Shown: piece by piece, positions 1-64,000 of the stretch
Layout: the number at the start of each line of letters is the position of its first letter
How positions within the stretch are numbered: the first letter of the stretch is position 1
Source: Pseudomonas laurentiana
GTDB taxonomy: Bacteria; Pseudomonadota; Gammaproteobacteria; Pseudomonadales; Pseudomonadaceae
Length of the DNA stretch: 64,000 nt
Assembly (NCBI RefSeq): GCF_014648275.1
Contig: NZ_BMQU01000001.1
Coordinates: 124,001-188,000, forward strand
Direction of reading: 5' to 3'
Translations under genes and position numbers: made by a program
Notes under the pieces: model-generated
The model's database searches: none
Told to the model about the DNA's origin: nothing
The model's input: the letters and a program-made list of their open reading frames with translations, nothing else

Positions 1-1
1 C

Positions 2-595
2 CTGCCGGAATTCAGCTGGAACGCGGTGCTGAGTATCAGCTTGCCGCTGGTGATGGTCGCACTGACCGGGCAGTTCGTGCCGGGTGTTGTCGTGCTGCGT
101 AATGACGGTTATGCCACAGCAGCCAGCCCGATCATCAGCAGCAGTGCGTTCACCAGCCTCTTGTTGGCGCCCTTTGGTTGCCATGGTCTTAACCTGGCGG
201 CGATCACGGCGGCGATCTGCACTGGTCGTGAATCTCATGATGACCCACATAGGCGCTACTGGGCGGGTGTTTGCGGCGGTGCACTGTATTTGCTGCTGGG
301 CGTGTTCGGCGCGACATTGGTGTCGTTGTTCAGTGCCTTTCCCGCCGCTCTGATCGCAGCCCTGGCCGGGCTGGCGCTGTTCGGTGCGATTGGCGGTGCG
401 CTTGCCGGAGCGATGAGTGTGCCGGCTGACCGTGAGGCTGCACTGATCACCTTTCTGGTGACGGCATCCGGGATGTCTTTTCTTGGCCTGTCGGCAGCTT
501 TCTGGGGGCTGATTTTCGGGTTGTTTGCTCATCTGTTACTGAACCTGCGGCGGGTCGCGCCGCAGGCTCGCAGGTCAGGTGTGCAGGCAGACTGA
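2..595 (+). CDS. benE: BenE-family benzoate/H+ symporter, C-terminal part (5' end outside window)
   Basis: The reading frame is already open at base 2, so this is the C-terminal 197 residues of a longer inner-membrane protein. It is made of hydrophobic helices with short polar loops, and the segment around residues 50-70 (FGCHGLNLAAITAAICTG) fits the BenE family of aromatic-acid importers, normally about 400 residues. It ends in a short basic tail. The next gene converges on it with two bases between the stop codons and no visible terminator. The substrate cannot be read from sequence. There are no ben or cat genes nearby, so a role in benzoate uptake is only a family inference. Confidence 0.82.
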   Translation: MPEFSWNAVLSISLPLVMVALTGQFVPGVVVLRNDGYATAASPIISSSAFTSLLLAPFGCHGLNLAAITAAICTGRESHDDPHRRYWAGVCGGALYLLLGVFGATLVSLFSAFPAALIAALAGLALFGAIGGALAGAMSVPADREAALITFLVTASGMSFLGLSAAFWGLIFGLFAHLLLNLRRVAPQARRSGVQAD

Positions 596-597
596 GG

Positions 598-1998
598 TCA
601 AATCTGCATGGCCATGCCTTCGACGTTCATGGCCGCCTGGCGCAGGGCTTCGGAGCGGGTCGGGTGCGGGTGGCAGGTGAGGGCAATGTCTTCGGCCGAG
701 GCGCTGAACTCCATGGCCACGCAGTACTCCCCGATCATCTCGCTGACGCTTGGGCCAACCAGATGCACACCAAGGACTTCGTCGGTGTTGGCGTCCGCGA
801 GCACCTTGGCGAACCCTTCGGTCTCATGGTTGATCTTGGCCCGGCTGTTGGCGGTGAACGGGAACTTGCCAACCTTGTAGGCCCGGCCTTCGGCCTTGAG
901 TTGCTCTTCGGTCTTGCCGACGCTGGCCAGCTCCGGGCGGGTGTAGATAACCCCGGGGATCAGCCCGTAATTGACTTCATGCGCCTTGCCGGCAATGCGT
1001 TCGATACAGGCGATCGCTTCGTCTTCGGCCTTGTGCGCCAGCATCGGCCCCGAGGTGACGTCGCCGATGACCCAGATACCGGGAACTGTCGAGCGGTGGC
1101 CCTCATTGGCGAGCATGCCACGCTTGTCGGTTTCCAGGCCGACTGTCTCCAGGCCTAGCCCTTGGGTATACGGGCGACGACCGATGGCCACCAGCACATA
1201 GTCGGCTTCCAGCGATTCGGCGGCGCCGCCAGCGGCAGGTTCCAGGGTCAGTTGTACGTTGTTCCCGACGACACTGGCTTGGGTGACCTTGGTGCCCAGC
1301 TTGAACGTCATGCCTTGCTTGGCCAGTGAGCGTTGCAGGGTTTTCGCGGCTTCTTCATCAGTGCCTGGGCAGATGCGATCCAGGTACTCGACGACCGTGA
1401 CCTGACTGCCGAGGCGACGCCATACCGAACCCAGCTCCAGGCCGATGACTCCCGCTCCGATCACGACCAGGTGCTTGGGGACTTCAGCCAGGGAGAGGGC
1501 GCCGGTGGAGTCGATGATACGTTGGTGATCAAGGGTCACCCCTGGCAGCGGCGTGGGTTCGGAACCCGTGGCAATGACAATGTCCTTGGCCTGCAGCTCG
1601 CTGACGGTCCCTTGCTCGTCGGTTACCTTGACCTTGCCGACACCGTCGAGACGCCCCCAGCCCTTGATCCAGTCGACCTTGTTCTTGCGGAACAGGTACT
1701 CAATGCCCTTGGTCAGGCCGGTAACGCTGTCATCTTTTTGCTTCATCATCTGGGCAAGGTTCAAGGTCGGTTTCACCTCGATACCCAATGTGGCCAGTTC
1801 ACCATTGTTGGCGGCGTCATAGAGTTCCGAAGCATGCAACAGTGCCTTTGACGGCATGCAGCCGACATTCAGGCACGTGCCGCCCAGCGTTGAACGTCCT
1901 TCCACGCAGGCGACGCTCAGGCCTAGTTGCCCGGCTCGGATGGCAGCGTTGTAGCCGCCAGGCCCACCGCCAATGATCACGACATCGTAGCTTTTCAT
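598..1998 (-). CDS. lpd: dihydrolipoyl dehydrogenase (E3), Lpd3-like
   Basis: A 466-residue FAD-dependent disulfide oxidoreductase that reoxidises dihydrolipoamide of 2-oxoacid dehydrogenase or glycine cleavage complexes with NAD+. Visible features: N-terminal FAD site GGGPGG at residues 10-15, redox cysteine pair C42/C47 in [16 protein letters not shown]-binding [10 protein letters not shown] in the middle, FAD motif IWVIGDV, and the C-terminal interface motif HPHPT with the catalytic histidine. It starts with ATG at 1998. It stands alone, without E1 or E2 genes. This is the context of the third Lpd paralogue of pseudomonads, so its partner complex is not defined here. Confidence 0.95.
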
Positions 1999-2152
1999 TG
2001 CTGTACTCCAGGATGAGGTATCGACAATGGGCGCAAGATTAGTCCGTGATCAACTGATTGTATACAATCTGCGGTGTGTGCTTGTGCAGAAAGTTTCCGC
2101 AGATGAACTACCCTTTTCCTCGTGACGTCCTAAGAACACGGGAGGTTTTTTC

Positions 2153-3337
2153 ATGCTTGCGCAACTTCCAGCGGCGCTGCAAAACCTACAGCTGCCACTT
2201 CGTCTCAAGTTTTGGAACGGTCTCCACTTCGATCTGGGGCCCAGGCCAAACGTCACCATTGTGGTGAAGGATCCACAGCTGATCAGTCAGCTTACCCGTC
2301 CTAGCCTTGATGATTTGGGGTCGGCATTTGTTGAGGGCAAGCTGGAGCTGGAGGGCAGCATCAACGAGGTCATCCAGTTGTGTGACGAACTGAGTCAGGC
2401 ACTGCTTCAGGAGGATGACGGGCCGCAACCGCAGCGTGTTGCGCATGATAAGACCACTGACGCGGCTGATATTTCCTACCACTACGACCTGTCCAACGAT
2501 TTCTATCAGCTCTGGCTGGACCAGGAAATGGTGTACTCCTGCGCCTACTTCAAGACGGGTAGTGAAACCCTTGAACAGGCCCAGCAGAACAAACTTGAGC
2601 ATCTGTGTCGCAAGCTACGGTTACAGCGCGGTGACTACCTGCTGGATGTCGGTTGTGGTTGGGGTGGTCTGGCGCGGTTCGCCGCCCGTGAGTTCGGTGC
2701 CAGGGTCATGGGGATCACCTTGAGCAAGGAGCAACTCAAGCTTGGCCGGGAACGGGTCAAGGCGGAAGGTCTGGAGCAGCAGGTTGATCTACAAATCCTC
2801 GACTACCGAGATCTGCCGCAGGATGGCCGTTTCGACAAGGTGGTGAGTGTCGGCATGTTCGAGCATGTTGGCCATGCCAACCTGGCGTTGTACTGCGAGC
2901 GCCTGTTTGGTGCTGTGCGTGAAGGCGGCCTGGTGATGAACCACGGCATCACCGCCAAACATATTGATGGTCGGCCAGTAGGGCGGGGGGCAGGTGAGTT
3001 CATTGACCGTTATGTGTTCCCCCATGGTGAACTGCCGCACTTGTCGATGATCAGTGCTTACATCAGCGATGCCGGGCTAGAGGTGGTCGATGTGGAAAGC
3101 CTGCGTTTGCACTATGCCCGGACATTGCGCTTCTGGAGTGATCGACTGGAAGCGAAGCTTGATGACGCGGGACGGCTGGTGCCTGAACGCGCACTGAGAA
3201 TCTGGCGATTGTACTTGGCCGGTTGTTCATACGCCTTCGCCAAGGGCTGGATCAACCTGCACCAGATTCTCGCGGTAAAGCCACTGGCTGACGGCAGCCA
3301 CACCTTGCCCTGGACCCGGGCGGATCTTTATCGCTGA
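2153..3337 (+). CDS. cfa: cyclopropane-fatty-acyl-phospholipid synthase
   Basis: Methylates cis double bonds of membrane phospholipid acyl chains using S-adenosylmethionine; acts at the inner membrane, typically in stationary phase or stress. The 394-residue protein has an N-terminal lipid-binding-like region (1-100), then ISYHYDLSNDFY (107-118), MVYSCAYF (126-133) and the SAM site LLDVGCGWGG (163-172), all typical of Cfa. The ATG at 2153 has GGGAGG 7 bases upstream. It converges with the cardiolipin synthase gene at its 3' end, so two membrane-lipid genes sit side by side. Length and motifs are complete. Confidence 0.95.
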   Translation: MLAQLPAALQNLQLPLRLKFWNGLHFDLGPRPNVTIVVKDPQLISQLTRPSLDDLGSAFVEGKLELEGSINEVIQLCDELSQALLQEDDGPQPQRVAHDKTTDAADISYHYDLSNDFYQLWLDQEMVYSCAYFKTGSETLEQAQQNKLEHLCRKLRLQRGDYLLDVGCGWGGLARFAAREFGARVMGITLSKEQLKLGRERVKAEGLEQQVDLQILDYRDLPQDGRFDKVVSVGMFEHVGHANLALYCERLFGAVREGGLVMNHGITAKHIDGRPVGRGAGEFIDRYVFPHGELPHLSMISAYISDAGLEVVDVESLRLHYARTLRFWSDRLEAKLDDAGRLVPERALRIWRLYLAGCSYAFAKGWINLHQILAVKPLADGSHTLPWTRADLYR

Positions 3338-3350
3338 CGATGCCTCGTTA

Positions 3351-4790
3351 CTAGAGGATGGGGGATATCAGCCTGGCAATACGCATCCCCAGTAACTGCA
3401 GCCGATGGGTATCGCGGCTGTCCTCGGCGGTGATTTCTCGAGCGTGGTCGAAGTCCTGTTTGAGCATGGCTTCGACCTGATCGGCAAAGGCCCTGTCGAC
3501 AGTCAGCAGCATGATTTCGAAGTTCAGGCGGAAGGAGCGGTTATCCAGGTTGGCGCTGCCGATAGCGCTGACCTCATCATCGACGAGTACGACCTTCTGA
3601 TGCAGGAACCCGGGTTGGTAGCGAAAGATGCGCACGCCGGCACGCACGGCCTCAAAGGCAAACAGGCTGGAAGCGGCATAGACGATCCGATGGTCGGGGC
3701 GTGAGGGCAACAGGATACGCACGTCGACCCCACGCATAACGGCCAGCCGCAGCGCGGCGAAGATGGCCTCATCCGGAATGAAGTAAGGGCTGGTGATCCA
3801 CAGCCGCTCCCGGGCCGAATGAATGGCCTCGATGAAGAACAGCGAGCAGGTTTCCTGAGGATCGGCTGGCCCGCTGGCCAGTACCTGGCAGAGCACACCG
3901 TCGTCGGGATACTCATCTGGCAGGATCAGTGGTGGCAACTGCCGTGCTGCCCAGAACCAGTCTTCAGCAAAGGACTCCTGCAGGCAGGCCAGCACAGGGC
4001 CACTGACCTGTACGTGGGTATCGCGCCACGGCGACAGCCTTGGGTTACTCCCCAGGTATTCATCGCCGACGTTGTGCCCGCCGACGAAGCCTTGCAGGCC
4101 GTCGACAACGACGATTTTTCGGTGGTTACGGAAGTTGACCTGGAAGCGATTGAACCAGCCACGACGGGTGCTGAAGGCACGTACCTCAACACCGCCTTCA
4201 CGTAGTGTCTGGCAGTATGCCGAGGGCAGGGCATGGCTGCCGACACTGTCGTACAGCACATAGATCTTCACGCCTTCAGCGGCTTTCTCCAGTAGCAATG
4301 TTTGCAGCCGCCGGCCCAGCTCATCGTCATGGATGATGAAAAACTGTACCAGCACTGTGTTTCTGGCCTGGGCAATGGCGCCAAGGATGGCGCTGAAGGT
4401 GGCCTTGCCATCGATCAGCAATCTGACTTTGTTGTTCGCCAGGCAAGGCATGCGACCGAGTTTCGGCAATGCGCGCAAGGCGGCGTAGGAGCTGGAGTTA
4501 CGCGCAGCTAACGCTTCTTCTACCCATGGGCGCCAGTTAAGGTCAGTGATGGCCAGGTGCATCTCGCGGTTGGCCTGACGTCGTGCTTTGATGTACGCGT
4601 CGAAGGTTCGGCTGCCAAACACCAGGTAAGGAATCAGTGTCAGGTAGGGTATGAACAACAGCGACAGGGCCCAGGCGATTGCACCCTGCGCAGTGCGGAC
4701 ACTGGCCACGGCATGGAGGGCGGCCACTACGCCCAGCAGGTGGACCAGGCCGATGAGGTAACCGAAGAAGTAGGGGCTGTGGTAATCCAT
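3351..4790 (-). CDS. cls: cardiolipin synthase (phospholipase D superfamily)
   Basis: Joins two phosphatidylglycerol molecules into cardiolipin at the inner membrane. The 479-residue protein has two N-terminal membrane helices (about residues 5-60) followed by two PLD domains. Both HKD motifs are intact: HRKIVVVD in the first half and HQKVVLVD near the C terminus. I chose ATG 4790 because AGGA lies about 6 bases upstream and the protein then begins with the usual MDYHSPY-type hydrophobic start. The same frame stays open to about 5309, but that part runs antisense through the DUF3617 gene and lacks family similarity. It is ClsA-like by its membrane helices. Confidence 0.93.
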
Positions 4791-4916
4791 ACACATCCTG
4801 CTGTCCGCTGGCATGCCTCTACCAGACCATGTTCTGGGCAGTACTTGCAACCGAAAGCGTAAAACAGCGTCTAAACCATGTTCCGGCCTGACGCCGGCGT
4901 TTCGAGGAGTGACTAG

Positions 4917-5444
4917 ATGAAGATTCGTCTGCCGATGTTGGCGCTGGTCTTCGGGTTGGCGAGCCCGTTGGTGAATGCACAGATGTTGCAGCCAGGCCTG
5001 TGGGAGTTGACCACCAGCAACATGCAGGTTGATGGCAAGCCGTTGCCGGATATGCAGTTCATGCTCGGCCAATTGAAGAACCTGCCGCCCGAGCAGCGTG
5101 CCATGATGGAGCAGGTGTTGGCCAAGCAAGGGGTCACTGTCGCGGGCAATGGCGTGCGTTCTTGTCTCACACAGGAGCAGGTCAATAGCGACAACATCCC
5201 CTTGCAGGACCCCAAGTCCGGTTGCCGCCAGGAGATCACCGAGCGCAACGGCAATGTCTGGAAGTTCCGTTTTAGCTGCCCCAAAGCCCAAGGGGCCGGG
5301 CAGGCTCAATTCCTCAGTGACCGCGAGTTCCTGACCAAGGTCAACGGCACCTTCAATGCCTCCGGAACCCAGCAGCAGGGCAGTATGGAAACCCGTGCGG
5401 TCTGGCTCGGCAGCGATTGCGGTACCGTCAAACCACGTACCTAG
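4917..5444 (+). CDS. DUF3617 periplasmic protein
   Basis: A 175-residue protein with a clear signal peptide (about residues 1-21, cleavage after VNA). It then carries the DUF3617 signature [13 protein letters not shown] and a cysteine-containing core (RSCL, GCRQE, SCPKA, SDCG). The function of this family is unknown, but the protein should be periplasmic with up to two disulfides. GAGGAGTG precedes the ATG closely. The last four bases, CTAG, are shared with the carbonic anhydrase gene on the other strand, so both genes use the same TAG palindrome to stop. Confidence 0.85.
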
Positions 5445-6001
5445 AATTCGTTCTGCAGCGCCTTGTAGCCCCGTACCAGGTCAACGTTGGTACGGGCTAC
5501 GTCTTCGGAAAACTCCGAGGCGCTGACACTCACCGGGGGAAACTGCGAGAGGTCAGTGTTGGCGCCAATTCGTGTAGTCGATGGCACATAGAATTGCGCC
5601 GGAAGGTTGCAGCCATCGACCACCGAGTTGTGCCGTACGACGCTGCCGTCGCCCACGGTGCAGTTGAACAGTACGCTGTTGAAGCCGATGAACACTCGAT
5701 CGCCCACACGGCAGGGGCCATGGACGATAGAGCGGTGGGCGATAGACGTGAACTCACCGATGGTGACGGCAGCCCCCGATTTAGAATGGATGACGACACC
5801 GTCCTGAATGTTTGAGTTGGCACCAATGGTGATCGGTTTCATGGCGCCATTGCTGTCCACTTCATCGGCCCGAATGACCGCATAAGGCCCAACGAAAACG
5901 TTCTCGGCGATGATCACCTTGCCGCAAATGATTGCAGTTTTATCGACATAGGCGGACTCGGCGATCACGGGTAGATCACCGCTGGGGTTTTTGCGAATCA
6001 T
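5441..6001 (-). CDS. gamma-class carbonic anhydrase-like left-handed beta-helix protein
   Basis: A 186-residue hexapeptide-repeat protein of the gamma carbonic anhydrase family. It carries imperfect repeats of the type [15 protein letters not shown], and three histidines in the spacing of Cam-type zinc ligands: H72, H89 and H94 (IAHRSIVHG). It would hydrate CO2 or be a structural relative; activity is not proven by sequence. It lies 24 bases downstream of folE2 on the same strand, so it is probably the second gene of a Zur-controlled operon. Linkage of a gamma-CA with folE2 is known in P. aeruginosa (PA5539-PA5540). The reason to make a metal enzyme during zinc shortage may be use of iron or cobalt instead. 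Confidence 0.85.
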
Positions 6002-6025
6002 GTCTGTCTCTCCCTTCCCAAGGTA

Positions 6026-6913
6026 TTACCACTGCCACTGGCTGCGGGCGACTGCATCATGGGCATGCAGGCTTTCGGCATGTTCTACCTGCAGGCTGAA
6101 CCCATCGATCCAGGCATGGCGTCTGAGTGCCACGTGCAATCGACGCACCGCGTCTTCGCAGAACATCAGGTTCTGTCCATTGGCCAGTGCGAAAGCCTGC
6201 TCATCGGCGCGCTTCACTGCGGTCTGCACAGCCGTACCCAATGCCCCTTCGGCGTGATCAATCAGTGCGACGATGGGAAACGCACTGACGTCTTGCTTCA
6301 AGCGTACTTGCAACGTTGCCAGGCTGCGTTGGCTGTGTGGTGTGGCAACGATGCCAGAGGCACTACCCAGCCAGGAGAGCAGCGCTTCATGGCTGAGCGG
6401 TTGGTTAGCGAAATCACTTAGAAACTGCTGCTGAATCAGTTGCCTTGCGAGTGCTGCCGAGCACGGGCACGTTGAGGAATAGCTCACGTGCAGATTTAGT
6501 TCCACGTGGAACACTCCCTGTTCAAGTCGAGCAGTGAGCTCCACTGGATAGGCTTTCCAGCCTGCCAGTGGGCTGACCAATGCGGGCTGCTTCAACATGA
6601 CTTCAAAGTGCAGGCGCAGGTAGGCACTGTCAGAGAGGCCGCTGTGGCTCTCAAGAAACTGCTCAAGCACCTGATGGATCAACGCAGGGCAGAGTTCTTC
6701 TTGCTCCAGTGCTTCCAATGCCAGGTACAAGCGCGACATGTGTATTCCGCGCGATTCGCCATCATCCAGGCTGACGCCCGCATCGGCGCTGGCGCGTAGT
6801 CGTTGAGCGTTGAACGACACAGGTAAGGCAATGCCGCACATGCCTACCCAGTTCAGCGGTAGTGGCTGGTGAAGCGCCTGAGTGGCGATGTCAGGGAGGG
6901 TCAAGGCTGTCAT
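6026..6913 (-). CDS. folE2: GTP cyclohydrolase FolE2 (type IB)
   Basis: Converts GTP to 7,8-dihydroneopterin triphosphate for folate synthesis, replacing zinc-dependent FolE when zinc is scarce. The 295-residue length fits, and the catalytic cysteine region is seen as SSTCPCSAALARQ, with LNLHVSYSSTC before it and EDAVRRLHVALRRH near the C terminus. The start at 6913 lies 26 bases downstream of a perfect 23-bp Zur palindrome, which is strong evidence for zinc-dependent repression. The gamma carbonic anhydrase follows 24 bases later. Confidence 0.95.
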   Translation of the reverse strand: MTALTLPDIATQALHQPLPLNWVGMCGIALPVSFNAQRLRASADAGVSLDDGESRGIHMSRLYLALEALEQEELCPALIHQVLEQFLESHSGLSDSAYLRLHFEVMLKQPALVSPLAGWKAYPVELTARLEQGVFHVELNLHVSYSSTCPCSAALARQLIQQQFLSDFANQPLSHEALLSWLGSASGIVATPHSQRSLATLQVRLKQDVSAFPIVALIDHAEGALGTAVQTAVKRADEQAFALANGQNLMFCEDAVRRLHVALRRHAWIDGFSLQVEHAESLHAHDAVARSQWQW

Positions 6914-6938
6914 GGAATGTTCATCATGGCGGAAAAGT

Positions 6939-6961
6939 GCATTGTTATATTATAACAATGC
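6939..6961. promoter_or_regulatory. Zur operator upstream of folE2
   Basis: A perfect 23-bp palindrome around the core GTTATATTATAAC, the gammaproteobacterial Zur box type (GTTATANNATAAC). It lies 26 bases upstream of the folE2 start and 24 bases beyond the stop codon of the upstream secreted-protein gene. It would block folE2 transcription when zinc is sufficient. Confidence 0.88.
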
Positions 6962-6984
6962 TTATATCCACAAGGCTGCTAGGA

Positions 6985-7368
6985 TTACTGGCAACCGCCT
7001 ACCCGACTGCAGCGCACACCAAAGCGCTGTCCGCTGGAACTTGATACGCGATTGATCGTGGTCCAACCGACTCGACGGCTGTAGCCAACCCAGGCTTCAC
7101 CATCACTGGCCAGCCCGGTAAAGAAGGTCAGTTGACCGTAGCGGTTGCTGGTCTGTGCCCAGCGACGTTTGCCCTCTATCTCGTATCCGCGCAAATACAC
7201 GGCGCTGCCGTTGGTTTGCACACTGTAGTAGTTGCCCACGAGATCCTTGCAGGCCAGCAGGTTTGCACTGCGCGTGCAGTGCGCCAACGTGTCGCTGGGC
7301 AGTGCCTGCGCGAGAGCCTGCGGGGCGAGTGCAACAAGACAAACAAGCCAAGCCCACGGTTGATTCAT
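6985..7368 (-). CDS. uncharacterised secreted cysteine-containing protein, probably Zur-regulated
   Basis: A 127-residue protein I do not recognise. It has a Sec signal peptide (about residues 1-20, cleavage after ALA). The mature part of about 107 residues has four cysteines (two near the N terminus in HCTRSANLLACK, two at the C terminus in VRCSRVGGC), which would suit two disulfides. It is rich in Tyr, Gly and Arg and ends with CQ. AAGGAAG precedes the ATG at 7368. It lies between two Zur boxes and is divergent from the zigA-type gene, sharing the 7431-7443 operator. A periplasmic role in zinc shortage is an inference from position only. Confidence 0.75.
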   Translation of the reverse strand: MNQPWAWLVCLVALAPQALAQALPSDTLAHCTRSANLLACKDLVGNYYSVQTNGSAVYLRGYEIEGKRRWAQTSNRYGQLTFFTGLASDGEAWVGYSRRVGWTTINRVSSSSGQRFGVRCSRVGGCQ

Positions 7369-7430
7369 TAAGACTTCCTTGAGGTGGTTAGCGGTCGTGT
7401 ACTTGCGAAGCAGCTTGGAATACGTGCATC

Positions 7431-7443
7431 GTTATAATATAAC
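7431..7443. promoter_or_regulatory. Zur operator between the secreted-protein gene and zigA
   Basis: GTTATAATATAAC is a 13-bp inverted repeat with the same half-sites as the folE2 operator. It is placed 63 bases from the leftward gene start (7368) and 47 bases from the rightward start (7490), so one site can control both divergent promoters. Confidence 0.85.
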
Positions 7444-7489
7444 ATGACGTAAAGCATCTATCGAATGCTGCCCCGATGAGGACCTCACC

Positions 7490-8698
7490 ATGCCCGACCG
7501 TCTCCCCGTTACTGTGCTCTCCGGCTTTCTTGGCGCGGGCAAGAGCACGCTGCTCAACCATGTGCTGCAAAATCGCGAGAACCTTCGGGTGGCAGTGATC
7601 GTCAACGATATGAGTGAGATCAACATCGATGCCAGCGAGGTGCAACGCAATGTCAGCTTGAACCGAGCCGAGGAAAAGCTGGTCGAGATGAGCAACGGTT
7701 GCATCTGCTGCACCCTGCGTGAAGACCTGCTTGAGGAAGTCGGGCGACTGGCTCGAGAAGGCCGCTTCGACTACCTGCTGATTGAGTCGACCGGCATTTC
7801 AGAACCGCTCCCCGTGGCTGAAACCTTTACCTTCCGTGATGACCAAGGCCGTAGCCTGGCCGATCAGGCGCGGCTCGATACCATGGTCACGGTAGTCGAT
7901 GGTTTGAATTTCCTGAGTGACTATCAGGCCGCGGAAAGCTTGGCGAGTCGTGGCGAAACCCTTGGCGAGGAGGATGAGCGTTCGATCAGTGACCTGTTGA
8001 TCGAACAGGTGGAGTTCGCTGATGTGATTCTGGTCAGCAAGATCGATCTGGTCGGTAGCCACAGCCGTGACGAGTTAATGGCAATCCTGCGTAGCCTTAA
8101 CGCTCACGCGCAGATTGTTCCGATGGTTATGGGACAGGTGCCGCTGAAGCAGATCCTCAACACCGGCTTGTTCGACTTCGACAAGGCCGCGCAGGCGCCC
8201 GGTTGGCTTCAGGAGCTGCGCGGCACCCATGTGCCAGAAACCGAGGAATACGGTATTGCCTCATGGGCCTGGCAGGCCCGGCGTCCGTTGCATCCGCAGC
8301 GCTTTTTCGACTTTATCCACAGCCCCTGGATGAATGGGCGGCTGCTACGTTCCAAGGGCTTTTTCTGGCTGGCCAGCAAACTGAGTGATGCCGGTAGCTG
8401 GTCTCAGGCAGGTGGTATGGTTCGACACGGATTCGCCGGTCGTTGGTGGCGCTTTGTACCTCGCGAGCATTGGCCGCAGGATCAGGACAGTCAGGCGGCA
8501 ATCCTCAAGCATTGGAACAGCGCGTGCGGTGATTGCCGGCAAGAACTGGTATTCATCGGCCAGCATATTGATTTCGCCAGGCTCGACGCTGAACTGGCGG
8601 CCTGTTTGTTGAGTGACACCGAAATGGCGCAGGGTGAAGAGGTCTGGAGCCAGCTACCGGATCCGTTTGGCTCATGGTACGAAGAGGAAGCCGCCTGA
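7490..8698 (+). CDS. zigA: ZigA-type zinc-responsive GTPase / metallochaperone (CobW/COG0523)
   Basis: A 402-residue G3E-family GTPase of the COG0523 group, thought to deliver zinc to client enzymes when the metal is limiting (ZNG1/ZigA type). Walker [10 protein letters not shown] is at residues 12-20, the metal-binding CICC at 71-74 in [12 protein letters not shown], switch region [12 protein letters not shown], and NKxD-like SKID. The C-terminal half carries the CobW C-terminal domain ([14 protein letters not shown] and following). It is preceded by a Zur box at 7431-7443 and followed by DUF1826 with overlapping stop and start codons. A perfect DnaA box lies inside it at 8313-8321. Confidence 0.92.
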
Positions 8699-10189
8699 TG
8701 CTGGCCATGAAGCCTCGTAACACGCCGCGCCAGGTACTCGGCGAATCACCTCAGGTACTGGCTGAAGCCCTGCAGGACGGGGTCAATCTGGCCGCTTGGG
8801 AGCGGCAGTTGCCTGTACAGGTCGCCGATTTTGCCAGCCTGTTGTTGTCGTTGAACCAGCCATTGGCAGAGTCGTTCACCTTGGAGTTGGGTGACGACGG
8901 GCAACTGCCGGTATTGCCCACATTGGCCCGAGGTTATGCCGATCTGGCGGGCTATGATGGCTTCGTCGCCGATGTGGCCTGGTTGGTCAGTGCTTATGCC
9001 TGCCTGCTGGATGCGCGTCGGGTTGGGGTGCGTCTCACGGTACTGGATAACGCCATGTGCCCGCGTTGGCATGTCGATCACGTGCCCCTGCGATTGCTCA
9101 CGACCTATGCCGGCCCTGGCAGCGAATGGCTGGAAGAGGCTGTGGATAAACGAGTCCAGCCGCTACCGGCAGAGGTTGAACCTTCGCGGGTACGCCAGTT
9201 GGCCTGCGGTGCTGTCGCCTTGCTAAAAGGGGAGAAGTGGCTGGGTAATGAAGGCAGCGGGCTTATCCACAGGTCGCCAGCATTGGCCAACGGTGAGCGT
9301 CGCTTGATCCTTAGCCTTGACTGGATGGCCTGACTCCAGCGCATAGTGTGCGATCTACCAGGCCTGTTGATGACGATGCTACAGAACATACCTACCCACG
9401 TGATTGCCGGGCCCTTGGGTGCCGGCAAGACCAGTCTGATTCGCCACTTGATGGCTCACCGTCCAGCCTCTGAGCGCTGGGCGGTGTTGATCAATGAGTT
9501 CGGCCAGATCGGCCTGGATGCGGCGCTGCTCAGTACTGCAGATGACGGCATTGCCATGGGCGAGGTGGCTGGAGGCTGCCTGTGTTGTGTAAACGGTGCA
9601 CCGTTCCAGGTTGGTCTGGGCCGGTTGTTGCGCAAATCCAGGCCAGACCGCTTGTTTATCGAGCCCTCAGGGCTTGGTCATCCGGCGCAGCTCCTGGCGC
9701 AACTGCGCCAGCCGCCATGGCAGGGTGTGCTGGATGTGCAGCCCTTGGTGATGGTGCTGGATGCCCAGGTGTTGGCCGCCGGTCAGTCGTTAGCGGACAG
9801 TCAGCAAGCCGCATTGGTTGATGCGGGATTGTTGGTGCTGAACAAAGCCGAGGCTGTGGATAGTGAAAAACGGGTGTGGATAACCTCCCGATTACCCGCC
9901 GTGCGGTGTTATTGGACGGAGCAGGGTCGGTTACCTCTGGATGAGTTGCCGAAGCAGTCCACCGCACTTGTGGATAAGCCGGCTGTGGATAATTCTGCGT
10001 TGCCTGACGGTGTCGCGCCACTCGGCGCTCTGTGGACAAGTCCATCCGAGCCGATCTGCCTGCACCATCAATCAACTGACGGCTGGAGTATCGGCTGGCG
10101 CTGGCACCCGAGTCAGTTGCTCGATGCGCAGCGCATAGAGGCGTTTCTTGCGGGGCTGGCATGGCGTCGCGCCAAACTGGTTATCCACA
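8313..10189. repeat. cluster of DnaA boxes inside the zinc operon
   Basis: Perfect TTATCCACA or its complement at 8313(+), 9141(-), 9263(+), 9875(-), 9969(-), 9984(-) and 10181(+). One-mismatch copies lie at 9855(-) and 10031(-). Five copies between 9855 and 10039 point the same way. They fall in different reading frames and encode different residues (FIH, AVD, LIH, VWI, LVD, VIH), so protein conservation does not explain them. See the findings. Confidence 0.75.
8698..9333 (+). CDS. DUF1826 protein, zinc-starvation operon
   Basis: A 211-residue protein of the DUF1826 family, recognised by the segment CPRWHVDHVPLRLLTTY followed by GPGSEWLEE. The family often sits in Zur-controlled operons and has no proven activity. 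The conserved His/Asp cluster could bind metal, but that is inference. I chose ATG 8698, which overlaps the zigA stop as TGATG, with GAGGAAG about 10 bases upstream. The frame is open to 8674, but that start would lie deeper inside zigA. It contains two perfect DnaA boxes (9141-9149 and 9263-9271). Confidence 0.85.
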   Translation: MLAMKPRNTPRQVLGESPQVLAEALQDGVNLAAWERQLPVQVADFASLLLSLNQPLAESFTLELGDDGQLPVLPTLARGYADLAGYDGFVADVAWLVSAYACLLDARRVGVRLTVLDNAMCPRWHVDHVPLRLLTTYAGPGSEWLEEAVDKRVQPLPAEVEPSRVRQLACGAVALLKGEKWLGNEGSGLIHRSPALANGERRLILSLDWMA

Positions 10190-10344
10190 GCCCGGAAGGT
10201 TGGCAGTCCGCTAATGCGTTGGAGGGTAAAGCCCTGGCCTGGCAATCGAGCAACTGGCGGCGTGATTCACGTATCGAGTTGATCTTTGCTCAGGCCCAGG
10301 ATGCCGAAGCGCTGCAACAAGGCATGGCGGCATGCCAGTGTTGA
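9370..10344 (+). CDS. second CobW/COG0523 GTPase of the zinc cluster
   Basis: A 324-residue COG0523 GTPase, distinct from the 7490 gene. Walker A GPLGAGKT is at residues 14-21, followed by INEFGQIGLD and the metal motif CLCC at 70-73 in GGCLCCVNGAPF; NKAE serves as the guanine-specificity motif. The C-terminal domain is short and divergent. The start is uncertain: GTG 9346, ATG 9370 and ATG 9376 are all in frame, and I prefer 9370 from the homology start. It follows DUF1826 by 36 bases and is probably in the same Zur operon. Its variable middle part (about residues 160-225) is studded with DnaA boxes. Confidence 0.85.
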   Translation: MTMLQNIPTHVIAGPLGAGKTSLIRHLMAHRPASERWAVLINEFGQIGLDAALLSTADDGIAMGEVAGGCLCCVNGAPFQVGLGRLLRKSRPDRLFIEPSGLGHPAQLLAQLRQPPWQGVLDVQPLVMVLDAQVLAAGQSLADSQQAALVDAGLLVLNKAEAVDSEKRVWITSRLPAVRCYWTEQGRLPLDELPKQSTALVDKPAVDNSALPDGVAPLGALWTSPSEPICLHHQSTDGWSIGWRWHPSQLLDAQRIEAFLAGLAWRRAKLVIHSPEGWQSANALEGKALAWQSSNWRRDSRIELIFAQAQDAEALQQGMAACQC

Positions 10345-10737
10345 TCAGTTGTGCCAGCGGTTGTGCTCCTGGCGCCACTGCTTCATCTCAATCACATTGT
10401 CATGGTGTTGCACTGGCTTGATCTCGAATGGGTAGGGCGCCAGCTCGATTTGCATGGCGTGTGCGCCGAACTGAGTGATCGTGCCGGGGTGGCGCTGCTC
10501 ACCGGTTACCGTGAATTCAAAGTTATACACACGGGCCAGACGCTTTCTGCCATTGGCATCACGGATAAACGCGATACGTTTGAGCGCGACGTTGCCGTCG
10601 AGCAGTTCCAGGTCGAGCTTGGCGCAATGCTGTTTGACCCTTTCCAGCGCTTTTTCACGCAGCCCGTGGTTATGCCAAAGCCAAGCACCGACGGTAGCCA
10701 GCAGCATCAGAACGGAGAGATTTTCGAGGGTCAACAT
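10345..10737 (-). CDS. DUF3301 membrane-anchored protein
   Basis: A 130-residue protein with one N-terminal membrane helix (about residues 5-22) followed by a cytoplasmic domain containing ALERVKQHC, LDLELLDGNVAL and RVYNFEFTVTG, which identify DUF3301. The function is unknown. It ends directly against the stop of the second CobW gene (10344/10345), with no room for a terminator. It is transcribed divergently from pdxY across about 115 bases. Confidence 0.85.
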   Translation of the reverse strand: MLTLENLSVLMLLATVGAWLWHNHGLREKALERVKQHCAKLDLELLDGNVALKRIAFIRDANGRKRLARVYNFEFTVTGEQRHPGTITQFGAHAMQIELAPYPFEIKPVQHHDNVIEMKQWRQEHNRWHN

Positions 10738-10853
10738 TACATAGGCTCCAACGAGATGTACTCAGCTTAACCGCCTCCCAGCGCTGTCGTACAGGTAGTA
10801 TTTAGCGCCATACTGCGCGCCTTGTCTCCCTCACAACGCATCGGAAGCCTTGC

Positions 10854-11726
10854 ATGAAACGTACGCCACACCTGCTTGCTATCCAGTCTCATGTGGTTTT
10901 CGGTCACGCCGGCAACAGTGCTGCGGTTTTCCCCATGCAGCGCGTCGGGGTCAACGTCTGGCCACTCAATACCGTACAGTTTTCCAACCACACACAGTAT
11001 GGCCAGTGGACTGGGGAAGTGCTTGCGCCAGCGCAAATTCCTGCACTGGTGAACGGAATCGCGACGATCGGTGAATTGGGCAATTGCGATGCGGTGCTGT
11101 CCGGTTACCTCGGCAGTGCGGCCCAAGGTCGCGCGATTCTTGCGGTTGTTGCACAGATCAAGGCTGCAAACCCGGCAGCGCTGTACCTGTGTGATCCGGT
11201 GATGGGGCACGCGGAAAAAGGTTGCATCGTGCCGGAAGAAGTCAGTGACTTCCTACGAGAAGAGGCCCTGGCGGCGGCCGATGTGTTGTGTCCGAATCAG
11301 CTTGAACTGGACAGCTTTTGCGGTCGTCGCGCGGAGTCGCTCGACGATTGCGTCGCGATGGCACGCTCACTGCTGAGCCGTGGGCCGAAGGCGGTACTGG
11401 TCAAGCACCTGGCCTATCCTGACCGGCACGCCAATGACTTTGAGATGTTGCTGGTGACCGCCGAAGGCAGCTGGCACCTGCGTCGTCCGCTACTGGCCTT
11501 TCCGCGCCAGCCAGTGGGTGTGGGTGACCTCACTGCTGGGTTGTTCCTGGCCCGACTGCTGCTGGGCGACAGTTGGGTGGCGGCGTTCGAGTACAGCGCC
11601 GCAGCCGTGCATGAAGTACTGCTGGAAACCCAGGCCTGCGGCAGCTATGAACTGGAGCTGGTGCGGGCCCAGGATCGTATTGTGCATCCACGGCTGCGTT
11701 TTGAGGCGCAGCGCCTGGCGTTTTAA
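10854..11726 (+). CDS. pdxY: pyridoxal kinase PdxY
   Basis: Phosphorylates pyridoxal to PLP in the B6 salvage pathway. The 290-residue protein matches PdxY: start [23 protein letters not shown], then [13 protein letters not shown], the ATP/Mg region CDPVMGH, and the ribokinase-family C-terminal motif seen as [11 protein letters not shown] with the catalytic Asp. ATG 10854 has GGAAG just upstream. The last four bases overlap the convergent thioesterase gene. A PLP-dependent MocR regulator lies about 23 kb away in this window, but no link is shown. Confidence 0.93.
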
Positions 11727-12208
11727 AGGGCGTCGGCCTTGAGCTCCTGGTAACGCTTTTCCAGCTCCTGGCGAATCAAGCGGCGCTGCTTTCCTTGCAG
11801 GAAACGGCGCTTTTCTTCGCTGGTTTCTGGCTGACGTGGCGGTACAGGCACGGGCTTGCGGTCGTCGTCGACGGCGACCATGGTGAAGAAGCAGCTATTA
11901 CTGTGGCGTACTGAGCGCTCGCGGATGTTCTCAGTGACCACTTTGATGCCCACCTCCATGGAGGTCGTGCCGGTGTAGTTGACCGAGGCCAAGAACGTCA
12001 CCAATTCGCCGACATGCACCGGCTCGCGGAAAATCACCTGATCAACCGAGAGTGTCACCACATAGCGGCCAGCGTAGCGGCTGGCACAGGCATAGGCGAC
12101 TTCATCGAGGTACTTGAGCAGGGTGCCGCCGTGTACGTTGCCAGAAAAATTGGCCTTGTCCGGAGTCATCAGGACGGTCATCGATAGCTGGGCGTTTCCA
12201 GGTTCCAT
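11723..12208 (-). CDS. acyl-CoA thioesterase, hotdog fold
   Basis: A 161-residue hotdog-fold thioesterase of the YciA/acyl-CoA hydrolase group. The core [27 protein letters not shown] carries the usual substrate-binding and catalytic Asp, followed by [17 protein letters not shown]. The C terminus is long, charged and likely helical ([23 protein letters not shown]). I chose ATG 12208; the open frame upstream to 12319 is proline/arginine-rich and not typical. It hydrolyses acyl-CoA to free acid and CoA; chain preference cannot be judged. A second hotdog thioesterase lies at 46593-46994. Confidence 0.88.
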
Positions 12209-12524
12209 AGTGTGCTCACGGTGAGGTTGCGCTGAGTGGGGGGCGCCTGAACGGACGCTTCTTTCCCCGTTACGATTCCCATCATAAAAACGGGACGCTG
12301 GCAGGCTCCTTGCCGTCACGCGTTTCAGGTCATTTGGTCGGGCAAACCTGTCGATCTGTTTCTACATATTGCATCGCCAGCCTCATGCAGTGGCGGGTGT
12401 TAACCTCAGTTAGCCCATGCAAGGTGGGTTATTCCTACATATAGAGCATAAAACAGTTGCCGCTCAATCAGATCACTCTGATGGGGCTGGGTTGTTTTTC
12501 GGACGTATTCAGGAGGTATCCGCC
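12209..12524. other. divergent intergenic region, thioesterase / antiporter
   Basis: 316 bases without a convincing gene. It must hold the promoters of both divergent genes. AT-rich stretches near 12360-12370 and 12430-12450 are the best promoter candidates. I see no operator palindrome or RNA fold that I would name. Confidence 0.4.
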
Positions 12525-14285
12525 ATGCATGCCATCAGCTTTATTCAGGATCTGGCGGTGATCATGCTGGTCGCCGGGGTCGTTACTGTGCTTTTTCATC
12601 GACTCAAGCAGCCGGTGGTCCTGGGTTACATCGTTGCTGGATTCATCATCGGTCCTTACACCCCGCCGTTCGGGTTGATTCACGACGAAGACACGATCAA
12701 GACACTGGCCGAGCTTGGGGTGATTTTCCTGATGTTCTGTCTGGGCCTGGAGTTCAGCCTGCGCAAGCTGTTCAAGGTCGGAGCAACAGCCTTTATCGCC
12801 GCATTCCTGGAAATCGTCCTGATGATCTGGATCGGTTTTGAGATCGGCCGCTGGTTTGGCTGGAGCACCATGGATTCGTTGTTCCTCGGCGCGATCCTGG
12901 CGATCTCCTCGACCACGATCATTGTGAAGGCGCTCAATGACCTGAAGATGAAGAACGAGCATTTCGCCCAGTTGATTTTTGGTGTGCTGATTGTCGAGGA
13001 CATCCTGGGCATCGGCATTATTGCCTTGCTGTCGGGTATCGCCGTCAGCGGCACAGTCAGCTCCGGCGAAGTGTTTTCCACGGTCGGCAAGTTGTCGCTG
13101 TTCATGATTGTGGCGTTGGTTGTCGGCATTCTCCTGGTGCCGCGGGTGTTGGCCTATGTGGCGCGCTTTGAAAGCAACGAGATGCTGCTGATTACAGTGC
13201 TGGGGCTGTGTTTCGGGTTTTGCCTGCTGGTGGTCAAGCTTGAGTACAGCATGGTGCTGGGGGCATTCCTGATAGGCGCGATCATCGCCGAGTCGCGGCA
13301 GTTATTGAAAATAGAACGCTTGATCGAGCCAGTTCGCGACTTGTTCAGCGCCATTTTTTTCGTTGCCATCGGCATGATGATCGATCCCGGTGTATTGCTT
13401 GAGTATGCCTGGCCGATTGCGGTGATTACCGTTGCAGTGGTACTGGGCAAGATGCTTTCTTGCGGCATGGGCGCGTTTATTGCGGGCAACGATGGGCGTA
13501 CGTCCTTGCGCGTGGGCATGGGCTTGTCGCAGATCGGAGAGTTTTCTTTCATCATCGCGGCCTTGGGGATCACCCTGCAGGTCACCAGTGACTTCCTCTA
13601 CCCGGTCGCGGTGGCCGTGTCGGCAATTACCACGCTGTTGACGCCATATTTGATTCGCAGTGCAGATCCGTTGTCACAGAGGCTGGCCGAGGTCATGCCG
13701 AAGCGTCTGGGCCGAGTACTGTCGCTATACGGTGAGTGGTTGCGCAGTATCCAGCCACACGGCGAGGGTGCGATGCTGGCTGCCATGATCAGGCGGATCC
13801 TGTTGCAGGTCGGGGTCAATCTGGCCCTGGTGGCTGCGATTTTCTTCAGTGGCGGTTACTTCGCGCAGCGCATCAGCGCCTGGTTGAGCGGCTGGATCAG
13901 TGATGCAGGCCAACACAAGGCCTTGATCTGGGGGGCCGCCCTGCTGCTGTCGTTGCCGTTCCTGATCGCGGCCTATCGCAAGCTCAAGGCGCTCTCGATG
14001 CTGTTGGCAGAAATGGGCGTGAAGCCGGAGATGGCAGGGCGTCATACCCAGCGTGTTCGACGGGTAATCGCCGAGGTGATTCCGCTGTTGTCGCTGCTGG
14101 TGATCTTCCTGCTGCTGTCGGCCCTGTCAGCCAGCATTCTGCCGACCAGCGAATTGCTGCTGGTGATCGCGGTGGTCGCTGCCGGGGTGGTCGGATTGCT
14201 TTGGCGCTGGTTCATCCGGGTGCATACGCGGATGCAGGTCGCTTTGCTCGAAACCCTTGAACATCATGATGGCCATCACCGTTAG
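12525..14285 (+). CDS. CPA2-family monovalent cation:proton antiporter
   Basis: A 586-residue inner-membrane antiporter of the KefB/YbaL (CPA2) type. It starts with a membrane helix at LAVIMLVAGVVTVLFHRLKQP, then GYIVAGFIIGPYTPP and ELGVIFLMFCLGLEFS, all hallmarks of the family. About 12 helices fill residues 1-400, with further helices near 460, 500 and 550. Unlike KefB it has no visible RCK/TrkA-N nucleotide-binding domain (no GxGxxG segment at the C terminus). The ATG at 12525 has a strong AGGAGG. It is probably a K+ or Na+/H+ exchanger; the ion cannot be told from sequence. Confidence 0.88.
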   Translation: MHAISFIQDLAVIMLVAGVVTVLFHRLKQPVVLGYIVAGFIIGPYTPPFGLIHDEDTIKTLAELGVIFLMFCLGLEFSLRKLFKVGATAFIAAFLEIVLMIWIGFEIGRWFGWSTMDSLFLGAILAISSTTIIVKALNDLKMKNEHFAQLIFGVLIVEDILGIGIIALLSGIAVSGTVSSGEVFSTVGKLSLFMIVALVVGILLVPRVLAYVARFESNEMLLITVLGLCFGFCLLVVKLEYSMVLGAFLIGAIIAESRQLLKIERLIEPVRDLFSAIFFVAIGMMIDPGVLLEYAWPIAVITVAVVLGKMLSCGMGAFIAGNDGRTSLRVGMGLSQIGEFSFIIAALGITLQVTSDFLYPVAVAVSAITTLLTPYLIRSADPLSQRLAEVMPKRLGRVLSLYGEWLRSIQPHGEGAMLAAMIRRILLQVGVNLALVAAIFFSGGYFAQRISAWLSGWISDAGQHKALIWGAALLLSLPFLIAAYRKLKALSMLLAEMGVKPEMAGRHTQRVRRVIAEVIPLLSLLVIFLLLSALSASILPTSELLLVIAVVAAGVVGLLWRWFIRVHTRMQVALLETLEHHDGHHR

Positions 14286-14299
14286 GGTACGGTGATGGC
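14272..14299. terminator. stem-loop at the end of the antiporter gene
   Basis: An 11-bp perfect stem (GCCATCACCGT / ACGGTGATGGC) with a 6-base loop that contains the stop codon of the antiporter gene. It lies between convergent genes. No U-tract follows, so it may be a processing or 3'-protection hairpin rather than a classical terminator. Confidence 0.45.
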
Positions 14300-14359
14300 G
14301 TTGCCTGTGCAGGTCAAACGAATGTCCGAGGACCGTTGCTGCATCCGGCGATGTTCAGG

Positions 14360-14767
14360 TCAGCTTTCCAGCCAGATATCCCGGGCCCAGTGCCAGACCG
14401 ATTCCCAGCTTTCCTCGGTGACGAGTTCTTCTTCGCCCGACCATAGCACCACGGTGCCGTCTTCTTCGACACAGTAGTAATCATCGCCGTCCTGACAGAG
14501 GGGGATCAGGTCGCGCGGCACACCGGCATCCCAGGCATTGGCGGCGACTTCTGGCAGGTAGGTGTGCGATTGTGGATCAGTTGCGGTCACCGGTTCGAGG
14601 CTGCCATACACGACATCACTGACGGTCAGCAGGAACTCTTTGAAGACGAAGGGGATGTTGATGAACAACTGCTCCTCGATCTCAACCAGTTGATCCTCAT
14701 CGGGCAACTCTAGTGGAACCGGCACGGGTTCATTGGCTTCACGGAGTTGTTCAATCACTTCTTCCAC
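14360..14767 (-). CDS. SMI1/KNR4-family protein
   Basis: A 135-residue acidic protein with the SMI1/KNR4 core: LPDEDQLVEIEEQL, then PFVFKEFLLTVSD, LIPLCQDGDDYYCVEEDGTVVLW and a C-terminal WARDIWLES. Members include immunity proteins of polymorphic toxins and general regulators. No toxin gene is adjacent: its neighbours are an antiporter and a Tim44 protein. The start is GTG 14767 with GAGGATAAA upstream. Cytoplasmic, no signal peptide. Function open. Confidence 0.85.
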   Translation of the reverse strand: MEEVIEQLREANEPVPVPLELPDEDQLVEIEEQLFINIPFVFKEFLLTVSDVVYGSLEPVTATDPQSHTYLPEVAANAWDAGVPRDLIPLCQDGDDYYCVEEDGTVVLWSGEEELVTEESWESVWHWARDIWLES

Positions 14768-14833
14768 GGCTTTATCCTCTTACCTTGATGACACGCTGCG
14801 CGTTATACCCTAGTAGCGCGATCTGGCAAAAGC

Positions 14834-14862
14834 AAAACCCCGGGACAGGCCCGGGGTTTTTT
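14834..14862. terminator. bidirectional rho-independent terminator
   Basis: AAAACCCCGG paired with CCGGGGTTTT over a 7-base loop, with T-rich tracts on both sides. It lies just downstream of the Tim44 gene on the minus strand and upstream of the SMI1 gene, so its main job is to end Tim44 transcription. Confidence 0.85.
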
Positions 14863-14877
14863 GTGCAATGCCTGAAA

Positions 14878-15729
14878 TCAGCCGTTCTGGCGGATCCCGG
14901 CGACCAGCCAAGGCTGGTTTTCGCCTTGGGCGCGCTCCATGTTCCAGCTTTCGCTGAACACTTCACCCTGGTCGAAACGCGAGGTTTTCGACACGCCACT
15001 GAAGGTCAGGGTCGCGATGGTCTTGTCTGCGCGATCATCGACGCCTTCCAGTTGCACGTTCAGGTCATCGATGTAGGTGGACTGGAAACCATCGCCCAAG
15101 GCCGCACGTTCCTGTTTCAGGAACTGCAGCATTTGTGGCGTGACGAACTCGGCGATCTTGTCCATCTCGTTGGCGTCCCAGTGCTGCTGCAGCGACTGGA
15201 AGTGGTTGCGTGCCGCAGCCAGGAAGCTCTGCTCGTTGAACCAGGCTGGTGCGTTGATCACTGGGCGGGCAGACGCGGCTGGCGCACCTCCGAAGACCTG
15301 TGGCTGTGCCGGTTGCTCGTGGGCCTCACGCTGGAATGGTGCGTGACCTGCTGGCGCCATCTGTGGCTGCTGTTGCTTGCGACGACGGGCGGCAATGAAG
15401 CGGAACGCCAGGAAGGCGATCAGCGCCATGATGATGATGTCGAGGAACTGCATCCCCTGGAAGCCATCACCCATGAACATCGAGGCCAGCAGGCCACCGG
15501 CGGCGATACCGGCCAATGGACCGAGCCAGCGCGAGGCACCGCTGGCAGCGGCAGGTGCACGACCTGGCATTGCCGGTGCGGCAGCCGGAGTGGATGGGGT
15601 GGCCTGGCGGGTTTGATGGGTCGGTGCTGCGCCCGAGCTCTTGCCGCCGCCGAAGCGTTTGGCATTGGCGTCGAGGCTCATCGTCAGGCCAATGCACAGC
15701 GCTAGAGCGATGCTAAGAAAACGTTGCAT
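14878..15729 (-). CDS. Tim44-domain protein, membrane anchored
   Basis: A 283-residue protein with an N-terminal signal or anchor (residues 1-23), then a low-complexity Ala/Pro/Gly/Thr linker. A glycine-rich helix GPLAGIAAGGLLASMF and a second membrane helix DIIIMALIAFLAFRFIA (about residues 95-115) follow, then a soluble Tim44-like domain from about residue 165 (FNEQSFLAAARNHFQSLQQHWDA). In mitochondria Tim44 tethers Hsp70 to the import pore; the bacterial role is unknown. It is followed by a strong terminator and is probably a single-gene unit. Confidence 0.88.
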   Translation of the reverse strand: MQRFLSIALALCIGLTMSLDANAKRFGGGKSSGAAPTHQTRQATPSTPAAAPAMPGRAPAAASGASRWLGPLAGIAAGGLLASMFMGDGFQGMQFLDIIIMALIAFLAFRFIAARRRKQQQPQMAPAGHAPFQREAHEQPAQPQVFGGAPAASARPVINAPAWFNEQSFLAAARNHFQSLQQHWDANEMDKIAEFVTPQMLQFLKQERAALGDGFQSTYIDDLNVQLEGVDDRADKTIATLTFSGVSKTSRFDQGEVFSESWNMERAQGENQPWLVAGIRQNG

Positions 15730-15887
15730 AGTATGGGAATTCCCGTTTTGTGGATTGCACGCGCGTCATGGTGCACAGGTTGTAGGCTGCATGACCAGCA
15801 CCATAATGTTTCCAGCTTTTGCTTGATTATGCCCTCATGCCTGGCTCTGGCCTGTTACACAATTGGCTAACATCTCGACACGTGTGG

Positions 15888-16328
15888 CTATCGACGGTAG
15901 GCCAGCAGGATCACGCCGGCACTGATCAGGCTGATGCCTGCCCATTGACGCCAGTCGAGTCTCTCGCCCAACAGGGTGACACCCAGCACGGCCACCAGTA
16001 CCACGCTGAGTTTGTCCACCGGAGCCACCAGCGAGGCCTGGCCTAACTGCAGGGCGCGGAAGTAGCAGATCCACGACGCCCCGGTAGCCAGCCCGGAAAG
16101 GATGAGGAACAGGTAGCTGCGGCCGGAAATAGAGCCGAGGGACTGATACTGCCCGGTTGCATAGAGAATCAGTGCAAGGCTGATCAGTACTACCACGGTA
16201 CGCAGCAGGGTGGCGAAATCCGAATTGATGCCGCTGATTCCGATTTTCGCGAAGATGGCCGTCAGGGCGGCGAATGCCGCCGACAGCAAGGCCCAGAACG
16301 TCCATGAGGAAAAGAAGCCCGAGCCCAT
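15888..16328 (-). CDS. EamA-domain membrane protein, half-size
   Basis: A 146-residue protein with about five membrane helices, corresponding to a single EamA repeat (TFWALLSAAFAALTAIFAKIG at the start, LATGASWICYFRALQLGQAS in the middle, GERLDWRQWAGISLISAGV at the end). It is a small DMT-superfamily transporter-like protein that would need to dimerise to form a full carrier. The substrate is unknown. It lies 27 bases downstream of uvrD on the same strand, so co-transcription with the helicase is possible. Confidence 0.85.
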   Translation of the reverse strand: MGSGFFSSWTFWALLSAAFAALTAIFAKIGISGINSDFATLLRTVVVLISLALILYATGQYQSLGSISGRSYLFLILSGLATGASWICYFRALQLGQASLVAPVDKLSVVLVAVLGVTLLGERLDWRQWAGISLISAGVILLAYRR

Positions 16329-16355
16329 TGCGTTACCTTCGTTCAGACACTCGAC

Positions 16356-18539
16356 TTAGATTGCTTCCAGCTTGGCATAACCAAGCATCAGCCACTTGCT
16401 GCCTTCGGCGAAGTTGACCTGCACCCGTGCCTGCGCGCCGGCGCCTTCGAAGTTCAGGATCACGCCTTCGCCAAACACGGCGTGCTGCACCCGCTGGCCA
16501 AGGTTGAAGGCCGTTTGCGGGATGCTCGCGCTACCGAACAGGCTGCTCGAGTTCTGCTTCTGGCCCGAGCCGAACGGGCGGCTGACGCTGTTGGACAAGC
16601 GCACTTCCTGGATCAGCCCGGCCGGAATTTCGCGTACGAAACGTGACACCTTGTTGTAGGTTTCACTGCCATACAGGCGGCGGGTTTCTGCGTAGGTCAT
16701 GACCAGTTGCTGCATGGCACGGGTAATGCCGACATAGGCCAGACGGCGTTCCTCTTCGAGACGTCCTGGCTCCTCCAGGCTCATCTTGTGCGGGAACAGG
16801 CCTTCTTCCATGCCCACCAGGAACACGTAGGGGAATTCCAGGCCCTTGGCGCTGTGCAGGGTCATCAACTGGATGCTGTCTTCATGCTCATCGGCCTGGG
16901 CTTCACCGGCTTCCAGCGAGGCATGGCCGAGGAATGCCGAAAGCGGCGAGAGGTCTTCGTCGTCTTCGCTGGTTTCAAAGTTGCGCGCTGCGCTGACCAG
17001 TTCCTCAAGGTTTTCTACCCGTGCCTGGCCTTTCTCACCTTTTTCTTCCTGGTGATAGACGATCAGCCCGGATTGCTCGATCACCGTCTGAGTCATCAGG
17101 TGCAGCGGCATTTCCAGCACCTTGGCCGCCAGGTTCTCGATCAGTTCGATAAAGGCGCTCAGCGCGCTGGCTGCGCGGCCCTTGAGGCCCTTGTTGGCGA
17201 TCAACAGGGTCACGGCTTCCCACATCGAGACCTGGGCATGGCGAGCATGCTCACGAATGGCTTCGACGGTTTTCTCACCGATGCCACGGGGTGGCACATT
17301 GATTACCCGTTCCAGTGCCGCATCGTTGCCACGGCCTTCGAGCAGTCGCAAGTACGCCATGGCGTTCTTGATCTCGGCGCGCTCGAAGAAGCGTTGACCG
17401 CCGTAGATACGATAGGGAATGCGCTCGCGCAGCAGGGCTTCTTCGAGCACCCGCGACTGGGCGTTGGAGCGGTAAAGGATGGCGATATCGTTACGCGCCG
17501 CACCGGTCTTGAGCACGCTTTCAATGGTTTCCACCACGTAGCGTGCTTCGTCGTGTTCGTTGAAGGCGGCGTACAGGCTCAGCGGCTCACCATCGCCACC
17601 GTCGGTCCACAGCTCTTTGCCCAGGCGCCCGCTGTTATTGGCGATCAGGGCGTTCGCGGCTTTGAGGATCCCGGCGGTGGAGCGGTAGTTCTGCTCCAGG
17701 CGGATCAATTCGGCGTCCGGGAAGTCGCTGGTGTACTGGTGGATATTCTCGATCTTGGCGCCGCGCCAGCCGTAAATGGACTGATCGTCGTCACCGACCA
17801 CCATCAGGCTGTCGCCACCCTTGGCCAGTAGTCTCAGCCAGGCATACTGCACGGCGTTGGTGTCCTGGAACTCGTCCACCAGCAGGTGGCGGAAGCGGCG
17901 CTGGTAATGCTCCAGCAGGCCGGGGTGGTCGCGCCAGAGGTCCAGGGCGCGCAGCAGCAGTTCAGAGAAGTCGATGACGCCGGCGCGCTGGCAGGCCGCC
18001 TCGTAGGCTTCATAGATGCTGCGCATGGTGCCCAGGAACAGGTCGCCGCTGGCTTGAATATGCTGTGGGCGCAGGCCTTCGTCTTTCTGGCCATTGATGA
18101 ACCACTGCGCCTGACGTGCAGGCCAGCGCTGTTCATCCAGGCCCAGTTCGCGGATCACGCGCTTGACCAGGCGTTGCTGATCGTCGCTGTCGAGAATCTG
18201 GAAATTCTGGTTCAGCCCGGCCTCTTGCCAGTGCGCCCGTAACAGGCGATGGGCCAGGCCGTGGAAGGTGCCCACCCACATGCCTGCCGGGTTGATACCC
18301 ATCAGTTGTTCGATACGCTGGCGCATTTCGGCGGCAGCCTTGTTGGTGAAGGTCACCGACAGGATCGAATGCGGTGAGGCCTGCTCAACCTGGATCAACC
18401 AGGCGATGCGATGCACCAGCACACGGGTTTTACCGGAGCCGGCACCGGCCAGGACCAACTGACGGCCAACCGGGGCCGCTACGGCCTGACGTTGGGCATC
18501 GTTGAGGGAGTTCAACAGGAGAGAGAGATCATCGCGCAT
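16356..18539 (-). CDS. uvrD: DNA helicase II UvrD
   Basis: A 3'-5' superfamily 1 helicase of 727 residues that acts in nucleotide excision and mismatch repair. Motif Q/I: LNDAQRQAV and AGAGSGKTRV (31-40); Ia SVTFTNKAAAEMR; II VDEFQDTNAVQY; III VVGDDDQSIYGWRGA; IV EQNYRS; V MTLHSAKGLEF; VI YVGITRA. The C terminus carries the UvrD tail (FNLGQRVQHAVFGEGVILNFEG). ATG at 18539. It is divergent from the GGDEF/EAL gene. UvrD rather than Rep is favoured by the C-terminal Tudor-like tail. Confidence 0.95.
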   Translation of the reverse strand: MRDDLSLLLNSLNDAQRQAVAAPVGRQLVLAGAGSGKTRVLVHRIAWLIQVEQASPHSILSVTFTNKAAAEMRQRIEQLMGINPAGMWVGTFHGLAHRLLRAHWQEAGLNQNFQILDSDDQQRLVKRVIRELGLDEQRWPARQAQWFINGQKDEGLRPQHIQASGDLFLGTMRSIYEAYEAACQRAGVIDFSELLLRALDLWRDHPGLLEHYQRRFRHLLVDEFQDTNAVQYAWLRLLAKGGDSLMVVGDDDQSIYGWRGAKIENIHQYTSDFPDAELIRLEQNYRSTAGILKAANALIANNSGRLGKELWTDGGDGEPLSLYAAFNEHDEARYVVETIESVLKTGAARNDIAILYRSNAQSRVLEEALLRERIPYRIYGGQRFFERAEIKNAMAYLRLLEGRGNDAALERVINVPPRGIGEKTVEAIREHARHAQVSMWEAVTLLIANKGLKGRAASALSAFIELIENLAAKVLEMPLHLMTQTVIEQSGLIVYHQEEKGEKGQARVENLEELVSAARNFETSEDDEDLSPLSAFLGHASLEAGEAQADEHEDSIQLMTLHSAKGLEFPYVFLVGMEEGLFPHKMSLEEPGRLEEERRLAYVGITRAMQQLVMTYAETRRLYGSETYNKVSRFVREIPAGLIQEVRLSNSVSRPFGSGQKQNSSSLFGSASIPQTAFNLGQRVQHAVFGEGVILNFEGAGAQARVQVNFAEGSKWLMLGYAKLEAI

Positions 18540-18775
18540 CCGGCCATTCTAGGGGGCAGGGGAGTCAGGGGCAAACCTGGCGTAGAAAATCCGTCGGGGT
18601 GACGATCCGCGGGTGATTGCGTACAGGCCTTGGCCCGCGGGCTTGAGCGGTCGCCATGGTGATGGCACCTGCACCCGGTTGGCGAATATTTATCGCGCAG
18701 AGCAGTTTGGTAGTGGTCGATGCTTGTGTATGCTCCGTGCCACGTTTAAGGCTCACCATTACAAGAATACTGCCT

Positions 18776-21646
18776 ATGACCCTCGGTTCAGGCTCCGCGA
18801 GCGTCCCTCAGGAGGCACGTCGGAGCATTCGAAAGCAATTTGCCACTCAGTTGGCCGTTGAGCGCACCCGCTTGTTGTATCAGGGATCGCTGCTGCCAAC
18901 GCTGTTCATGCTGCTTAACGGCCTGGTCTGTGCCTGGTTGCTCTGGAGCCCGCAGCGCTACGTTCAGATCAGTGTCTGGATGGTCTGGTTGATGGCGCTG
19001 GTTGCCTTGCGGGTGATCCAGGTCGCGGCATTTGACGTGGCCATGCCAGAGCGCCAGGCACAACCGACCTGGTGGCGCATGTTCCTACTGGGTTCGGCGT
19101 TCAGTGGATTGACCCTGGCCAGCGCAGCGATCGCTCTGGTGCCTACGGATAACTTCGTGCAGCAAGCCTGGGTTTTTGGCCTGCTGGGTGCGGCGACACT
19201 GTCTGCCAGCATTGCCTATGCGGTTAGCCTGCCCGCCTTTCTTAGCTTCACCTTGCCGTGCTTGCTGCCGCCGATCATTTACCTGTTCTGGACCGGTGCC
19301 GACGAACACCTCGGCTGGGGCTGGCTGGGGCTCATTCTACTGGGGGCTTTGCTGGTGGTGGCCTGGCAGGTCAACCGCCTGATAGAGAGCGGGCTGTTGC
19401 GCCGCTTTCAGAATCAGGCGCTGATTGAACACCTGCAGGCTGCGCAAAGCCGTAGCGAGCAGCTCAATCAGGCCCTGGCCAGTGAGGTCGAGCGGCGGCG
19501 GCTGATCGAAGATCAGTTGCGTCAGGCCCAGGCGGGCCTTGAGTCGAGGGTGGCGCAGCGCAGCCAGCAACTGGACGCTGCGAATCAGGCGCTGAGCAAG
19601 AGCGAGCAGCGTCTGGCCTTGGCGCTGGACGCCAGTGAGCTGGGCTTATGGGACTGGAACCTGCAAAGTGATGAGGTTCACCACACCCAGCTTCGCGAGT
19701 TGTTCGGCCTCGATCCAGAGGAGGTCAAGGCGATGCTGGCGCACCTCAAGCCGCGTTTGCACCCTGATGACCTGCCGTTGCTCAAGCGCACACTGGTCGA
19801 GCACTTGAAGGGGCGTACCGAGGATTACCGCATCGAATACCGAGTGCGCCATAGCCAAGGCCACTGGTGCTGGGTCGAGGACCGCGGTCGAGCGGTCGAG
19901 CGCGATGCCGAAGGGCGTGTCGTACGTATGCTGGGCACGCGGCGCGACATCAGTGCGAACAGGGCTCAGGAAGAGCAGCAGCGCTTGGCGGCCACCGTGT
20001 TTGAGGCTGCCAGTGAGGGTATCGCCATTCTGGATCCCGATTACGTGCTGTTGGCCGTCAATCAGGCGTTCTGTCGGATGACCGGCTACGACCGCGAGGA
20101 ACTGCTGGCGCGGAACGTGCTGGAGTTGCCCTGCAGCCGTGACGCACGGCGGCACCTGGCGGCGATAGACCAGGCGCTGGAGCAGCATGGAGGGTGGCAA
20201 GGCGAACTGGTAGAGGCGCGCAAGAGTGGCGAGCTCTATCCCCAATGGCTTCAGCTCAATGGTGTGCGGGATTCACAGGGCACTATCAGCAGTATTGTTG
20301 GCTTTTTCAGTGATCTCTCGGCACGTCGCGAGTCAGAAGAGCGTTTGCGCTATCTGGCGCACTACGACGAACTCACCGGCCTGGCCAATCGGGCATTGTT
20401 CCGCCTGCGCCTGTATGAAGCCGGTCAGCGCCTGCCGTTGAGTGGACGTAGCCTGGCCTTGCTGCATATCGATCTCGACCGCTTCAAGTTGCTGAATGAG
20501 AGCCTGGGGCATGAGATCGCCGATCAACTGCTGGCCCAGATGGCGCGGCGAATCAACAATGCGCTGCCTGAAGCCGACACCGTGGCGCGGCTTTCCGGGG
20601 ACGAGTTTGCCGTGCTGTTCGACGGCTACACCAACCTGTCGAGCCTGGTGCGGGTGACCACGCGTCTGCTCGACAAACTGCGGGCACCACTGCGGGTTGC
20701 GGGTCATGAACTGGTGATCAGCGCGTCGGTCGGTATCAGCTTGCTCTCCGATACCAGCCGAGACGTCAGCATATTGGTCAGCCAAGCGAACATGGCGATG
20801 CAGCATGCCAAGCATCTGGGCGGAGACAACTTCCAGTTTTACACCGAAAGCCTGCAGGCCAGCACGCTGGAGCGCCTGCAATTGGAGAACCAGTTGCGCA
20901 GGGCGATCGAGGAGCGCCAACTGGAGGTCTACTACCAACCGAAACTGTGCCTGGCCACAGGGCGGCTGATGGCGGCCGAAGCCTTGGTGCGCTGGCGTCA
21001 TCCGCAATGGGGCATGGTGCCACCGAGTGAGTTTATCGGGCTGGCCGAAGAAACCGGGCTGATCGCACCGATGGGTGAGTTCGTCTTGCGTCAGGCGTGT
21101 TGGCAGGCCTGCGAATGGCAGCGCCAGGGTTTGGCGCCGATACGCGTCTCGGTAAACCTGTCGGTTCATCAGTTACGCCAGGGCAAGTTGGTCAGCCTGG
21201 TGCGCCAAGTGCTGGATGAAAGCGGGTTGGAGCCCCATCTACTGGAGTTGGAACTGACCGAAAGCCAACTGCTTGACAGTGTCGAGCACATTATCGCGAC
21301 GTTCCGTCAGTTGCACGAACTGGGCGTGAAGCTGGCAATCGACGATTTTGGGACGGGTTACTCGTCCCTGAGCTACCTCAAGCGATTCCCGGTGGATTAC
21401 GTCAAAATCGATCAAACCTTTGTTCGTGGTCTGTCCGAAGGCAGTCAGGATGCAGCGATCACCCGGGCAATCATCGTCATGGCCCATAGTCTGGCGCTCA
21501 AGGTCGTGGCCGAGGGCGTGGAAACCCAGGAGCAGTTGGCCTTCCTGCGCGAACAGGGCTGCGATGAGGTGCAGGGCTACCTGATCAGTCGTCCGGTGGA
21601 AGCGGTCAGCCTGGCGGATTTGCTGTCTAGACCCCAGGTGTGGTGA
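18776..21646 (+). CDS. membrane PAS-GGDEF-EAL cyclic-di-GMP enzyme
   Basis: A 956-residue protein. The first ~230 residues hold about six membrane helices, then a glutamine-rich coiled coil (QLNQALASEVERRRLIEDQLRQAQ). Two PAS-type sensor segments follow (LGLWDWNLQSDEVHH and GIAILDPDYVLLAVNQAFCRMTGY). The GGDEF domain has the signature SGDEF near residue 607. The EAL domain is intact (EAL near 734, LELTES, DDFGTGYSS, KIDQTFVRGL, EGVET). The phosphodiesterase half looks active; the SGDEF half may still make c-di-GMP. I chose ATG 18776 because the upstream frame to 18656 is not family-like. Signal and target are unknown. Confidence 0.9.
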   Translation: MTLGSGSASVPQEARRSIRKQFATQLAVERTRLLYQGSLLPTLFMLLNGLVCAWLLWSPQRYVQISVWMVWLMALVALRVIQVAAFDVAMPERQAQPTWWRMFLLGSAFSGLTLASAAIALVPTDNFVQQAWVFGLLGAATLSASIAYAVSLPAFLSFTLPCLLPPIIYLFWTGADEHLGWGWLGLILLGALLVVAWQVNRLIESGLLRRFQNQALIEHLQAAQSRSEQLNQALASEVERRRLIEDQLRQAQAGLESRVAQRSQQLDAANQALSKSEQRLALALDASELGLWDWNLQSDEVHHTQLRELFGLDPEEVKAMLAHLKPRLHPDDLPLLKRTLVEHLKGRTEDYRIEYRVRHSQGHWCWVEDRGRAVERDAEGRVVRMLGTRRDISANRAQEEQQRLAATVFEAASEGIAILDPDYVLLAVNQAFCRMTGYDREELLARNVLELPCSRDARRHLAAIDQALEQHGGWQGELVEARKSGELYPQWLQLNGVRDSQGTISSIVGFFSDLSARRESEERLRYLAHYDELTGLANRALFRLRLYEAGQRLPLSGRSLALLHIDLDRFKLLNESLGHEIADQLLAQMARRINNALPEADTVARLSGDEFAVLFDGYTNLSSLVRVTTRLLDKLRAPLRVAGHELVISASVGISLLSDTSRDVSILVSQANMAMQHAKHLGGDNFQFYTESLQASTLERLQLENQLRRAIEERQLEVYYQPKLCLATGRLMAAEALVRWRHPQWGMVPPSEFIGLAEETGLIAPMGEFVLRQACWQACEWQRQGLAPIRVSVNLSVHQLRQGKLVSLVRQVLDESGLEPHLLELELTESQLLDSVEHIIATFRQLHELGVKLAIDDFGTGYSSLSYLKRFPVDYVKIDQTFVRGLSEGSQDAAITRAIIVMAHSLALKVVAEGVETQEQLAFLREQGCDEVQGYLISRPVEAVSLADLLSRPQVW

Positions 21647-21676
21647 AGCCGTGGTGCGACCGAATACTCGGGGCAG

Positions 21677-21712
21677 AAAAAGCCTGCCTGACATTGCGGG
21701 TGCCAGGCAGGC
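21677..21712 (-). terminator. rho-independent terminator of zwf
   Basis: A 9-bp stem (GCCTGCCTG / CAGGCAGGC, 21682-21690 with 21704-21712) followed, on the minus strand, by five T. It lies about 105 bases beyond the zwf stop codon and also closes the region after the convergent GGDEF/EAL gene. Confidence 0.75.
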
Positions 21713-21818
21713 AAGGGTGTATGCGTTCGCGCTCAGCCAGGCGCTGGATGCCAGTATCGAATGAAGCAACCCGCTACCCGTACTACATAGTAGTCGCTTG
21801 TTGGCGTGTGTCTTGTGG

Positions 21819-23261
21819 TTAGCCGTGCCATTCCCGGCCTTGGTGGGCCAGCAGGCTCTGCGCCTGGTCGGGGCCGTTGGTGCCGGCGTGGTAAGGCCTT
21901 GGTGCCTGGAAGTATTCCTGCCAGCCATTGAGGATCGGGTCGATCCAGGCCCAAGCGGCCTCGACTTCGTCGCGGCGCATGAACAGCGTCGAATCACCCT
22001 CCAGAATATCCAGCAGTAGCCGTTCGTAGGCATCCCAGCGACGCGTCTGGCCGAACACCTGGGCCAGGTTCAGGTTCAGCTCCACAGGCTCCAGGCGCAT
22101 GCCCTTGCCGGGGCTTTTGGTCATCATCTGCAGGCTGATGCGTTCGTCCGGTTGCAATTGGATCAGCAACTTATTGGTTTGCGCGCCCTCGAACAGTTGG
22201 TGCGGCACCGGTTTGAACTGGATGACGATCTGCGATGATTTCTTGGCCATGCGCTTTCCGGTACGCAGGTAGAACGGCACGCCGGCCCAGCGCCAATTGT
22301 TGATGTAGGCTTCAACGGCGACAAAGGTTTCAGTATCGCTGTCGTTGTCGACATCTTTCTCGAAGTAATAGGCGGGTACTTCCTGGCCGCCGATCTTGCC
22401 TGCACTGTACTGACCGCGCACGGTCCGGTCCTGCACATCCTGACCGGTGATCGGCTTGAGCGCCCTGAGAATCTTTACCTTTTCGTCGCGGACGGCTTCG
22501 GCGTCGAACTGGGCTGGGGGCTCCATGGCCACAAGGCAAAGCAGTTGCAGCAGGTGATTCTGCAGCATGTCGCGTGTTGCGCCTGCGCGGTCGTAGTAAG
22601 CCCCGCGGTTTTCTACACCGAGGGTTTCGCACACGCTGATTTGCACATGGTCGATCTGATTGCTGCGCCACACGGGCTCCAGCAGGGCATTGGCAAAGCG
22701 CAGGGCCATGAGATTCTGCACGGTCTCTTTGCCCAGATAATGGTCGATCCGAAACACCTGGGACTCTTCAAGCACGGCGCCAATGGCACTGTTGATAGCC
22801 GTAGCCGATTCCAGCGAATGGCCAATGGGCTTTTCCAGTACGATCCGTGCATCGCTGTCAGCCAGCCCGGCAATCTGCATATGGCTGACGATCGGGACGA
22901 ACAGGTCCGGGGCCGTGGCCAGGTAGTAGATTCGGGTCAGCCCGCCCGGTTCGCCGAGAAAGCGCGCCAGGCGGCCGAAATCGGCGCTCTGCGAGGCGTC
23001 CATGGGAAAGTAGTCAAGGCGGGCGGAAAAGCGCTTCCAGACCTCTTCGTCGAAGTCATGGCGGGCGATCTGGGCTCGGCAGCGACGCTCGGCGAGCAGT
23101 CGGTAGTCGCTGCGTGGCAGATTTTTTCGGGCCAGCGCAACGATCCGCACTTCAGGGTGCAGGCGTGCTTCGCGATACAGGTGGTAGAGCGCCGGGAGCA
23201 GCTTGTGCAGCGCCAGGTCACCGGTGCCGCCGAATACCATAATGTCGCAAGGGATAGTCAA
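21819..23261 (-). CDS. zwf: glucose-6-phosphate 1-dehydrogenase
   Basis: Oxidises glucose-6-phosphate to 6-phosphogluconolactone, feeding the Entner-Doudoroff and pentose phosphate routes. About 480 residues: Rossmann motif VFGGTGDLALHKLLP at the N terminus, active site RIDHYLGKETVQNL, and the RTGKRM segment near the C-terminal half. The start is uncertain. In-frame GTG at 23270 and 23267 lie too close to AGGAG, while TTG 23261 has about 10 bases spacing and gives the family-like MTIPCDI start. There is no pgl, edd or eda next door. This is the position of one of the extra zwf paralogues of P. putida. It is divergent from hexR with a HexR box between. Confidence 0.93.
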   Translation of the reverse strand: MTIPCDIMVFGGTGDLALHKLLPALYHLYREARLHPEVRIVALARKNLPRSDYRLLAERRCRAQIARHDFDEEVWKRFSARLDYFPMDASQSADFGRLARFLGEPGGLTRIYYLATAPDLFVPIVSHMQIAGLADSDARIVLEKPIGHSLESATAINSAIGAVLEESQVFRIDHYLGKETVQNLMALRFANALLEPVWRSNQIDHVQISVCETLGVENRGAYYDRAGATRDMLQNHLLQLLCLVAMEPPAQFDAEAVRDEKVKILRALKPITGQDVQDRTVRGQYSAGKIGGQEVPAYYFEKDVDNDSDTETFVAVEAYINNWRWAGVPFYLRTGKRMAKKSSQIVIQFKPVPHQLFEGAQTNKLLIQLQPDERISLQMMTKSPGKGMRLEPVELNLNLAQVFGQTRRWDAYERLLLDILEGDSTLFMRRDEVEAAWAWIDPILNGWQEYFQAPRPYHAGTNGPDQAQSLLAHQGREWHG

Positions 23262-23306
23262 TACCACCACTCTCCTAGATCGTTTAGCTGTGCGGGTCGC
23301 CGGTCA

Positions 23307-23321
23307 TGTAGTATAACTACA
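23307..23321. promoter_or_regulatory. HexR operator between zwf and hexR
   Basis: TGTAGTATAACTACA is a 6-3-6 inverted repeat in the divergent zwf/hexR region, matching the TTGT-N7/8-ACAA type of HexR site known in Pseudomonas. It is placed to repress both promoters until 2-keto-3-deoxy-6-phosphogluconate releases HexR. Confidence 0.8.
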
Positions 23322-23365
23322 AGAAAGCTACAACCCGGTCAGTCGATCATAACCGAGTCCTGCCC

Positions 23366-24232
23366 TTGAATCTGTTGCAACACATCGCCCAGTCGCGCCA
23401 TCTGCTACGTAAGTCGGAGCTGAAGGTTGCCGATCACGTGCTGCTCGACCCCGCAGCCGTCATGCATAGCTCCATGGCCGACCTTGCCCACAGCGTCGGA
23501 ATCAGCGAGCCGACCATCGTGCGCTTTTGCCGCGCCATTGGTTGCTCCGGGTTCCAGGACCTCAAGCTCAAGCTCGCCCAGAGCCTGGCGGCCGGGGCCA
23601 GTTTTGGCCAGTTTGCGATCCATGAGGATGACTCGGTTGCCGACTACAGCCTGAAAATCTTCGACACGACCCTGCATACCCTGATGGAAGTGCGCGAGCA
23701 CCTCGATGCCCAGGCGTTACAGCGTGCCGTGACCGCCATGGCTCAGGCTCAGCGAGTCGAGTTCTACGGGTTTGGCGCCTCCGGTGCAGTGGCTGCCGAT
23801 GCGCAGCACAAGTTCTTCCGGCTGCTGCTCAGCGCCGCAGCCTATTCCGACCCGCACATGCAGGCGATGTCGGCGGTGACCCTGAAGCCTGGTGATGTTG
23901 CGATCTGTATTTCCCAGTCCGGGCGCTCCAAGGACCTGCTGATCACTGCCAACCTGGTGCGTGAGAGCGGTGCAACCCTGATTACCCTGTGCCCAAGCCA
24001 GACCCCGCTGGCCGAGCTGTCGAGCGTCAACCTGGCCATCGACGTTCACGAAGACACCGAGATCTATACCCCGTTGACCTCGCGGATCGCTCACCTGGTG
24101 GTGATCGACGTGTTGGCAATGGGCGTTGCCATGGCCCGTGGCCCAAGCCTGGTCAACCACCTCAAGAGCGTCAAACGCAGCTTGCGCAGCCTGCGCCTGT
24201 CACCCAAGTCGATCAAGGCCCTGGACGACTGA
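23366..24232 (+). CDS. hexR: HexR-type RpiR-family regulator
   Basis: A 288-residue regulator: an N-terminal RpiR helix-turn-helix domain (about 1-75, with SELKVADHVLLDP, MADLAHSVGISEPTIVRFCRAIGC) and a C-terminal SIS sugar-phosphate domain (VEFYGFGASGAVAADAQHKF; SQSGRSKDLL). HexR represses glucose catabolism genes and senses KDPG. The start is TTG at 23366, which places the family start MNLLQHIAQS. Divergent from zwf with a palindromic operator between, so it should regulate zwf and itself. Because Pseudomonas usually has another hexR by edd, this may be a second copy. Confidence 0.9.
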   Translation: MNLLQHIAQSRHLLRKSELKVADHVLLDPAAVMHSSMADLAHSVGISEPTIVRFCRAIGCSGFQDLKLKLAQSLAAGASFGQFAIHEDDSVADYSLKIFDTTLHTLMEVREHLDAQALQRAVTAMAQAQRVEFYGFGASGAVAADAQHKFFRLLLSAAAYSDPHMQAMSAVTLKPGDVAICISQSGRSKDLLITANLVRESGATLITLCPSQTPLAELSSVNLAIDVHEDTEIYTPLTSRIAHLVVIDVLAMGVAMARGPSLVNHLKSVKRSLRSLRLSPKSIKALDD

Positions 24233-24240
24233 CCGCCCTA

Positions 24241-24262
24241 CCGACCGTTCCTGTACGGTCGG
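24241..24262 (+). terminator. hairpin downstream of hexR
   Basis: An 8-bp perfect stem (CCGACCGT / ACGGTCGG) with a 6-base loop, 9 bases after the hexR stop codon. The T-rich tract is displaced (TTTTG about 11 bases later), so termination is plausible but weak. Confidence 0.45.
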
Positions 24263-24353
24263 CAAGGTTCATGGTTTTGTCATCCCTGCGCCGCCAAATC
24301 GTCACCGCCATTGCGCACCCTGAAACTCCCGTACTCGACCAGGGAGATTCGCA

Positions 24354-24572
24354 ATGGTTCGTGAATTTGATCGTCCGTACCCGTCCAACGCCAAGGCCCG
24401 CAAGCAGCAGGAAAAGGATCAGCGCCGCATGGAGTATCGGCGTGCGATCGAGAGCTATTCCGAGCAGCGTCGCCTGTTGCAGGAAATTGCCGACTACCCC
24501 GAATTACAGGCCGTCAACCTCTGGCAGGTATCGGCGGCAGAGTCCCCGAGAAACGCTCAACAAGCGCGCTGA
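24354..24572 (+). CDS. small charged protein of unknown function
   Basis: A 72-residue, very hydrophilic protein with a basic and Gln/Glu-rich helix (ARKQQEKDQRRMEYRRAIESYSEQRRLLQEIADYPEL) and no signal peptide. AGGGAG is at a good distance before ATG 24354, and the codon use looks coding. Its last 59 bases overlap the 3' end of the convergent pycR gene. I do not recognise a family with certainty. It looks like a soluble helical protein. Confidence 0.65.
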   Translation: MVREFDRPYPSNAKARKQQEKDQRRMEYRRAIESYSEQRRLLQEIADYPELQAVNLWQVSAAESPRNAQQAR

Positions 24573-25476
24573 TTTGCGAGCGTTCGCTGCGGATGTATGC
24601 AAGAAAGGCCAGGGCTACCGGCGACAGCCGCTTGGCCTTGGCCTGTACCACGCACCAACTGCGGTACAGCGGCAGTTCTTCTACGGGCAGTTCGCGCAGT
24701 ACACCGGTGGCCAGTTCCAGGTTCAGCGCATGGCGCGTCAGCAGTGCGATCCCGAGCCCGGCAATGACGCATTCGCGTTGTGCGTCAGCAGAAGCAACCT
24801 CCAGTGTCTGGGAGAAGTGCACGCGCTTGTCCTTGAAGTACTCCTCGCAGGCTTTGCGCGTTCCTGAGCCTTGCTCGCGGACCAGCAGCGTGTGCGGCTC
24901 CAGGTCTTGCAGGCGCAGGCGCTCAAGCTTGCACAGCGGATGATCGGGGGGCGCCACAGCGACGATCGGATTGTTCAGGAAAGGCATGAACTCCAGGCCC
25001 ATGTCCTGCGGCACCATGGACATGATGATCAGGTCATCACGGTTGTCCGAGAGGCGTCGAATCGCCTGGGCGCGGTTGACCACGGTAAGGGTCAGGTTGA
25101 CCTCGGGATGGAGTTTTTTGAAGGCGGCAAACAGGTGCGGCACGAAGTACTTGGCGCTGGACTCCACCGCCAGTTTCAGTTGCCCCTGCAGGGAGCCTTG
25201 CATGTCCGAAAGCTGCATGTCGAAGCTCTCCAGGCGACCGAAGATATCCCGGCTGGCGCGCTGCAAGGCCTCCGCGGCTTCGGTGAGGTAGAGCTTCTTG
25301 CCCACGTACTCAAACAACGGCTGGCCGACCAGTTCTTCGAGCTGGCGGATCTGTAGACTAACGGCGGGTTGCGTCAGCGACATCTCTTCGGCGGCTCGGC
25401 TGTAGGAGCGCAGATCGCAGACTTCGTTGAAGACTTTCAACTGCCGTAATGTCATACGCATCAATGACTTACGCAT
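24514..25476 (-). CDS. pycR: LysR-type regulator PycR
   Basis: A 320-residue LysR-family regulator: N-terminal winged helix (TLRQLKVFNEVCDLRSYSRAAEEMSLTQPAVSLQIRQLEE, about residues 9-48) and a C-terminal effector domain (GQLKLAVESSAKYFVPHL onwards, CbbR/CysL-like). It is divergent from the pyruvate carboxylase genes; in P. aeruginosa the equivalent gene PA5437 is named pycR. It should control pycAB through the shared intergenic region. In-frame ATG codons at residues 6 and 8 leave the exact start slightly open. Confidence 0.88.
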   Translation of the reverse strand: MRKSLMRMTLRQLKVFNEVCDLRSYSRAAEEMSLTQPAVSLQIRQLEELVGQPLFEYVGKKLYLTEAAEALQRASRDIFGRLESFDMQLSDMQGSLQGQLKLAVESSAKYFVPHLFAAFKKLHPEVNLTLTVVNRAQAIRRLSDNRDDLIIMSMVPQDMGLEFMPFLNNPIVAVAPPDHPLCKLERLRLQDLEPHTLLVREQGSGTRKACEEYFKDKRVHFSQTLEVASADAQRECVIAGLGIALLTRHALNLELATGVLRELPVEELPLYRSWCVVQAKAKRLSPVALAFLAYIRSERSQISALVERFSGTLPPIPARG

Positions 25477-25521
25477 CTCTCATCCGGCTCCGGACAAACC
25501 TTGTAACGGCACTATAAGCTT

Positions 25522-25533
25522 TTGCTAATGCAA
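25522..25533. promoter_or_regulatory. possible LysR-type binding site, pycR/pycA
   Basis: TTGCTAATGCAA is a short palindrome (TTGC-N4-GCAA) in the AT-rich divergent region, at a usual distance for a LysR-type activator site. The call rests on symmetry and position only. Confidence 0.35.
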
Positions 25534-25664
25534 GGCCTAATAAATATTGATTTTTGTTTATTCAGCGACAGCGCTAGGGTATTTATGCGACTGGCCAGCA
25601 ACCTATGGTCACGCGCCGACCGGTCTCGCCGGTTCGTCTGTTCCAATGGCTTGGGAATATTCCA

Positions 25665-27080
<1,416 letters not shown>

Positions 27081-27093
27081 GGAATACAAAAAA

Positions 27094-28902
27094 ATGTCCA
27101 AGAAAATTCATGTAACCGACACGATCCTGCGTGACGCTCACCAGTCCCTGCTGGCAACCCGCATGCGCACCGAAGACATGCTGCCAATCTGTGACAAGCT
27201 CGACAAAGTCGGCTACTGGTCGCTGGAAGTCTGGGGTGGCGCGACGTTTGACGCCTGCGTGCGGTTCCTCAAGGAAGACCCGTGGGAGCGTCTGCGCAAG
27301 TTGCGTGCGGCACTGCCTAACACCCGCCTGCAAATGCTTCTGCGCGGGCAGAACCTGCTCGGTTACCGGCACTACAGCGATGACGTGGTCAAGGCATTCG
27401 TCGCCAAGGCCGCCGTCAACGGCATCGACGTCTTCCGCATCTTTGACGCCATGAACGACGTGCGCAACCTGCGCGTGGCCATTGAAGCCGTCAAGGCCGC
27501 TGGTAAGCACGCCCAGGGCACCATTGCCTACACCACCAGCCCGGTACACACCATCGACGCGTTCGTGGCTCAGGCCAAGCAGATGGAAGCCATGGGCTGT
27601 GATTCGATCGCCATCAAGGACATGGCCGGCCTGCTGACGCCGTATGCCACCGGTGAACTGGTCAAGGCGTTGAAAGCCGAGCAGTCGCTGCCGGTCTTCA
27701 TCCACTCCCACGATACCGCTGGCTTGGCCGCCATGTGCCAACTCAAGGCGATCGAAAACGGTGCCGACCATATCGACACCGCGATCTCCAGCTTCGCCTG
27801 GGGCACCAGCCACCCAGGTACCGAGTCGATGGTTGCCGCGCTCAAGGGCAGCGAATTCGACACTGGCCTGGATCTGGAGCTGCTGCAGGAAATCGGTCTG
27901 TACTTCTACGCCGTGCGCAAGAAGTATCACCAGTTTGAAAGCGAGTTCACCGCCGTTGATACCCGCGTGCAGGTCAACCAGGTGCCAGGCGGGATGATTT
28001 CCAACCTGGCCAACCAGCTCAAGGAGCAGGGTGCGCTGCACCGCATGAACGAAGTGCTGGCCGAAATTCCGCGAGTGCGTGAAGACCTCGGCTTCCCACC
28101 GCTGGTTACGCCGACCTCGCAGATCGTTGGTACCCAGGCGTTCTTCAACGTTCTCGCGGGCGAGCGCTACAAGACCATCACCAACGAAGTGAAGCTGTAC
28201 CTGCAAGGCGGTTATGGCAAAGCGCCGGGCGTGGTCAACGACCAACTGCGTCGTCAGGCCATTGGCAGCGAAGAAGTGATCGACGTGCGTCCAGCTGATC
28301 TGCTGAAGCCAGAAATGGCCAAGTTGCGTTCGGACATCGGCAACCTGGCCAAATCGGAAGAAGACGTGCTGACTTTCGCCATGTTCCCGGACATTGGCCG
28401 CAAGTTTCTCGAAGAACGCGATGCCGGCACGCTGACCCCTGAAGTGCTGCTGCCGATTCCGGAAGCTGGTGCCGTGGGCTCGGCCGGTGGTGAAGGCGTT
28501 CCGACCGAGTTCGTCATCGATGTTCACGGTGAGACCTACCGCGTCGACATCACCGGTGTTGGCGTCAAGTCCGAAGGCAAGCGTCACTTCTACCTGTCCA
28601 TTGACGGCATGCCGGAAGAAGTGGTGTTCGAGCCGCTCAACGAGTTCGTCGGCGGTGGCGGCAGCAAGCGCAAGCAGGCCAGTGAGCCAGGCCATGTCAG
28701 CACCACCATGCCGGGCAACATCGTCGATGTGCTGGTCAAGGAAGGCGACATGGTAAAAGCCGGCCAGGCCGTGCTGATCACCGAAGCGATGAAGATGGAG
28801 ACCGAAGTGCAGTCGGCCATCGCCGGTAAGGTTGTTGCGATTCACGTGGCCAAGGGCGACCGGGTCAACCCGGGCGAGATCCTGATCGAGATCGAGGGCT
28901 GA
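27094..28902 (+). CDS. pycB: pyruvate carboxylase subunit B (carboxyltransferase + biotin carrier)
   Basis: 602 residues with an N-terminal carboxyltransferase (HMGL-like TIM barrel: TDTILRDAHQSLLATRMRTEDM near residue 7, MLLRGQNLLGYRHYSDDVV, IKDMAGLLTP), a conserved central domain and a C-terminal biotinyl domain with the biotinylated lysine in EAMKMETEV. It transfers CO2 from biotin to pyruvate. The start at ATG 27094 has GAGGAA upstream. It forms an operon with pycA, ended by a strong terminator. It resembles the oxaloacetate decarboxylase alpha chain (OadA), but no membrane OadB/OadG subunits are present. Confidence 0.93.
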   Translation: MSKKIHVTDTILRDAHQSLLATRMRTEDMLPICDKLDKVGYWSLEVWGGATFDACVRFLKEDPWERLRKLRAALPNTRLQMLLRGQNLLGYRHYSDDVVKAFVAKAAVNGIDVFRIFDAMNDVRNLRVAIEAVKAAGKHAQGTIAYTTSPVHTIDAFVAQAKQMEAMGCDSIAIKDMAGLLTPYATGELVKALKAEQSLPVFIHSHDTAGLAAMCQLKAIENGADHIDTAISSFAWGTSHPGTESMVAALKGSEFDTGLDLELLQEIGLYFYAVRKKYHQFESEFTAVDTRVQVNQVPGGMISNLANQLKEQGALHRMNEVLAEIPRVREDLGFPPLVTPTSQIVGTQAFFNVLAGERYKTITNEVKLYLQGGYGKAPGVVNDQLRRQAIGSEEVIDVRPADLLKPEMAKLRSDIGNLAKSEEDVLTFAMFPDIGRKFLEERDAGTLTPEVLLPIPEAGAVGSAGGEGVPTEFVIDVHGETYRVDITGVGVKSEGKRHFYLSIDGMPEEVVFEPLNEFVGGGGSKRKQASEPGHVSTTMPGNIVDVLVKEGDMVKAGQAVLITEAMKMETEVQSAIAGKVVAIHVAKGDRVNPGEILIEIEG

Positions 28903-28933
28903 AACAGCCCTCGGTAGTAAGCGGTTTACCTCT

Positions 28934-28959
28934 GGGGGGCGTATGCCCCCCTTTTTTTT
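28934..28959 (+). terminator. rho-independent terminator of pycAB
   Basis: GGGGGGC-gtat-GCCCCCC followed by eight T, starting 32 bases after the pycB stop codon. Classical strong terminator. Confidence 0.93.
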
Positions 28960-28982
28960 GCGCGCGATTTGGCGATGCGGCG

Positions 28983-29804
28983 TCAGTGCCGATAGCCTTT
29001 GCCGTAGTGCCGTTCCAGACGCACCTGGAGCAACTCCAGGGCAAACGATAGCAGCCAGTAGATAGCCGCTGCGGTGGTCAGCATTTCCAGGTAGCGGTAG
29101 CTGGAGCGACCATAGGACTGCGCCAGAAACATCACTTCCCAGACCCCCATCACCGAAATCAGCGACGAATCCTTGAGCATGGAAATGAACTGGTTGGCGC
29201 TTGGTGGAATGATCGTGCGCATGGCCTGGGGCAGGGTGATGTGCCAGAAAATTGCCCGTGGACGCATCCCCAGGGCCATGGCCGCCTGTCGCTGGCCGGG
29301 TGCTACGCCAATAATGCCGGCGCGGAAAATTTCACTCAGGTAGGCACCGTAGTTCAGCGACAGCGCAATGATCCCGGCGCTGATCGCGCCTGGTACGACG
29401 CCGATCTGTGGCAGGCCCAAGTAGATCAAGAGGATCTGGATCAGCAGTGGCGTGCCGCGAAAGAATGAGGTGTAGAAGCTGGCGATGCCCAAGGCCACGG
29501 CGCTGTTCGACAAACGTGCCAACGCCGCAGCGAAGCCCAGTATCACCGAGCTGAGCATCGAGCACAGGCAAAGGAACAGGGTCAGTGCTGCGCCTTGCAG
29601 GAAACCATTGGGCGCGAGGTGCAGCCCGAGCAGGTTAGGCAGCTTGTCGAGGATGATCGAAAACTTCAGGTCGAAGCTCAGGAAGAACCCGACGAACATC
29701 ACCAACAACGCTGCCCACGTCAGGTAAAGGCGCGTGCGAAAACCGAACAGGCGCTGGCCCAGCGTGCGCGTAGCCTGACTGGGTGGTGGCTGATAGGCAC
29801 TCAT
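28983..29804 (-). CDS. amino-acid ABC transporter permease (HisM/GlnP type)
   Basis: A 273-residue inner-membrane permease with about six helices and the polar amino-acid family EAA loop (GIIGVAPGQRQAAMALGMRPRAIFWHITLPQA). The segment SFFRGTPLLIQILLIYLGLP is typical of the family. It overlaps the upstream binding-protein gene by four bases, indicating translational coupling. No ATP-binding subunit is encoded nearby, so it must borrow an ATPase or be completed elsewhere in the genome. Confidence 0.9.
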   Translation of the reverse strand: MSAYQPPPSQATRTLGQRLFGFRTRLYLTWAALLVMFVGFFLSFDLKFSIILDKLPNLLGLHLAPNGFLQGAALTLFLCLCSMLSSVILGFAAALARLSNSAVALGIASFYTSFFRGTPLLIQILLIYLGLPQIGVVPGAISAGIIALSLNYGAYLSEIFRAGIIGVAPGQRQAAMALGMRPRAIFWHITLPQAMRTIIPPSANQFISMLKDSSLISVMGVWEVMFLAQSYGRSSYRYLEMLTTAAAIYWLLSFALELLQVRLERHYGKGYRH

Positions 29805-30622
29805 TTACTGATATCGGCGCCGATCCATTTCTGCGACAGACGGCTCAGGGTGCCGTCCTGTTTCAGCTCGGCGAACACCTGCTGGACCTTGGCATTCCAG
29901 GCCGCGTCACCTTTCTCGATGGCAACCGAGTTGGGTTCTTCATACAGCGCCTGGCCGGCCAGTTTGAAGCGCGCATCCTGATTCAGGCGCGGCTGTGCGG
30001 TGACCAGGTTGGTCAAGATCGCATCGAGGCGTACGCCGGCACCCAGGCCCAGATCCTGGAAGGCCACGTTGTCGGTGTCATACGGGGCGATCTGAACATG
30101 CTCGAACGGGTAGTCCAGCGCCTTGTCTTCCGCGCCTTCGATGACCAGGTTCTTGTTCAGGTAGCTTTCGTAGCTGGAGGCGCTGGTCAGGCCGACTTTC
30201 AGGCCGCTGAGGTCTTTAGCGCCGTGAATACGGTCATCCTTGGCGTTGACCACGATGACCGCAGGCGAAGCGTAGTACTCCACCGGGAAGTCGAAGACCT
30301 GGGCGCGAGCCTTGCTCGGGGTCATCGAGCAGATGCAGATATCGTATCGGCCGCTCCAGCGGCCAGCAGCGATCACGTCCCAGGACGGGGTTTCCAGGCG
30401 CAGTTTGACGCCAAGCTTCTCGGCCACGGCCTTGGCCACATCCACATCGAAGCCATCCAGTTGGTTCTGCTCGTTGAGGAAAGAGAATGGCGGGTAACTT
30501 TCCATCAGCACGCCGACCAGTTCCTTGCGTTCTTCCACGCGTTGCAGCGTCGCCCCCGCCAGGGCTTGGGTGGTCACACTCAGTGCCAGCAGGCTGGCGC
30601 CCAACAGGGTGGAAAAACGCAT
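29801..30622 (-). CDS. amino-acid ABC transporter substrate-binding protein
   Basis: A 273-residue periplasmic binding protein (family 3 type) with a signal peptide of about 22 residues (cleavage after ALA). The ligand-site signature is VLMESYPPFSFLNEQNQLDGFDVDVAKAVAEKL, followed by YDICICSMTPSKAR. It probably binds an amino acid. The divergent neighbour is a homocysteine S-methyltransferase, which suggests a methionine-related ligand such as S-methylmethionine, but this is inference from position. Confidence 0.9.
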   Translation of the reverse strand: MRFSTLLGASLLALSVTTQALAGATLQRVEERKELVGVLMESYPPFSFLNEQNQLDGFDVDVAKAVAEKLGVKLRLETPSWDVIAAGRWSGRYDICICSMTPSKARAQVFDFPVEYYASPAVIVVNAKDDRIHGAKDLSGLKVGLTSASSYESYLNKNLVIEGAEDKALDYPFEHVQIAPYDTDNVAFQDLGLGAGVRLDAILTNLVTAQPRLNQDARFKLAGQALYEEPNSVAIEKGDAAWNAKVQQVFAELKQDGTLSRLSQKWIGADISK

Positions 30623-30684
30623 GGAAAATCACCTGAAAAAAGAGTTGTTAAATTGAATGTCCGGCGTATTAAATAGTTATAAGA

Positions 30685-30705
30685 AAAACTCTACTAGTAA
30701 GTTTT
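30685..30705. promoter_or_regulatory. inverted repeat in the ABC transporter / methyltransferase divergent region
   Basis: AAAACT and AGTTTT separated by nine bases in a markedly AT-rich 110-base region between two divergent genes. It is a candidate operator; the regulator is unknown. Confidence 0.3.
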
Positions 30706-30732
30706 ATTTATATTCATAGAAGTGGACGTTAT

Positions 30733-31632
30733 ATGGGTGACAGTGCGGTGGTGATTCTCGATGGTGGCATGGGCCGTGAGCTGCAGCGCCGTGGCGCGCC
30801 CTTTCGGCAGCCGGAGTGGTCGGCGCTTGCCTTGAGTGAGGCACCGGAGGCTGTGGTGGCCGTGCATACGGCCTATATCGAGAGCGGTGCGCGGGTCATT
30901 ACCAGCAACAGCTATGCTGTGGTGCCGTTCCATATCGGTGAGGAACGCTTTGCCGCTGAAGGACGTGCCTTGGCCTCGACCGCCGGGCAATTGGCCCGAG
31001 CAGCTGCCGATGCCAGTGGTCAACCGGTACGGGTTGCCGGTTCATTGCCACCCCTGTTCGGCTCGTACCGTCCCGACCTGTTCGATGCCGCTCGGGTTAG
31101 TGAAGTCCTGACGCCGTTGGTTGAGGGTCTGGCGGAGCATGTCGACCTGTGGTTGGCCGAGACCCAAAGCTCTATCGTCGAAGCACGGGCTATTCGTGCA
31201 GGCCTGCCCAACGACGGCAAGCCCTTCTGGCTGTCCTTCACCCTGCAGGACGACGATGTTGATGACCTGCCGCGTTTGCGCTCTGGCGAGCCCGTCAGCG
31301 AGGCCGCCGAGGTGGCGGCACAGTTGGGTGTGCAGACCTTGCTGTTCAACTGCAGCCAGCCGGAAGTGATCGGCGCGGCTATCGATGCCGCACGCGAAAC
31401 GTTCGAACGGCTGGGTGTGCAGATTGCTATCGGCGCCTACGCCAATGCGTTCCCGCCGCAGCCCAAGGACGCTACCGCCAACGATGGACTGGACGAGTTG
31501 CGCGAAGACCTCGACCCGCCGGGCTACCTGCACTGGGCCGAGAATTGGCGTCAACGCGGTGCCAGCCATCTGGGCGGTTGCTGTGGCATTGGCCCGGAGC
31601 ACATTGCAGTCCTGGCGCAACGCCTGCGCTGA
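30733..31632 (+). CDS. homocysteine S-methyltransferase family protein
   Basis: A 299-residue Pfam S-methyl_trans domain protein (MmuM-like). It begins VVILDGGMGRELQRRG, and holds the zinc-binding cysteines in LLFNCSQPEV and in the C-terminal GGCCGIGPEH. The family moves a methyl group from S-methylmethionine (or betaine-like donors) to homocysteine, giving methionine. Zinc-dependent and cytoplasmic. It is divergent from an amino-acid uptake pair, which could supply the methyl donor. Distinction from related selenocysteine or betaine enzymes is not certain. Confidence 0.85.
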   Translation: MGDSAVVILDGGMGRELQRRGAPFRQPEWSALALSEAPEAVVAVHTAYIESGARVITSNSYAVVPFHIGEERFAAEGRALASTAGQLARAAADASGQPVRVAGSLPPLFGSYRPDLFDAARVSEVLTPLVEGLAEHVDLWLAETQSSIVEARAIRAGLPNDGKPFWLSFTLQDDDVDDLPRLRSGEPVSEAAEVAAQLGVQTLLFNCSQPEVIGAAIDAARETFERLGVQIAIGAYANAFPPQPKDATANDGLDELREDLDPPGYLHWAENWRQRGASHLGGCCGIGPEHIAVLAQRLR

Positions 31633-31636
31633 TCCC

Positions 31637-32311
31637 TCAGGCGGATGTGCGACACGCCTCCAGCGTTCTGAGTTGACCGTCAGGACGCTGGTTTTCTGCT
31701 GCCAGCCAGCGCTCGAAACCTGCTGCGATGGCTGGCCATTCATCGTCGATGATCGAGTACCAGGCCGTATCGCGGTTCTGGCCTTTGACCACCATGTGCT
31801 TGCGGAACAGCCCTTCGTAGCTGAAGCCGAAACGCTGTGCCGCCCGCTTGGAGCGGCTGTTGGCGTCGTTGCACTTCCATTCCAGGCGGCGGTTCCCCAG
31901 TTCAAAGGCCAGCTTGCCCAGCAGGTAGATGGCTTCGGTACCTTTCGGTGTGCGCTGCATGGCGGCGCCAAAGGCAACATGGCCGATTTCGATACGACCG
32001 TGTGCCGGCACCATCGACATCAGGCTGAGAATGCCCTGGGCCTGGCCGTTGCGCAGGTCGATGACGGTGTAGAACAGTGGGTCACTGGTAGCCGCATTGC
32101 TGTCGAGCCAGCGGTCGAATGCCTCACGTTCCTCGAAAGGGCCGTAGGGCAGGTAGCTCCACAGCGCAGCATCAGCCTCGGGGCCATTGAACACCTCCCA
32201 GAGGTCATCACGGTGCTGACGCGGGTCGAGTTTCTCCAGGCGGATGAAGCGTCCGGTCAACGGGGTGGCGGGCGGCAGTTTGGCGGGGTGCCAGTTTGGC
32301 AGCGTGTTCAT
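31637..32311 (-). CDS. GNAT N-acetyltransferase (RimJ/RimL-like)
   Basis: A 224-residue acetyltransferase of the RimJ/RimL-type GNAT branch (Acetyltransf_3), with GRFIRLEKLDPRQHRDDLWE at the start and the acetyl-CoA region RTPKGTEAIYLLGKLAFE. NDANSRSKRAAQRFGFSYEGL is the conserved motif near the active site. I chose ATG 32311, preceded by GAGGAA; the upstream extension to 32410 is unlike the family. The acceptor is unknown. It converges with the methyltransferase gene. The next GNAT gene lies upstream with a 16-base gap, forming a likely operon. Confidence 0.87.
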   Translation of the reverse strand: MNTLPNWHPAKLPPATPLTGRFIRLEKLDPRQHRDDLWEVFNGPEADAALWSYLPYGPFEEREAFDRWLDSNAATSDPLFYTVIDLRNGQAQGILSLMSMVPAHGRIEIGHVAFGAAMQRTPKGTEAIYLLGKLAFELGNRRLEWKCNDANSRSKRAAQRFGFSYEGLFRKHMVVKGQNRDTAWYSIIDDEWPAIAAGFERWLAAENQRPDGQLRTLEACRTSA

Positions 32312-32327
32312 GGGACGGTTCCTCGGA

Positions 32328-32774
32328 TTACAACAGTTTGCGGAACTGAATGAAGCCAGGGCGCTCGGCCAACTGCTCGTAGAGGGCAATGGCGGTGGTA
32401 TTGGTCTCATGGGTCAGCCAGTGGACTTTGGCACAGCCCGCGGCGCTGGCCGTCGCGTAGACAAACTCGATCAACTGTCGGCCAATGCCTTGGCCACGCT
32501 GTTCCTGAGAGACCAGCAGGTCTTGCAGGTAGCATGAGTTCTCCGTTGTCCAGCAGGAACGATGATAGATCCAATGGACCATGCCCACCGCCTTGCCGTC
32601 GATCCACGCCAAGGCGGCATTGATGGGTTCGGCGGGGTCGAGCATGCGTTCCCAGGTCACCGCACTGACCTGCTCATCAATGTGGGTTTCGTAAAAACGC
32701 TGATAAGCCTGCCACAGGGGCAGCCAGGCACTATGGTCGTCGGCGTTGACCGGGCGGATCTGTACGTTGGGCAT
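32328..32774 (-). CDS. GNAT N-acetyltransferase
   Basis: A 148-residue GNAT enzyme with the acetyl-CoA-binding loop QEQRGQGIGRQLIEFVY and the C-terminal motif HETNTTAIALYEQLAERPGF. It belongs to a different GNAT branch than its downstream neighbour. The substrate (an amine) is unknown. It is 11 bases downstream of the PaiB-like gene, so three genes 33415 to 31637 probably form one transcription unit reading left. Confidence 0.88.
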   Translation of the reverse strand: MPNVQIRPVNADDHSAWLPLWQAYQRFYETHIDEQVSAVTWERMLDPAEPINAALAWIDGKAVGMVHWIYHRSCWTTENSCYLQDLLVSQEQRGQGIGRQLIEFVYATASAAGCAKVHWLTHETNTTAIALYEQLAERPGFIQFRKLL

Positions 32775-32785
32775 TTCGGGCTCCT

Positions 32786-33415
32786 TCAGGGTTGGCGCAT
32801 CAGGGCGGCCAATTGGTTGTCCAGTGGGTCTGGGCTTTCGCTCAGGCCTTTGCGTACGCCTTCAATGTCGGCGCTGCTGCGGTTTTGGCTGGTCTTGCGC
32901 TTGCCTTGCAAGCGCTCAATCGGCAGGGCGAAGCCGACAATCGCCTTGAGCATGCCGTTGATATAGTCGACGGGTGCATCGTCTATCGACCAAGGCTGGG
33001 GGCGGCCACGTTCGTGGCGCTCACTCAGGCTGCCGAGCAGTTGGTGCAGGCGTTGTGGGTCGTCAAACACCTCGGCGCAGCCGTAGGCATGCACAGCCAG
33101 GTAATTCCAGGTGGGTACGGCTTTACCGTCCACGGCTTTGCTTGGGTAGAAGTTCGGGCTGACATAGGCGTCCGCTCCCGCGAAGATCAGCAGCGCTTCA
33201 CTGCCATTGGCCAGGTCCTGCCACTGCAGGTTGGCCTTGGCCAGATGCCCGTAAAGTGTGCCGTTCGGGCCTTCGTCGCGCTTCAACAGCAGCGGCAGGT
33301 GGCTTGCTTGCAGGCCCTGCTGGCCGTGTGTGACAAGCACGGCAAGGCGGGTCTGTTCGATTTGCAGGTGCAAGCTGTCGAGATCGGTGTCCCGGAACGC
33401 GCTGGGTATGTACAT
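32786..33415 (-). CDS. FMN-binding PaiB-like protein
   Basis: A 209-residue protein of the PaiB / FMN-binding split-barrel group (MYIPSAFRDTD start, HLPLLLKRDEG, YGHLAKANLQW, WNYLAVHAYG). Such proteins were first described as negative regulators of sporulation and protease genes in Bacillus, but many are probably flavin- or heme-binding enzymes. The start ATG 33415 gives the typical family start. It is divergent from a MocR regulator, a pairing that often marks the regulator's target. Confidence 0.88.
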   Translation of the reverse strand: MYIPSAFRDTDLDSLHLQIEQTRLAVLVTHGQQGLQASHLPLLLKRDEGPNGTLYGHLAKANLQWQDLANGSEALLIFAGADAYVSPNFYPSKAVDGKAVPTWNYLAVHAYGCAEVFDDPQRLHQLLGSLSERHERGRPQPWSIDDAPVDYINGMLKAIVGFALPIERLQGKRKTSQNRSSADIEGVRKGLSESPDPLDNQLAALMRQP

Positions 33416-33454
33416 GGCGATAGTCCTTGGCGAATGCAGCCATCCTAGGCAGGC

Positions 33455-33503
33455 TATTGGCCTATGGTAAGAGCCATTCACTACCGATTTTATAGGTCCA
33501 ATA
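33455..33503. promoter_or_regulatory. imperfect inverted repeat, possible MocR operator
   Basis: TATTGGCCTA at 33455-33464 and TAGGTCCAATA at 33493-33503 form arms of an imperfect inverted repeat (one extra base in the right arm) separated by 28 bases, between PaiB-like and MocR genes. MocR proteins often bind paired sites of this spacing in such divergent regions. Confidence 0.4.
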
Positions 33504-33505
33504 CT

Positions 33506-35035
33506 GTGCGTGAGCAGCCCCTGTCATTGCTCTTTGACCCCACTGGCATCGTACTTGATCGACGCCAGGGATTGAGTCGCCAGTTGTATCAAGTCTTGCG
33601 CGCCAGGATTCTGGATGGTCGGCTGGGCAGTGGGACGCGTCTGCCTGCCAGTCGTGATCTGGCCAAGGCGTTGGCGTTGTCGCGTAACAGTGTGGTGCGT
33701 GCCTATGACCAGCTTTACGCTGAAGGCTTTATTGAGAGTCGGGTAGGGGACGGCACCTATGTCGCTCAGCTGCCAAAATTATCCACAAAAGTATCCACAG
33801 GGTTATCCCGGGGTTTTTCCACAGCCTTATCCACAAAATCGCCCGAAAGTACTGAGTATTTATCCAGAAAAGTTATTCACAATGGCCCATTGAGCCGGCT
33901 AGAAAAGCACCATTTGCCAGCGCCAAAAAGTGGGCCGCCCAAGGCATTCCGGGTTGGTGCGCCAGCCTTCGATTTGTTCCCCTTCGAGACGTGGGCCAAG
34001 CTCCAAGCGGGTTTCTGGCGTAAACCCGACCCGACCTTGCTCGGTTACGGCGATCCAGCAGGTGAGCCGATTTTGCGCGAACTGATTGCGACCTATCTGC
34101 GTCGTTCGCGGGGTCTTTCCTGCAGTGCTGAACAAATTGTGATCACCAGTGGCGCACAGCAGGCAATCAGCCTTTGTGCACAGTTGTTGCTGGAGCCTGG
34201 CGATGGGGTTGCTGTGGAAAACCCTGGGTACCGGGCTGCCGGGCACGCGTTCGCGCTTGCCGGGGCACGGGTGTTCGGTGTTGCGGTGGATAACGAAGGA
34301 ATGGACTGCGCTGCCTTGAATGCACTGCCCCAGTGCCGTCTGAGCTATGTAACGCCATCACATCAGTACCCTACGGGCGTCACCATGAGCCTGGCTCGGC
34401 GTCTGGAACTGCTGGCATGGGCTGAACGCAGCGATGGCTGGATCGTTGAGGATGACTATGACGGTGAATACCGCTACAGCGGCGCACCCTTGGCGCCGTT
34501 GGCGGCCTTGGACCCGCATGGGCGTGTGCTGTATGTCGGTACCTTCGGCAAGATCGCCTTTCCGGCCCTGCGGATGGGCTATCTGGTCGTACCACCGCCA
34601 TTGGTCGAGGCATTTTCCCGCTGTCGGGCACTGGCCGTGCGGCATTCGGAAGTCGGCAATCAGGTGGTAATGGCGCAGTTCATGGCACAAGGGCATTTTC
34701 AACGGCATATCCGTCGTATGCGCCGGGCAGCGTTGAGTCGGCGCAATGTGCTCAAGGCCGGGTGGCCTGTGGATATCCCTGGCTGCGGGGCGATGCCCGA
34801 TGTGGCGGCGGGCCTTCATGTCAAAGTCGACGTGGATAGCCTGGCGCGCGAACGTGAACTGGTCGCCCGTGCCGAGGCGGTTGGGGTAGAGCTGAATCCG
34901 CTGAGTGAATACTGGCTGGAGGATTCAAGCACCCCTGTGGATAACCGCGCGGGCCTGGTACTGGGTTTTGCGGCAGTGCCCGAAGCCGCGATCGCCGATG
35001 CCTTGGCACGCCTGCGGCGTGCCTGGCGTCGTTGA
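33506..35035 (+). CDS. MocR/GabR-type PLP-dependent regulator
   Basis: A 509-residue chimeric regulator: an N-terminal GntR winged helix (LSRQLYQVLRARILDGRLGSG; ASRDLAKALALSRNSVVRAYDQL, about residues 20-75) joined by an unusual linker (about 85-130) to an aminotransferase-fold domain (PYG-like VTPSHQYPTG, EDDYDGEYRY, GTFGK with the PLP lysine). I start at GTG 33506, with AGG about 10 bases upstream; the frame is open to 33464. The linker is built of LST(K/G/A) repeats because its DNA is a 12-bp array of DnaA-box-like sequences. Its target is probably the divergent PaiB-GNAT operon. Confidence 0.9.
   Translation: MREQPLSLLFDPTGIVLDRRQGLSRQLYQVLRARILDGRLGSGTRLPASRDLAKALALSRNSVVRAYDQLYAEGFIESRVGDGTYVAQLPKLSTKVSTGLSRGFSTALSTKSPESTEYLSRKVIHNGPLSRLEKHHLPAPKSGPPKAFRVGAPAFDLFPFETWAKLQAGFWRKPDPTLLGYGDPAGEPILRELIATYLRRSRGLSCSAEQIVITSGAQQAISLCAQLLLEPGDGVAVENPGYRAAGHAFALAGARVFGVAVDNEGMDCAALNALPQCRLSYVTPSHQYPTGVTMSLARRLELLAWAERSDGWIVEDDYDGEYRYSGAPLAPLAALDPHGRVLYVGTFGKIAFPALRMGYLVVPPPLVEAFSRCRALAVRHSEVGNQVVMAQFMAQGHFQRHIRRMRRAALSRRNVLKAGWPVDIPGCGAMPDVAAGLHVKVDVDSLARERELVARAEAVGVELNPLSEYWLEDSSTPVDNRAGLVLGFAAVPEAAIADALARLRRAWRR
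33779..33881 (+). repeat. iteron-like DnaA-box array in the MocR linker
   Basis: Five 12-bp periods starting at 33779, 33791, 33803, 33815 and 33827: TTATCCACA, GTATCCACA, TTATCCCGG, TTTTCCACA, TTATCCACA. Then TTATCCAGA follows at 33860 and TTATTCACA at 33873. Two are perfect and one fits TTATNCACA; all lie on the plus strand. A further perfect box is at 34936-34944 on the minus strand. In-frame the repeat encodes LST-x. Confidence 0.8.
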
Positions 35036-36136
35036 TCAGGTGCCGGACTTGATCTTGGTCCATGCCCGGGTACGTGCCCGCTCCGCATCGCGAGGCAGTG
35101 GCTTGAGCGTGTAAAGTCTCGCCATGGCCTCTTCGGTCGGGTACAGGTTAGGGTTGTTACGAATCGCTGGACTGACCCGTTCTGTCGCGTCCTTGTTTGG
35201 GTTTGGGTAGCCGACGAAGTCACTGATCGGTGCAATGACCTCTGGTTGCATCAGGTAGTTGATGAACGCATGCGCATCTTCGGGGTTGGTCGCGCCTTTG
35301 GGGATGGCCAACATGTCGAACCAGATCGGTGCGCCTTCCTTCGGCAAGCGCATGTCCACGATTACCCCGTTCTTCGCTTCCTTAGCGCGGTTGGCTGCCT
35401 GAGAGAAACTGCCCGAGTAGCCGACTGCCACACAGATATCGCCGTTGGCGATATCTGCCATGTATTTAGAAGAGTGAAAGTAGGTAATGTATGGGCGAAT
35501 CTTTAGCATCAGATCCTCGGCTTTCTTGTAATCGGCCGGCGAGCTACTGTTCGGTTCCAGTCCCAGGTATTGCAGCGCCAGTGGAAGGATCTCTGACGGT
35601 GAATCAAGCAGGGCTACACCACATTGCTTGAGTTTGGCGATGTTCTCCTCTTTGAAGATCAAGTCCCAGCTATCCAGCGGAGCGTTGTCGCCTAGCACTG
35701 CCTTGACCTTGGCCGGATTGAAGCCGATTAACACGGTGCCGTACATATAGGGCACGGCGAATTGGTTGCCGGGGTCATTGGCCTCGATCAGTTTCATCAG
35801 TTTTGGGTCCAGATGCTCCCAATTCGGCAACTTGCTGCGGTCCAGCGGTTGGAAAACTCCAGCTTCGATCTGCTTGGCCAGGAATACGTTGGACGGTACC
35901 ACCACGTCGTAGCCGGAGTTACCGGTCAGCAGTTTGGCCTCCAACGCTTCGTTGGTGTCGAAAATGTCGTAGATCAGCTTGCTCTCGGTTGTCTTGCGGA
36001 AGCCTTCCAAGGTTTGCGGGGTAATGTAGTCGAACCAGTTGTACACCCTTAGCGTGCGTTGCTCGGCGGCGTGAAGGCTGCTCGCGAGTAGCGTACTGCA
36101 GAGCAGTGGGGTGAGGAGGCGTCTGAGTCGAATCAT
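35036..36136 (-). CDS. polyamine-binding periplasmic protein (PotF/SpuD family)
   Basis: A 366-residue binding protein with signal peptide (about 1-24, cleavage after HAA). Family features are [44 protein letters not shown] and [19 protein letters not shown]. It is expected to bind putrescine, spermidine or an acetylated polyamine. The first bases overlap the stop of the upstream deacetylase gene by four, so the two are translationally coupled. No permease or ATPase is near; it may serve another polyamine transporter or a sensor. It ends against the MocR gene. Confidence 0.9.
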
Positions 36137-37179
36137 GGGTGTACCTCCTGCAGAGCACGTTCGAAACCTTCCAGCACGTTCACCGCATTGATACCGATTT
36201 CTGCTACGGCATACCCGCCCTCCATGACGAACAACGTAGGTATGCCCAAGCGCGCGATACGCTCGCCCATGCGCAAGTAATCGGGGCTGTCCAGCTTGAA
36301 CTGTGAAATCGGATCGTCCTTGAAGGTGTCGACTCCCAATGAAATCACCAGCACCTGCGCAGCATGGGCCTCGATCCGCTGGCAGGCCTGTTCCAGTGCT
36401 GCGCTCCAGGTCGTCCAGTCGCTCCCGGCTGGCAGCGGGTAGTTGATGTTAAAGCCAATGCCTTCGCCTTCGCCTTCCTCGTCGGCATAGCCGAGGAAAA
36501 AGGGGAATTCTGCCTGTGGATGACCGTGGATCGAGGCAAAGAGCACGTCGCTGCGCGAGTAGAAGATTTCCTGAGTGCCGTTTCCGTGGTGGTAGTCCAC
36601 GTCAAGGATTGCCACGCGGTCGTGGCCCTGATCCAGGAACGCCTGAGCGGCAATCGCAGCGTTGTTCAGGTAGCAGTAACCGCCCATTACATCGCTCGCT
36701 GCGTGGTGTCCTGGTGGTCGGCATAGGGCAAAGGCACTGTGCGCGCCGTTCTGTATAGCCGCCTGAGCAGTCAGGGCAACTTGAGCCGCACTGTAGGCAG
36801 CCTGCCAAGTGCCTGCGGTGATCGGTGCGCCAGCGTCAAAGCTGTAATAACCCAATTCGCCCAGCAGGCCACGTGGTTTGACCTGTCGCAACGTGCGAGC
36901 GGGCCAGGTGAAAGGCAGCAGGTCTCCCGTATGACCCATATCGCTCCAGCGCTGCCAGGCGTGCTCAAAAAAGGTGAGATAGTCGGGTGTATGCACCCGT
37001 AGTATCGGGTCTCGGCCGAAGTCTTGCGGTGCCAGTACCGGGCCTATTTCGCGTATTTTTATGCGCTCCAGCACATGATCGGCGCGTGAAGGCATTTCAA
37101 AGCAGGGCATCAGTTGCCCGTCGATCAGCTCGCAGCGGCCGTGGTGGAGGCGGTGGTCATCAGAATAGATCGTCAGCAT
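36133..37179 (-). CDS. aphA: acetylpolyamine amidohydrolase (HDAC family)
   Basis: A 348-residue zinc-dependent deacetylase. The catalytic core is visible: [19 protein letters not shown] with the His pair, [11 protein letters not shown] with zinc ligands Asp and His, [11 protein letters not shown] with the third ligand, and MEGGYA with the active-site neighbourhood. The substrate in Pseudomonas relatives is acetylcadaverine/acetylputrescine, letting acetylpolyamines serve as carbon and nitrogen source. Translationally coupled to the polyamine-binding protein gene. An AraC-type regulator follows upstream on the same strand with 130 bases between. Confidence 0.9.
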
Positions 37180-37311
37180 TTATTGTTCTCCGCGTTGACT
37201 GGCGTGGTCCATTGTTGATGGGTACGCTGCCTGTGGAGAACGTTGAATACGGCCAAAAGGGGATCGATATGGCCAGCTTGACTGTCCGCATTTCGCCCCA
37301 TATATGGCTAT

Positions 37312-38304
37312 TCAGATACGGAAATGACTGGGTGCCACGCCACTCCAACGCAAGAAAGCGTGGCGAAAACTGGCTGTCTCGCTGAAACCGAGCAGTTCGG
37401 CAATGCGATAGATCGGCATCTGGTCTTCGCTTAGTAGTTGCTTGGCGCGTTCAAAACGCAACTCATCAAGCAACTGCTGGTAGCTGCTGCCCATTTCTTG
37501 CAGGTGACGGCGCAGGGTGCGTGAAGAGCAGTTCATCTGGCGGGCCAGGTCCTCAAGGCCGGGCGGTGCATCGAGCTGTTGCAGTAGTAACTGACGGATT
37601 CTGCCGAGCCATGCCTGGCGCCCGGTAAATTCCAGGTTCTGCTGCCGACAGCGTTCGGCCATAGCCCTGTGAGTAACGGCATCAGCCAGTGGCAAGGGTT
37701 GAGGCAGCCAGTCAGCGGAGAAGGCAAAGGCATTATCGATGGCGTCGAAATGCAAGGGACAGGAAAACGTCTGGCGGTAACGCTCATGGTAGTCGGGTTG
37801 CGGATAGGCGAATCGCGCACCGAGTAGCGGTAATGGGCGGCCTAAGAGGTCGTCGCAGATAACTTTCAGCGACCCTACGCAGAGCTCGGCATTGAACGCT
37901 GCCAGTTGGGGGTGCTCGCGGTAGTCACTGGCGCTGAACCAAATTGTGTCGCCATCTTCGATCAGGCGCAGATGAAAAAGTGTTCCCAGTAGCGCGGGGT
38001 AATGCAGGGCTAATCGTAAAGCGTCACCTAGGGTGGCACTGGAAAGCAGTGCATAACCGAGCATGCCGTAGGACGAGACATGCATGCGCGGCCCAAGTTC
38101 CAGTCCGATTTCACGGCGCAGGGCAACGGCATTGGCACACACCAGCATCTCCTGGCGGGTGGTGATGCGCGGGTCTGAGCGCTTCAGGTCGGTCAGGCTG
38201 ATACCGCTGCCGAGGAGTAGCTCGTCGCTGGACAGGCCTTCGCTCTGAAAGGCTTCCAGCATGAGCGAAACAGCATTGAGGGTGGTCAGGTGCGAGTGCA
38301 GCAT
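37312..38304 (-). CDS. AraC-family regulator (OruR/ArgR-like type)
   Basis: A 330-residue regulator with an N-terminal Arabinose_bd domain (AVSLMLEAFQSEGLSSDELL; SSYGMLGYALLSSATLGDALRLAL) and a C-terminal double helix-turn-helix (LEDLARQMNCSSRTLRRHLQEMGSS; IYRIAELLGFSETASFRHAFLRWSGVAPSHFR). Location directly upstream of the acetylpolyamine deacetylase suggests it controls polyamine or ornithine use. The inducer is unknown. Confidence 0.9.
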   Translation of the reverse strand: MLHSHLTTLNAVSLMLEAFQSEGLSSDELLLGSGISLTDLKRSDPRITTRQEMLVCANAVALRREIGLELGPRMHVSSYGMLGYALLSSATLGDALRLALHYPALLGTLFHLRLIEDGDTIWFSASDYREHPQLAAFNAELCVGSLKVICDDLLGRPLPLLGARFAYPQPDYHERYRQTFSCPLHFDAIDNAFAFSADWLPQPLPLADAVTHRAMAERCRQQNLEFTGRQAWLGRIRQLLLQQLDAPPGLEDLARQMNCSSRTLRRHLQEMGSSYQQLLDELRFERAKQLLSEDQMPIYRIAELLGFSETASFRHAFLRWSGVAPSHFRI

Positions 38305-38398
38305 GTTTGAGATCCGACAAAGTGCCGCCTGAAACTCAGCAATTTATGTGCCTTCAAGGCGCCTTTGCCGGTGAGGTTTATTTTTGCCACCGACGCGC

Positions 38399-39394
38399 TC
38401 AACGCAATTCCCCGCACATATCGAGCTCAACCAGGCGACGCACCTCGTCGACCGGCAGCCCCGCGCCCAGCAAGGCCTGCAACTTACCGAAGGCTGCTTC
38501 GCGGGTCATACCGCCGCCAGACACTACACCCACTTCACGCAGCCGACTGCCGGCTTCATAGACATCCAGCTCGACACCGCCCTCGTGGCACTGTGTGATT
38601 GCCACAACCACGATGCCACGGGTTTGGGCGAGTTTCAGGCTGGCAAGAAACTCGACGTTATCGCTGGGGCCAGTACCACTGCCGAAGCACTCCAGGATGA
38701 CTGCTTGGACACCACTGTCGAGCACTGCCTGCAGTGGTTGAGCAGCAAAACCGGGCACCAGCGGCAACACCGCGACATTGGCAGTCTGCTTGGCATGGCG
38801 GTAGTCCAGTTCGGCGGGTAGCGATGTAGCCTTGGCGGCACCACCGAAGCGCTGCAGTGCGGCAAAGGGATGGCGGCCATAACTGCGGACTTTGGCGCAG
38901 CGAGTCGGCGTCAGCAGTTCACCGTGGAAGTACAGCTGCACGCCCGATACTTGACCGGCGGCCAGCGCCTGCAAGGCGCCAACGATATTCTCTTCGGCAT
39001 CGCTGTCGGGGGCACCGGCTGGCAGCATCGAGCCGGTAAACAGCAGTGGTGCCGGCAGCCCCAGCAACAGGAAACTCATGGCAGCCGCACTGTAGGCCAG
39101 GGTGTCGGTACCGTGCAGCACCAGTACGGCATCGCAGCCTTGGCGGTCGACTGCTTCGATGATGGCTTCGCGCAGGCGTTGCCAGTACTGCGGGGTCATG
39201 TTGGCGCTGTCGATCAGCGGCAGCAGTTCACGAAACTGCCAGTGAGGCAGCGTCAGGCCCGTCAGTTGTTCGCGCATCCGTTGTTCAAAGCCCGAGGCTG
39301 GTGTCAGGCCATGGGCGCTGGCCTGCATGCCGATCGTGCCGCCGGTGTAGAGCACCATGATGTTGTGGGCGGAGTGCTCGGTAACGGGGGTCAT
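38399..39394 (-). CDS. ansA: L-asparaginase (type I, AnsA-like)
   Basis: A 331-residue asparaginase with both catalytic threonine motifs: VLYTGGTIGM near the N terminus and LVLHGTDTLAYSAAAMSF further on, and no signal peptide, which indicates the cytoplasmic type I. It hydrolyses asparagine to aspartate and ammonia. It lies downstream of aspA on the same strand; together they would degrade asparagine through aspartate to fumarate. A terminator sits between, so they may be separate units. Confidence 0.9.
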   Translation of the reverse strand: MTPVTEHSAHNIMVLYTGGTIGMQASAHGLTPASGFEQRMREQLTGLTLPHWQFRELLPLIDSANMTPQYWQRLREAIIEAVDRQGCDAVLVLHGTDTLAYSAAAMSFLLLGLPAPLLFTGSMLPAGAPDSDAEENIVGALQALAAGQVSGVQLYFHGELLTPTRCAKVRSYGRHPFAALQRFGGAAKATSLPAELDYRHAKQTANVAVLPLVPGFAAQPLQAVLDSGVQAVILECFGSGTGPSDNVEFLASLKLAQTRGIVVVAITQCHEGGVELDVYEAGSRLREVGVVSGGGMTREAAFGKLQALLGAGLPVDEVRRLVELDMCGELR

Positions 39395-39500
39395 TCGCCT
39401 GTCTCCGTGGTCAGTCTTGTTAGTAGCAGACCACAGTACGCCATCGTCGTGAACCTTGTCAGCGTCAGCAGGGTAAAAGCGGTAGAGGAATTCGCGGGCA

Positions 39501-39535
39501 AAAAAAAAGGGCCTGGAGCATTCGGCTCCAGGCCC
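39501..39535 (-). terminator. rho-independent terminator of aspA
   Basis: An 11-bp perfect stem (GGGCCTGGAGC / GCTCCAGGCCC) with a 5-base loop. On the minus strand it is followed by at least eight T (39501-39508). It lies 60 bases after the aspA stop codon. Confidence 0.92.
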
Positions 39536-39597
39536 TCAAAAGGTGAGAGGTGTCTAGTCCCTCGACCTGGTGAGCGGTTTGCGTGAGGGGCTGAAGG

Positions 39598-41022
39598 TTA
39601 GGCCTTCAGTGGTACCAGACGCGGTGCAATCATGTTTTCCGGGCGCAGGATGTCGTCGAGCATGGCGTCGTCGAGCAAGCCTTCTTCGCGCACCAGTTCC
39701 AGTACGCCGCGGCCGCTTTCCAGCGCAATACGGGCGATACGGGTGGCGTTTTCGTAGCCGATGTACGGGTTCAGGGCGGTGACCAGGCCGATCGAGTGCT
39801 CGACCAGTTCACGGCAGCGCTGCTCGTTGGCAGTGATGTCGACGATGCAGTGCTCGCGCAGCATGTCCATGGCACGTTGCAGCAGGCGGATCGAATCGAA
39901 GATCTTGTAGGCGATCAGCGGTTCCATCACGTTCAACTGCAGTTGGCCACCTTCGGCCGCAATGGTCAGGGCCAGGTCGTTACCGATGATGGCGAAAGCC
40001 ACTTGGTTGACCGCTTCCGGGATAACCGGGTTGACCTTGCCTGGCATGATCGAGCTGCCTGGCTGACGTGCTGGCAGGTTGATCTCGTTGATGCCGGTGC
40101 GTGGGCCGCTGGACAGCAGGCGCAGGTCATTACAGATCTTCGACAGCTTGACTGCAGTACGCTTGAGCATGCCAGAGAACAAGACGAAGGCGCCCATGTC
40201 CGAGGTGGCTTCGATCAGGTCGGCAGCCGGTACCAGCGGCTGGCCGCTGATCTCTGCCAGGCGCTGTACGGCCAGGTGCTGGTAGCCTGGGTCGGCGTTG
40301 ATGCCGGTACCGATGGCGGTACCGCCCAGGTTGACTTCAGTCAGTACTTCCGGCGCCAGGGTGCGCAGGCGGTTGAGGTCTTCGGTCAGGGTGGTGGCAA
40401 AAGCACGGAATTCCTGGCCGAGGGTCATCGGTACCGCGTCCTGCAGCTGGGTACGGCCCATCTTCAGTACGTGGTTGAACTCTTCACCCTTGGCAGCGAA
40501 GGCCTGGATCAGGCTGTCGAGGCTGGCCAGCAGGGCGTCGTGACCGAGCAGCAGACCCAGACGGATCGCGGTCGGGTAGGCGTCGTTGGTCGACTGCGCC
40601 ATGTTTACATCGTTGTTCGGGTGCAGGTACTTGTACTCACCCTTCTCGTGGCCCATGGACTCGAGTGCGATGTTGGCGATGACTTCGTTGGCGTTCATGT
40701 TGGTCGAAGTACCAGCACCGCCCTGGATCATGTCTACCACGAACTGCTCGTGGTAGTCGCCGCGGATCAGACGGGCGCAAGCCTCGCTGATGGCAGCGTG
40801 CTTGGTATCGTTCAGGTGACCCAGCTCGCGGTTGGCGTCAGCAGCAGCCTGTTTGACCATGGCCAGGGCCACGACCAGCTTAGGGTAGTGCGACAGCGGT
40901 ACGCCAGAGAGGTGGAAGTTGTTGGCAGCACGCAGGGTCTGGATGCCGTAGTAGGCATCAGCAGGGACTTCGAGGGTGCCAAGCAGGTCTTTTTCAACAC
41001 GGAACGATGCAGCAGCGGACAT
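39598..41022 (-). CDS. aspA: aspartate ammonia-lyase (aspartase)
   Basis: Converts L-aspartate to fumarate and ammonia. 474 residues from ATG 41022: FRVEKDLLGTLEVPADAYYGIQTLRA at the N terminus, the active-site loop GSSIMPGKVNPVIPEAVNQ, and the signature TSTNMNANEVIANIA. All are typical of aspartase; fumarase C, the nearest relative, usually differs at the N terminus and loop. It is divergent from a LysR regulator with a symmetrical LysR box in the intergenic region, and upstream of ansA. Confidence 0.94.
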   Translation of the reverse strand: MSAAASFRVEKDLLGTLEVPADAYYGIQTLRAANNFHLSGVPLSHYPKLVVALAMVKQAAADANRELGHLNDTKHAAISEACARLIRGDYHEQFVVDMIQGGAGTSTNMNANEVIANIALESMGHEKGEYKYLHPNNDVNMAQSTNDAYPTAIRLGLLLGHDALLASLDSLIQAFAAKGEEFNHVLKMGRTQLQDAVPMTLGQEFRAFATTLTEDLNRLRTLAPEVLTEVNLGGTAIGTGINADPGYQHLAVQRLAEISGQPLVPAADLIEATSDMGAFVLFSGMLKRTAVKLSKICNDLRLLSSGPRTGINEINLPARQPGSSIMPGKVNPVIPEAVNQVAFAIIGNDLALTIAAEGGQLQLNVMEPLIAYKIFDSIRLLQRAMDMLREHCIVDITANEQRCRELVEHSIGLVTALNPYIGYENATRIARIALESGRGVLELVREEGLLDDAMLDDILRPENMIAPRLVPLKA

Positions 41023-41118
41023 GATAGATATCATCTCGAGTTTGGCCCGGCACATGCCGGAATGGCGCTAATCCTAGGTCTGCGGGAATTTTGCGGCCAA
41101 TGCTGTTGCACGCTAACC

Positions 41119-41135
41119 TATGCACAAACGGCATA
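41119..41135. promoter_or_regulatory. LysR-type box between aspA and LysR gene
   Basis: TATGC-N7-GCATA, a perfect T-N11-A type inverted repeat in the 179-base divergent region. It is centred about 75 bases from the LysR start and 105 from the aspA start. Confidence 0.65.
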
Positions 41136-41201
41136 ATGGTAGATGTGACGCCAACAGCTATTCGAGCGTGTGCCATTTTGGTGCGTGCCTGGAGACCCGT
41201 G

Positions 41202-42104
41202 ATGAACCTAGAAAGTAAATGGCTGGAAGACTTCAGTGCGCTGGCCGCTACCCGCAGCTTTTCGCAAGCGGCCGAGCGCCGTTTCGTGACCCAGCCGGCC
41301 TTCAGCCGGCGTATTCGCAGCCTGGAGGCGGCGTTGGGCCTGACCCTGGTCAATCGGTCGCGTACACCCATCGAGCTGACGGCTGCGGGTCAGCTGTTTC
41401 TGGTGACGGCGCGTACCGTGGTCGATCAGTTGGGCGAGGTCCTGCGCCATTTGCATCACCTCGAAGGCGGGCAGGGCGAGGTCATTCAGGTGTCTGCGGC
41501 GCACTCTCTGGCACTTGGCTTTTTCCCGCGCTGGATCGCCCAGTTACGCAACGATGGGCTCAATATCGCGACACGTTTGGTTGCAACTAACGTTGGCGAT
41601 GCAGTGCATGCCCTGCGTGAAGGGGGGTGTGATCTGATGCTGGCATTCTATGACCCGGATGCCGCCTTGCAGATGGATGCGGAAATCTTCCCGTCGTTGC
41701 ACTTGGGGCATACCGAGATGCTGCCGGTCTGCGCTGCTGATGCACAGGGCAAGCCGCTGTTCGACCTCGAAGGCGAGGGCAGTGTGCCGTTGTTGGCGTA
41801 TAGCGCCGGTGCATTCCTCGGACGCTCGGTGAACCTGCTGTTGCGTCAGCGTAACCTGCGTTTTACTACGGTCTACGAGACGGCCATGGCCGACAGTCTC
41901 AAGAGCATGGCATTGGAGGGGCTTGGTATCGCCTGGGTGCCACGGCTGTCGGCAAGGGCTGAGTTGGAGCGAGGGGAGCTGGTGATTTGTGGTGGCAGCC
42001 AATGGCACGTGCCACTGGAGATCCGCGTGTATCGCTGCGCGCTGGTGCGCAAGGCCAACGTTCGGTTGCTCTGGCGCAAGCTGGAGCAGGCTGCGGCAAG
42101 CTGA
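41202..42104 (+). CDS. LysR-family regulator, divergent from aspA
   Basis: A 300-residue LysR regulator. The N-terminal winged helix (WLEDFSALAATRSFSQAAERRFVTQPAFSRRIRSLEAALG) occupies residues 6-46, followed by a typical effector domain (EVIQVSAAHSLALGFFPRWI; GLGIAWVPRLSA). ATG 41202 has GGAGA at a suitable distance; upstream codons are not family-like. It probably controls aspA through the TATGC-N7-GCATA box, with aspartate or a related acid as a likely but unproven ligand. Confidence 0.88.
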   Translation: MNLESKWLEDFSALAATRSFSQAAERRFVTQPAFSRRIRSLEAALGLTLVNRSRTPIELTAAGQLFLVTARTVVDQLGEVLRHLHHLEGGQGEVIQVSAAHSLALGFFPRWIAQLRNDGLNIATRLVATNVGDAVHALREGGCDLMLAFYDPDAALQMDAEIFPSLHLGHTEMLPVCAADAQGKPLFDLEGEGSVPLLAYSAGAFLGRSVNLLLRQRNLRFTTVYETAMADSLKSMALEGLGIAWVPRLSARAELERGELVICGGSQWHVPLEIRVYRCALVRKANVRLLWRKLEQAAAS

Positions 42105-42238
42105 TTTCTTTGCGGGCTTCCTACCTCTTTTGGTTGCAAGCGCTACGCGATGCATGGGCGATGGCTGAATGTGGGAGGCCGGCATGACTTGTAGGTTGGG
42201 TCGACGGCTTCCTCAAGCCGCGCCTGTCATCAGGACGG

Positions 42239-42874
42239 GTGCACTCTTCTGAAAGGATTTCGGAATGCTCTAAAAAATACGATCTTTACGAAAAGTACGG
42301 GGACTTTGACAAGTACGAGAAAAAGCCCGTGTTCATCTACCTGTTCTGTCACGATGATCTTGATGAGGGTTATCGACGGATCATCTACCGCGACTATCTG
42401 AAGGACTTGATGTTTGAGCTGGAGCAGGTATTCCAGCGTGAAATCATTGTCGAACTTCACTATGCCATCCCAGGCTTGACTGACCTCAGTTACAAGACCG
42501 AATTGGGCGAGGAGCGGCGGAGTCTCGATGCATTCGCCTCGCGCGGAGCTGCGTTTGCCCAAGAGAACGATCTGTCCTACCGCCACAACTATCGTTATGG
42601 GCTCATCACCCGGGATGGGATTTCCAGCAGCATGCATGGCCTGGCGCTGGTTGGCAGGAGTTTTTTCCTGGCATCCGTCCAGGGTTACCAGCATATCGCT
42701 CATGAACTGGGTCATACATTCAACGCCTCGCATGAGTACGCGGAAGTGACGTTGGGTGTCCCGCCAAAACAAACCTGCATGTATGAAGTAAACAATCCGC
42801 TCTATGCGAAGGACTACAGATTCTCTGATGCAAATCGCAGCCGTATGGCCGAATTTCTCGCATCGGTGGAGTAA
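42239..42874 (+). CDS. small metzincin-like zinc metalloprotease, orphan
   Basis: A 211-residue protein I cannot assign to a named family. It has HELGHTFNASHE at 155-166: HExxH with a third His at position 165, spaced as in metzincins, but with Asn where the usual Gly stands. A possible Met-turn follows (CMYEV, M181). No signal peptide is seen, so it is cytoplasmic or exported by another route. The start is uncertain: GTG 42239 has AGGA close by, and the frame is open only from 42188. The neighbours (LysR, purE) are unrelated and its sequence is less GC-rich, which suggests an accessory gene. Confidence 0.65.
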   Translation: MHSSERISECSKKYDLYEKYGDFDKYEKKPVFIYLFCHDDLDEGYRRIIYRDYLKDLMFELEQVFQREIIVELHYAIPGLTDLSYKTELGEERRSLDAFASRGAAFAQENDLSYRHNYRYGLITRDGISSSMHGLALVGRSFFLASVQGYQHIAHELGHTFNASHEYAEVTLGVPPKQTCMYEVNNPLYAKDYRFSDANRSRMAEFLASVE

Positions 42875-42952
42875 TGCCGGGTACAAAAGCCATGTGCCCT
42901 TGAAGCACTGACTAATGGTCGGCAAGGGGGCTTTCTTCTGGCTGCTTTACGG

Positions 42953-42958
42953 TATACT
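42953..42958 (+). promoter_or_regulatory. -10 element of the purE promoter
   Basis: TATACT followed by a GC-rich discriminator (GCGCGG). The -35 region is weak. The GC-rich discriminator is the type found at stringently controlled promoters. It would give a leader of about 110 bases before purE, containing the 43001-43038 hairpin. Confidence 0.5.
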
Positions 42959-43000
42959 GCGCGGCCCTTGGCCGGTTCCACCTGCCAATGAATTCGCATA

Positions 43001-43038
43001 ACAAGCCACGCCGGTCGTCCCGCGTGGCTTGTTGTTTT
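43001..43038 (+). terminator. rho-independent terminator in the purE leader (possible attenuator)
   Basis: An 11-bp perfect stem (ACAAGCCACGC, 43001-43011, with GCGTGGCTTGT, 43022-43032), a 10-base loop and a T-rich tract (TGTTTTTT). It lies between the purE -10 element and purE, ending 40 bases before the start codon. A shorter hairpin (GCGCC-tgaa-GGCGC, 43044-43057) follows. Confidence 0.8.
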
Positions 43039-43077
43039 TTGACGCGCCTGAAGGCGCCCAAGAGAAGAGGCTCGACG

Positions 43078-43569
43078 ATGAGTGCACTGGTTGGCGTGAT
43101 CATGGGCTCCAAGTCCGATTGGTCCACCCTTAGCCACACCGCCGATATGCTGGAAAAACTCGGCATTCCCTACGAAGTGAAGGTGGTCTCCGCCCACCGC
43201 ACGCCGGACCTGCTGTTCCAGTATGCCGAAGAAGCTGAGGGCCGTGGCATCGAAGTGATCATCGCCGGTGCAGGTGGCGCAGCCCACCTGCCGGGCATGT
43301 GCGCTGCCAAGACTCACCTGCCGGTTCTGGGTGTGCCTGTGCAGTCCTCGATGCTCTCGGGTGTCGACTCGTTGCTGTCGATCGTGCAGATGCCAGCAGG
43401 TATCCCGGTGGCAACCCTGGCGATCGGCAAGGCCGGTGCGATCAACGCCGCGCTGCTCTCGGCAAGCATTCTGGGGGCCAAGCACCCTCAGTTCCACGCT
43501 GTGCTGAAGCAGTTCCGCGCCGAGCAGACAGACAGCGTTCTGGACAATCCAGATCCACGCCAGGCCTGA
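43078..43569 (+). CDS. purE: N5-carboxyaminoimidazole ribonucleotide mutase PurE
   Basis: Rearranges N5-CAIR to CAIR in de novo purine synthesis. 163 residues: [14 protein letters not shown] at the N terminus, VVSAHRTPD with the active-site histidine, and [17 protein letters not shown] 43078 begins the family N terminus. An in-frame ATG at 42988 would add 30 residues read across the leader hairpin and has no Shine-Dalgarno sequence. Operon with purK, 10 bases apart. Confidence 0.95.
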
Positions 43570-43579
43570 GGTCACGAGC

Positions 43580-44662
43580 ATGAAAATCGGTGTAATCGGT
43601 GGCGGCCAATTGGGCCGCATGTTGGCCCTGGCAGGTACTCCGCTGGGCATGAATTTCGCTTTCCTTGACCCTGCGCCAGACGCGTGTGCCGCGCCGTTGG
43701 GCGAGCACCTGCGCGCCGACTACGGTGATCAGGACCACCTGCGCCAACTGGCTGACGAAGTTGATCTGGTGACGTTCGAGTTCGAAAGTGTGCCAGCCGA
43801 AACCGTTGCCTTCCTGTCGCAGTTCGTACCGGTCTACCCAAGCGCCGATTCCCTGCGTATTGCTCGTGATCGCTGGTTCGAGAAGAGCATGTTCAAGGAC
43901 CTGGGCATTCCAACCCCGTCCTTCGCCGATATTCAGTCGCAAGCCGACCTGGACGCCGCAGTGGCCAGCATCGGCCTGCCTGCGGTGCTGAAGACCCGTA
44001 CCCTGGGTTATGACGGAAAAGGCCAAAAAGTGCTGCGAAATGCAGCTGATGTAGTGGGTACTTTCGCCGAACTGGGTAGCGTGCCCTGCCTGCTGGAAGG
44101 CTTCGTGCCATTCACTGGCGAAGTCTCGTTGATCGCCGTGCGCGCCCGTGACGGTGAAACCCGTTTCTACCCACTGGTCCACAATACGCACGAGAGCGGC
44201 ATCCTGCGCTTGTCGGTTGCCAGCAGCGAGCATCCGTTGCAGGCGCTGGCGCAAGACTACGCCGGACGCGTACTGAAGCACCTCGACTATGTTGGCGTAC
44301 TGGCATTCGAGTTCTTTGAAGTGGACGGCGGCCTGAAAGCCAACGAAATCGCGCCGCGAGTTCACAACTCCGGGCACTGGACCATCGAAGGCGCAGAATG
44401 CAGTCAGTTCGAGAACCACCTGCGAGCCGTTGCTGGCCTGCCGCTGGGTTCGACCGACAAGGTCGGTGAAAGCGCCATGCTCAACTTCATCGGTGAAGTG
44501 CCAGCGGTGGAGCAGGTCATCGCGATCGCCGACTGCCATCTGCACCACTACGGCAAAGCCTTCAAGGTAGGGCGCAAGGTTGGTCACGCGACCCTGCGTT
44601 GCGCCGACAAGGCCACGCTCGAGCAGAAAATCCAGCAGGTTGAAGCGTTGATTTCCGCCTGA
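43580..44662 (+). CDS. purK: N5-carboxyaminoimidazole ribonucleotide synthase PurK
   Basis: ATP- and bicarbonate-dependent carboxylation of AIR, supplying PurE. 360 residues of ATP-grasp fold: KIGVIGGGQLGRMLA, TFEFESVPAETV, LKTRTLGYDGKGQ (ATP loop), EGFVPFTGEVSLI, NEIAPRVHNSGHWT. Directly behind purE, so the two catalyse successive steps and are co-transcribed. Full length. Confidence 0.95.
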   Translation: MKIGVIGGGQLGRMLALAGTPLGMNFAFLDPAPDACAAPLGEHLRADYGDQDHLRQLADEVDLVTFEFESVPAETVAFLSQFVPVYPSADSLRIARDRWFEKSMFKDLGIPTPSFADIQSQADLDAAVASIGLPAVLKTRTLGYDGKGQKVLRNAADVVGTFAELGSVPCLLEGFVPFTGEVSLIAVRARDGETRFYPLVHNTHESGILRLSVASSEHPLQALAQDYAGRVLKHLDYVGVLAFEFFEVDGGLKANEIAPRVHNSGHWTIEGAECSQFENHLRAVAGLPLGSTDKVGESAMLNFIGEVPAVEQVIAIADCHLHHYGKAFKVGRKVGHATLRCADKATLEQKIQQVEALISA

Positions 44663-44684
44663 GCGGAACCTTCCTGCTCCCGCG

Positions 44685-44749
44685 TCCCTCTGATGGCAGG
44701 ATGCCAAAGCGCTGACTAGGCTTTGGCGAATGCATTCACTTCAGAGGGA
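44685..44749 (+). promoter_or_regulatory. RNA fold that covers the Shine-Dalgarno of the GlsB/YeaQ gene
   Basis: TCCCTCTGA (44685-44693) is perfectly complementary to TCAGAGGGA (44741-44749), which contains the ribosome binding site. An inner 8-bp hairpin (GCCAAAGC / GCTTTGGC, 44703-44710 with 44720-44727) lies between. The start codon is 5 bases after the outer helix. It may be a thermosensor-like or other cis-acting translation control. Confidence 0.5.
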
Positions 44750-44754
44750 TCGCC

Positions 44755-45000
44755 ATGGGAATCATTGGAACCATCTTCATTGGCCTGATCGTGGGTCTGC
44801 TGGCTCGTTTCCTCAAGCCGGGCGACGACAACATGGGCTGGATCATGACCATTGTGCTCGGCATCTGTGGATCCGTGGCTGCCACCTATGGTGGCCAGGC
44901 CTTGGGGATCTACCATGCCGGTGAAGGTGCAGGCTTCTTCGGTGCGCTGGTTGGCGCCATTGTGTTGCTGGTGATCTTCGGTTTCATCAAAAAAAACTGA
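44755..45000 (+). CDS. GlsB/YeaQ/YmgE-family stress membrane protein
   Basis: An 81-residue protein with three membrane helices (GIIGTIFIGLIVGLLARFL; WIMTIVLGICGSVAA; FFGALVGAIVLLVIF) and glycine-rich packing, the pattern of transglycosylase-associated / GlsB proteins induced by general stress. The exact role is unknown. Start ATG 44755 with strong AGAGGG. The leader can hide this ribosome site in a hairpin (44685-44749). Confidence 0.88.
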   Translation: MGIIGTIFIGLIVGLLARFLKPGDDNMGWIMTIVLGICGSVAATYGGQALGIYHAGEGAGFFGALVGAIVLLVIFGFIKKN

Positions 45001-45015
45001 CGTCAGGCTAGAATG

Positions 45016-45052
45016 CTCGGCAACTTATGTTTTCCTTGGTTGCCGAGTTTTT
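45016..45052 (+). terminator. terminator hairpin directly before the DUF3299 gene
   Basis: CTCGGCAAC (45016-45024) pairs with GTTGCCGAG (45039-45047), followed by TTTTT. It ends the GlsB/YeaQ transcript but stops only a base before the ATG of the next gene, which therefore starts translation directly at the foot of the hairpin. Confidence 0.7.
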
Positions 45053-45053
45053 C

Positions 45054-45587
45054 ATGCGCCGTATTTTCCTGATTGCTCTCTTGTTTTGCAGTGGTTTGGC
45101 CCGTGCCGAGTTGCCGGAAACCGACTGGTTGGAACTGATGCCCAAGTCGGATCAGAAGGCGCTTGAGGAAATGCCCGAGATTGACCATAACTCCCCGGAA
45201 GCCAATGGTACGTTCAGCAACAAAGGTGGCCTGAAGCAAAGCAAGGGATTACCGGCGGTGATGTACTCGAGCAAGACCGTTGCGTCCATGAACGGCAAGC
45301 ACATCCGCCTGGGTGGCTATCCGGTGCCGCTGGAGACCGATGCCAAAGGCAAAAGCACCTTGTTTTTCCTGGTACCGTACCCGGGCGCGTGCATTCACGT
45401 GCCGCCACCACCACCGAACCAACTGGTATTGGTGCGTTACCCCAAAGGCCTGAAACTGGACGATATCTACACGCCGTTATGGGTTACCGGCACGTTGAAG
45501 GTGGAGAAGGTCAGCAACGACCTGGCAGATGCAGCCTATGCGCTGGACGCGGGGCAGGTGCGGGTGGTGACGGACGCTGACCTTTGA
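45054..45587 (+). CDS. DUF3299 lipoprotein-like/secreted protein
   Basis: A 177-residue protein with signal peptide (about 1-18, cleavage near ARA). The rest contains LPETDWLELMPKSDQKALEEMP, HIRLGGYPVPLE, FFLVPYPGACIHVPPPPPNQ and PLWVTGTLKVEK, the DUF3299 pattern. The family is exported and often linked to ABC-type lipoprotein export and metal genes; function is not established. ATG 45054 gives a clean signal peptide. A nine-residue upstream extension is possible but unlikely because the bases form a terminator stem. Confidence 0.85.
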   Translation: MRRIFLIALLFCSGLARAELPETDWLELMPKSDQKALEEMPEIDHNSPEANGTFSNKGGLKQSKGLPAVMYSSKTVASMNGKHIRLGGYPVPLETDAKGKSTLFFLVPYPGACIHVPPPPPNQLVLVRYPKGLKLDDIYTPLWVTGTLKVEKVSNDLADAAYALDAGQVRVVTDADL

Positions 45588-45588
45588 T

Positions 45589-45608
45589 GGCGTTGGCAAG
45601 CCAACGCC
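45589..45608. terminator. stem-loop between convergent DUF3299 and mutarotase genes
   Basis: GGCGTTGG-caag-CCAACGCC, immediately after the DUF3299 stop codon. No clear U-tract follows, so a two-way 3'-end hairpin is likely rather than a strong intrinsic terminator. Confidence 0.5.
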
Positions 45609-45623
45609 CACAGTAGTCTCGGT

Positions 45624-46520
45624 TTAGAGCGGCTCGCTGCCGATACTCAGGCTCAACACGTGGCGGGCGCCGGGTGCCAGTTGTACGATGTCGTCCCAGA
45701 CATTCGCTGTCTCGATACACAGCATGTGCTGCCAGCCATCGTTGGCCATGTCGGCCAATTCGGCGGCGCGGTCGATCCAGGGGTTCCAGATGACCGCCGA
45801 GCGCGAGCCGCTGCTGCGCAACTGGATGCGACGGTTCCAGGCCGGGTCGACAATGCTCAGGTGCTCAGGCGCTTGCAGGTAAATTCTGTCGGTTTCTCCG
45901 GCAAAACCCAGGTCGCCCTGTTGGTTGCGTTGCTCCCAGTTGGCCAGCGTTTCGATGTAATCCAGCCCGGCCACGCCTTCGACCCGAACCTGGCGTACAT
46001 CACTGACGGCGAAGTAGCTGTGCAGCGCCTGGCTGATGGTGACCGGATGACTGCCCAGGTTTTCGCTGCTCAGGGTCAGGCTGAGCTGGTCGCCCAACGT
46101 AATGCTCAGCTTCAATTCGACCGTGTGCGGCCAGCCGGGCAGTTCGCCCAAGGCCTCAGGCAGGGTGAAGTCGATGCGCAGTTCCGCGCTGCTGCTGTCG
46201 ATGCCCTGCAACAGCCAGTCGCGTCCGCGCGCCAATCCGTGGGCTGGTGCCTCACTGGCCTGGTACATGGCCTGCACGCCTTGCGGGTTGCGCGCCAGGT
46301 TGCCAAACCAGGGCCAGCACACCGGTACACCTGCGCGTACCGACTTGCCTTGCTTGAAGATGGCCTGGTCGCTCAACCACAGCAATGGCGGCTCGCCAAC
46401 CCGCTGGTAGCTCAGCACCTGAGCGCCCTGTTGGGCAATCAGTAGCTCAGCGCTGTCGCTGGTAATGCGCCAGCAGTTAAGCTCGCCGTGTTTTTCCGAC
46501 TCTACCTTGGGTGTGGACAT
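45624..46520 (-). CDS. D-hexose-6-phosphate mutarotase (YeaD-like)
   Basis: A 298-residue aldose-1-epimerase-fold enzyme of the YeaD group: IAQQGAQVLSYQ, GVPVCWPWFGN, APAHGLARGRDW with a probable catalytic His, and ALHSYFAVSD with the second. It interconverts alpha and beta anomers of glucose-6-phosphate or a related sugar phosphate. Cytoplasmic. It converges with the DUF3299 gene; the thioesterase gene lies upstream on the same strand, 72 bases apart. Confidence 0.9.
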   Translation of the reverse strand: MSTPKVESEKHGELNCWRITSDSAELLIAQQGAQVLSYQRVGEPPLLWLSDQAIFKQGKSVRAGVPVCWPWFGNLARNPQGVQAMYQASEAPAHGLARGRDWLLQGIDSSSAELRIDFTLPEALGELPGWPHTVELKLSITLGDQLSLTLSSENLGSHPVTISQALHSYFAVSDVRQVRVEGVAGLDYIETLANWEQRNQQGDLGFAGETDRIYLQAPEHLSIVDPAWNRRIQLRSSGSRSAVIWNPWIDRAAELADMANDGWQHMLCIETANVWDDIVQLAPGARHVLSLSIGSEPL

Positions 46521-46592
46521 GCGCGTGATCTCGTTCGATTGCCGTAAGGTCGTTGACCTCTCGCCTACCGTCGAGTTTACCGCGCCAGCCGC

Positions 46593-46994
46593 TCAGCGAC
46601 GAGGTGGTACCGAACGGGTGCGACCGCTGCCGTCGATGGCAACGAAGACGAACACGGCTTCAGTAACCTTGCGCCATTCGCTGGACAGCGGGTCATCGCT
46701 CCACACTTCGACCATCATCTGGATCGAGCTGCGGCCGATTTCCAGGGTCTGGGTATAGAAGGACAGCTGCGCGCCAACGGCGACAGGCACCAGGAAGGCC
46801 ATGCGATCAATCGCGACGGTAGCAACACGGCCACCTGCTACACGGCTGGCCATGGCAGTGCCGGCGAGGTCCATCTGGGCGACCAGCCAGCCACCATAGA
46901 TATCGCCGAAACCATTGGTTTCACGCGGCAATGCGGTGATTTGCAGGGCCAGGTCGCCTTGCGGGATAGGATCTTCTTGTTCGAGTTCAATCAT
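46593..46994 (-). CDS. acyl-CoA thioesterase, YciA-type
   Basis: A 133-residue hotdog thioesterase: LALQITALPRETNGFGDIYGGWLVAQMDLAG contains the N- and D-type catalytic region, followed by GRVATVAIDRMAFLVPV. A YciA-type member with short C terminus (unlike the longer protein at 11723-12208). It hydrolyses acyl-CoAs in the cytoplasm. The start at 46994 gives MIELEQEDP. Confidence 0.9.
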   Translation of the reverse strand: MIELEQEDPIPQGDLALQITALPRETNGFGDIYGGWLVAQMDLAGTAMASRVAGGRVATVAIDRMAFLVPVAVGAQLSFYTQTLEIGRSSIQMMVEVWSDDPLSSEWRKVTEAVFVFVAIDGSGRTRSVPPRR

Positions 46995-47357
46995 GCCGGG
47001 GTAGCCTCTGACCCGTGACGCTTCATTGGTTAGCGCAGTGTGGACGCCTCGACAAACGAATCAGCATACGCACGCTACGCTGCGTTCGCTTTAGCCAGGC
47101 GGCGAAAGGAAACTCTGCGAAACCGACTAAGTATATTCAGCGGCGCTTTCGCACAACATCCTCCATAAGGCGTAGCCTTTTCCTGCATGAGGCCAGTATA
47201 TAGAGCCCCGCGTGCAGCGACGACCATACGGTCACCATTATCTGTCGTGAATGTGTACATCCTGTACGTTTTCAAGCAAATTGCCTCGGATCCAACATTT
47301 TTCCCTGGCTGCAACCAGCGCTGTTGCCGCTTCAACCATTAATAAAGAGATGCGTCG
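46995..47357. other. intergenic region upstream of the MFS gene
   Basis: 363 bases with no gene I would support. A 62-residue frame at 47015-47203 has no family look or good ribosome site. The stretch should hold promoters for the thioesterase (left) and transporter (right). I noticed TGTAC direct copies around 47251-47267 but no convincing operator. Confidence 0.4.
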
Positions 47358-48647
47358 ATGACCTCCGTGCCCACCAGTATCGCGCAGCCCTCGCGGCCGC
47401 TGACTCGCAGTGACTACAAGACCTTGTCGCTTTCCGCCCTGGGTGGTGCGCTGGAGTTCTACGACTTCATTATCTTCGTATTCTTTGCCAAAGTAGTCGG
47501 CCACTTGTTTTTCCCTGCCGACATGCCCGAATGGCTGCGCCTGATGCAAACCTTCGGCATCTTTGCTGCCGGCTACCTGGCACGCCCACTGGGCGGTATC
47601 GTCATGGCGCACTTCGGCGACCTGTTGGGGCGCAAGAAGATGTTCACCCTGAGTATCTTCATGATGGCGGTGCCGACGCTGATCATGGGCTTGCTTCCTA
47701 CCTACGCGCAGATTGGCATGTGGGCGCCGATCCTGCTGTTGTTGATGCGGGTGATCCAGGGCGCGGCCATCGGTGGCGAGGTCCCGGGCGCCTGGGTGTT
47801 CGTCTCTGAGCATGTCCCGGCACGCAATACCGGTTATGCCTGCGGTACCCTCACAGCGGGGCTGACCTCCGGCATTCTGCTCGGCTCGCTGGTGGCCACT
47901 CTGATTGGCAGTCTCTACAGTGAGCAGGAACTGTCTGACTACGCTTGGCGGATTCCGTTCCTGCTCGGTGGAGTGTTTGGTCTGTTTTCGGTCTATTTGC
48001 GTCGTTGGCTGCACGAAACCCCGGTGTTCGCCGAGATGAAGGCGCGCCAGGCGCTGGCCGAAGAAGTACCGCTGCGAGCGGTGCTGCGTGACCATCGGAG
48101 TGCAATCATTCTGTCGATGCTGCTGACCTGGCTGTTGTCGGCGGGCATCATCGTGGTGATCCTGATGACCCCGACCGTGTTGCAGACGGTCTACGGCTTC
48201 CCGCTGACCGTTGCACTGCAGGCCAATAGCCTGGCCATTGTGCTGCTCAGCGTTGGCTGTGTCGCCGCAGGCATGCTCGCCGATCGCTTTGGTGCCGGAC
48301 GGGTGTTCGTGGCCGGTAGCCTGTGCCTGTTGACCAGTTCATGGGTGTTTTATCACAGCCTGTCGACCCATCCGGAGTGGCTGTTTCCGATGTATGCGTT
48401 GACCGGGTTGTGCGTTGGCATCGTCGGTGCGGTGCCTTACGTGATGGTACGGGCGTTTCCACCGGTGGTGCGGTTCAGTGGCCTGTCATTCTCCTACAAC
48501 CTGGCCTATGCCATTTTTGGTGGCCTGACGCCGATGGTCGTGACGTATTTGCTCAAGCTCAGCCCCATGGGCCCGTCCTATTACGTGGCCGGTATCTGCA
48601 CCATTGGTCTGCTGGTGGGCTGCTATTTGCTGGCGACGAAGCGCTGA
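47358..48647 (+). CDS. MFS transporter, metabolite:H+ symporter type
   Basis: A 429-residue twelve-helix transporter of the MHS (ShiA/CitH/ProP-like) branch. Visible: SALGGALEFYDFIIFVFF in helix 1, the loop 2-3 motif FGDLLGRKKMF, RVIQGAAIGGEVPGAWVFVSEH in helix 5, and GMLADRFGAGR after the middle loop. It imports an organic acid or osmolyte with protons; the substrate is unknown. ATG 47358; followed by a terminator-like hairpin and then the pst Pho box. Confidence 0.88.
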   Translation: MTSVPTSIAQPSRPLTRSDYKTLSLSALGGALEFYDFIIFVFFAKVVGHLFFPADMPEWLRLMQTFGIFAAGYLARPLGGIVMAHFGDLLGRKKMFTLSIFMMAVPTLIMGLLPTYAQIGMWAPILLLLMRVIQGAAIGGEVPGAWVFVSEHVPARNTGYACGTLTAGLTSGILLGSLVATLIGSLYSEQELSDYAWRIPFLLGGVFGLFSVYLRRWLHETPVFAEMKARQALAEEVPLRAVLRDHRSAIILSMLLTWLLSAGIIVVILMTPTVLQTVYGFPLTVALQANSLAIVLLSVGCVAAGMLADRFGAGRVFVAGSLCLLTSSWVFYHSLSTHPEWLFPMYALTGLCVGIVGAVPYVMVRAFPPVVRFSGLSFSYNLAYAIFGGLTPMVVTYLLKLSPMGPSYYVAGICTIGLLVGCYLLATKR

Positions 48648-48678
48648 CACTGCTCTAGACCCGCTGTGGTTACAATTT

Positions 48679-48713
48679 GAAAGGCCTTCCCGCCTGAGCG
48701 GTGAAGGCCTTTC
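48679..48713 (+). terminator. stem-loop between the MFS gene and pstS
   Basis: An 11-bp perfect stem (GAAAGGCCTTC / GAAGGCCTTTC) 31 bases after the MFS stop. The following tract is only moderately T-rich, so it may be a weaker terminator insulating the pst promoter. Confidence 0.6.
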
Positions 48714-48719
48714 ATCTAA

Positions 48720-48748
48720 TTGTCATATTCACTTCATAGAGTGGTCAT
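48720..48748 (+). promoter_or_regulatory. Pho box upstream of pstS
   Basis: Three heptads at an 11-base period: TTGTCAT, ACTTCAT, TGGTCAT, separated by ATTC and AGAG. This is the PhoB-binding arrangement. It lies 61 bases before the pstS start. Confidence 0.88.
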
Positions 48749-48808
48749 ACGCCCTGCAGATACTGGGGCCCGATTCATCTCAACCCCAATTCCTGCTAGG
48801 AGCAAGGC

Positions 48809-49810
48809 ATGAAACTGAAGCGTTTGATGGCGGCCCTGACGTTTGCCGCCGCTGGCGTTGCAACCGCTAATGCGGTTGCCGCTGTTGACCCTGCTATTCC
48901 GAATTACGTCAAAACCACGGGCGTTTCGGGCAACCTCTCCAGCGTCGGTTCCGATACCCTGGCCAACCTGATGACCTTGTGGGCTGAAGCCTACAAAAAA
49001 GAATACCCGAACGTGAACATTCAGATTCAGGCCGCGGGTTCCTCCACAGCGCCACCGGCTCTGACTGAAGGCACTGCCAACCTGGGCCCGATGAGCCGCA
49101 AGATGAAGGACGTCGAGCTGCAGGCGTTCGAGCAGAAGTATGGCTACAAGCCAACCGCAATCCCGGTTGCTGTTGATGCCTTGGCTGTCTTCGTGCACAA
49201 GGACAACCCGATCAAGGGCCTGACCATGGCTCAAGTCGATGCGATTTTCTCGTCGACCCGCCTGTGCGGTGGCAAGAACGACGTCAAAACCTGGGGTGAC
49301 CTGGGTGTGACCGGCGACCTGGCCAACAAGCCGGTTCAGCTGTTCGGCCGTAACTCGGTGTCTGGCACCTACGGCTACTTCAAGGAAGAAGCCCTGTGCA
49401 AAGGCGACTTCAAGCCTAACGTCAACGAGCAGCCAGGCTCGGCTTCGGTCGTTCAGTCGATCAGCAGCTCGCTGAACGGCATCGGTTACTCGGGCATCGG
49501 TTACAAAACCGCCAGCGTGAAAACCGTGGCACTGGCCAAGAAGGAAGGCGGCGCTTTCGTTGAAGACAACGAAACCAACGCGCTGAACGGCACCTACCCG
49601 CTGTCGCGCTTCCTCTACGTTTACGTCAACAAGGCACCGAACAAGCCTCTGGCCCCGCTGGAAGCCGAGTTCGTCAAGCTGGTCCTGTCGCAGGCCGGTC
49701 AGCAAGTCGTGGTGAAAGACGGTTACATCCCACTGCCAGCCAAAGTGGCTGAGAAAGCCCTGGCCGACCTCGGCCTGAGCCAAGGCGCCAAAGGCGTCGC
49801 GCAGAACTGA
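48809..49810 (+). CDS. pstS: phosphate-binding periplasmic protein PstS
   Basis: A 333-residue periplasmic phosphate receptor with a signal peptide (about 1-24, cleavage near AVA). Binding-site segments are [44 protein letters not shown] and [17 protein letters not shown]. It hands phosphate to PstC-PstA. It is the first gene of the pst region and sits behind a strong Pho box; a hairpin plus a second Pho box separate it from pstC. Confidence 0.95.
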
Positions 49811-49863
49811 GTGTGAACCTGGCGGGGTTCGGTCTTGGCCGAATCCTGCTGCAAATTGCGAGT

Positions 49864-49897
49864 CCGCTGCCAGGACACCTGAGCGGCGGGCTTTTTT
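49864..49897 (+). terminator. probable terminator or attenuator between pstS and pstC
   Basis: CCGCT (49864-49868) and AGCGG (49882-49886) followed by a six-T tract (49892-49897). The stem is short, so part of the transcripts may read through into pstC, giving more PstS than permease. Confidence 0.5.
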
Positions 49898-49908
49898 GCG
49901 TCACTGCA

Positions 49909-49926
49909 TTGTCATGTTTCTGTCAT
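49909..49926 (+). promoter_or_regulatory. second Pho box, upstream of pstC
   Basis: TTGTCAT-GTTT-CTGTCAT, two near-consensus heptads at 11-base period, 22 bases before the pstC start. A possible -10 (TAGGGT, 49937-49942) would start the transcript very close to the ATG. Confidence 0.82.
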
Positions 49927-49948
49927 ACGGGACCGCTAGGGTGTGCGC

Positions 49949-52237
49949 ATGAATGATCTGGCCAACTCCACAATGACCCAAAATTCTCCCCCCGTGCGGA
50001 TTGACTTCAATACGCCCGAATTGCAACGCAAGCGCCGTCTGCGCGCGCTCAAGGATCGCCTGACCCGCTGGTACGTACTGGTGGGCGGGCTGGCCGTGCT
50101 GGCTGCGATTACCTTGATCTTCTTCTACCTTGCGTACGTGGTCATGCCACTGTTCCAAGGTGCTGAACTGACCAGCAAGAAGGCGCTGACTCCAGCCTGG
50201 CTGCAACAGGATGCCGGCAAACCGCTGATGATCTCCCTGGAAGAACAGAACCTGGTGGGGATGCGTGTTTCCGACAAAGGCCGAGTGCTGTTCTTCGACA
50301 CCAAGACCGGTGCCGAACTGCAACACGTCGACCTGCCGTTGCCCGCCGATACCCAGGTCACCTCGATTGGTGTCGATCAGCCAGGTAACCCGCTAGTGGT
50401 ACTGGGTCTCTCCAATGGCCAGGCGCTGGCGTTCAGCCACAGCTACAAGATCACCTACCCGGACAACAAGAAAACCATCAGCCCAGCCATCGACTACCCC
50501 TATGGGCAGGCACCGTTCACCCTCGATGACGAAGGGCGTCCGCTTGAGCACGTGAGCCTGAACGTCAATGGCGACACGCTGGTGGTTGCAGGTTCGACCG
50601 GTTCGCACCTGCAAGTGCTGTCGCTGGCCCGCGAAGAAAACATGATGACCGGTGAGGTCACCAGTGAGCAGAGCCGTATCGATCTGCCGCAGATGACCGA
50701 GCCAGTGAAGGCCATTTTCATCGACCCACGCCAGCAGTGGCTGTATGTACTGAACGGTCGCGCTCAGGCGGACGTGTTCAGCCTGCGTGAAAAAAGCCTC
50801 AACGGCCGCTACAAACTGCTCGACGACGGCAATGCCGAAGTCACCGCCAGCACTCAGTTGGTGGGCGGTATCTCGCTGATCATCGGTGATTCCAAAGGCG
50901 GCCTGAGCCAGTGGTTCATGGCCCGCGACCCTGATGGCGAGCAGCGTTTCAAACGCATTCGTGACTTCAAGATGGGCACCGACCCGGTGGTACAGATCGA
51001 CGCTGAAGAGCGCCGCAAGGGCTTTGTCGCCTTGGATGCCAGCGGCAAGCTGGGTGTCTTCCACAGCACCGCCCACCGTACCCTGTTGATCGAGCCAGTC
51101 GCCGAAGGCGCGGGCATCTTGGCACTGTCGCCACGTGCCAACCGGATCATCATCGAAGAAGGCGGCAAATTGCTGCCGGTGAGCCTGCGCAATCCGCACC
51201 CGGAAGTGTCCTGGAGTGCGCTGTGGAGCAAGGTCTGGTACGAGAACTATGACGAGCCGAAGTACGTCTGGCAGTCCACTGCGTCCAACACCGACTTCGA
51301 GCCCAAGCTGAGCCTGTCGCCACTGACCTTCGGTACCTTGAAGGCAGCGTTCTACGCCATGATCCTGGCAGCGCCGCTGGCGATTGCTGCTGCGGTCTAT
51401 ACCGCTTACTTCATGGCACCCGGCATGCGTCGCAAGGTCAAGCCGGTGATCGAGCTGATGGAAGCGATGCCGACGGTGATCCTCGGTTTCTTCGCGGGTC
51501 TGTTCCTCGCGCCTTATCTGGAAGGTCACCTACCGGGCGTGTTCAGCCTCTTGCTGCTGACACCCATCGGCATTCTGGTTGCCGGCTTCACCTGGAGTCG
51601 CCTGCCTGAGTCGATCCGTCTGCGGGTACCGGATGGCTGGGAAAGCGCGATCCTGATCCCGGTGATCCTGCTGACCGCCTGGTTTGCCCTGTACATGAGC
51701 CCGTTCCTTGAAACCTGGTTCTTCGGTGGCGACATGCGCCTGTGGATCACCCATGACCTGGGCATCACCTACGACCAGCGCAACGCTCTGGTAGTCGGCT
51801 TGGCCATGGGCTTTGCGGTTATCCCGAACATCTACTCGATTGCCGAAGACGCCGTATTCAGCGTGCCACGCAGCCTGACCCTGGGCTCCCTGGCGCTGGG
51901 CGCCACGCCGTGGCAAACCCTGACCCGTGTGGTCATCCTGACCGCCAGCCCTGGGATCTTCTCGGCGCTGATGATCGGTATGGGCCGTGCGGTCGGTGAA
52001 ACCATGATCGTGCTGATGGCCACGGGTAACACACCGGTCATGGAGCTGAACCTGTTTGAAGGTATGCGCACCCTGGCGGCCAACGTCGCGGTGGAGATGC
52101 CGGAATCGGAAGTCGGTGGCAGCCATTACCGCGTGCTGTTCCTCGCCGCGCTGGTACTGCTGATGTTCACCTTCGTGATGAACACCTTGGCCGAGCTGAT
52201 TCGCCAGCGTCTGCGCAAGAAATACTCGTCGCTTTGA
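49949..52237 (+). CDS. pstC: phosphate ABC transporter permease PstC, long form
   Basis: A 762-residue permease, more than twice the length of E. coli PstC (about 319). A first helix lies near residue 40 (WYVLVGGLAVLAAITLIFFYLAYVV). A periplasmic region of about 380 residues follows, with repeated beta-strand blocks (VLFFDTKTGAELQ, VLSLAREEN, LYVLNGRAQADVFSL) like a beta-propeller. The binding-protein-dependent permease domain then fills about residues 460-760, with EAA loop PRSLTLGSLALGATPWQTLTRVVI. ATG 49949 has AGGG upstream; GTG 49943 and ATG 49973 are alternatives. First gene of pstCAB-phoU behind its own Pho box. Confidence 0.93.
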   Translation: MNDLANSTMTQNSPPVRIDFNTPELQRKRRLRALKDRLTRWYVLVGGLAVLAAITLIFFYLAYVVMPLFQGAELTSKKALTPAWLQQDAGKPLMISLEEQNLVGMRVSDKGRVLFFDTKTGAELQHVDLPLPADTQVTSIGVDQPGNPLVVLGLSNGQALAFSHSYKITYPDNKKTISPAIDYPYGQAPFTLDDEGRPLEHVSLNVNGDTLVVAGSTGSHLQVLSLAREENMMTGEVTSEQSRIDLPQMTEPVKAIFIDPRQQWLYVLNGRAQADVFSLREKSLNGRYKLLDDGNAEVTASTQLVGGISLIIGDSKGGLSQWFMARDPDGEQRFKRIRDFKMGTDPVVQIDAEERRKGFVALDASGKLGVFHSTAHRTLLIEPVAEGAGILALSPRANRIIIEEGGKLLPVSLRNPHPEVSWSALWSKVWYENYDEPKYVWQSTASNTDFEPKLSLSPLTFGTLKAAFYAMILAAPLAIAAAVYTAYFMAPGMRRKVKPVIELMEAMPTVILGFFAGLFLAPYLEGHLPGVFSLLLLTPIGILVAGFTWSRLPESIRLRVPDGWESAILIPVILLTAWFALYMSPFLETWFFGGDMRLWITHDLGITYDQRNALVVGLAMGFAVIPNIYSIAEDAVFSVPRSLTLGSLALGATPWQTLTRVVILTASPGIFSALMIGMGRAVGETMIVLMATGNTPVMELNLFEGMRTLAANVAVEMPESEVGGSHYRVLFLAALVLLMFTFVMNTLAELIRQRLRKKYSSL

Positions 52238-52254
52238 TAGGAAGGTAGAGATCC

Positions 52255-53925
52255 GTGAAAAAGGATTCCCTCAAAAGCTGGTTCAAGAGCGGCGCCCCTG
52301 GCGTCTGGATCAGCGGTGGCGCCGTGTCCATCGCGGTAATCATGACGATCGGCCTGCTGTCGGTGATCGCCGTGCGTGGCCTGGGTCACTTCTGGCCTGC
52401 TGATTTGATCCAGACCACCTATAACGTGCCGGGTCAGGCCAGCCACATCGTTGTCGGCGAAGTGGTGCAGAAGGAAGAAGTACCCCGTGCACGCTTGAAG
52501 GGTGCCGGTTTGCCGGTGCCTGACGAAGGCCCGGAGTTCATGACCCGCGAGCTGATCAAGGTCGGTAACCGCGACCTCAACGGCACGGACTTTACCTGGG
52601 TTGTGGGCGAGTGGTTGACCGAGCAAACCACGCCAGCGGATCTGATTGCCCTAGAGCGTCGCGAGTGGGGCAACTTCTACGGCCACCTGGTCAGCGTCAA
52701 GGAGGACGGCAAGGTCGTCGCCGAAGGCCAGGCCGCCTGGAATGAACTGCAGGCACGCCTCAAGCGCGCCGATCAGTTGGCTGGCGAGCTGCAGTCGCTG
52801 GAGAAAAAGGACATTGGTGCGATCAACCATGGTCTTGAGCGCCTTCGCCTGCATGGCCGCAAGCTGGAGCTCAACGGCAAGCTCGATGCCGCTGCGCAAG
52901 CGGACATCGAGAGTGAGCGCGCCGAGCTGAACAATCGCTACAAGGCCGTTGAGGACCGTCTCGGCAGCCTGCACCAGGCGTTCGCCCGCGACAGCCTGGT
53001 GGCCCGCGATTCGAATGGCCGGGAAGTGGAGATCAACCTGAGCAAGGTGGTTCACGCTTATCAGCCAAACAGCATGGGTACCCTGACCAAGCTGGGCGTT
53101 TACTTCAGCAAGGTCTGGGAGTTCCTCAGCGACGATCCTCGCGAAGCGAACACCGAAGGCGGGATCTTCCCGGCGATCTTCGGTACCGTGATGATGACCC
53201 TGATCATGGCCGTTATTGTCACGCCGTTCGGCGTACTGGCGGCGGTCTACCTGCGTGAATATGCGCGCCAGGGACCGGTCACACGTCTGATCCGAATCGC
53301 GGTGAACAACCTCGCCGGTGTTCCGGCCATCGTATACGGTGTGTTTGGCCTGGGCTTCTTCGTCTACGTGCTGGGTGGCTCGCTTGACCGGCTGTTTTTC
53401 CCCGAAGCGCTGCCAGCGCCTACCCTGGGTACACCAGGCCTGCTCTGGGCTTCGTTGACACTGGCGCTGCTGGCCGTACCGGTGGTGATCGTCGCTACTG
53501 AAGAAGGTCTGGCACGGATTCCGCGGACGGTGCGTGAAGGTTCTCTGGCACTGGGTGCGACCAAGGCCGAGACGCTGTGGAAAATCGTCCTGCCGATGGC
53601 CAGCCCGGCGATGATGACCGGCATGATCCTGGCTGTTGCACGTGCGGCCGGTGAAGTGGCTCCGCTGATGCTGGTCGGTGTGGTGAAACTGGCACCGTCG
53701 CTGCCAGTGGACGGTAACTACCCGTACCTGCACCTGGACCAGAAGATCATGCACCTGGGCTTCCATATTTATGACGTGGGCTTCCAGAGCCCGAACGTCG
53801 AAGCCGCACGACCGCTGGTCTACGCCACGGCGCTGTTGCTGGTGCTGGTCATTGCCCTGCTGAACCTGTCGGCCGTGGCGATCCGTAACCACCTGCGCGA
53901 GAAGTACAAGGCGCTGGACAGCTGA
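52255..53925 (+). CDS. pstA: phosphate ABC transporter permease PstA, with DUF3333 region
   Basis: A 556-residue permease (E. coli PstA is about 296). One helix near residues 20-45, then a long extracytoplasmic section to about 280 with a coiled-coil-like stretch (ADQLAGELQSLEKKDIGAINHGLERL), the DUF3333 type. The conserved transport domain follows (VYLREYARQGPVTRLIRIAVNNLAGVPAIVYGVFGLG; EAA loop REGSLALGATKAETLWKIVLP). GTG start at 52255 with AGGAAGG upstream. Pairs with long PstC to form the membrane channel. Confidence 0.93.
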   Translation: MKKDSLKSWFKSGAPGVWISGGAVSIAVIMTIGLLSVIAVRGLGHFWPADLIQTTYNVPGQASHIVVGEVVQKEEVPRARLKGAGLPVPDEGPEFMTRELIKVGNRDLNGTDFTWVVGEWLTEQTTPADLIALERREWGNFYGHLVSVKEDGKVVAEGQAAWNELQARLKRADQLAGELQSLEKKDIGAINHGLERLRLHGRKLELNGKLDAAAQADIESERAELNNRYKAVEDRLGSLHQAFARDSLVARDSNGREVEINLSKVVHAYQPNSMGTLTKLGVYFSKVWEFLSDDPREANTEGGIFPAIFGTVMMTLIMAVIVTPFGVLAAVYLREYARQGPVTRLIRIAVNNLAGVPAIVYGVFGLGFFVYVLGGSLDRLFFPEALPAPTLGTPGLLWASLTLALLAVPVVIVATEEGLARIPRTVREGSLALGATKAETLWKIVLPMASPAMMTGMILAVARAAGEVAPLMLVGVVKLAPSLPVDGNYPYLHLDQKIMHLGFHIYDVGFQSPNVEAARPLVYATALLLVLVIALLNLSAVAIRNHLREKYKALDS

Positions 53926-53949
53926 TAGGCCGTCCCTGAATTGCAAGTG

Positions 53950-53968
53950 CCGCCCGGTCGCCGGGCGG
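53950..53968 (+). terminator. intercistronic hairpin pstA-pstB
   Basis: CCGCCCGG-tcg-CCGGGCGG, 25 bases after the pstA stop. No T-tract follows, so it is more likely a transcript-stability or partial pausing element than a full terminator. Confidence 0.4.
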
Positions 53969-54006
53969 TTCGATGAAACGACATTGATAGCGTATGGAGT
54001 CTAACC

Positions 54007-54840
54007 ATGCAGCATGAATCCCACGCCCACGGCATCGATATGTCGGCCTTGGGCCGCGACAAGCAGAGCCTGCGCCTGGCTGAAGAAACCGTGGCCATCG
54101 AAGTGCCGAGCTTGAGCCTGTACTACGGCGAAAAGCAGGCACTGTTTGACGTCAGCATGAACATTCCCAAGCAGCGTGTCACGGCCTTCATCGGCCCGTC
54201 CGGCTGCGGTAAGTCGACCCTGCTGCGCACCTTCAACCGGATGAACGATCTGGTCGACGGTTGCCGTGTGGACGGCGCGATCAACCTGTATGGCAACAAC
54301 ATCTACCGCAAGGGCGAAGATGTCGCCGAGCTGCGTCGGCGCGTCGGCATGGTGTTCCAGAAGCCGAACCCATTCCCCAAGACCATCTATGAAAACGTGG
54401 TCTACGGCCTGCGCATTCAGGGTATCAACAAGAAGCGTGTGCTCGACGAAGCCGTTGAGTGGGCACTCAAGGGTGCGGCGCTGTGGGATGAGGTCAAGGA
54501 TCGCCTGCATGAGTCGGCATTGGGCCTGTCCGGTGGTCAGCAGCAGCGTCTGGTGATTGCCCGCACCATCGCCGTGGAGCCGGAAGTCTTGCTGCTCGAT
54601 GAACCGTGCTCGGCACTTGACCCGATCTCCACACTGAAGGTCGAAGAGCTGATCTACGAACTGAAATCCAAGTACACCATCGTGATCGTTACCCACAACA
54701 TGCAACAGGCGGCACGGGTATCGGACTACACCGCGTTCATGTACATGGGCAAACTGGTCGAGTTCGGTGATACCGACACCCTGTTCACCAACCCGGCGAA
54801 GAAACAGACTGAAGACTACATTACCGGTCGCTACGGCTAG
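54007..54840 (+). CDS. pstB: phosphate ABC transporter ATP-binding protein PstB
   Basis: A 277-residue ATPase: Walker [21 protein letters not shown]-loop [14 protein letters not shown], signature [14 protein letters not shown], Walker [13 protein letters not shown], and switch His in VTHNM. It energises PstCA and, with PhoU, passes the phosphate signal to PhoR. N-terminal extension of about 30 residues before the core. Complete. Confidence 0.95.
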
Positions 54841-54896
54841 GACTCAGCGCCTGAACGCCGCCTGACCGTACTCACCGGATGCCCCAAGGATTCTCC

Positions 54897-55655
54897 ATGA
54901 TCGATAAAGACAGCCTTACCCATCACATCTCCCAGCAGTTCAACGCCGAGCTCGAAGAAGTGCGCAGCCACCTCCTGGCGATGGGTGGCCTGGTTGAGAA
55001 GCAGGTCAACGACGCGGTGACTGCGCTGATCGAGGCCGACTCGGGCCTGGCCCAGCAGGTGCGTGAGGTCGACGAGCAGATCAACCAGATGGAACGCAAC
55101 ATCGACGAAGAGTGCGTACGCATTCTGGCCCGTCGACAGCCGGCTGCCTCTGACCTGCGCTTGATCATCAGCATCTCCAAGTCGGTGATCGACCTGGAGC
55201 GCATTGGTGACGAATCGACCAAGATCGCCCGTCGGGCTATCCAGCTCTGCGAAGAGGGTGAGTCGCCGCGCGGTTATGTCGAAGTGCGCCACATTGGCGA
55301 TCAGGTCCGCAACATGGTTCGCGATGCGCTGGACGCTTTCGCCCGTTTCGACGCAGACCTGGCGCTGTCGGTGGCTCAGTACGACAAGACCATCGACCGC
55401 GAGTACAAGACGGCATTGCGTGAACTGGTGACCTACATGATGGAAGACCCGCGTTCGATTTCGCGGGTACTGAGCGTGATCTGGGCTTTGCGCTCGCTGG
55501 AGCGTATCGGCGACCACGCTCGCAATATTGCCGAACTGGTGATTTACCTGGTGCGCGGCACTGATGTTCGCCATCTGGGCCTGGCACGGATGAAAGAAGA
55601 GGTTCAGGGCGGCGCCGAAAGGGCTAATGTTCCCGACAAATCGGACGATAAGTAA
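54897..55655 (+). CDS. phoU: phosphate signalling protein PhoU
   Basis: A 252-residue all-helical protein with two PhoU repeats (HISQQFNAELEEVRSHLLAMGGLVEKQV near residue 10; RISRVLSVIWALRSLERIGDHARNIAE in the second) and metal-binding E/D-rich motifs (ERIGDESTKIARR). Links PstB to PhoR and silences the Pho regulon when phosphate is high. ATG 54897 has AAGGA upstream. Last gene of the operon before a terminator. Confidence 0.95.
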   Translation: MIDKDSLTHHISQQFNAELEEVRSHLLAMGGLVEKQVNDAVTALIEADSGLAQQVREVDEQINQMERNIDEECVRILARRQPAASDLRLIISISKSVIDLERIGDESTKIARRAIQLCEEGESPRGYVEVRHIGDQVRNMVRDALDAFARFDADLALSVAQYDKTIDREYKTALRELVTYMMEDPRSISRVLSVIWALRSLERIGDHARNIAELVIYLVRGTDVRHLGLARMKEEVQGGAERANVPDKSDDK

Positions 55656-55671
55656 GACTGCCCCGAGAATG

Positions 55672-55697
55672 AACGCCCGGCCTTGGCCGGGCGTTTT
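55672..55697 (+). terminator. rho-independent terminator after phoU
   Basis: ACGCCCGGCC-tt-GGCCGGGCGT followed by TTTT, about 17 bases after the phoU stop codon. Confidence 0.85.
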
Positions 55698-55817
55698 CGT
55701 TTGCGGTCGAGCAAGTGAGGTGGCACCCCGCGAACGCAAGAGAGTCCCGGCGTGACCCGTTTTTGGCAGATTGCCATCAGTCAGCGTTATGCTAGCCGGG
55801 ATTGAAAAGGAGTGGCG

Positions 55818-56714
55818 ATGAGTAAAGTCAGTGTTTTGGTGGTGGATGATGCGCCCTTCATCCGCGATCTGGTAAAAAAATGCCTGCGTAATGCCTTTCC
55901 CGGCATCGTGACCGAAGATGCGGTCAACGGTCGCAAGGCTCAGGCAATCTTGTCCCGTGAGGCCTTTGACCTGGTGCTATGCGACTGGGAAATGCCAGAA
56001 ATGTCGGGTATTGAGCTGCTGACCTGGTGTCGCCAGCAAGAGTCGATGAAAGCGTTGCCGTTCATCATGGTGACCAGCCGTGGCGACAAGGAAAACGTTG
56101 TCCAGGCTATCCAGGCCGGCGTCTCGGACTTTATCGGTAAGCCATTTACCAACGAACAGCTGCTGACCAAGGTCAAGAAAGCCTTGTCCAGGGTTGGCAA
56201 GCTCGACGCACTGCTGTCCAGCGCACCGACCCGAGCCAACTCGGCGTTTGCCAATGATTCGTTGAGTGCCCTGACCGGCGGCAAGGCCGAAACCGTCAAG
56301 CCGACGGCTGCTGCTGTTGCCCCAGCCAAGCCGCTGCTCAATGCACCTACGCCACAGCCCAAGGCAGCCGCTCCGGCCGGTCGTGGCCAAGGCCAGCTGC
56401 GTTTGCCGAGTGGCATTCAGCCTTGTGTGATCAAGGCTCTGAGCCTCAAGGAAGCCCTGATTGTGGTGCGCCGCAGTGAGGTACTGCCGCAAGTGCTGGA
56501 AGGCGCGGTGCTCGATCTGGAACAGGGTGAAAGCGCTGAAACCGCACGCTTGAACGGTTACCTGCATGCGGTGGCGGCCTTGGAGCCGAAGCCGGATAGC
56601 GACTGGTTGCAGATTACCTTCCGCTTTGTTGACCAAGATGCGCAAAAGCTCGACTACGTTTCGCGGCTGATCGCCCGCGGCACGGCGCAGAAGCACTTCA
56701 CGCCGGGTGCCTGA
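55818..56714 (+). CDS. response regulator with unusual C-terminal domain
   Basis: A 298-residue protein: CheY-like receiver (1-125) with D10/D11 pair, phospho-acceptor D56 in VLCDWEMPEMSG, TS and K in IMVTSRG and IGKPF. An Ala/Pro-rich linker (about 140-200) is followed by a roughly 95-residue C-terminal domain (FRFVDQDAQKLDYVSRLIARG) that looks PilZ-like in its last strands but lacks the clear RxxxR / DxSxxG c-di-GMP motif. No DNA-binding domain and no sensor kinase nearby. The start at ATG 55818 has AAGGAG. It sits between pst-phoU and phoR-phoB. Confidence 0.85.
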   Translation: MSKVSVLVVDDAPFIRDLVKKCLRNAFPGIVTEDAVNGRKAQAILSREAFDLVLCDWEMPEMSGIELLTWCRQQESMKALPFIMVTSRGDKENVVQAIQAGVSDFIGKPFTNEQLLTKVKKALSRVGKLDALLSSAPTRANSAFANDSLSALTGGKAETVKPTAAAVAPAKPLLNAPTPQPKAAAPAGRGQGQLRLPSGIQPCVIKALSLKEALIVVRRSEVLPQVLEGAVLDLEQGESAETARLNGYLHAVAALEPKPDSDWLQITFRFVDQDAQKLDYVSRLIARGTAQKHFTPGA

Positions 56715-56862
56715 CCTTCTTTGCTGGTTCCTATAGGGCTGCTGCAAGCGTCGTACAGGAATCAGCGAGTACCGCTACACACGACGGGCAACGGTCATCC
56801 CGTCATTGGCGATTTGAGCTGCTAGGCTTCGACAGAGCACACCTGTCAGAAAGCCATGACCC

Positions 56863-57759
56863 ATGCCCATACGCCTGCTGCTGTTCTGTGCCCTGTTCGT
56901 GGCCACCGGTTCGACGCTGGCTACGACGTTCTACAAAAACACCGATGCCAACGGTGTGGTGTCGTATTCGGACCGCCCCAGTCCTGGTGCCTACGCGTTC
57001 GTCATTCGTGAGCCTATGGTCGAGCATCTGGAGGAGCAGATTCAGCTCATCGCCAAGCCCTTCACTGGCGGTGTGCGCTTTTTTGCACGCAATAGGTTGT
57101 ACGCCCCTGTTGAGGTGGAGCTGCGTCTGGCGCGCTTGAGCAATGTACAAGGGGATCCGCCACTGATTGTGCGGCGCGTGCTTCCTGCGCGTGCCACGTT
57201 GCCGATCACCGTGCTGAACGCGCTGCAGGTCGATCTGCCCATCGGCTACAGTGAGACCTTTCTGCACTCACTGGGTGATCCAGCCCGGCGTCCGCAAGCA
57301 TACCGCTATCCATTGCCCTGGCGTGGAGGGCCCTTTCGGTTGACTCAGGGGGCCAACGGACGCTTCAGCCATTTCGGGCCCAAAGGGCGTTATGCCATGG
57401 ATATCGCTATGCCTGAAGGGACGCCGATCATAGCTGCACGCGCCGGTGTGGTCGTGAAAATCGAGAACAATCAGCATGGCCGGGGTACCGAGCCGGCCGG
57501 CAATTTTGTGCGGATTCTGCATGCAGACGGGACCATGGGCGTCTATCTGCATTTGATGCAGGGTTCGGTGGTGGTCAGAGAAGGCCAGCGGGTGGCACTG
57601 GGCGATGCGCTGGCGCGTTCAGGCAACACCGGCAACAGCAGCGGGCCACACCTGCATTTTGTGGTGCAGCGCAATGTCGGGCTGGCCCTGGAGTCGATTC
57701 CCTACCAGTTCAACCAGCCTATCGACGGGTTGCCGAACTTTACCGCCGGCAACCCGTAG
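56863..57759 (+). CDS. M23-family zinc metallopeptidase (LytM-like)
   Basis: A 298-residue envelope protein with signal peptide (about 1-20), a DUF4124-like short module (YKNTDANGVVSYSDRP), and a peptidase M23 domain from about residue 170: first ligands HFGPKGRYAMDI (H and D), later SGPHLHFVV (HxH). All zinc-binding residues are present, so it can hydrolyse peptidoglycan cross-bridges in the periplasm. It follows the response regulator at about 148 bases. A link to phosphate control is positional only. Confidence 0.88.
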   Translation: MPIRLLLFCALFVATGSTLATTFYKNTDANGVVSYSDRPSPGAYAFVIREPMVEHLEEQIQLIAKPFTGGVRFFARNRLYAPVEVELRLARLSNVQGDPPLIVRRVLPARATLPITVLNALQVDLPIGYSETFLHSLGDPARRPQAYRYPLPWRGGPFRLTQGANGRFSHFGPKGRYAMDIAMPEGTPIIAARAGVVVKIENNQHGRGTEPAGNFVRILHADGTMGVYLHLMQGSVVVREGQRVALGDALARSGNTGNSSGPHLHFVVQRNVGLALESIPYQFNQPIDGLPNFTAGNP

Positions 57760-57764
57760 CGCGG

Positions 57765-59105
57765 TCAATCGAGTTTGAGGACCTTGGCCAGAACGATCTT
57801 TGGCCCCTTCATCTTCTTGATGATGATGCGCAGCCCTTCGACTTCCAGCACTTCTTCCTCTTCCGGTACCCGCTTGAGGGTCTCATAGACCAGTCCGGCG
57901 AGCGTTTCGGCCTCGATGTGATCCAGGTCTACGCCGAGCAGGCGCTCGACCTTGAACAATGGTGTGTCGCCTCGTACCAGCAGTTTGCCTGGCTGGTAGG
58001 CGAGAATGCCGCGCTCGGCCTTGCGGTGCTCGTCCTGAATATCACCGACCAGTACTTCCAGCACGTCTTCCATGGTCAGGTAGCCGATGACTTTGCCGTC
58101 GGCTTCCTCGACCAGGGCGAAGTGCGCGCCACCTTGGCGGAACTGTTCCAGCAACTGCGAGAGTGGCATATGCCGGGAAACGCGCTCCAATGGCCGGGTC
58201 AGCTCGGCCAGGTTGAAGGACTCGGGAATATGATCGAGGTCGGCCAGTTCCAGCAGCAGATCCTTGATATGCAGCAGGCCGATGAATTCGCCACGTTCTG
58301 CGTCATAGACCGGGTAGCGGCTGAACTTGTGCCGACGGAACATCGCCAGGATGTCCTTGAGGGGGGCATTGGCTTCCAGGCTGACCATGTCTTCCCGGGA
58401 GTTTGCCCAGTCGACGACTTCCAGTTCGCCCATTTCCACCGCCGAGGCCAGTACACGCATGCCTTGGTCGCTCGGGTCCTGGCCACGGCTGGAGTGCAGG
58501 ATTAGCTTCAGTTCTTCGCGGCTGTAGTGGTGCTCATGGTGCGGTCCAGGCTCGCCTTGGCCAGCGATTCGCAAAATGGCGTTGGCACTGGCGTTGAGCA
58601 AGTAGATTGCCGGGTACATCGTCCAGTAGAACAGGTACAGCGGCACGGCCGTCCACAGCGACAGCAACTCGGGTTTGCGGATGGCCCAGGATTTGGGCGC
58701 CAGCTCGCCGACCACAATGTGCAGGTAGGAAATGACGAAGAAGGCGCTGAAGAACGATACGGCCTTGATCACTTCCGGCGACTGCACGCCAACGGCGCCC
58801 AGCAGTGGTTCGAGCAGGTGAGCGAAAGCCGGCTCACCGACCCAGCCCAGGCCCAGCGAGGCGAGGGTGATGCCTAGCTGGCAGGCCGACAGGTAGGCGT
58901 CCAGCTGGCTGTGTACGGTACGCAGGATATGTCCGCGCCAGCCGTTTTTATCGGCGATGGCCTCGACCCGGGTCGAGCGCAGCTTGACCATGGCGAACTC
59001 GGCCGCAACGAAGAATCCGTTGAGCAGAACCAGCAGCAGCGCGAAGAGAATCATGCCGAAATCGGCGAAAAGTGAAGCGAGGCTAAAACCAGCGGAAGGG
59101 TCCAT
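57765..59105 (-). CDS. CNNM/CorC-type transporter-associated protein (hemolysin family)
   Basis: A 446-residue membrane protein with a CNNM (DUF21) domain of four helices in the first 200 residues (LLVLLNGFFVAAEFAMVKLRSTRVEA; VVGELAPKSWAIRKP). Two CBS domains follow (SREDMVSLEANAPLKDILAMFRRH; PLSQLLEQFRQGGAHFALVEEADG), then a CorC_HlyC C-terminal domain. Homologues are linked to magnesium or cobalt export; none is a proven toxin despite the family name. Converges with the M23 gene, 5 bases apart. Confidence 0.9.
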   Translation of the reverse strand: MDPSAGFSLASLFADFGMILFALLLVLLNGFFVAAEFAMVKLRSTRVEAIADKNGWRGHILRTVHSQLDAYLSACQLGITLASLGLGWVGEPAFAHLLEPLLGAVGVQSPEVIKAVSFFSAFFVISYLHIVVGELAPKSWAIRKPELLSLWTAVPLYLFYWTMYPAIYLLNASANAILRIAGQGEPGPHHEHHYSREELKLILHSSRGQDPSDQGMRVLASAVEMGELEVVDWANSREDMVSLEANAPLKDILAMFRRHKFSRYPVYDAERGEFIGLLHIKDLLLELADLDHIPESFNLAELTRPLERVSRHMPLSQLLEQFRQGGAHFALVEEADGKVIGYLTMEDVLEVLVGDIQDEHRKAERGILAYQPGKLLVRGDTPLFKVERLLGVDLDHIEAETLAGLVYETLKRVPEEEEVLEVEGLRIIIKKMKGPKIVLAKVLKLD

Positions 59106-59219
59106 GATGGATTTTTAAGGGGTCCGTCTTCTGAAAAGTAGAGAGGTGCTGCGCCGACTTCTGTCGGCACAAGTGGGCCAATGTAGCGGCTGGAGGCGCA
59201 AATGCCTAGTGGCGCGCGT

Positions 59220-60530
59220 TCAGGAGGCGTTGCGCAGGGCGAGTTGCGTGCTCGCGAAATGGCAGGTAAAGGTACTGCCGTGGCCCAGTACGCTGCTGAT
59301 CTCCAGGCGACCGCGATGACGCAGCAGGACATGCTTGACGATTGCCAGGCCCAGGCCGGTGCCACCGGTATTGGAGGCGCGGCTGGAGTCGACCCGGTAG
59401 AACCGTTCCGTCAGGCGCGGCAGGTGCTTGGGGTCGATACCGATACCGGAGTCCTGCACGCTCAGGTGTGCCCCCTGGGCGTCGCTCCACCAGCGGATGC
59501 GGATTTGGCCGCCATCCTGGGTGTACTTCACCGCGTTGAAGATCAGATTGGAAAAGGCACTGCGCAGCTCCGCTTCGCTGCCTTTGAGGTAGACATCGCC
59601 CTCGGTTTCCAGCGTGATGTTCTGGTTGCGTTGCCCGGAGAGGGCCTTGGCATCACTTTTGATCGACTGCAGCAGGGTGTTGATCGACACCGGCTGGTTA
59701 TCCGACGGGTAGTCGGTAGCTTCCAGCTTGGCCAGCAACAGCAGGTCGTTGAGCAGGGTCTGCATCCGTCCGCCTTGCTGCTGCATCTGCTGCAGTGCAC
59801 GTACCCAGCGTGGGTTGACGTCCTCGACGTTGTCCAGCAGGGTTTCCAGATAACCAGCGATCACCGTCAGCGGCGTGCGTAGCTCGTGGGAGACGTTGGC
59901 GACGAAGTCCTTGCGCATCTGTTCGAGCTGGTGAATGCGGGTGACATCGCGCACCAGCATCAAATGTTCGTTGTTGCCGTACCGGGTGATGTGCAGTTGC
60001 ACGCGCAGACGGTCATTGATCGGCGACGGAATTTCCAAGGGTTCAAGGTAGTTCTCCTGTTCGAAGTACTCCTTGAAGCGAGGGTGACGTACCAGGTTGG
60101 TGACCGGCTGGCCACTGTCCTGTGGGGTCTTCAGGCCCAGCAGAGTTTCCGCGGCGCGGTTCCACCACTCCAGGTTACCGTCGCTGTCGAGCATGATCAC
60201 CGCATCCTTGAGCGCGGCGGTCGACTCCTGAACACGGTCGATCACCGCTTGCAGGCGACCACGAACGCGCTGGTCGCGGCGTTGCAGGTGGTAGATGCTA
60301 TCGAAGACCTCGCCCCAAAGGCCGTAGCCATCGGGCGGAGCTTCGTCGACCTGGTGCAGCCGTAACCATTCGTGCAGGCGCAGGAGCTGTTTCAGGGTCC
60401 AGCCCAGGTAGAGCCCCAGGCCCAGCGCCAGGCTCCAGCCATAGTAGCCGCTGATCAGGCCGGCCAGCAGGCAGATCGTGGTCAGCAACAGCATGTGGCG
60501 AATCAGTGTGCCATGCCAGTTCTGGTTCAA
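59220..60530 (-). CDS. phoR: phosphate regulon sensor kinase PhoR
   Basis: A 436-residue histidine kinase: two N-terminal membrane helices (MLLLTTICLLAGLISGYYG and ALGLGLYLGWTL), a PAS domain (AVIMLDSDGNLEWWNRAAETLLG), HisKA with phospho-His in NVSHELRTPLTV, and HATPase (N box FSNLIFNAVKYTQ, G1 DSGIGIDP, G2 GTGLGLAIV). Start codon TTG 60530. It phosphorylates PhoB when phosphate is low. It follows phoB by 60 bases, in the standard phoB-phoR order. Confidence 0.94.
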   Translation of the reverse strand: MNQNWHGTLIRHMLLLTTICLLAGLISGYYGWSLALGLGLYLGWTLKQLLRLHEWLRLHQVDEAPPDGYGLWGEVFDSIYHLQRRDQRVRGRLQAVIDRVQESTAALKDAVIMLDSDGNLEWWNRAAETLLGLKTPQDSGQPVTNLVRHPRFKEYFEQENYLEPLEIPSPINDRLRVQLHITRYGNNEHLMLVRDVTRIHQLEQMRKDFVANVSHELRTPLTVIAGYLETLLDNVEDVNPRWVRALQQMQQQGGRMQTLLNDLLLLAKLEATDYPSDNQPVSINTLLQSIKSDAKALSGQRNQNITLETEGDVYLKGSEAELRSAFSNLIFNAVKYTQDGGQIRIRWWSDAQGAHLSVQDSGIGIDPKHLPRLTERFYRVDSSRASNTGGTGLGLAIVKHVLLRHRGRLEISSVLGHGSTFTCHFASTQLALRNAS

Positions 60531-60590
60531 TTAGCGGAACATCCTTTCCAGAGGCAGCTGCGAGCTGCAAGCTTACGCGCGTCAGACGCT

Positions 60591-61280
60591 TCAGCTTTTA
60601 GTCGAAAAACGGTAGCCGGTGCCACGGACGGTTTGTACCAGATTCTCGTAGGCTTCACCCAGTGCTTTGCGCAGGCGTCGGATATGTACGTCGACGGTGC
60701 GTTCTTCGACATAGACGTTTCCGCCCCAGACCTGATCAAGCAACTGGCCTCGGGTATAGGCGCGTTCCTGGTGGGTCATGAAGAACTGCAGCAAACGGTA
60801 TTCGGTTGGGCCCATTTCAGCAGGTTTGCCGTCAATGGTGACACGGTGGCTGATCGGGTCGAGCAGCAGCCCGCCGACTTCGATGGGGGCTTCGCCGTCA
60901 CTTGGGCCAGCACGGCGCAACACGGCTTTCAGGCGGGCCACCAGTTCCCGTGGAGAAAAAGGTTTGGTGATGTAGTCGTCAGCGCCGACTTCCAGCCCCT
61001 GGATCTTGTTGTCTTCCTCACCCTTGGCGGTGAGCATGATGATCGGGATGTCACCCGTCAGCTCGTCGCGCTTGAGACGCCGTGCCAGTTCGATGCCAGA
61101 GGTGCCGGGCAGCATCCAGTCGAGCAGGATCAGGTCTGGCTTGCGGTCGACGATGATGGCATGCGCCTGCTGCGAATTTTCTGCTTCCAGGCAGTCATAG
61201 CCGGCCATTTCCAATGCAACGGCGATCATCTCGCGAATCGGCGCTTCGTCGTCGACGATTAGAATGTTTCTGCCAACCAT
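60591..61280 (-). CDS. phoB: phosphate regulon response regulator PhoB
   Basis: A 229-residue OmpR-type response regulator: receiver domain with D10/D11, phospho-acceptor D54 in [13 protein letters not shown] in ITKPFSP; winged-helix C-terminal domain ([41 protein letters not shown]). ATG 61280 has AGAGG upstream. It binds Pho boxes, three of which are seen in this window (48720, 49909 and its own at 61322-61350). Confidence 0.95.
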
Positions 61281-61321
61281 GCTGTAACCTCTTGCCATTC
61301 AGGTGTCTTGGCCCGCATTAG

Positions 61322-61350
61322 ATAACGGAATTATTGCAGTCGTGTGACAG
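61322..61350 (-). promoter_or_regulatory. Pho box upstream of phoB
   Basis: On the minus strand CTGTCAC-ACGA-CTGCAAT-AATT-CCGTTAT, heptads at 11-base period with mismatches. Autoregulation of phoBR is expected. The site is also about 79 bases from the divergent small secreted protein gene at 61429. Confidence 0.65.
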
Positions 61351-61428
61351 GTCGTGGGCGCTTGCAGCAACATTCTGTTACTGGGCTAGGCTTAAAGTTC
61401 CCACACCCGAGAACAGAAGGTGGATCCA

Positions 61429-61803
61429 ATGACTCGACATACGCTGAACTGGATAGCGCTTTTCACGGCAGCGGCACTGGCCTTGCCGGGGGTGGCCTTG
61501 GCCGAATATGCCATGGAAAAGGATGGCATGCTTGTCGATGCCCAAGGCATGACCCTCTATACCTTTGACAAGGATATGGGTGGCAAGTCGATGTGCAGTG
61601 GTGAGTGTGCCAAGAACTGGCCGCCGTTGATGGTCAAGGCAGGTGAAAAAGCCGAGGGCGAATGGACGCAGATCAAGCGGGACGACGGAACGATGCAGTG
61701 GGCCTATGACGGCAAACCGTTGTACACCTTCATCAAGGACAAGAAAGCCGGCGATATGACCGGCGATGGCATGAAGGACGTCTGGCACGTGGCCAAACCC
61801 TGA
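61429..61803 (+). CDS. small secreted protein with two PF03640-type repeats
   Basis: A 124-residue secreted protein with signal peptide (about residues 1-25, cleavage after ALA) and two repeats ending in LYTFDKDMGGKSMCSGECAKNWPP and PLYTFIKDKKAGDMTGDGM, the pattern of the secreted repeat family (COG4315). Two cysteines (MCSGEC) may form a disulfide. The function is unknown. ATG 61429 is preferred over GTG 61420, with AGAAGG upstream. It is divergent from phoB and may share its Pho box. Confidence 0.82.
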   Translation: MTRHTLNWIALFTAAALALPGVALAEYAMEKDGMLVDAQGMTLYTFDKDMGGKSMCSGECAKNWPPLMVKAGEKAEGEWTQIKRDDGTMQWAYDGKPLYTFIKDKKAGDMTGDGMKDVWHVAKP

Positions 61804-61815
61804 GGTCCGGCCAAG

Positions 61816-61842
61816 CGCTGACCGCCCCAAGGGCGGTCAGCG
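61816..61842. terminator. stem-loop shared by convergent genes
   Basis: CGCTGACCGCCC / GGGCGGTCAGCG, a perfect 12-bp stem with a 3-base loop, overlapping the ubiA stop codon and lying 13 bases after the secreted-protein stop. No long T-tract follows on either strand. Confidence 0.5.
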
Positions 61843-62727
61843 GAGTGCGTAGTCGAGGACGATACCGATAAATACCAGCAGGCCGGCCCAGTGGTTGTGC
61901 AGGAAGGCCTTGAAGCATGACTCGCGATCCAGTTTGCGGGTCGACCAGTACTCCCAGGCAAAGCACAGTGCTGCGGCCACCAGCCCGAGGTGGAACCAGC
62001 CGCCCAGGTCGAAACGATTGCCCGCCATCAACAGGCAGCCCAGCGACAACCCCTGCAGAATCACGATGATCAACCGGTCGGCCTCGCCGAACAGGATGGC
62101 TGTGGATTTGACCCCGATTTTCAGGTCGTCGTCCCGGTCAACCATCGCGTAGTAGGTGTCGTAGCCCACGGTCCAGAGCAGGTTGGCAATGTACAGAAGC
62201 CAGGCGATGGCCGGCAGTTCGCCTGTTTCGGCAGTGAACGCCATGGGAATGCCCCATGAGTAGGCCGCGCCGAGTACTACCTGCGGGTAGTAGGTGTAGC
62301 GTTTCATGAACGGGTAACAGGAGGCCAGCGCCACTGCGCCGAACGACAGCCACACGGTGGTGGCGTTGGTGCACAGCACCAGGGCGAAGCTCACGCCGAC
62401 CAGCAGGGCGAACAACATCAGTGCTTCGCGGCCGCTGATCTTGCCGCTGGCCAATGGGCGCTCGGCGGTGCGTTTGACGTGGCCGTCGACCTTGCGGTCG
62501 GCGAAGTCGTTGATCGCGCAGCCTGCCGCGCGCATCAGGATGACCCCAAGGGTGAAAATCAGTACGTTGGCCAGCGACGGTGAGCCCTTGCCGGCGATCC
62601 ATATGGCAGACAAGGTCGGCCAGAGCAGCAGATAGATGCCGATCGGCTTGTCCATCCGGCTCAGTTGGATGAAGTCCCAGGCACGGGGGTGCAGGTGATT
62701 GAGGGACTTGAGCAGGCTCAGGTACAT
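61837..62727 (-). CDS. ubiA: 4-hydroxybenzoate polyprenyltransferase UbiA
   Basis: Attaches the polyprenyl tail to 4-hydroxybenzoate in ubiquinone synthesis. 296 residues, eight or nine membrane helices, first Asp-rich motif [18 protein letters not shown] and second [17 protein letters not shown]; start [22 protein letters not shown] is typical. ATG 62727 overlaps the ubiC stop by one base (TGATG), so translation is coupled. Receives its substrate from UbiC. Confidence 0.95.
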
Positions 62728-63290
62728 CAGTGGTTCTCCTGATGGATGTTTGCGGCTTGCCACAGCGCCGGTAGAAAGGTCTCGGCGACCAATACGCTCA
62801 AGGCGCCACGGTCGAAGCGCGAGCGCCTGGCCCATAGCTGATCACAGGCCGTTTCCGGGGGCAACCAGGCGGCGGGGTAGCGGCAGACTTCAATGGCCTG
62901 GCGGGTAAATCCGCGATCACAGAACAGCAGCTCGCCAAGGGACCGGCTACCCAGCGTTTCCAGGTCCAGCCCATCCTCTTCCAGCGCACTGCGGGCTGCC
63001 ACACTACGGGCAAACACCCAAGGTTGGTCGTGCCCACGCAAGTACACTTCGCGTATCCAGCCCTCGCTGCCGAGTGCCAGCCCGAGCGCCTGGCACTCGT
63101 CGTCGCGGAGTATTTGCCAGCCTTCGCGAAGGGGTGTCACGCAGAACTGATCGGCGGATAATTGAGTCAGGCGGCGGGTCAGGGAGCCTTCGTCGAACAA
63201 CCAATCGAGGGTCGATGCGTCGACAGAGGCGGTTGGCAGCGGCTGTGGCTGCCAGTACGGAGAAGGCGCTAGCGAAGTTTCGTACGGCAC
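62727..63290 (-). CDS. ubiC: chorismate pyruvate-lyase UbiC
   Basis: Cleaves chorismate to 4-hydroxybenzoate and pyruvate, the first committed step of ubiquinone synthesis. 187 residues: [15 protein letters not shown] near the N terminus, [27 protein letters not shown] and RRSRF. Start GTG 63290 gives the short family N terminus (MPYETS); an upstream start at 63356 is open but not typical and no strong ribosome site is seen at either. Operon with ubiA. It is divergent from the rubredoxin gene. Confidence 0.92.
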
Positions 63291-63447
63291 GGTAGGTATG
63301 CGGTTACAGGCCAGTGAGGTGCCGAGCTTAGCATGATTGCCCGTTCCGGCTTGCATCGTGGCGCCAGCCTCCAGTACAAAGCCTTCCTGACGGTCGACGC
63401 CGCAGGGTGTAGAGCGACCGCGTCACGCCTGAGTAGGAACCTGAGCA

Positions 63448-63615
63448 ATGAAAAAGTGGCAATGTGTGGTGTGTGGCCTGATTTATGACGAGGCTGAAGG
63501 CTGGCCGGATGACGGCATCGAGCCGGGTACTCGCTGGGAGGATGTGCCGGAAGACTGGTTGTGCCCGGATTGTGGCGTGGGCAAGACCGATTTCGAAATG
63601 ATCGCCATCGGCTGA
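63448..63615 (+). CDS. rubA: rubredoxin
   Basis: A 55-residue iron protein, too small for many gene callers. It has the two rubredoxin cysteine pairs, CVVCG near residue 6 and CPDCGVGK near 39, and the aromatic core ([20 protein letters not shown]). It passes electrons from rubredoxin reductase to alkane hydroxylase or oxygen/ROS-scavenging enzymes. The reductase gene follows 29 bases downstream, so the pair forms an operon. Confidence 0.95.
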
Positions 63616-63644
63616 TCGATTTTTAGCGTTCAAGGAAGCACTTT

Positions 63645-64000
63645 ATGACGGCTCCAGTGGTGATTATCGGTACGGGTCTTGCGGGATATAACCTCGCCCG
63701 TGAGTTTCGCAAGCTCGATGGCGAGACGCCGTTGCTGCTGATCACCGCCGATGACGGTCGCTCCTATTCCAAGCCCATGCTGTCCACCGGCTTTGCCAAG
63801 CAGAAGGATGCCGATGGTCTGAGCATGGCCGAGCCTGGCGCCATGGCTGAACAGCTGAAGGCCGAAGTGCGCACCCATACCCGTATCAGTGGTATCGATC
63901 CAGGCCACAAACGCGTGTGGATCGGCGAGGAAGCGGTGGCCTATCGCGACCTGATCCTGGCCTGGGGTGCCGAAACCGTGCGGGTGCCGGTGGACGGTGA
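63645..64000 (+). CDS. rubB: rubredoxin-NAD(P)+ reductase, N-terminal part (3' end outside window)
   Basis: The first 118 residues of a FAD-dependent reductase; the window ends before the stop codon. The FAD-binding motif [16 protein letters not shown] is at the start and a conserved segment [13 protein letters not shown] follows. It would reduce the neighbouring rubredoxin with NAD(P)H. Ribosome site AGGAAG before ATG 63645. The rest (NAD-binding domain, C-terminal part) is not visible. Confidence 0.9.

Follow-up and report, generated by a model that had tools for sequence, protein, structure and literature searches.

The chromosomal DnaA-box cluster datA, which lies off oriC, lowers initiation (PMC5295017, PMC10950094), and in E. 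coli a regional enrichment of DnaA boxes near oriC has been reported as well (PMC12371093). In B. subtilis, initiation came early once six clusters had been removed, and putting one cluster back gave partial relief (PMC5295017); the same review nevertheless denies these clusters a significant role in controlling initiation, which weakens any analogy with B. subtilis. For P. putida the high-affinity DnaA box is TTATCCACA (PMC4285127). The usual place to look for sites that control initiation of replication is non-coding DNA; in the 64-kb stretch of Pseudomonas laurentiana DNA analyzed here (the window), an array of such boxes appears instead to be stored in a tolerant protein linker. Our main reading, drawn from sequence comparison and held with a probability of roughly 0.6, is that the linker of a mocR gene hosts a conserved oriC-proximal DnaA-binding cluster that probably acts by titration. 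Searches among open-licence papers on DnaA in Pseudomonas, and on DnaA boxes within genes, listed no description of the array.

The host gene (33464..35035, + strand) encodes a MocR-type regulator of 523 residues in which a GntR winged helix-turn-helix domain (PF00392) is followed by a class I/II aminotransferase domain (PF00155), both by profile match. The protein scores 424 bits against the PdxR model NF052282 of NCBIfam, for which the cut-off is 320, and the rhizopine MocR model scores it below that model's own cut-off. The array was located correctly in a preliminary description of the window, which had assigned it to the linker of such a regulator and noted the LST-type repeat that it encodes. 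It consists of five DnaA-box units (33779..33835, + strand) that recur with a period of exactly 12 bp and, in the reading frame of mocR, encode LST, VST, LSR, FST and LST; reading the sequence back bears out both the period and the earlier count of two perfect units, the rest being one to three changes away. Conservation of the units was followed in 120 unique segments, and a match is counted below at up to one mismatch from TTATCCACA. The first unit (-48; 33779..33787, +) is TTATCCACA itself, with family consensus CTATCCACA and a match in 109 of the 120 segments, and the second (-36; 33791..33799, +) is GTATCCACA, one change away and matched in 95/120. The third (-24; 33803..33811, +) is TTATCCCGG, with three changes, and is weak in nearly all relatives (consensus TTTTCAACA; 10/120), and the fourth (-12; 33815..33823, +) is TTTTCCACA, with one change and family consensus TTACCCACA. 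The fifth unit, box A (33827..33835, +), is TTATCCACA and always stands in frame 0 as LST, and box B (33873..33881, +) is TTATTCACA in the window, which fits TTATNCACA. Box A is exact in 115/120 segments and box B is exact TTATCCACA in 111/120, counts that partly reflect selection since the segments were chosen for the A-46 bp-B geometry with up to two mismatches. Because A and B are 46 bp apart, B lies one frame off, and a single nine-base word is thus read in two frames, as LST and as VIH. A degenerate box between them (33860..33868, +; TTATCCAGA, one change) is unconserved as a box, with a match in only 2/120 segments; it and box B do share the strand of the array, as had been described. 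The further box reported at 34936 is indeed perfect, although it lies on the opposite strand, a detail missing from that description (34936..34944, - strand; TTATCCACA, toward the 3' end of mocR); some named loci have a box in roughly the same position, among them many of putida type and others of fragi and cichorii type, whereas most of fluorescens type have none there.

The window contains TTATNCACA 12 times against 0.79 expected from dinucleotide shuffles, and none of 100 shuffles reached 12; eight of the 12 lie at 8.3-10.5 kb. When codons for the query linker were drawn from ortholog bodies with the peptide held fixed, the mean was 0.03 TTATNCACA against 3 observed and 0.33 near-boxes against 6 observed, neither count being reached in any of 20,000 draws; the cut of this linker begins too early and includes part of the winged helix-turn-helix domain, so that a longer sequence stands behind the expected values. 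Several strong boxes lie close together, as in a titration cluster, a stretch of 103 bp holding TTATCCACA twice and TTATTCACA once.

For comparison across the genus, orthologs were gathered from 80 named loci, 30 loci from 99 genus genomes and 60 more by coordinates (some genomes are duplicated), and a linker was obtained from all but two of the 170 rows (L179 and L192). L142, L167 and L179 at first seemed to have in-frame stops in their linkers; these stops precede the start, and the genes are open. Among 158 unique linkers the array is present in 145, and the most frequent 9-mer is TTATCCACA, found in 144; two exact boxes occur in 80 of these linkers, three in 31, one in 33 and none in 14. 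The 145 array linkers carry on average 1.97 exact boxes, compared with 0.010 after synonymous randomization with gene-body codons and 0.43 after shuffling of each linker's own codons. Spacing is regular, 509 of 518 near-box intervals being 12, 24, 36 or 46 bp.

Codon choice within the repeats tracks the box rather than the gene. In 104 distinct orthologs (six duplicates dropped, L103 skipped), with the rest of the same genes as control, the Leu codon of LST is TTA in 156/280 cases and CTA in 79/280 (elsewhere in the gene 2.5% and 1.7%), Ser is TCC in 232/280 (11% elsewhere) and Thr is ACA in 266/280, that is 95% against 7.9% elsewhere. For the off-frame VIH the codons are GTT in 74/74 (6.7% elsewhere), ATC in 73/74 (64%) and CAC in 74/74 (41%); since the rows are related and not independent, these percentages do not amount to a p-value. 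The preliminary description had predicted that, were the boxes fortuitous, relatives would keep the LST peptide and lose the bases; the opposite is found. A rival close to the one it had raised, a peptide repeat born of slippage, selected for properties of the linker and only resembling DnaA boxes, draws on the fact that nearly every array ortholog has LST-type repeats in its linker. We regard it as scarcely credible in view of the codon bias, of the same word recurring off-frame as VIH, of arrays found without the gene (see below), and of unit -12, which differs from the box by at most one base in 114/120 segments while its peptide varies (LPT in 62, LSP in 24, LST in 18, FST in 9 and LCT in 1), so that boxes persist where residues change. 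As far as the sequences tell, therefore, selection is on the DNA and not on the LST peptide, and a conserved linker repeat need not matter to the protein. In two linkers (L088 and L194; genome G010) a peptide of the GASLLAK/GASLLAM type has been inserted immediately ahead of the array, leaving the array itself uninterrupted; we take this peptide to resemble a translated REP element.

The arrangement is also largely specific to this gene. The exact A-46 bp-B pair occurs at 59 places in 59 of the 99 genus genomes, all within mocR by coordinates, and the reversed pattern gives no match; in these 59 pairs the 37 intervening bases, the number of which is fixed by the search pattern, are highly variable. 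The pattern TATCCACA-4N-TATCCACA is found at 48 places in 46/99 genomes, 44 of them within mocR, against one for the reversed control; the places outside mocR are in G043, in G002 (L263) and, twice, in G008 (L264 and L265). Given the L263-L265 pairs away from mocR, other lineages may carry 12-bp-phased arrays at other sites. A three-unit pattern allowing up to three mismatches has a match in 322 of the 399 genomes scanned, against five matches in three genomes for the reversed control, and among the matches listed a few fall outside mocR. By comparison, 20 MocR paralogs contain a single box in 28,704 bp.

An exact TTATCCACA stands in the linker of 78 of the 80 named loci; of the two without, L071 retains five near-boxes, and L059 has lost all boxes with its mocR frame still open. 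In 15 of the 80 (L012-L022, L025, L026, L028 and L087) box B is lost and a single exact linker box is left. When 90 orthologs are placed on a tree built from their aminotransferase part, with the linker omitted, 78 with the array separate from 12 without it by one change (support 99), and the 12 have a short Ala/Pro-rich linker and no boxes. Outside the tree, mocR of G013 has no boxes, and in G080 the mocR match is split over two frames and the boxes are kept. The array is therefore dispensable in some species, as the 12 array-free orthologs, G013 and L059 lack it.

A mocR match at E <=1e-120 is present in 377 of 399 genomes, and of the 22 without one, 20 were listed and examined; 18 of these 20 give no match to the array pattern, G037, with four units, being among the 18. 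Three genomes without an intact mocR (G043, G249 and G037) keep a phased array beside the neighboring GNAT acetyltransferase gene, which in the window occupies 32328..32774 on the - strand. In G043 and G249 the array pattern is matched with zero mismatches, with five units, 53 kb from dnaA and next to the GNAT gene; no mocR match is found in the stretches of these genomes examined, and neither a mocR nor a PaiB-type match in 19 kb of G043. In G043 the array stands ~75 bp upstream of the start of the homologous GNAT gene, a 225-aa mechanical open frame antisense to GNAT runs across it, and the layout of G249 is the same. In L259 and L272, from two related genomes, mocR and the PaiB-type neighbor are lost at this place, and the GNAT gene and the array kept. 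The GNAT genes of G043 and G249 are 93% identical, and between these genomes conservation of the array roughly equals that of the DNA on either side; being close kin with similarly conserved flanks, these two genomes are by themselves no proof of selection, and they probably represent one loss event. In G037 the four units lie between pieces of mocR, of which ~165 bases are missing ahead of the array and ~1 kb behind it; a stop codon follows four codons past box A. This looks like a second case of the array surviving the loss of mocR. Having outlived the gene and its protein in a few species, the array has the look of an independent DNA element. Persistence after loss of mocR joins the codon bias, the use of two frames and the fixed spacings in favor of the earlier proposal of a DnaA-type array under DNA-level selection.

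The same genomes bear on the possibility that DnaA bound within mocR regulates that gene, forming a roadblock by which transcription is reduced or timed to the cell cycle. The boxes do sit in the gene and on its coding strand, and a DnaA/box complex is described as blocking RNA polymerase at E. coli asnC (cited in PMC10950094). Such control is weakened as an explanation by survival of the array where mocR is gone or fragmentary, and the array-free clade retains mocR, so that we consider it rather unlikely. Autoregulation of mocR through these repeats was rejected, since in the 80 named loci the 200 bases ahead of the match start are free of TTATCCACA; the same upstream scan shows one TTATGCACA, at -112 in L076. 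A fixed operator for the GNAT gene is not suggested either, as the distance of the array upstream of that gene varies from ~75 bp (G043) to ~1 kb (window).

The array lies close to the origin of replication. In the genome of the window (G000), dnaA (G000:C1:86676-88157, - strand; its product contains the signature GGRDHTTV) is on the same contig as the array, which is ~70 kb from oriC. Of 92 genomes having both a mocR match and a dnaA row, 70 have the two on one contig and 22 on different contigs; G013, which has no boxes, was counted as array-free. In 61 of the 63 one-contig array genomes mocR is less than 200 kb upstream of dnaA, the distance from array to dnaA in these being 47-173 kb, and in 62/63 mocR is upstream of dnaA and on the opposite strand to it (median distance 89 kb). 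Both exceptions keep the array, which in G029 is 1.33 Mb from dnaA and in G094 lies to the other side of it at 275 kb, so that proximity to oriC is not strictly required. When clusters in 160-218 kb around oriC were ranked by density of boxes, using a simple score of our own, the array came first or second in four of four array genomes: in G000 it ranks first, tied with a cobW-type cluster and above oriC, and in G084, G018 and G015 it ranks second, behind oriC. G078, which has no array, has oriC at the head of its ranking, at a lower score. A suspected strand bias of the boxes in G015 was dropped, boxes being present on the other strand too.

The preliminary description had likened the layout to replication iterons; iterons of the plasmid kind find no support here, as the locus is chromosomal, its distance from oriC varies little, and its neighbors as annotated (GNAT, PotF-type and deacetylase-type genes) include no replicon gene. 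Another alternative is that the array serves another protein, chromosome organization or an accessory origin, its word merely equaling the DnaA box. The spacings are kept even in G029, far from dnaA, as this would have it; however, TTATCCACA is the DnaA word of the genus, occurring 109 times in G000 against 12 for the reversed word (~9-fold) and clustering around oriC, and in most of the 99 genomes it is well above the control. We therefore judge this alternative improbable.

Other groups of boxes were seen along the way. The boxes at 8.3-10.5 kb of the window are excluded as oriC by the position of dnaA and lie in and around zigA/cobW-type genes; they form a second DnaA-box cluster (9875-10189, plus 9141, 9263 and 10523) ~46 kb from oriC, four boxes of which are inside the CobW-type gene (9346-10344). 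Its 197- and 15-bp spacings recur in a group of boxes near the oriC of G018, a likeness in spacing. At L276:4362-6949 (G000:C1:412361-414956), ~325 kb from dnaA, nine TTATNCACA fall within 2.6 kb, several of them inside open frames that resemble, by eye, subunits of electron-transfer flavoprotein.

Binding of DnaA to the array is inferred from identity of its word with the high-affinity box. Titration would be the selected function, a plausible reading and the one we favor. DnaA would anchor on the two strong boxes, A (33827) and B (33873), and the weaker 12-bp-phased boxes upstream of A would let it spread along the DNA. Owing to its nearness to oriC the array would be copied soon after initiation, and its doubling would remove free DnaA from the pool and so help to prevent re-initiation. 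The flexible linker would be a mere host, and the LST repeat peptide a by-product of a DNA repeat with a four-codon period. In many Pseudomonas species the array may thus be an element that helps to time chromosome replication. A stronger version, to which we give about even odds, holds that it is a dedicated replication-control locus inside a coding gene, comparable to datA or to the DnaA-box clusters (DBCs) of B. subtilis: a graded DnaA filament site with two anchors and phased weak boxes, gained once in the clade of putida, fluorescens and syringae type, selected as DNA and kept after loss of the regulator.

Alternatively, the site might alter the nucleotide state of DnaA, in the manner of datA or DARS, beyond changing its free amount. 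Strong boxes combined with a directional row of weak ones, away from oriC itself, would suit such a site. Against it, datA works with IHF (PMC10950094), and a scan of 120 array segments, each 250 bp long, found no IHF consensus WATCAANNNNTTR; as such sites may be degenerate or lie farther away, this absence is weak evidence. We consider such a site unlikely as the explanation. With titration or inactivation in mind, Pseudomonas gains a concrete candidate DnaA locus, and since the boxes can be recoded with the peptide unchanged, a clean test is possible.

Set against known systems, the host protein resembles regulators of the MocR/PdxR type in having winged helix-turn-helix and aminotransferase-like domains joined by a linker, and differs in that its linker is lengthened by a DNA-selected repeat; the main text of one paper on MocR linkers contains neither the word "repeat" nor the word "DnaA" (PMC5026710). 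Plasmid iterons are likewise direct repeats with fixed spacing on one strand, whereas here the locus is chromosomal, keeps its distance from oriC fairly constant, and has DnaA boxes as its repeats. With datA the array shares the character of a chromosomal DnaA-box cluster apart from oriC; as described, however, datA is non-coding, ~1 kb long and uses IHF, whereas the mocR array is coding and ~100 bp long, and it is not classed with datA as no IHF consensus was found in its segments. The work on DnaA titration by ori-proximal boxes in E. coli (PMC12371093) concerns a regional density in that species and on one Salmonella chromosome, in a text that leaves Pseudomonas unmentioned, whereas the Pseudomonas case is one discrete conserved array. 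The DBCs of B. subtilis, as described, resemble it as DnaA-box clusters near, yet outside, the origin; Pseudomonas belongs to another phylum, and its cluster is coding, phased at 12 bp and traced through one Pseudomonas clade.
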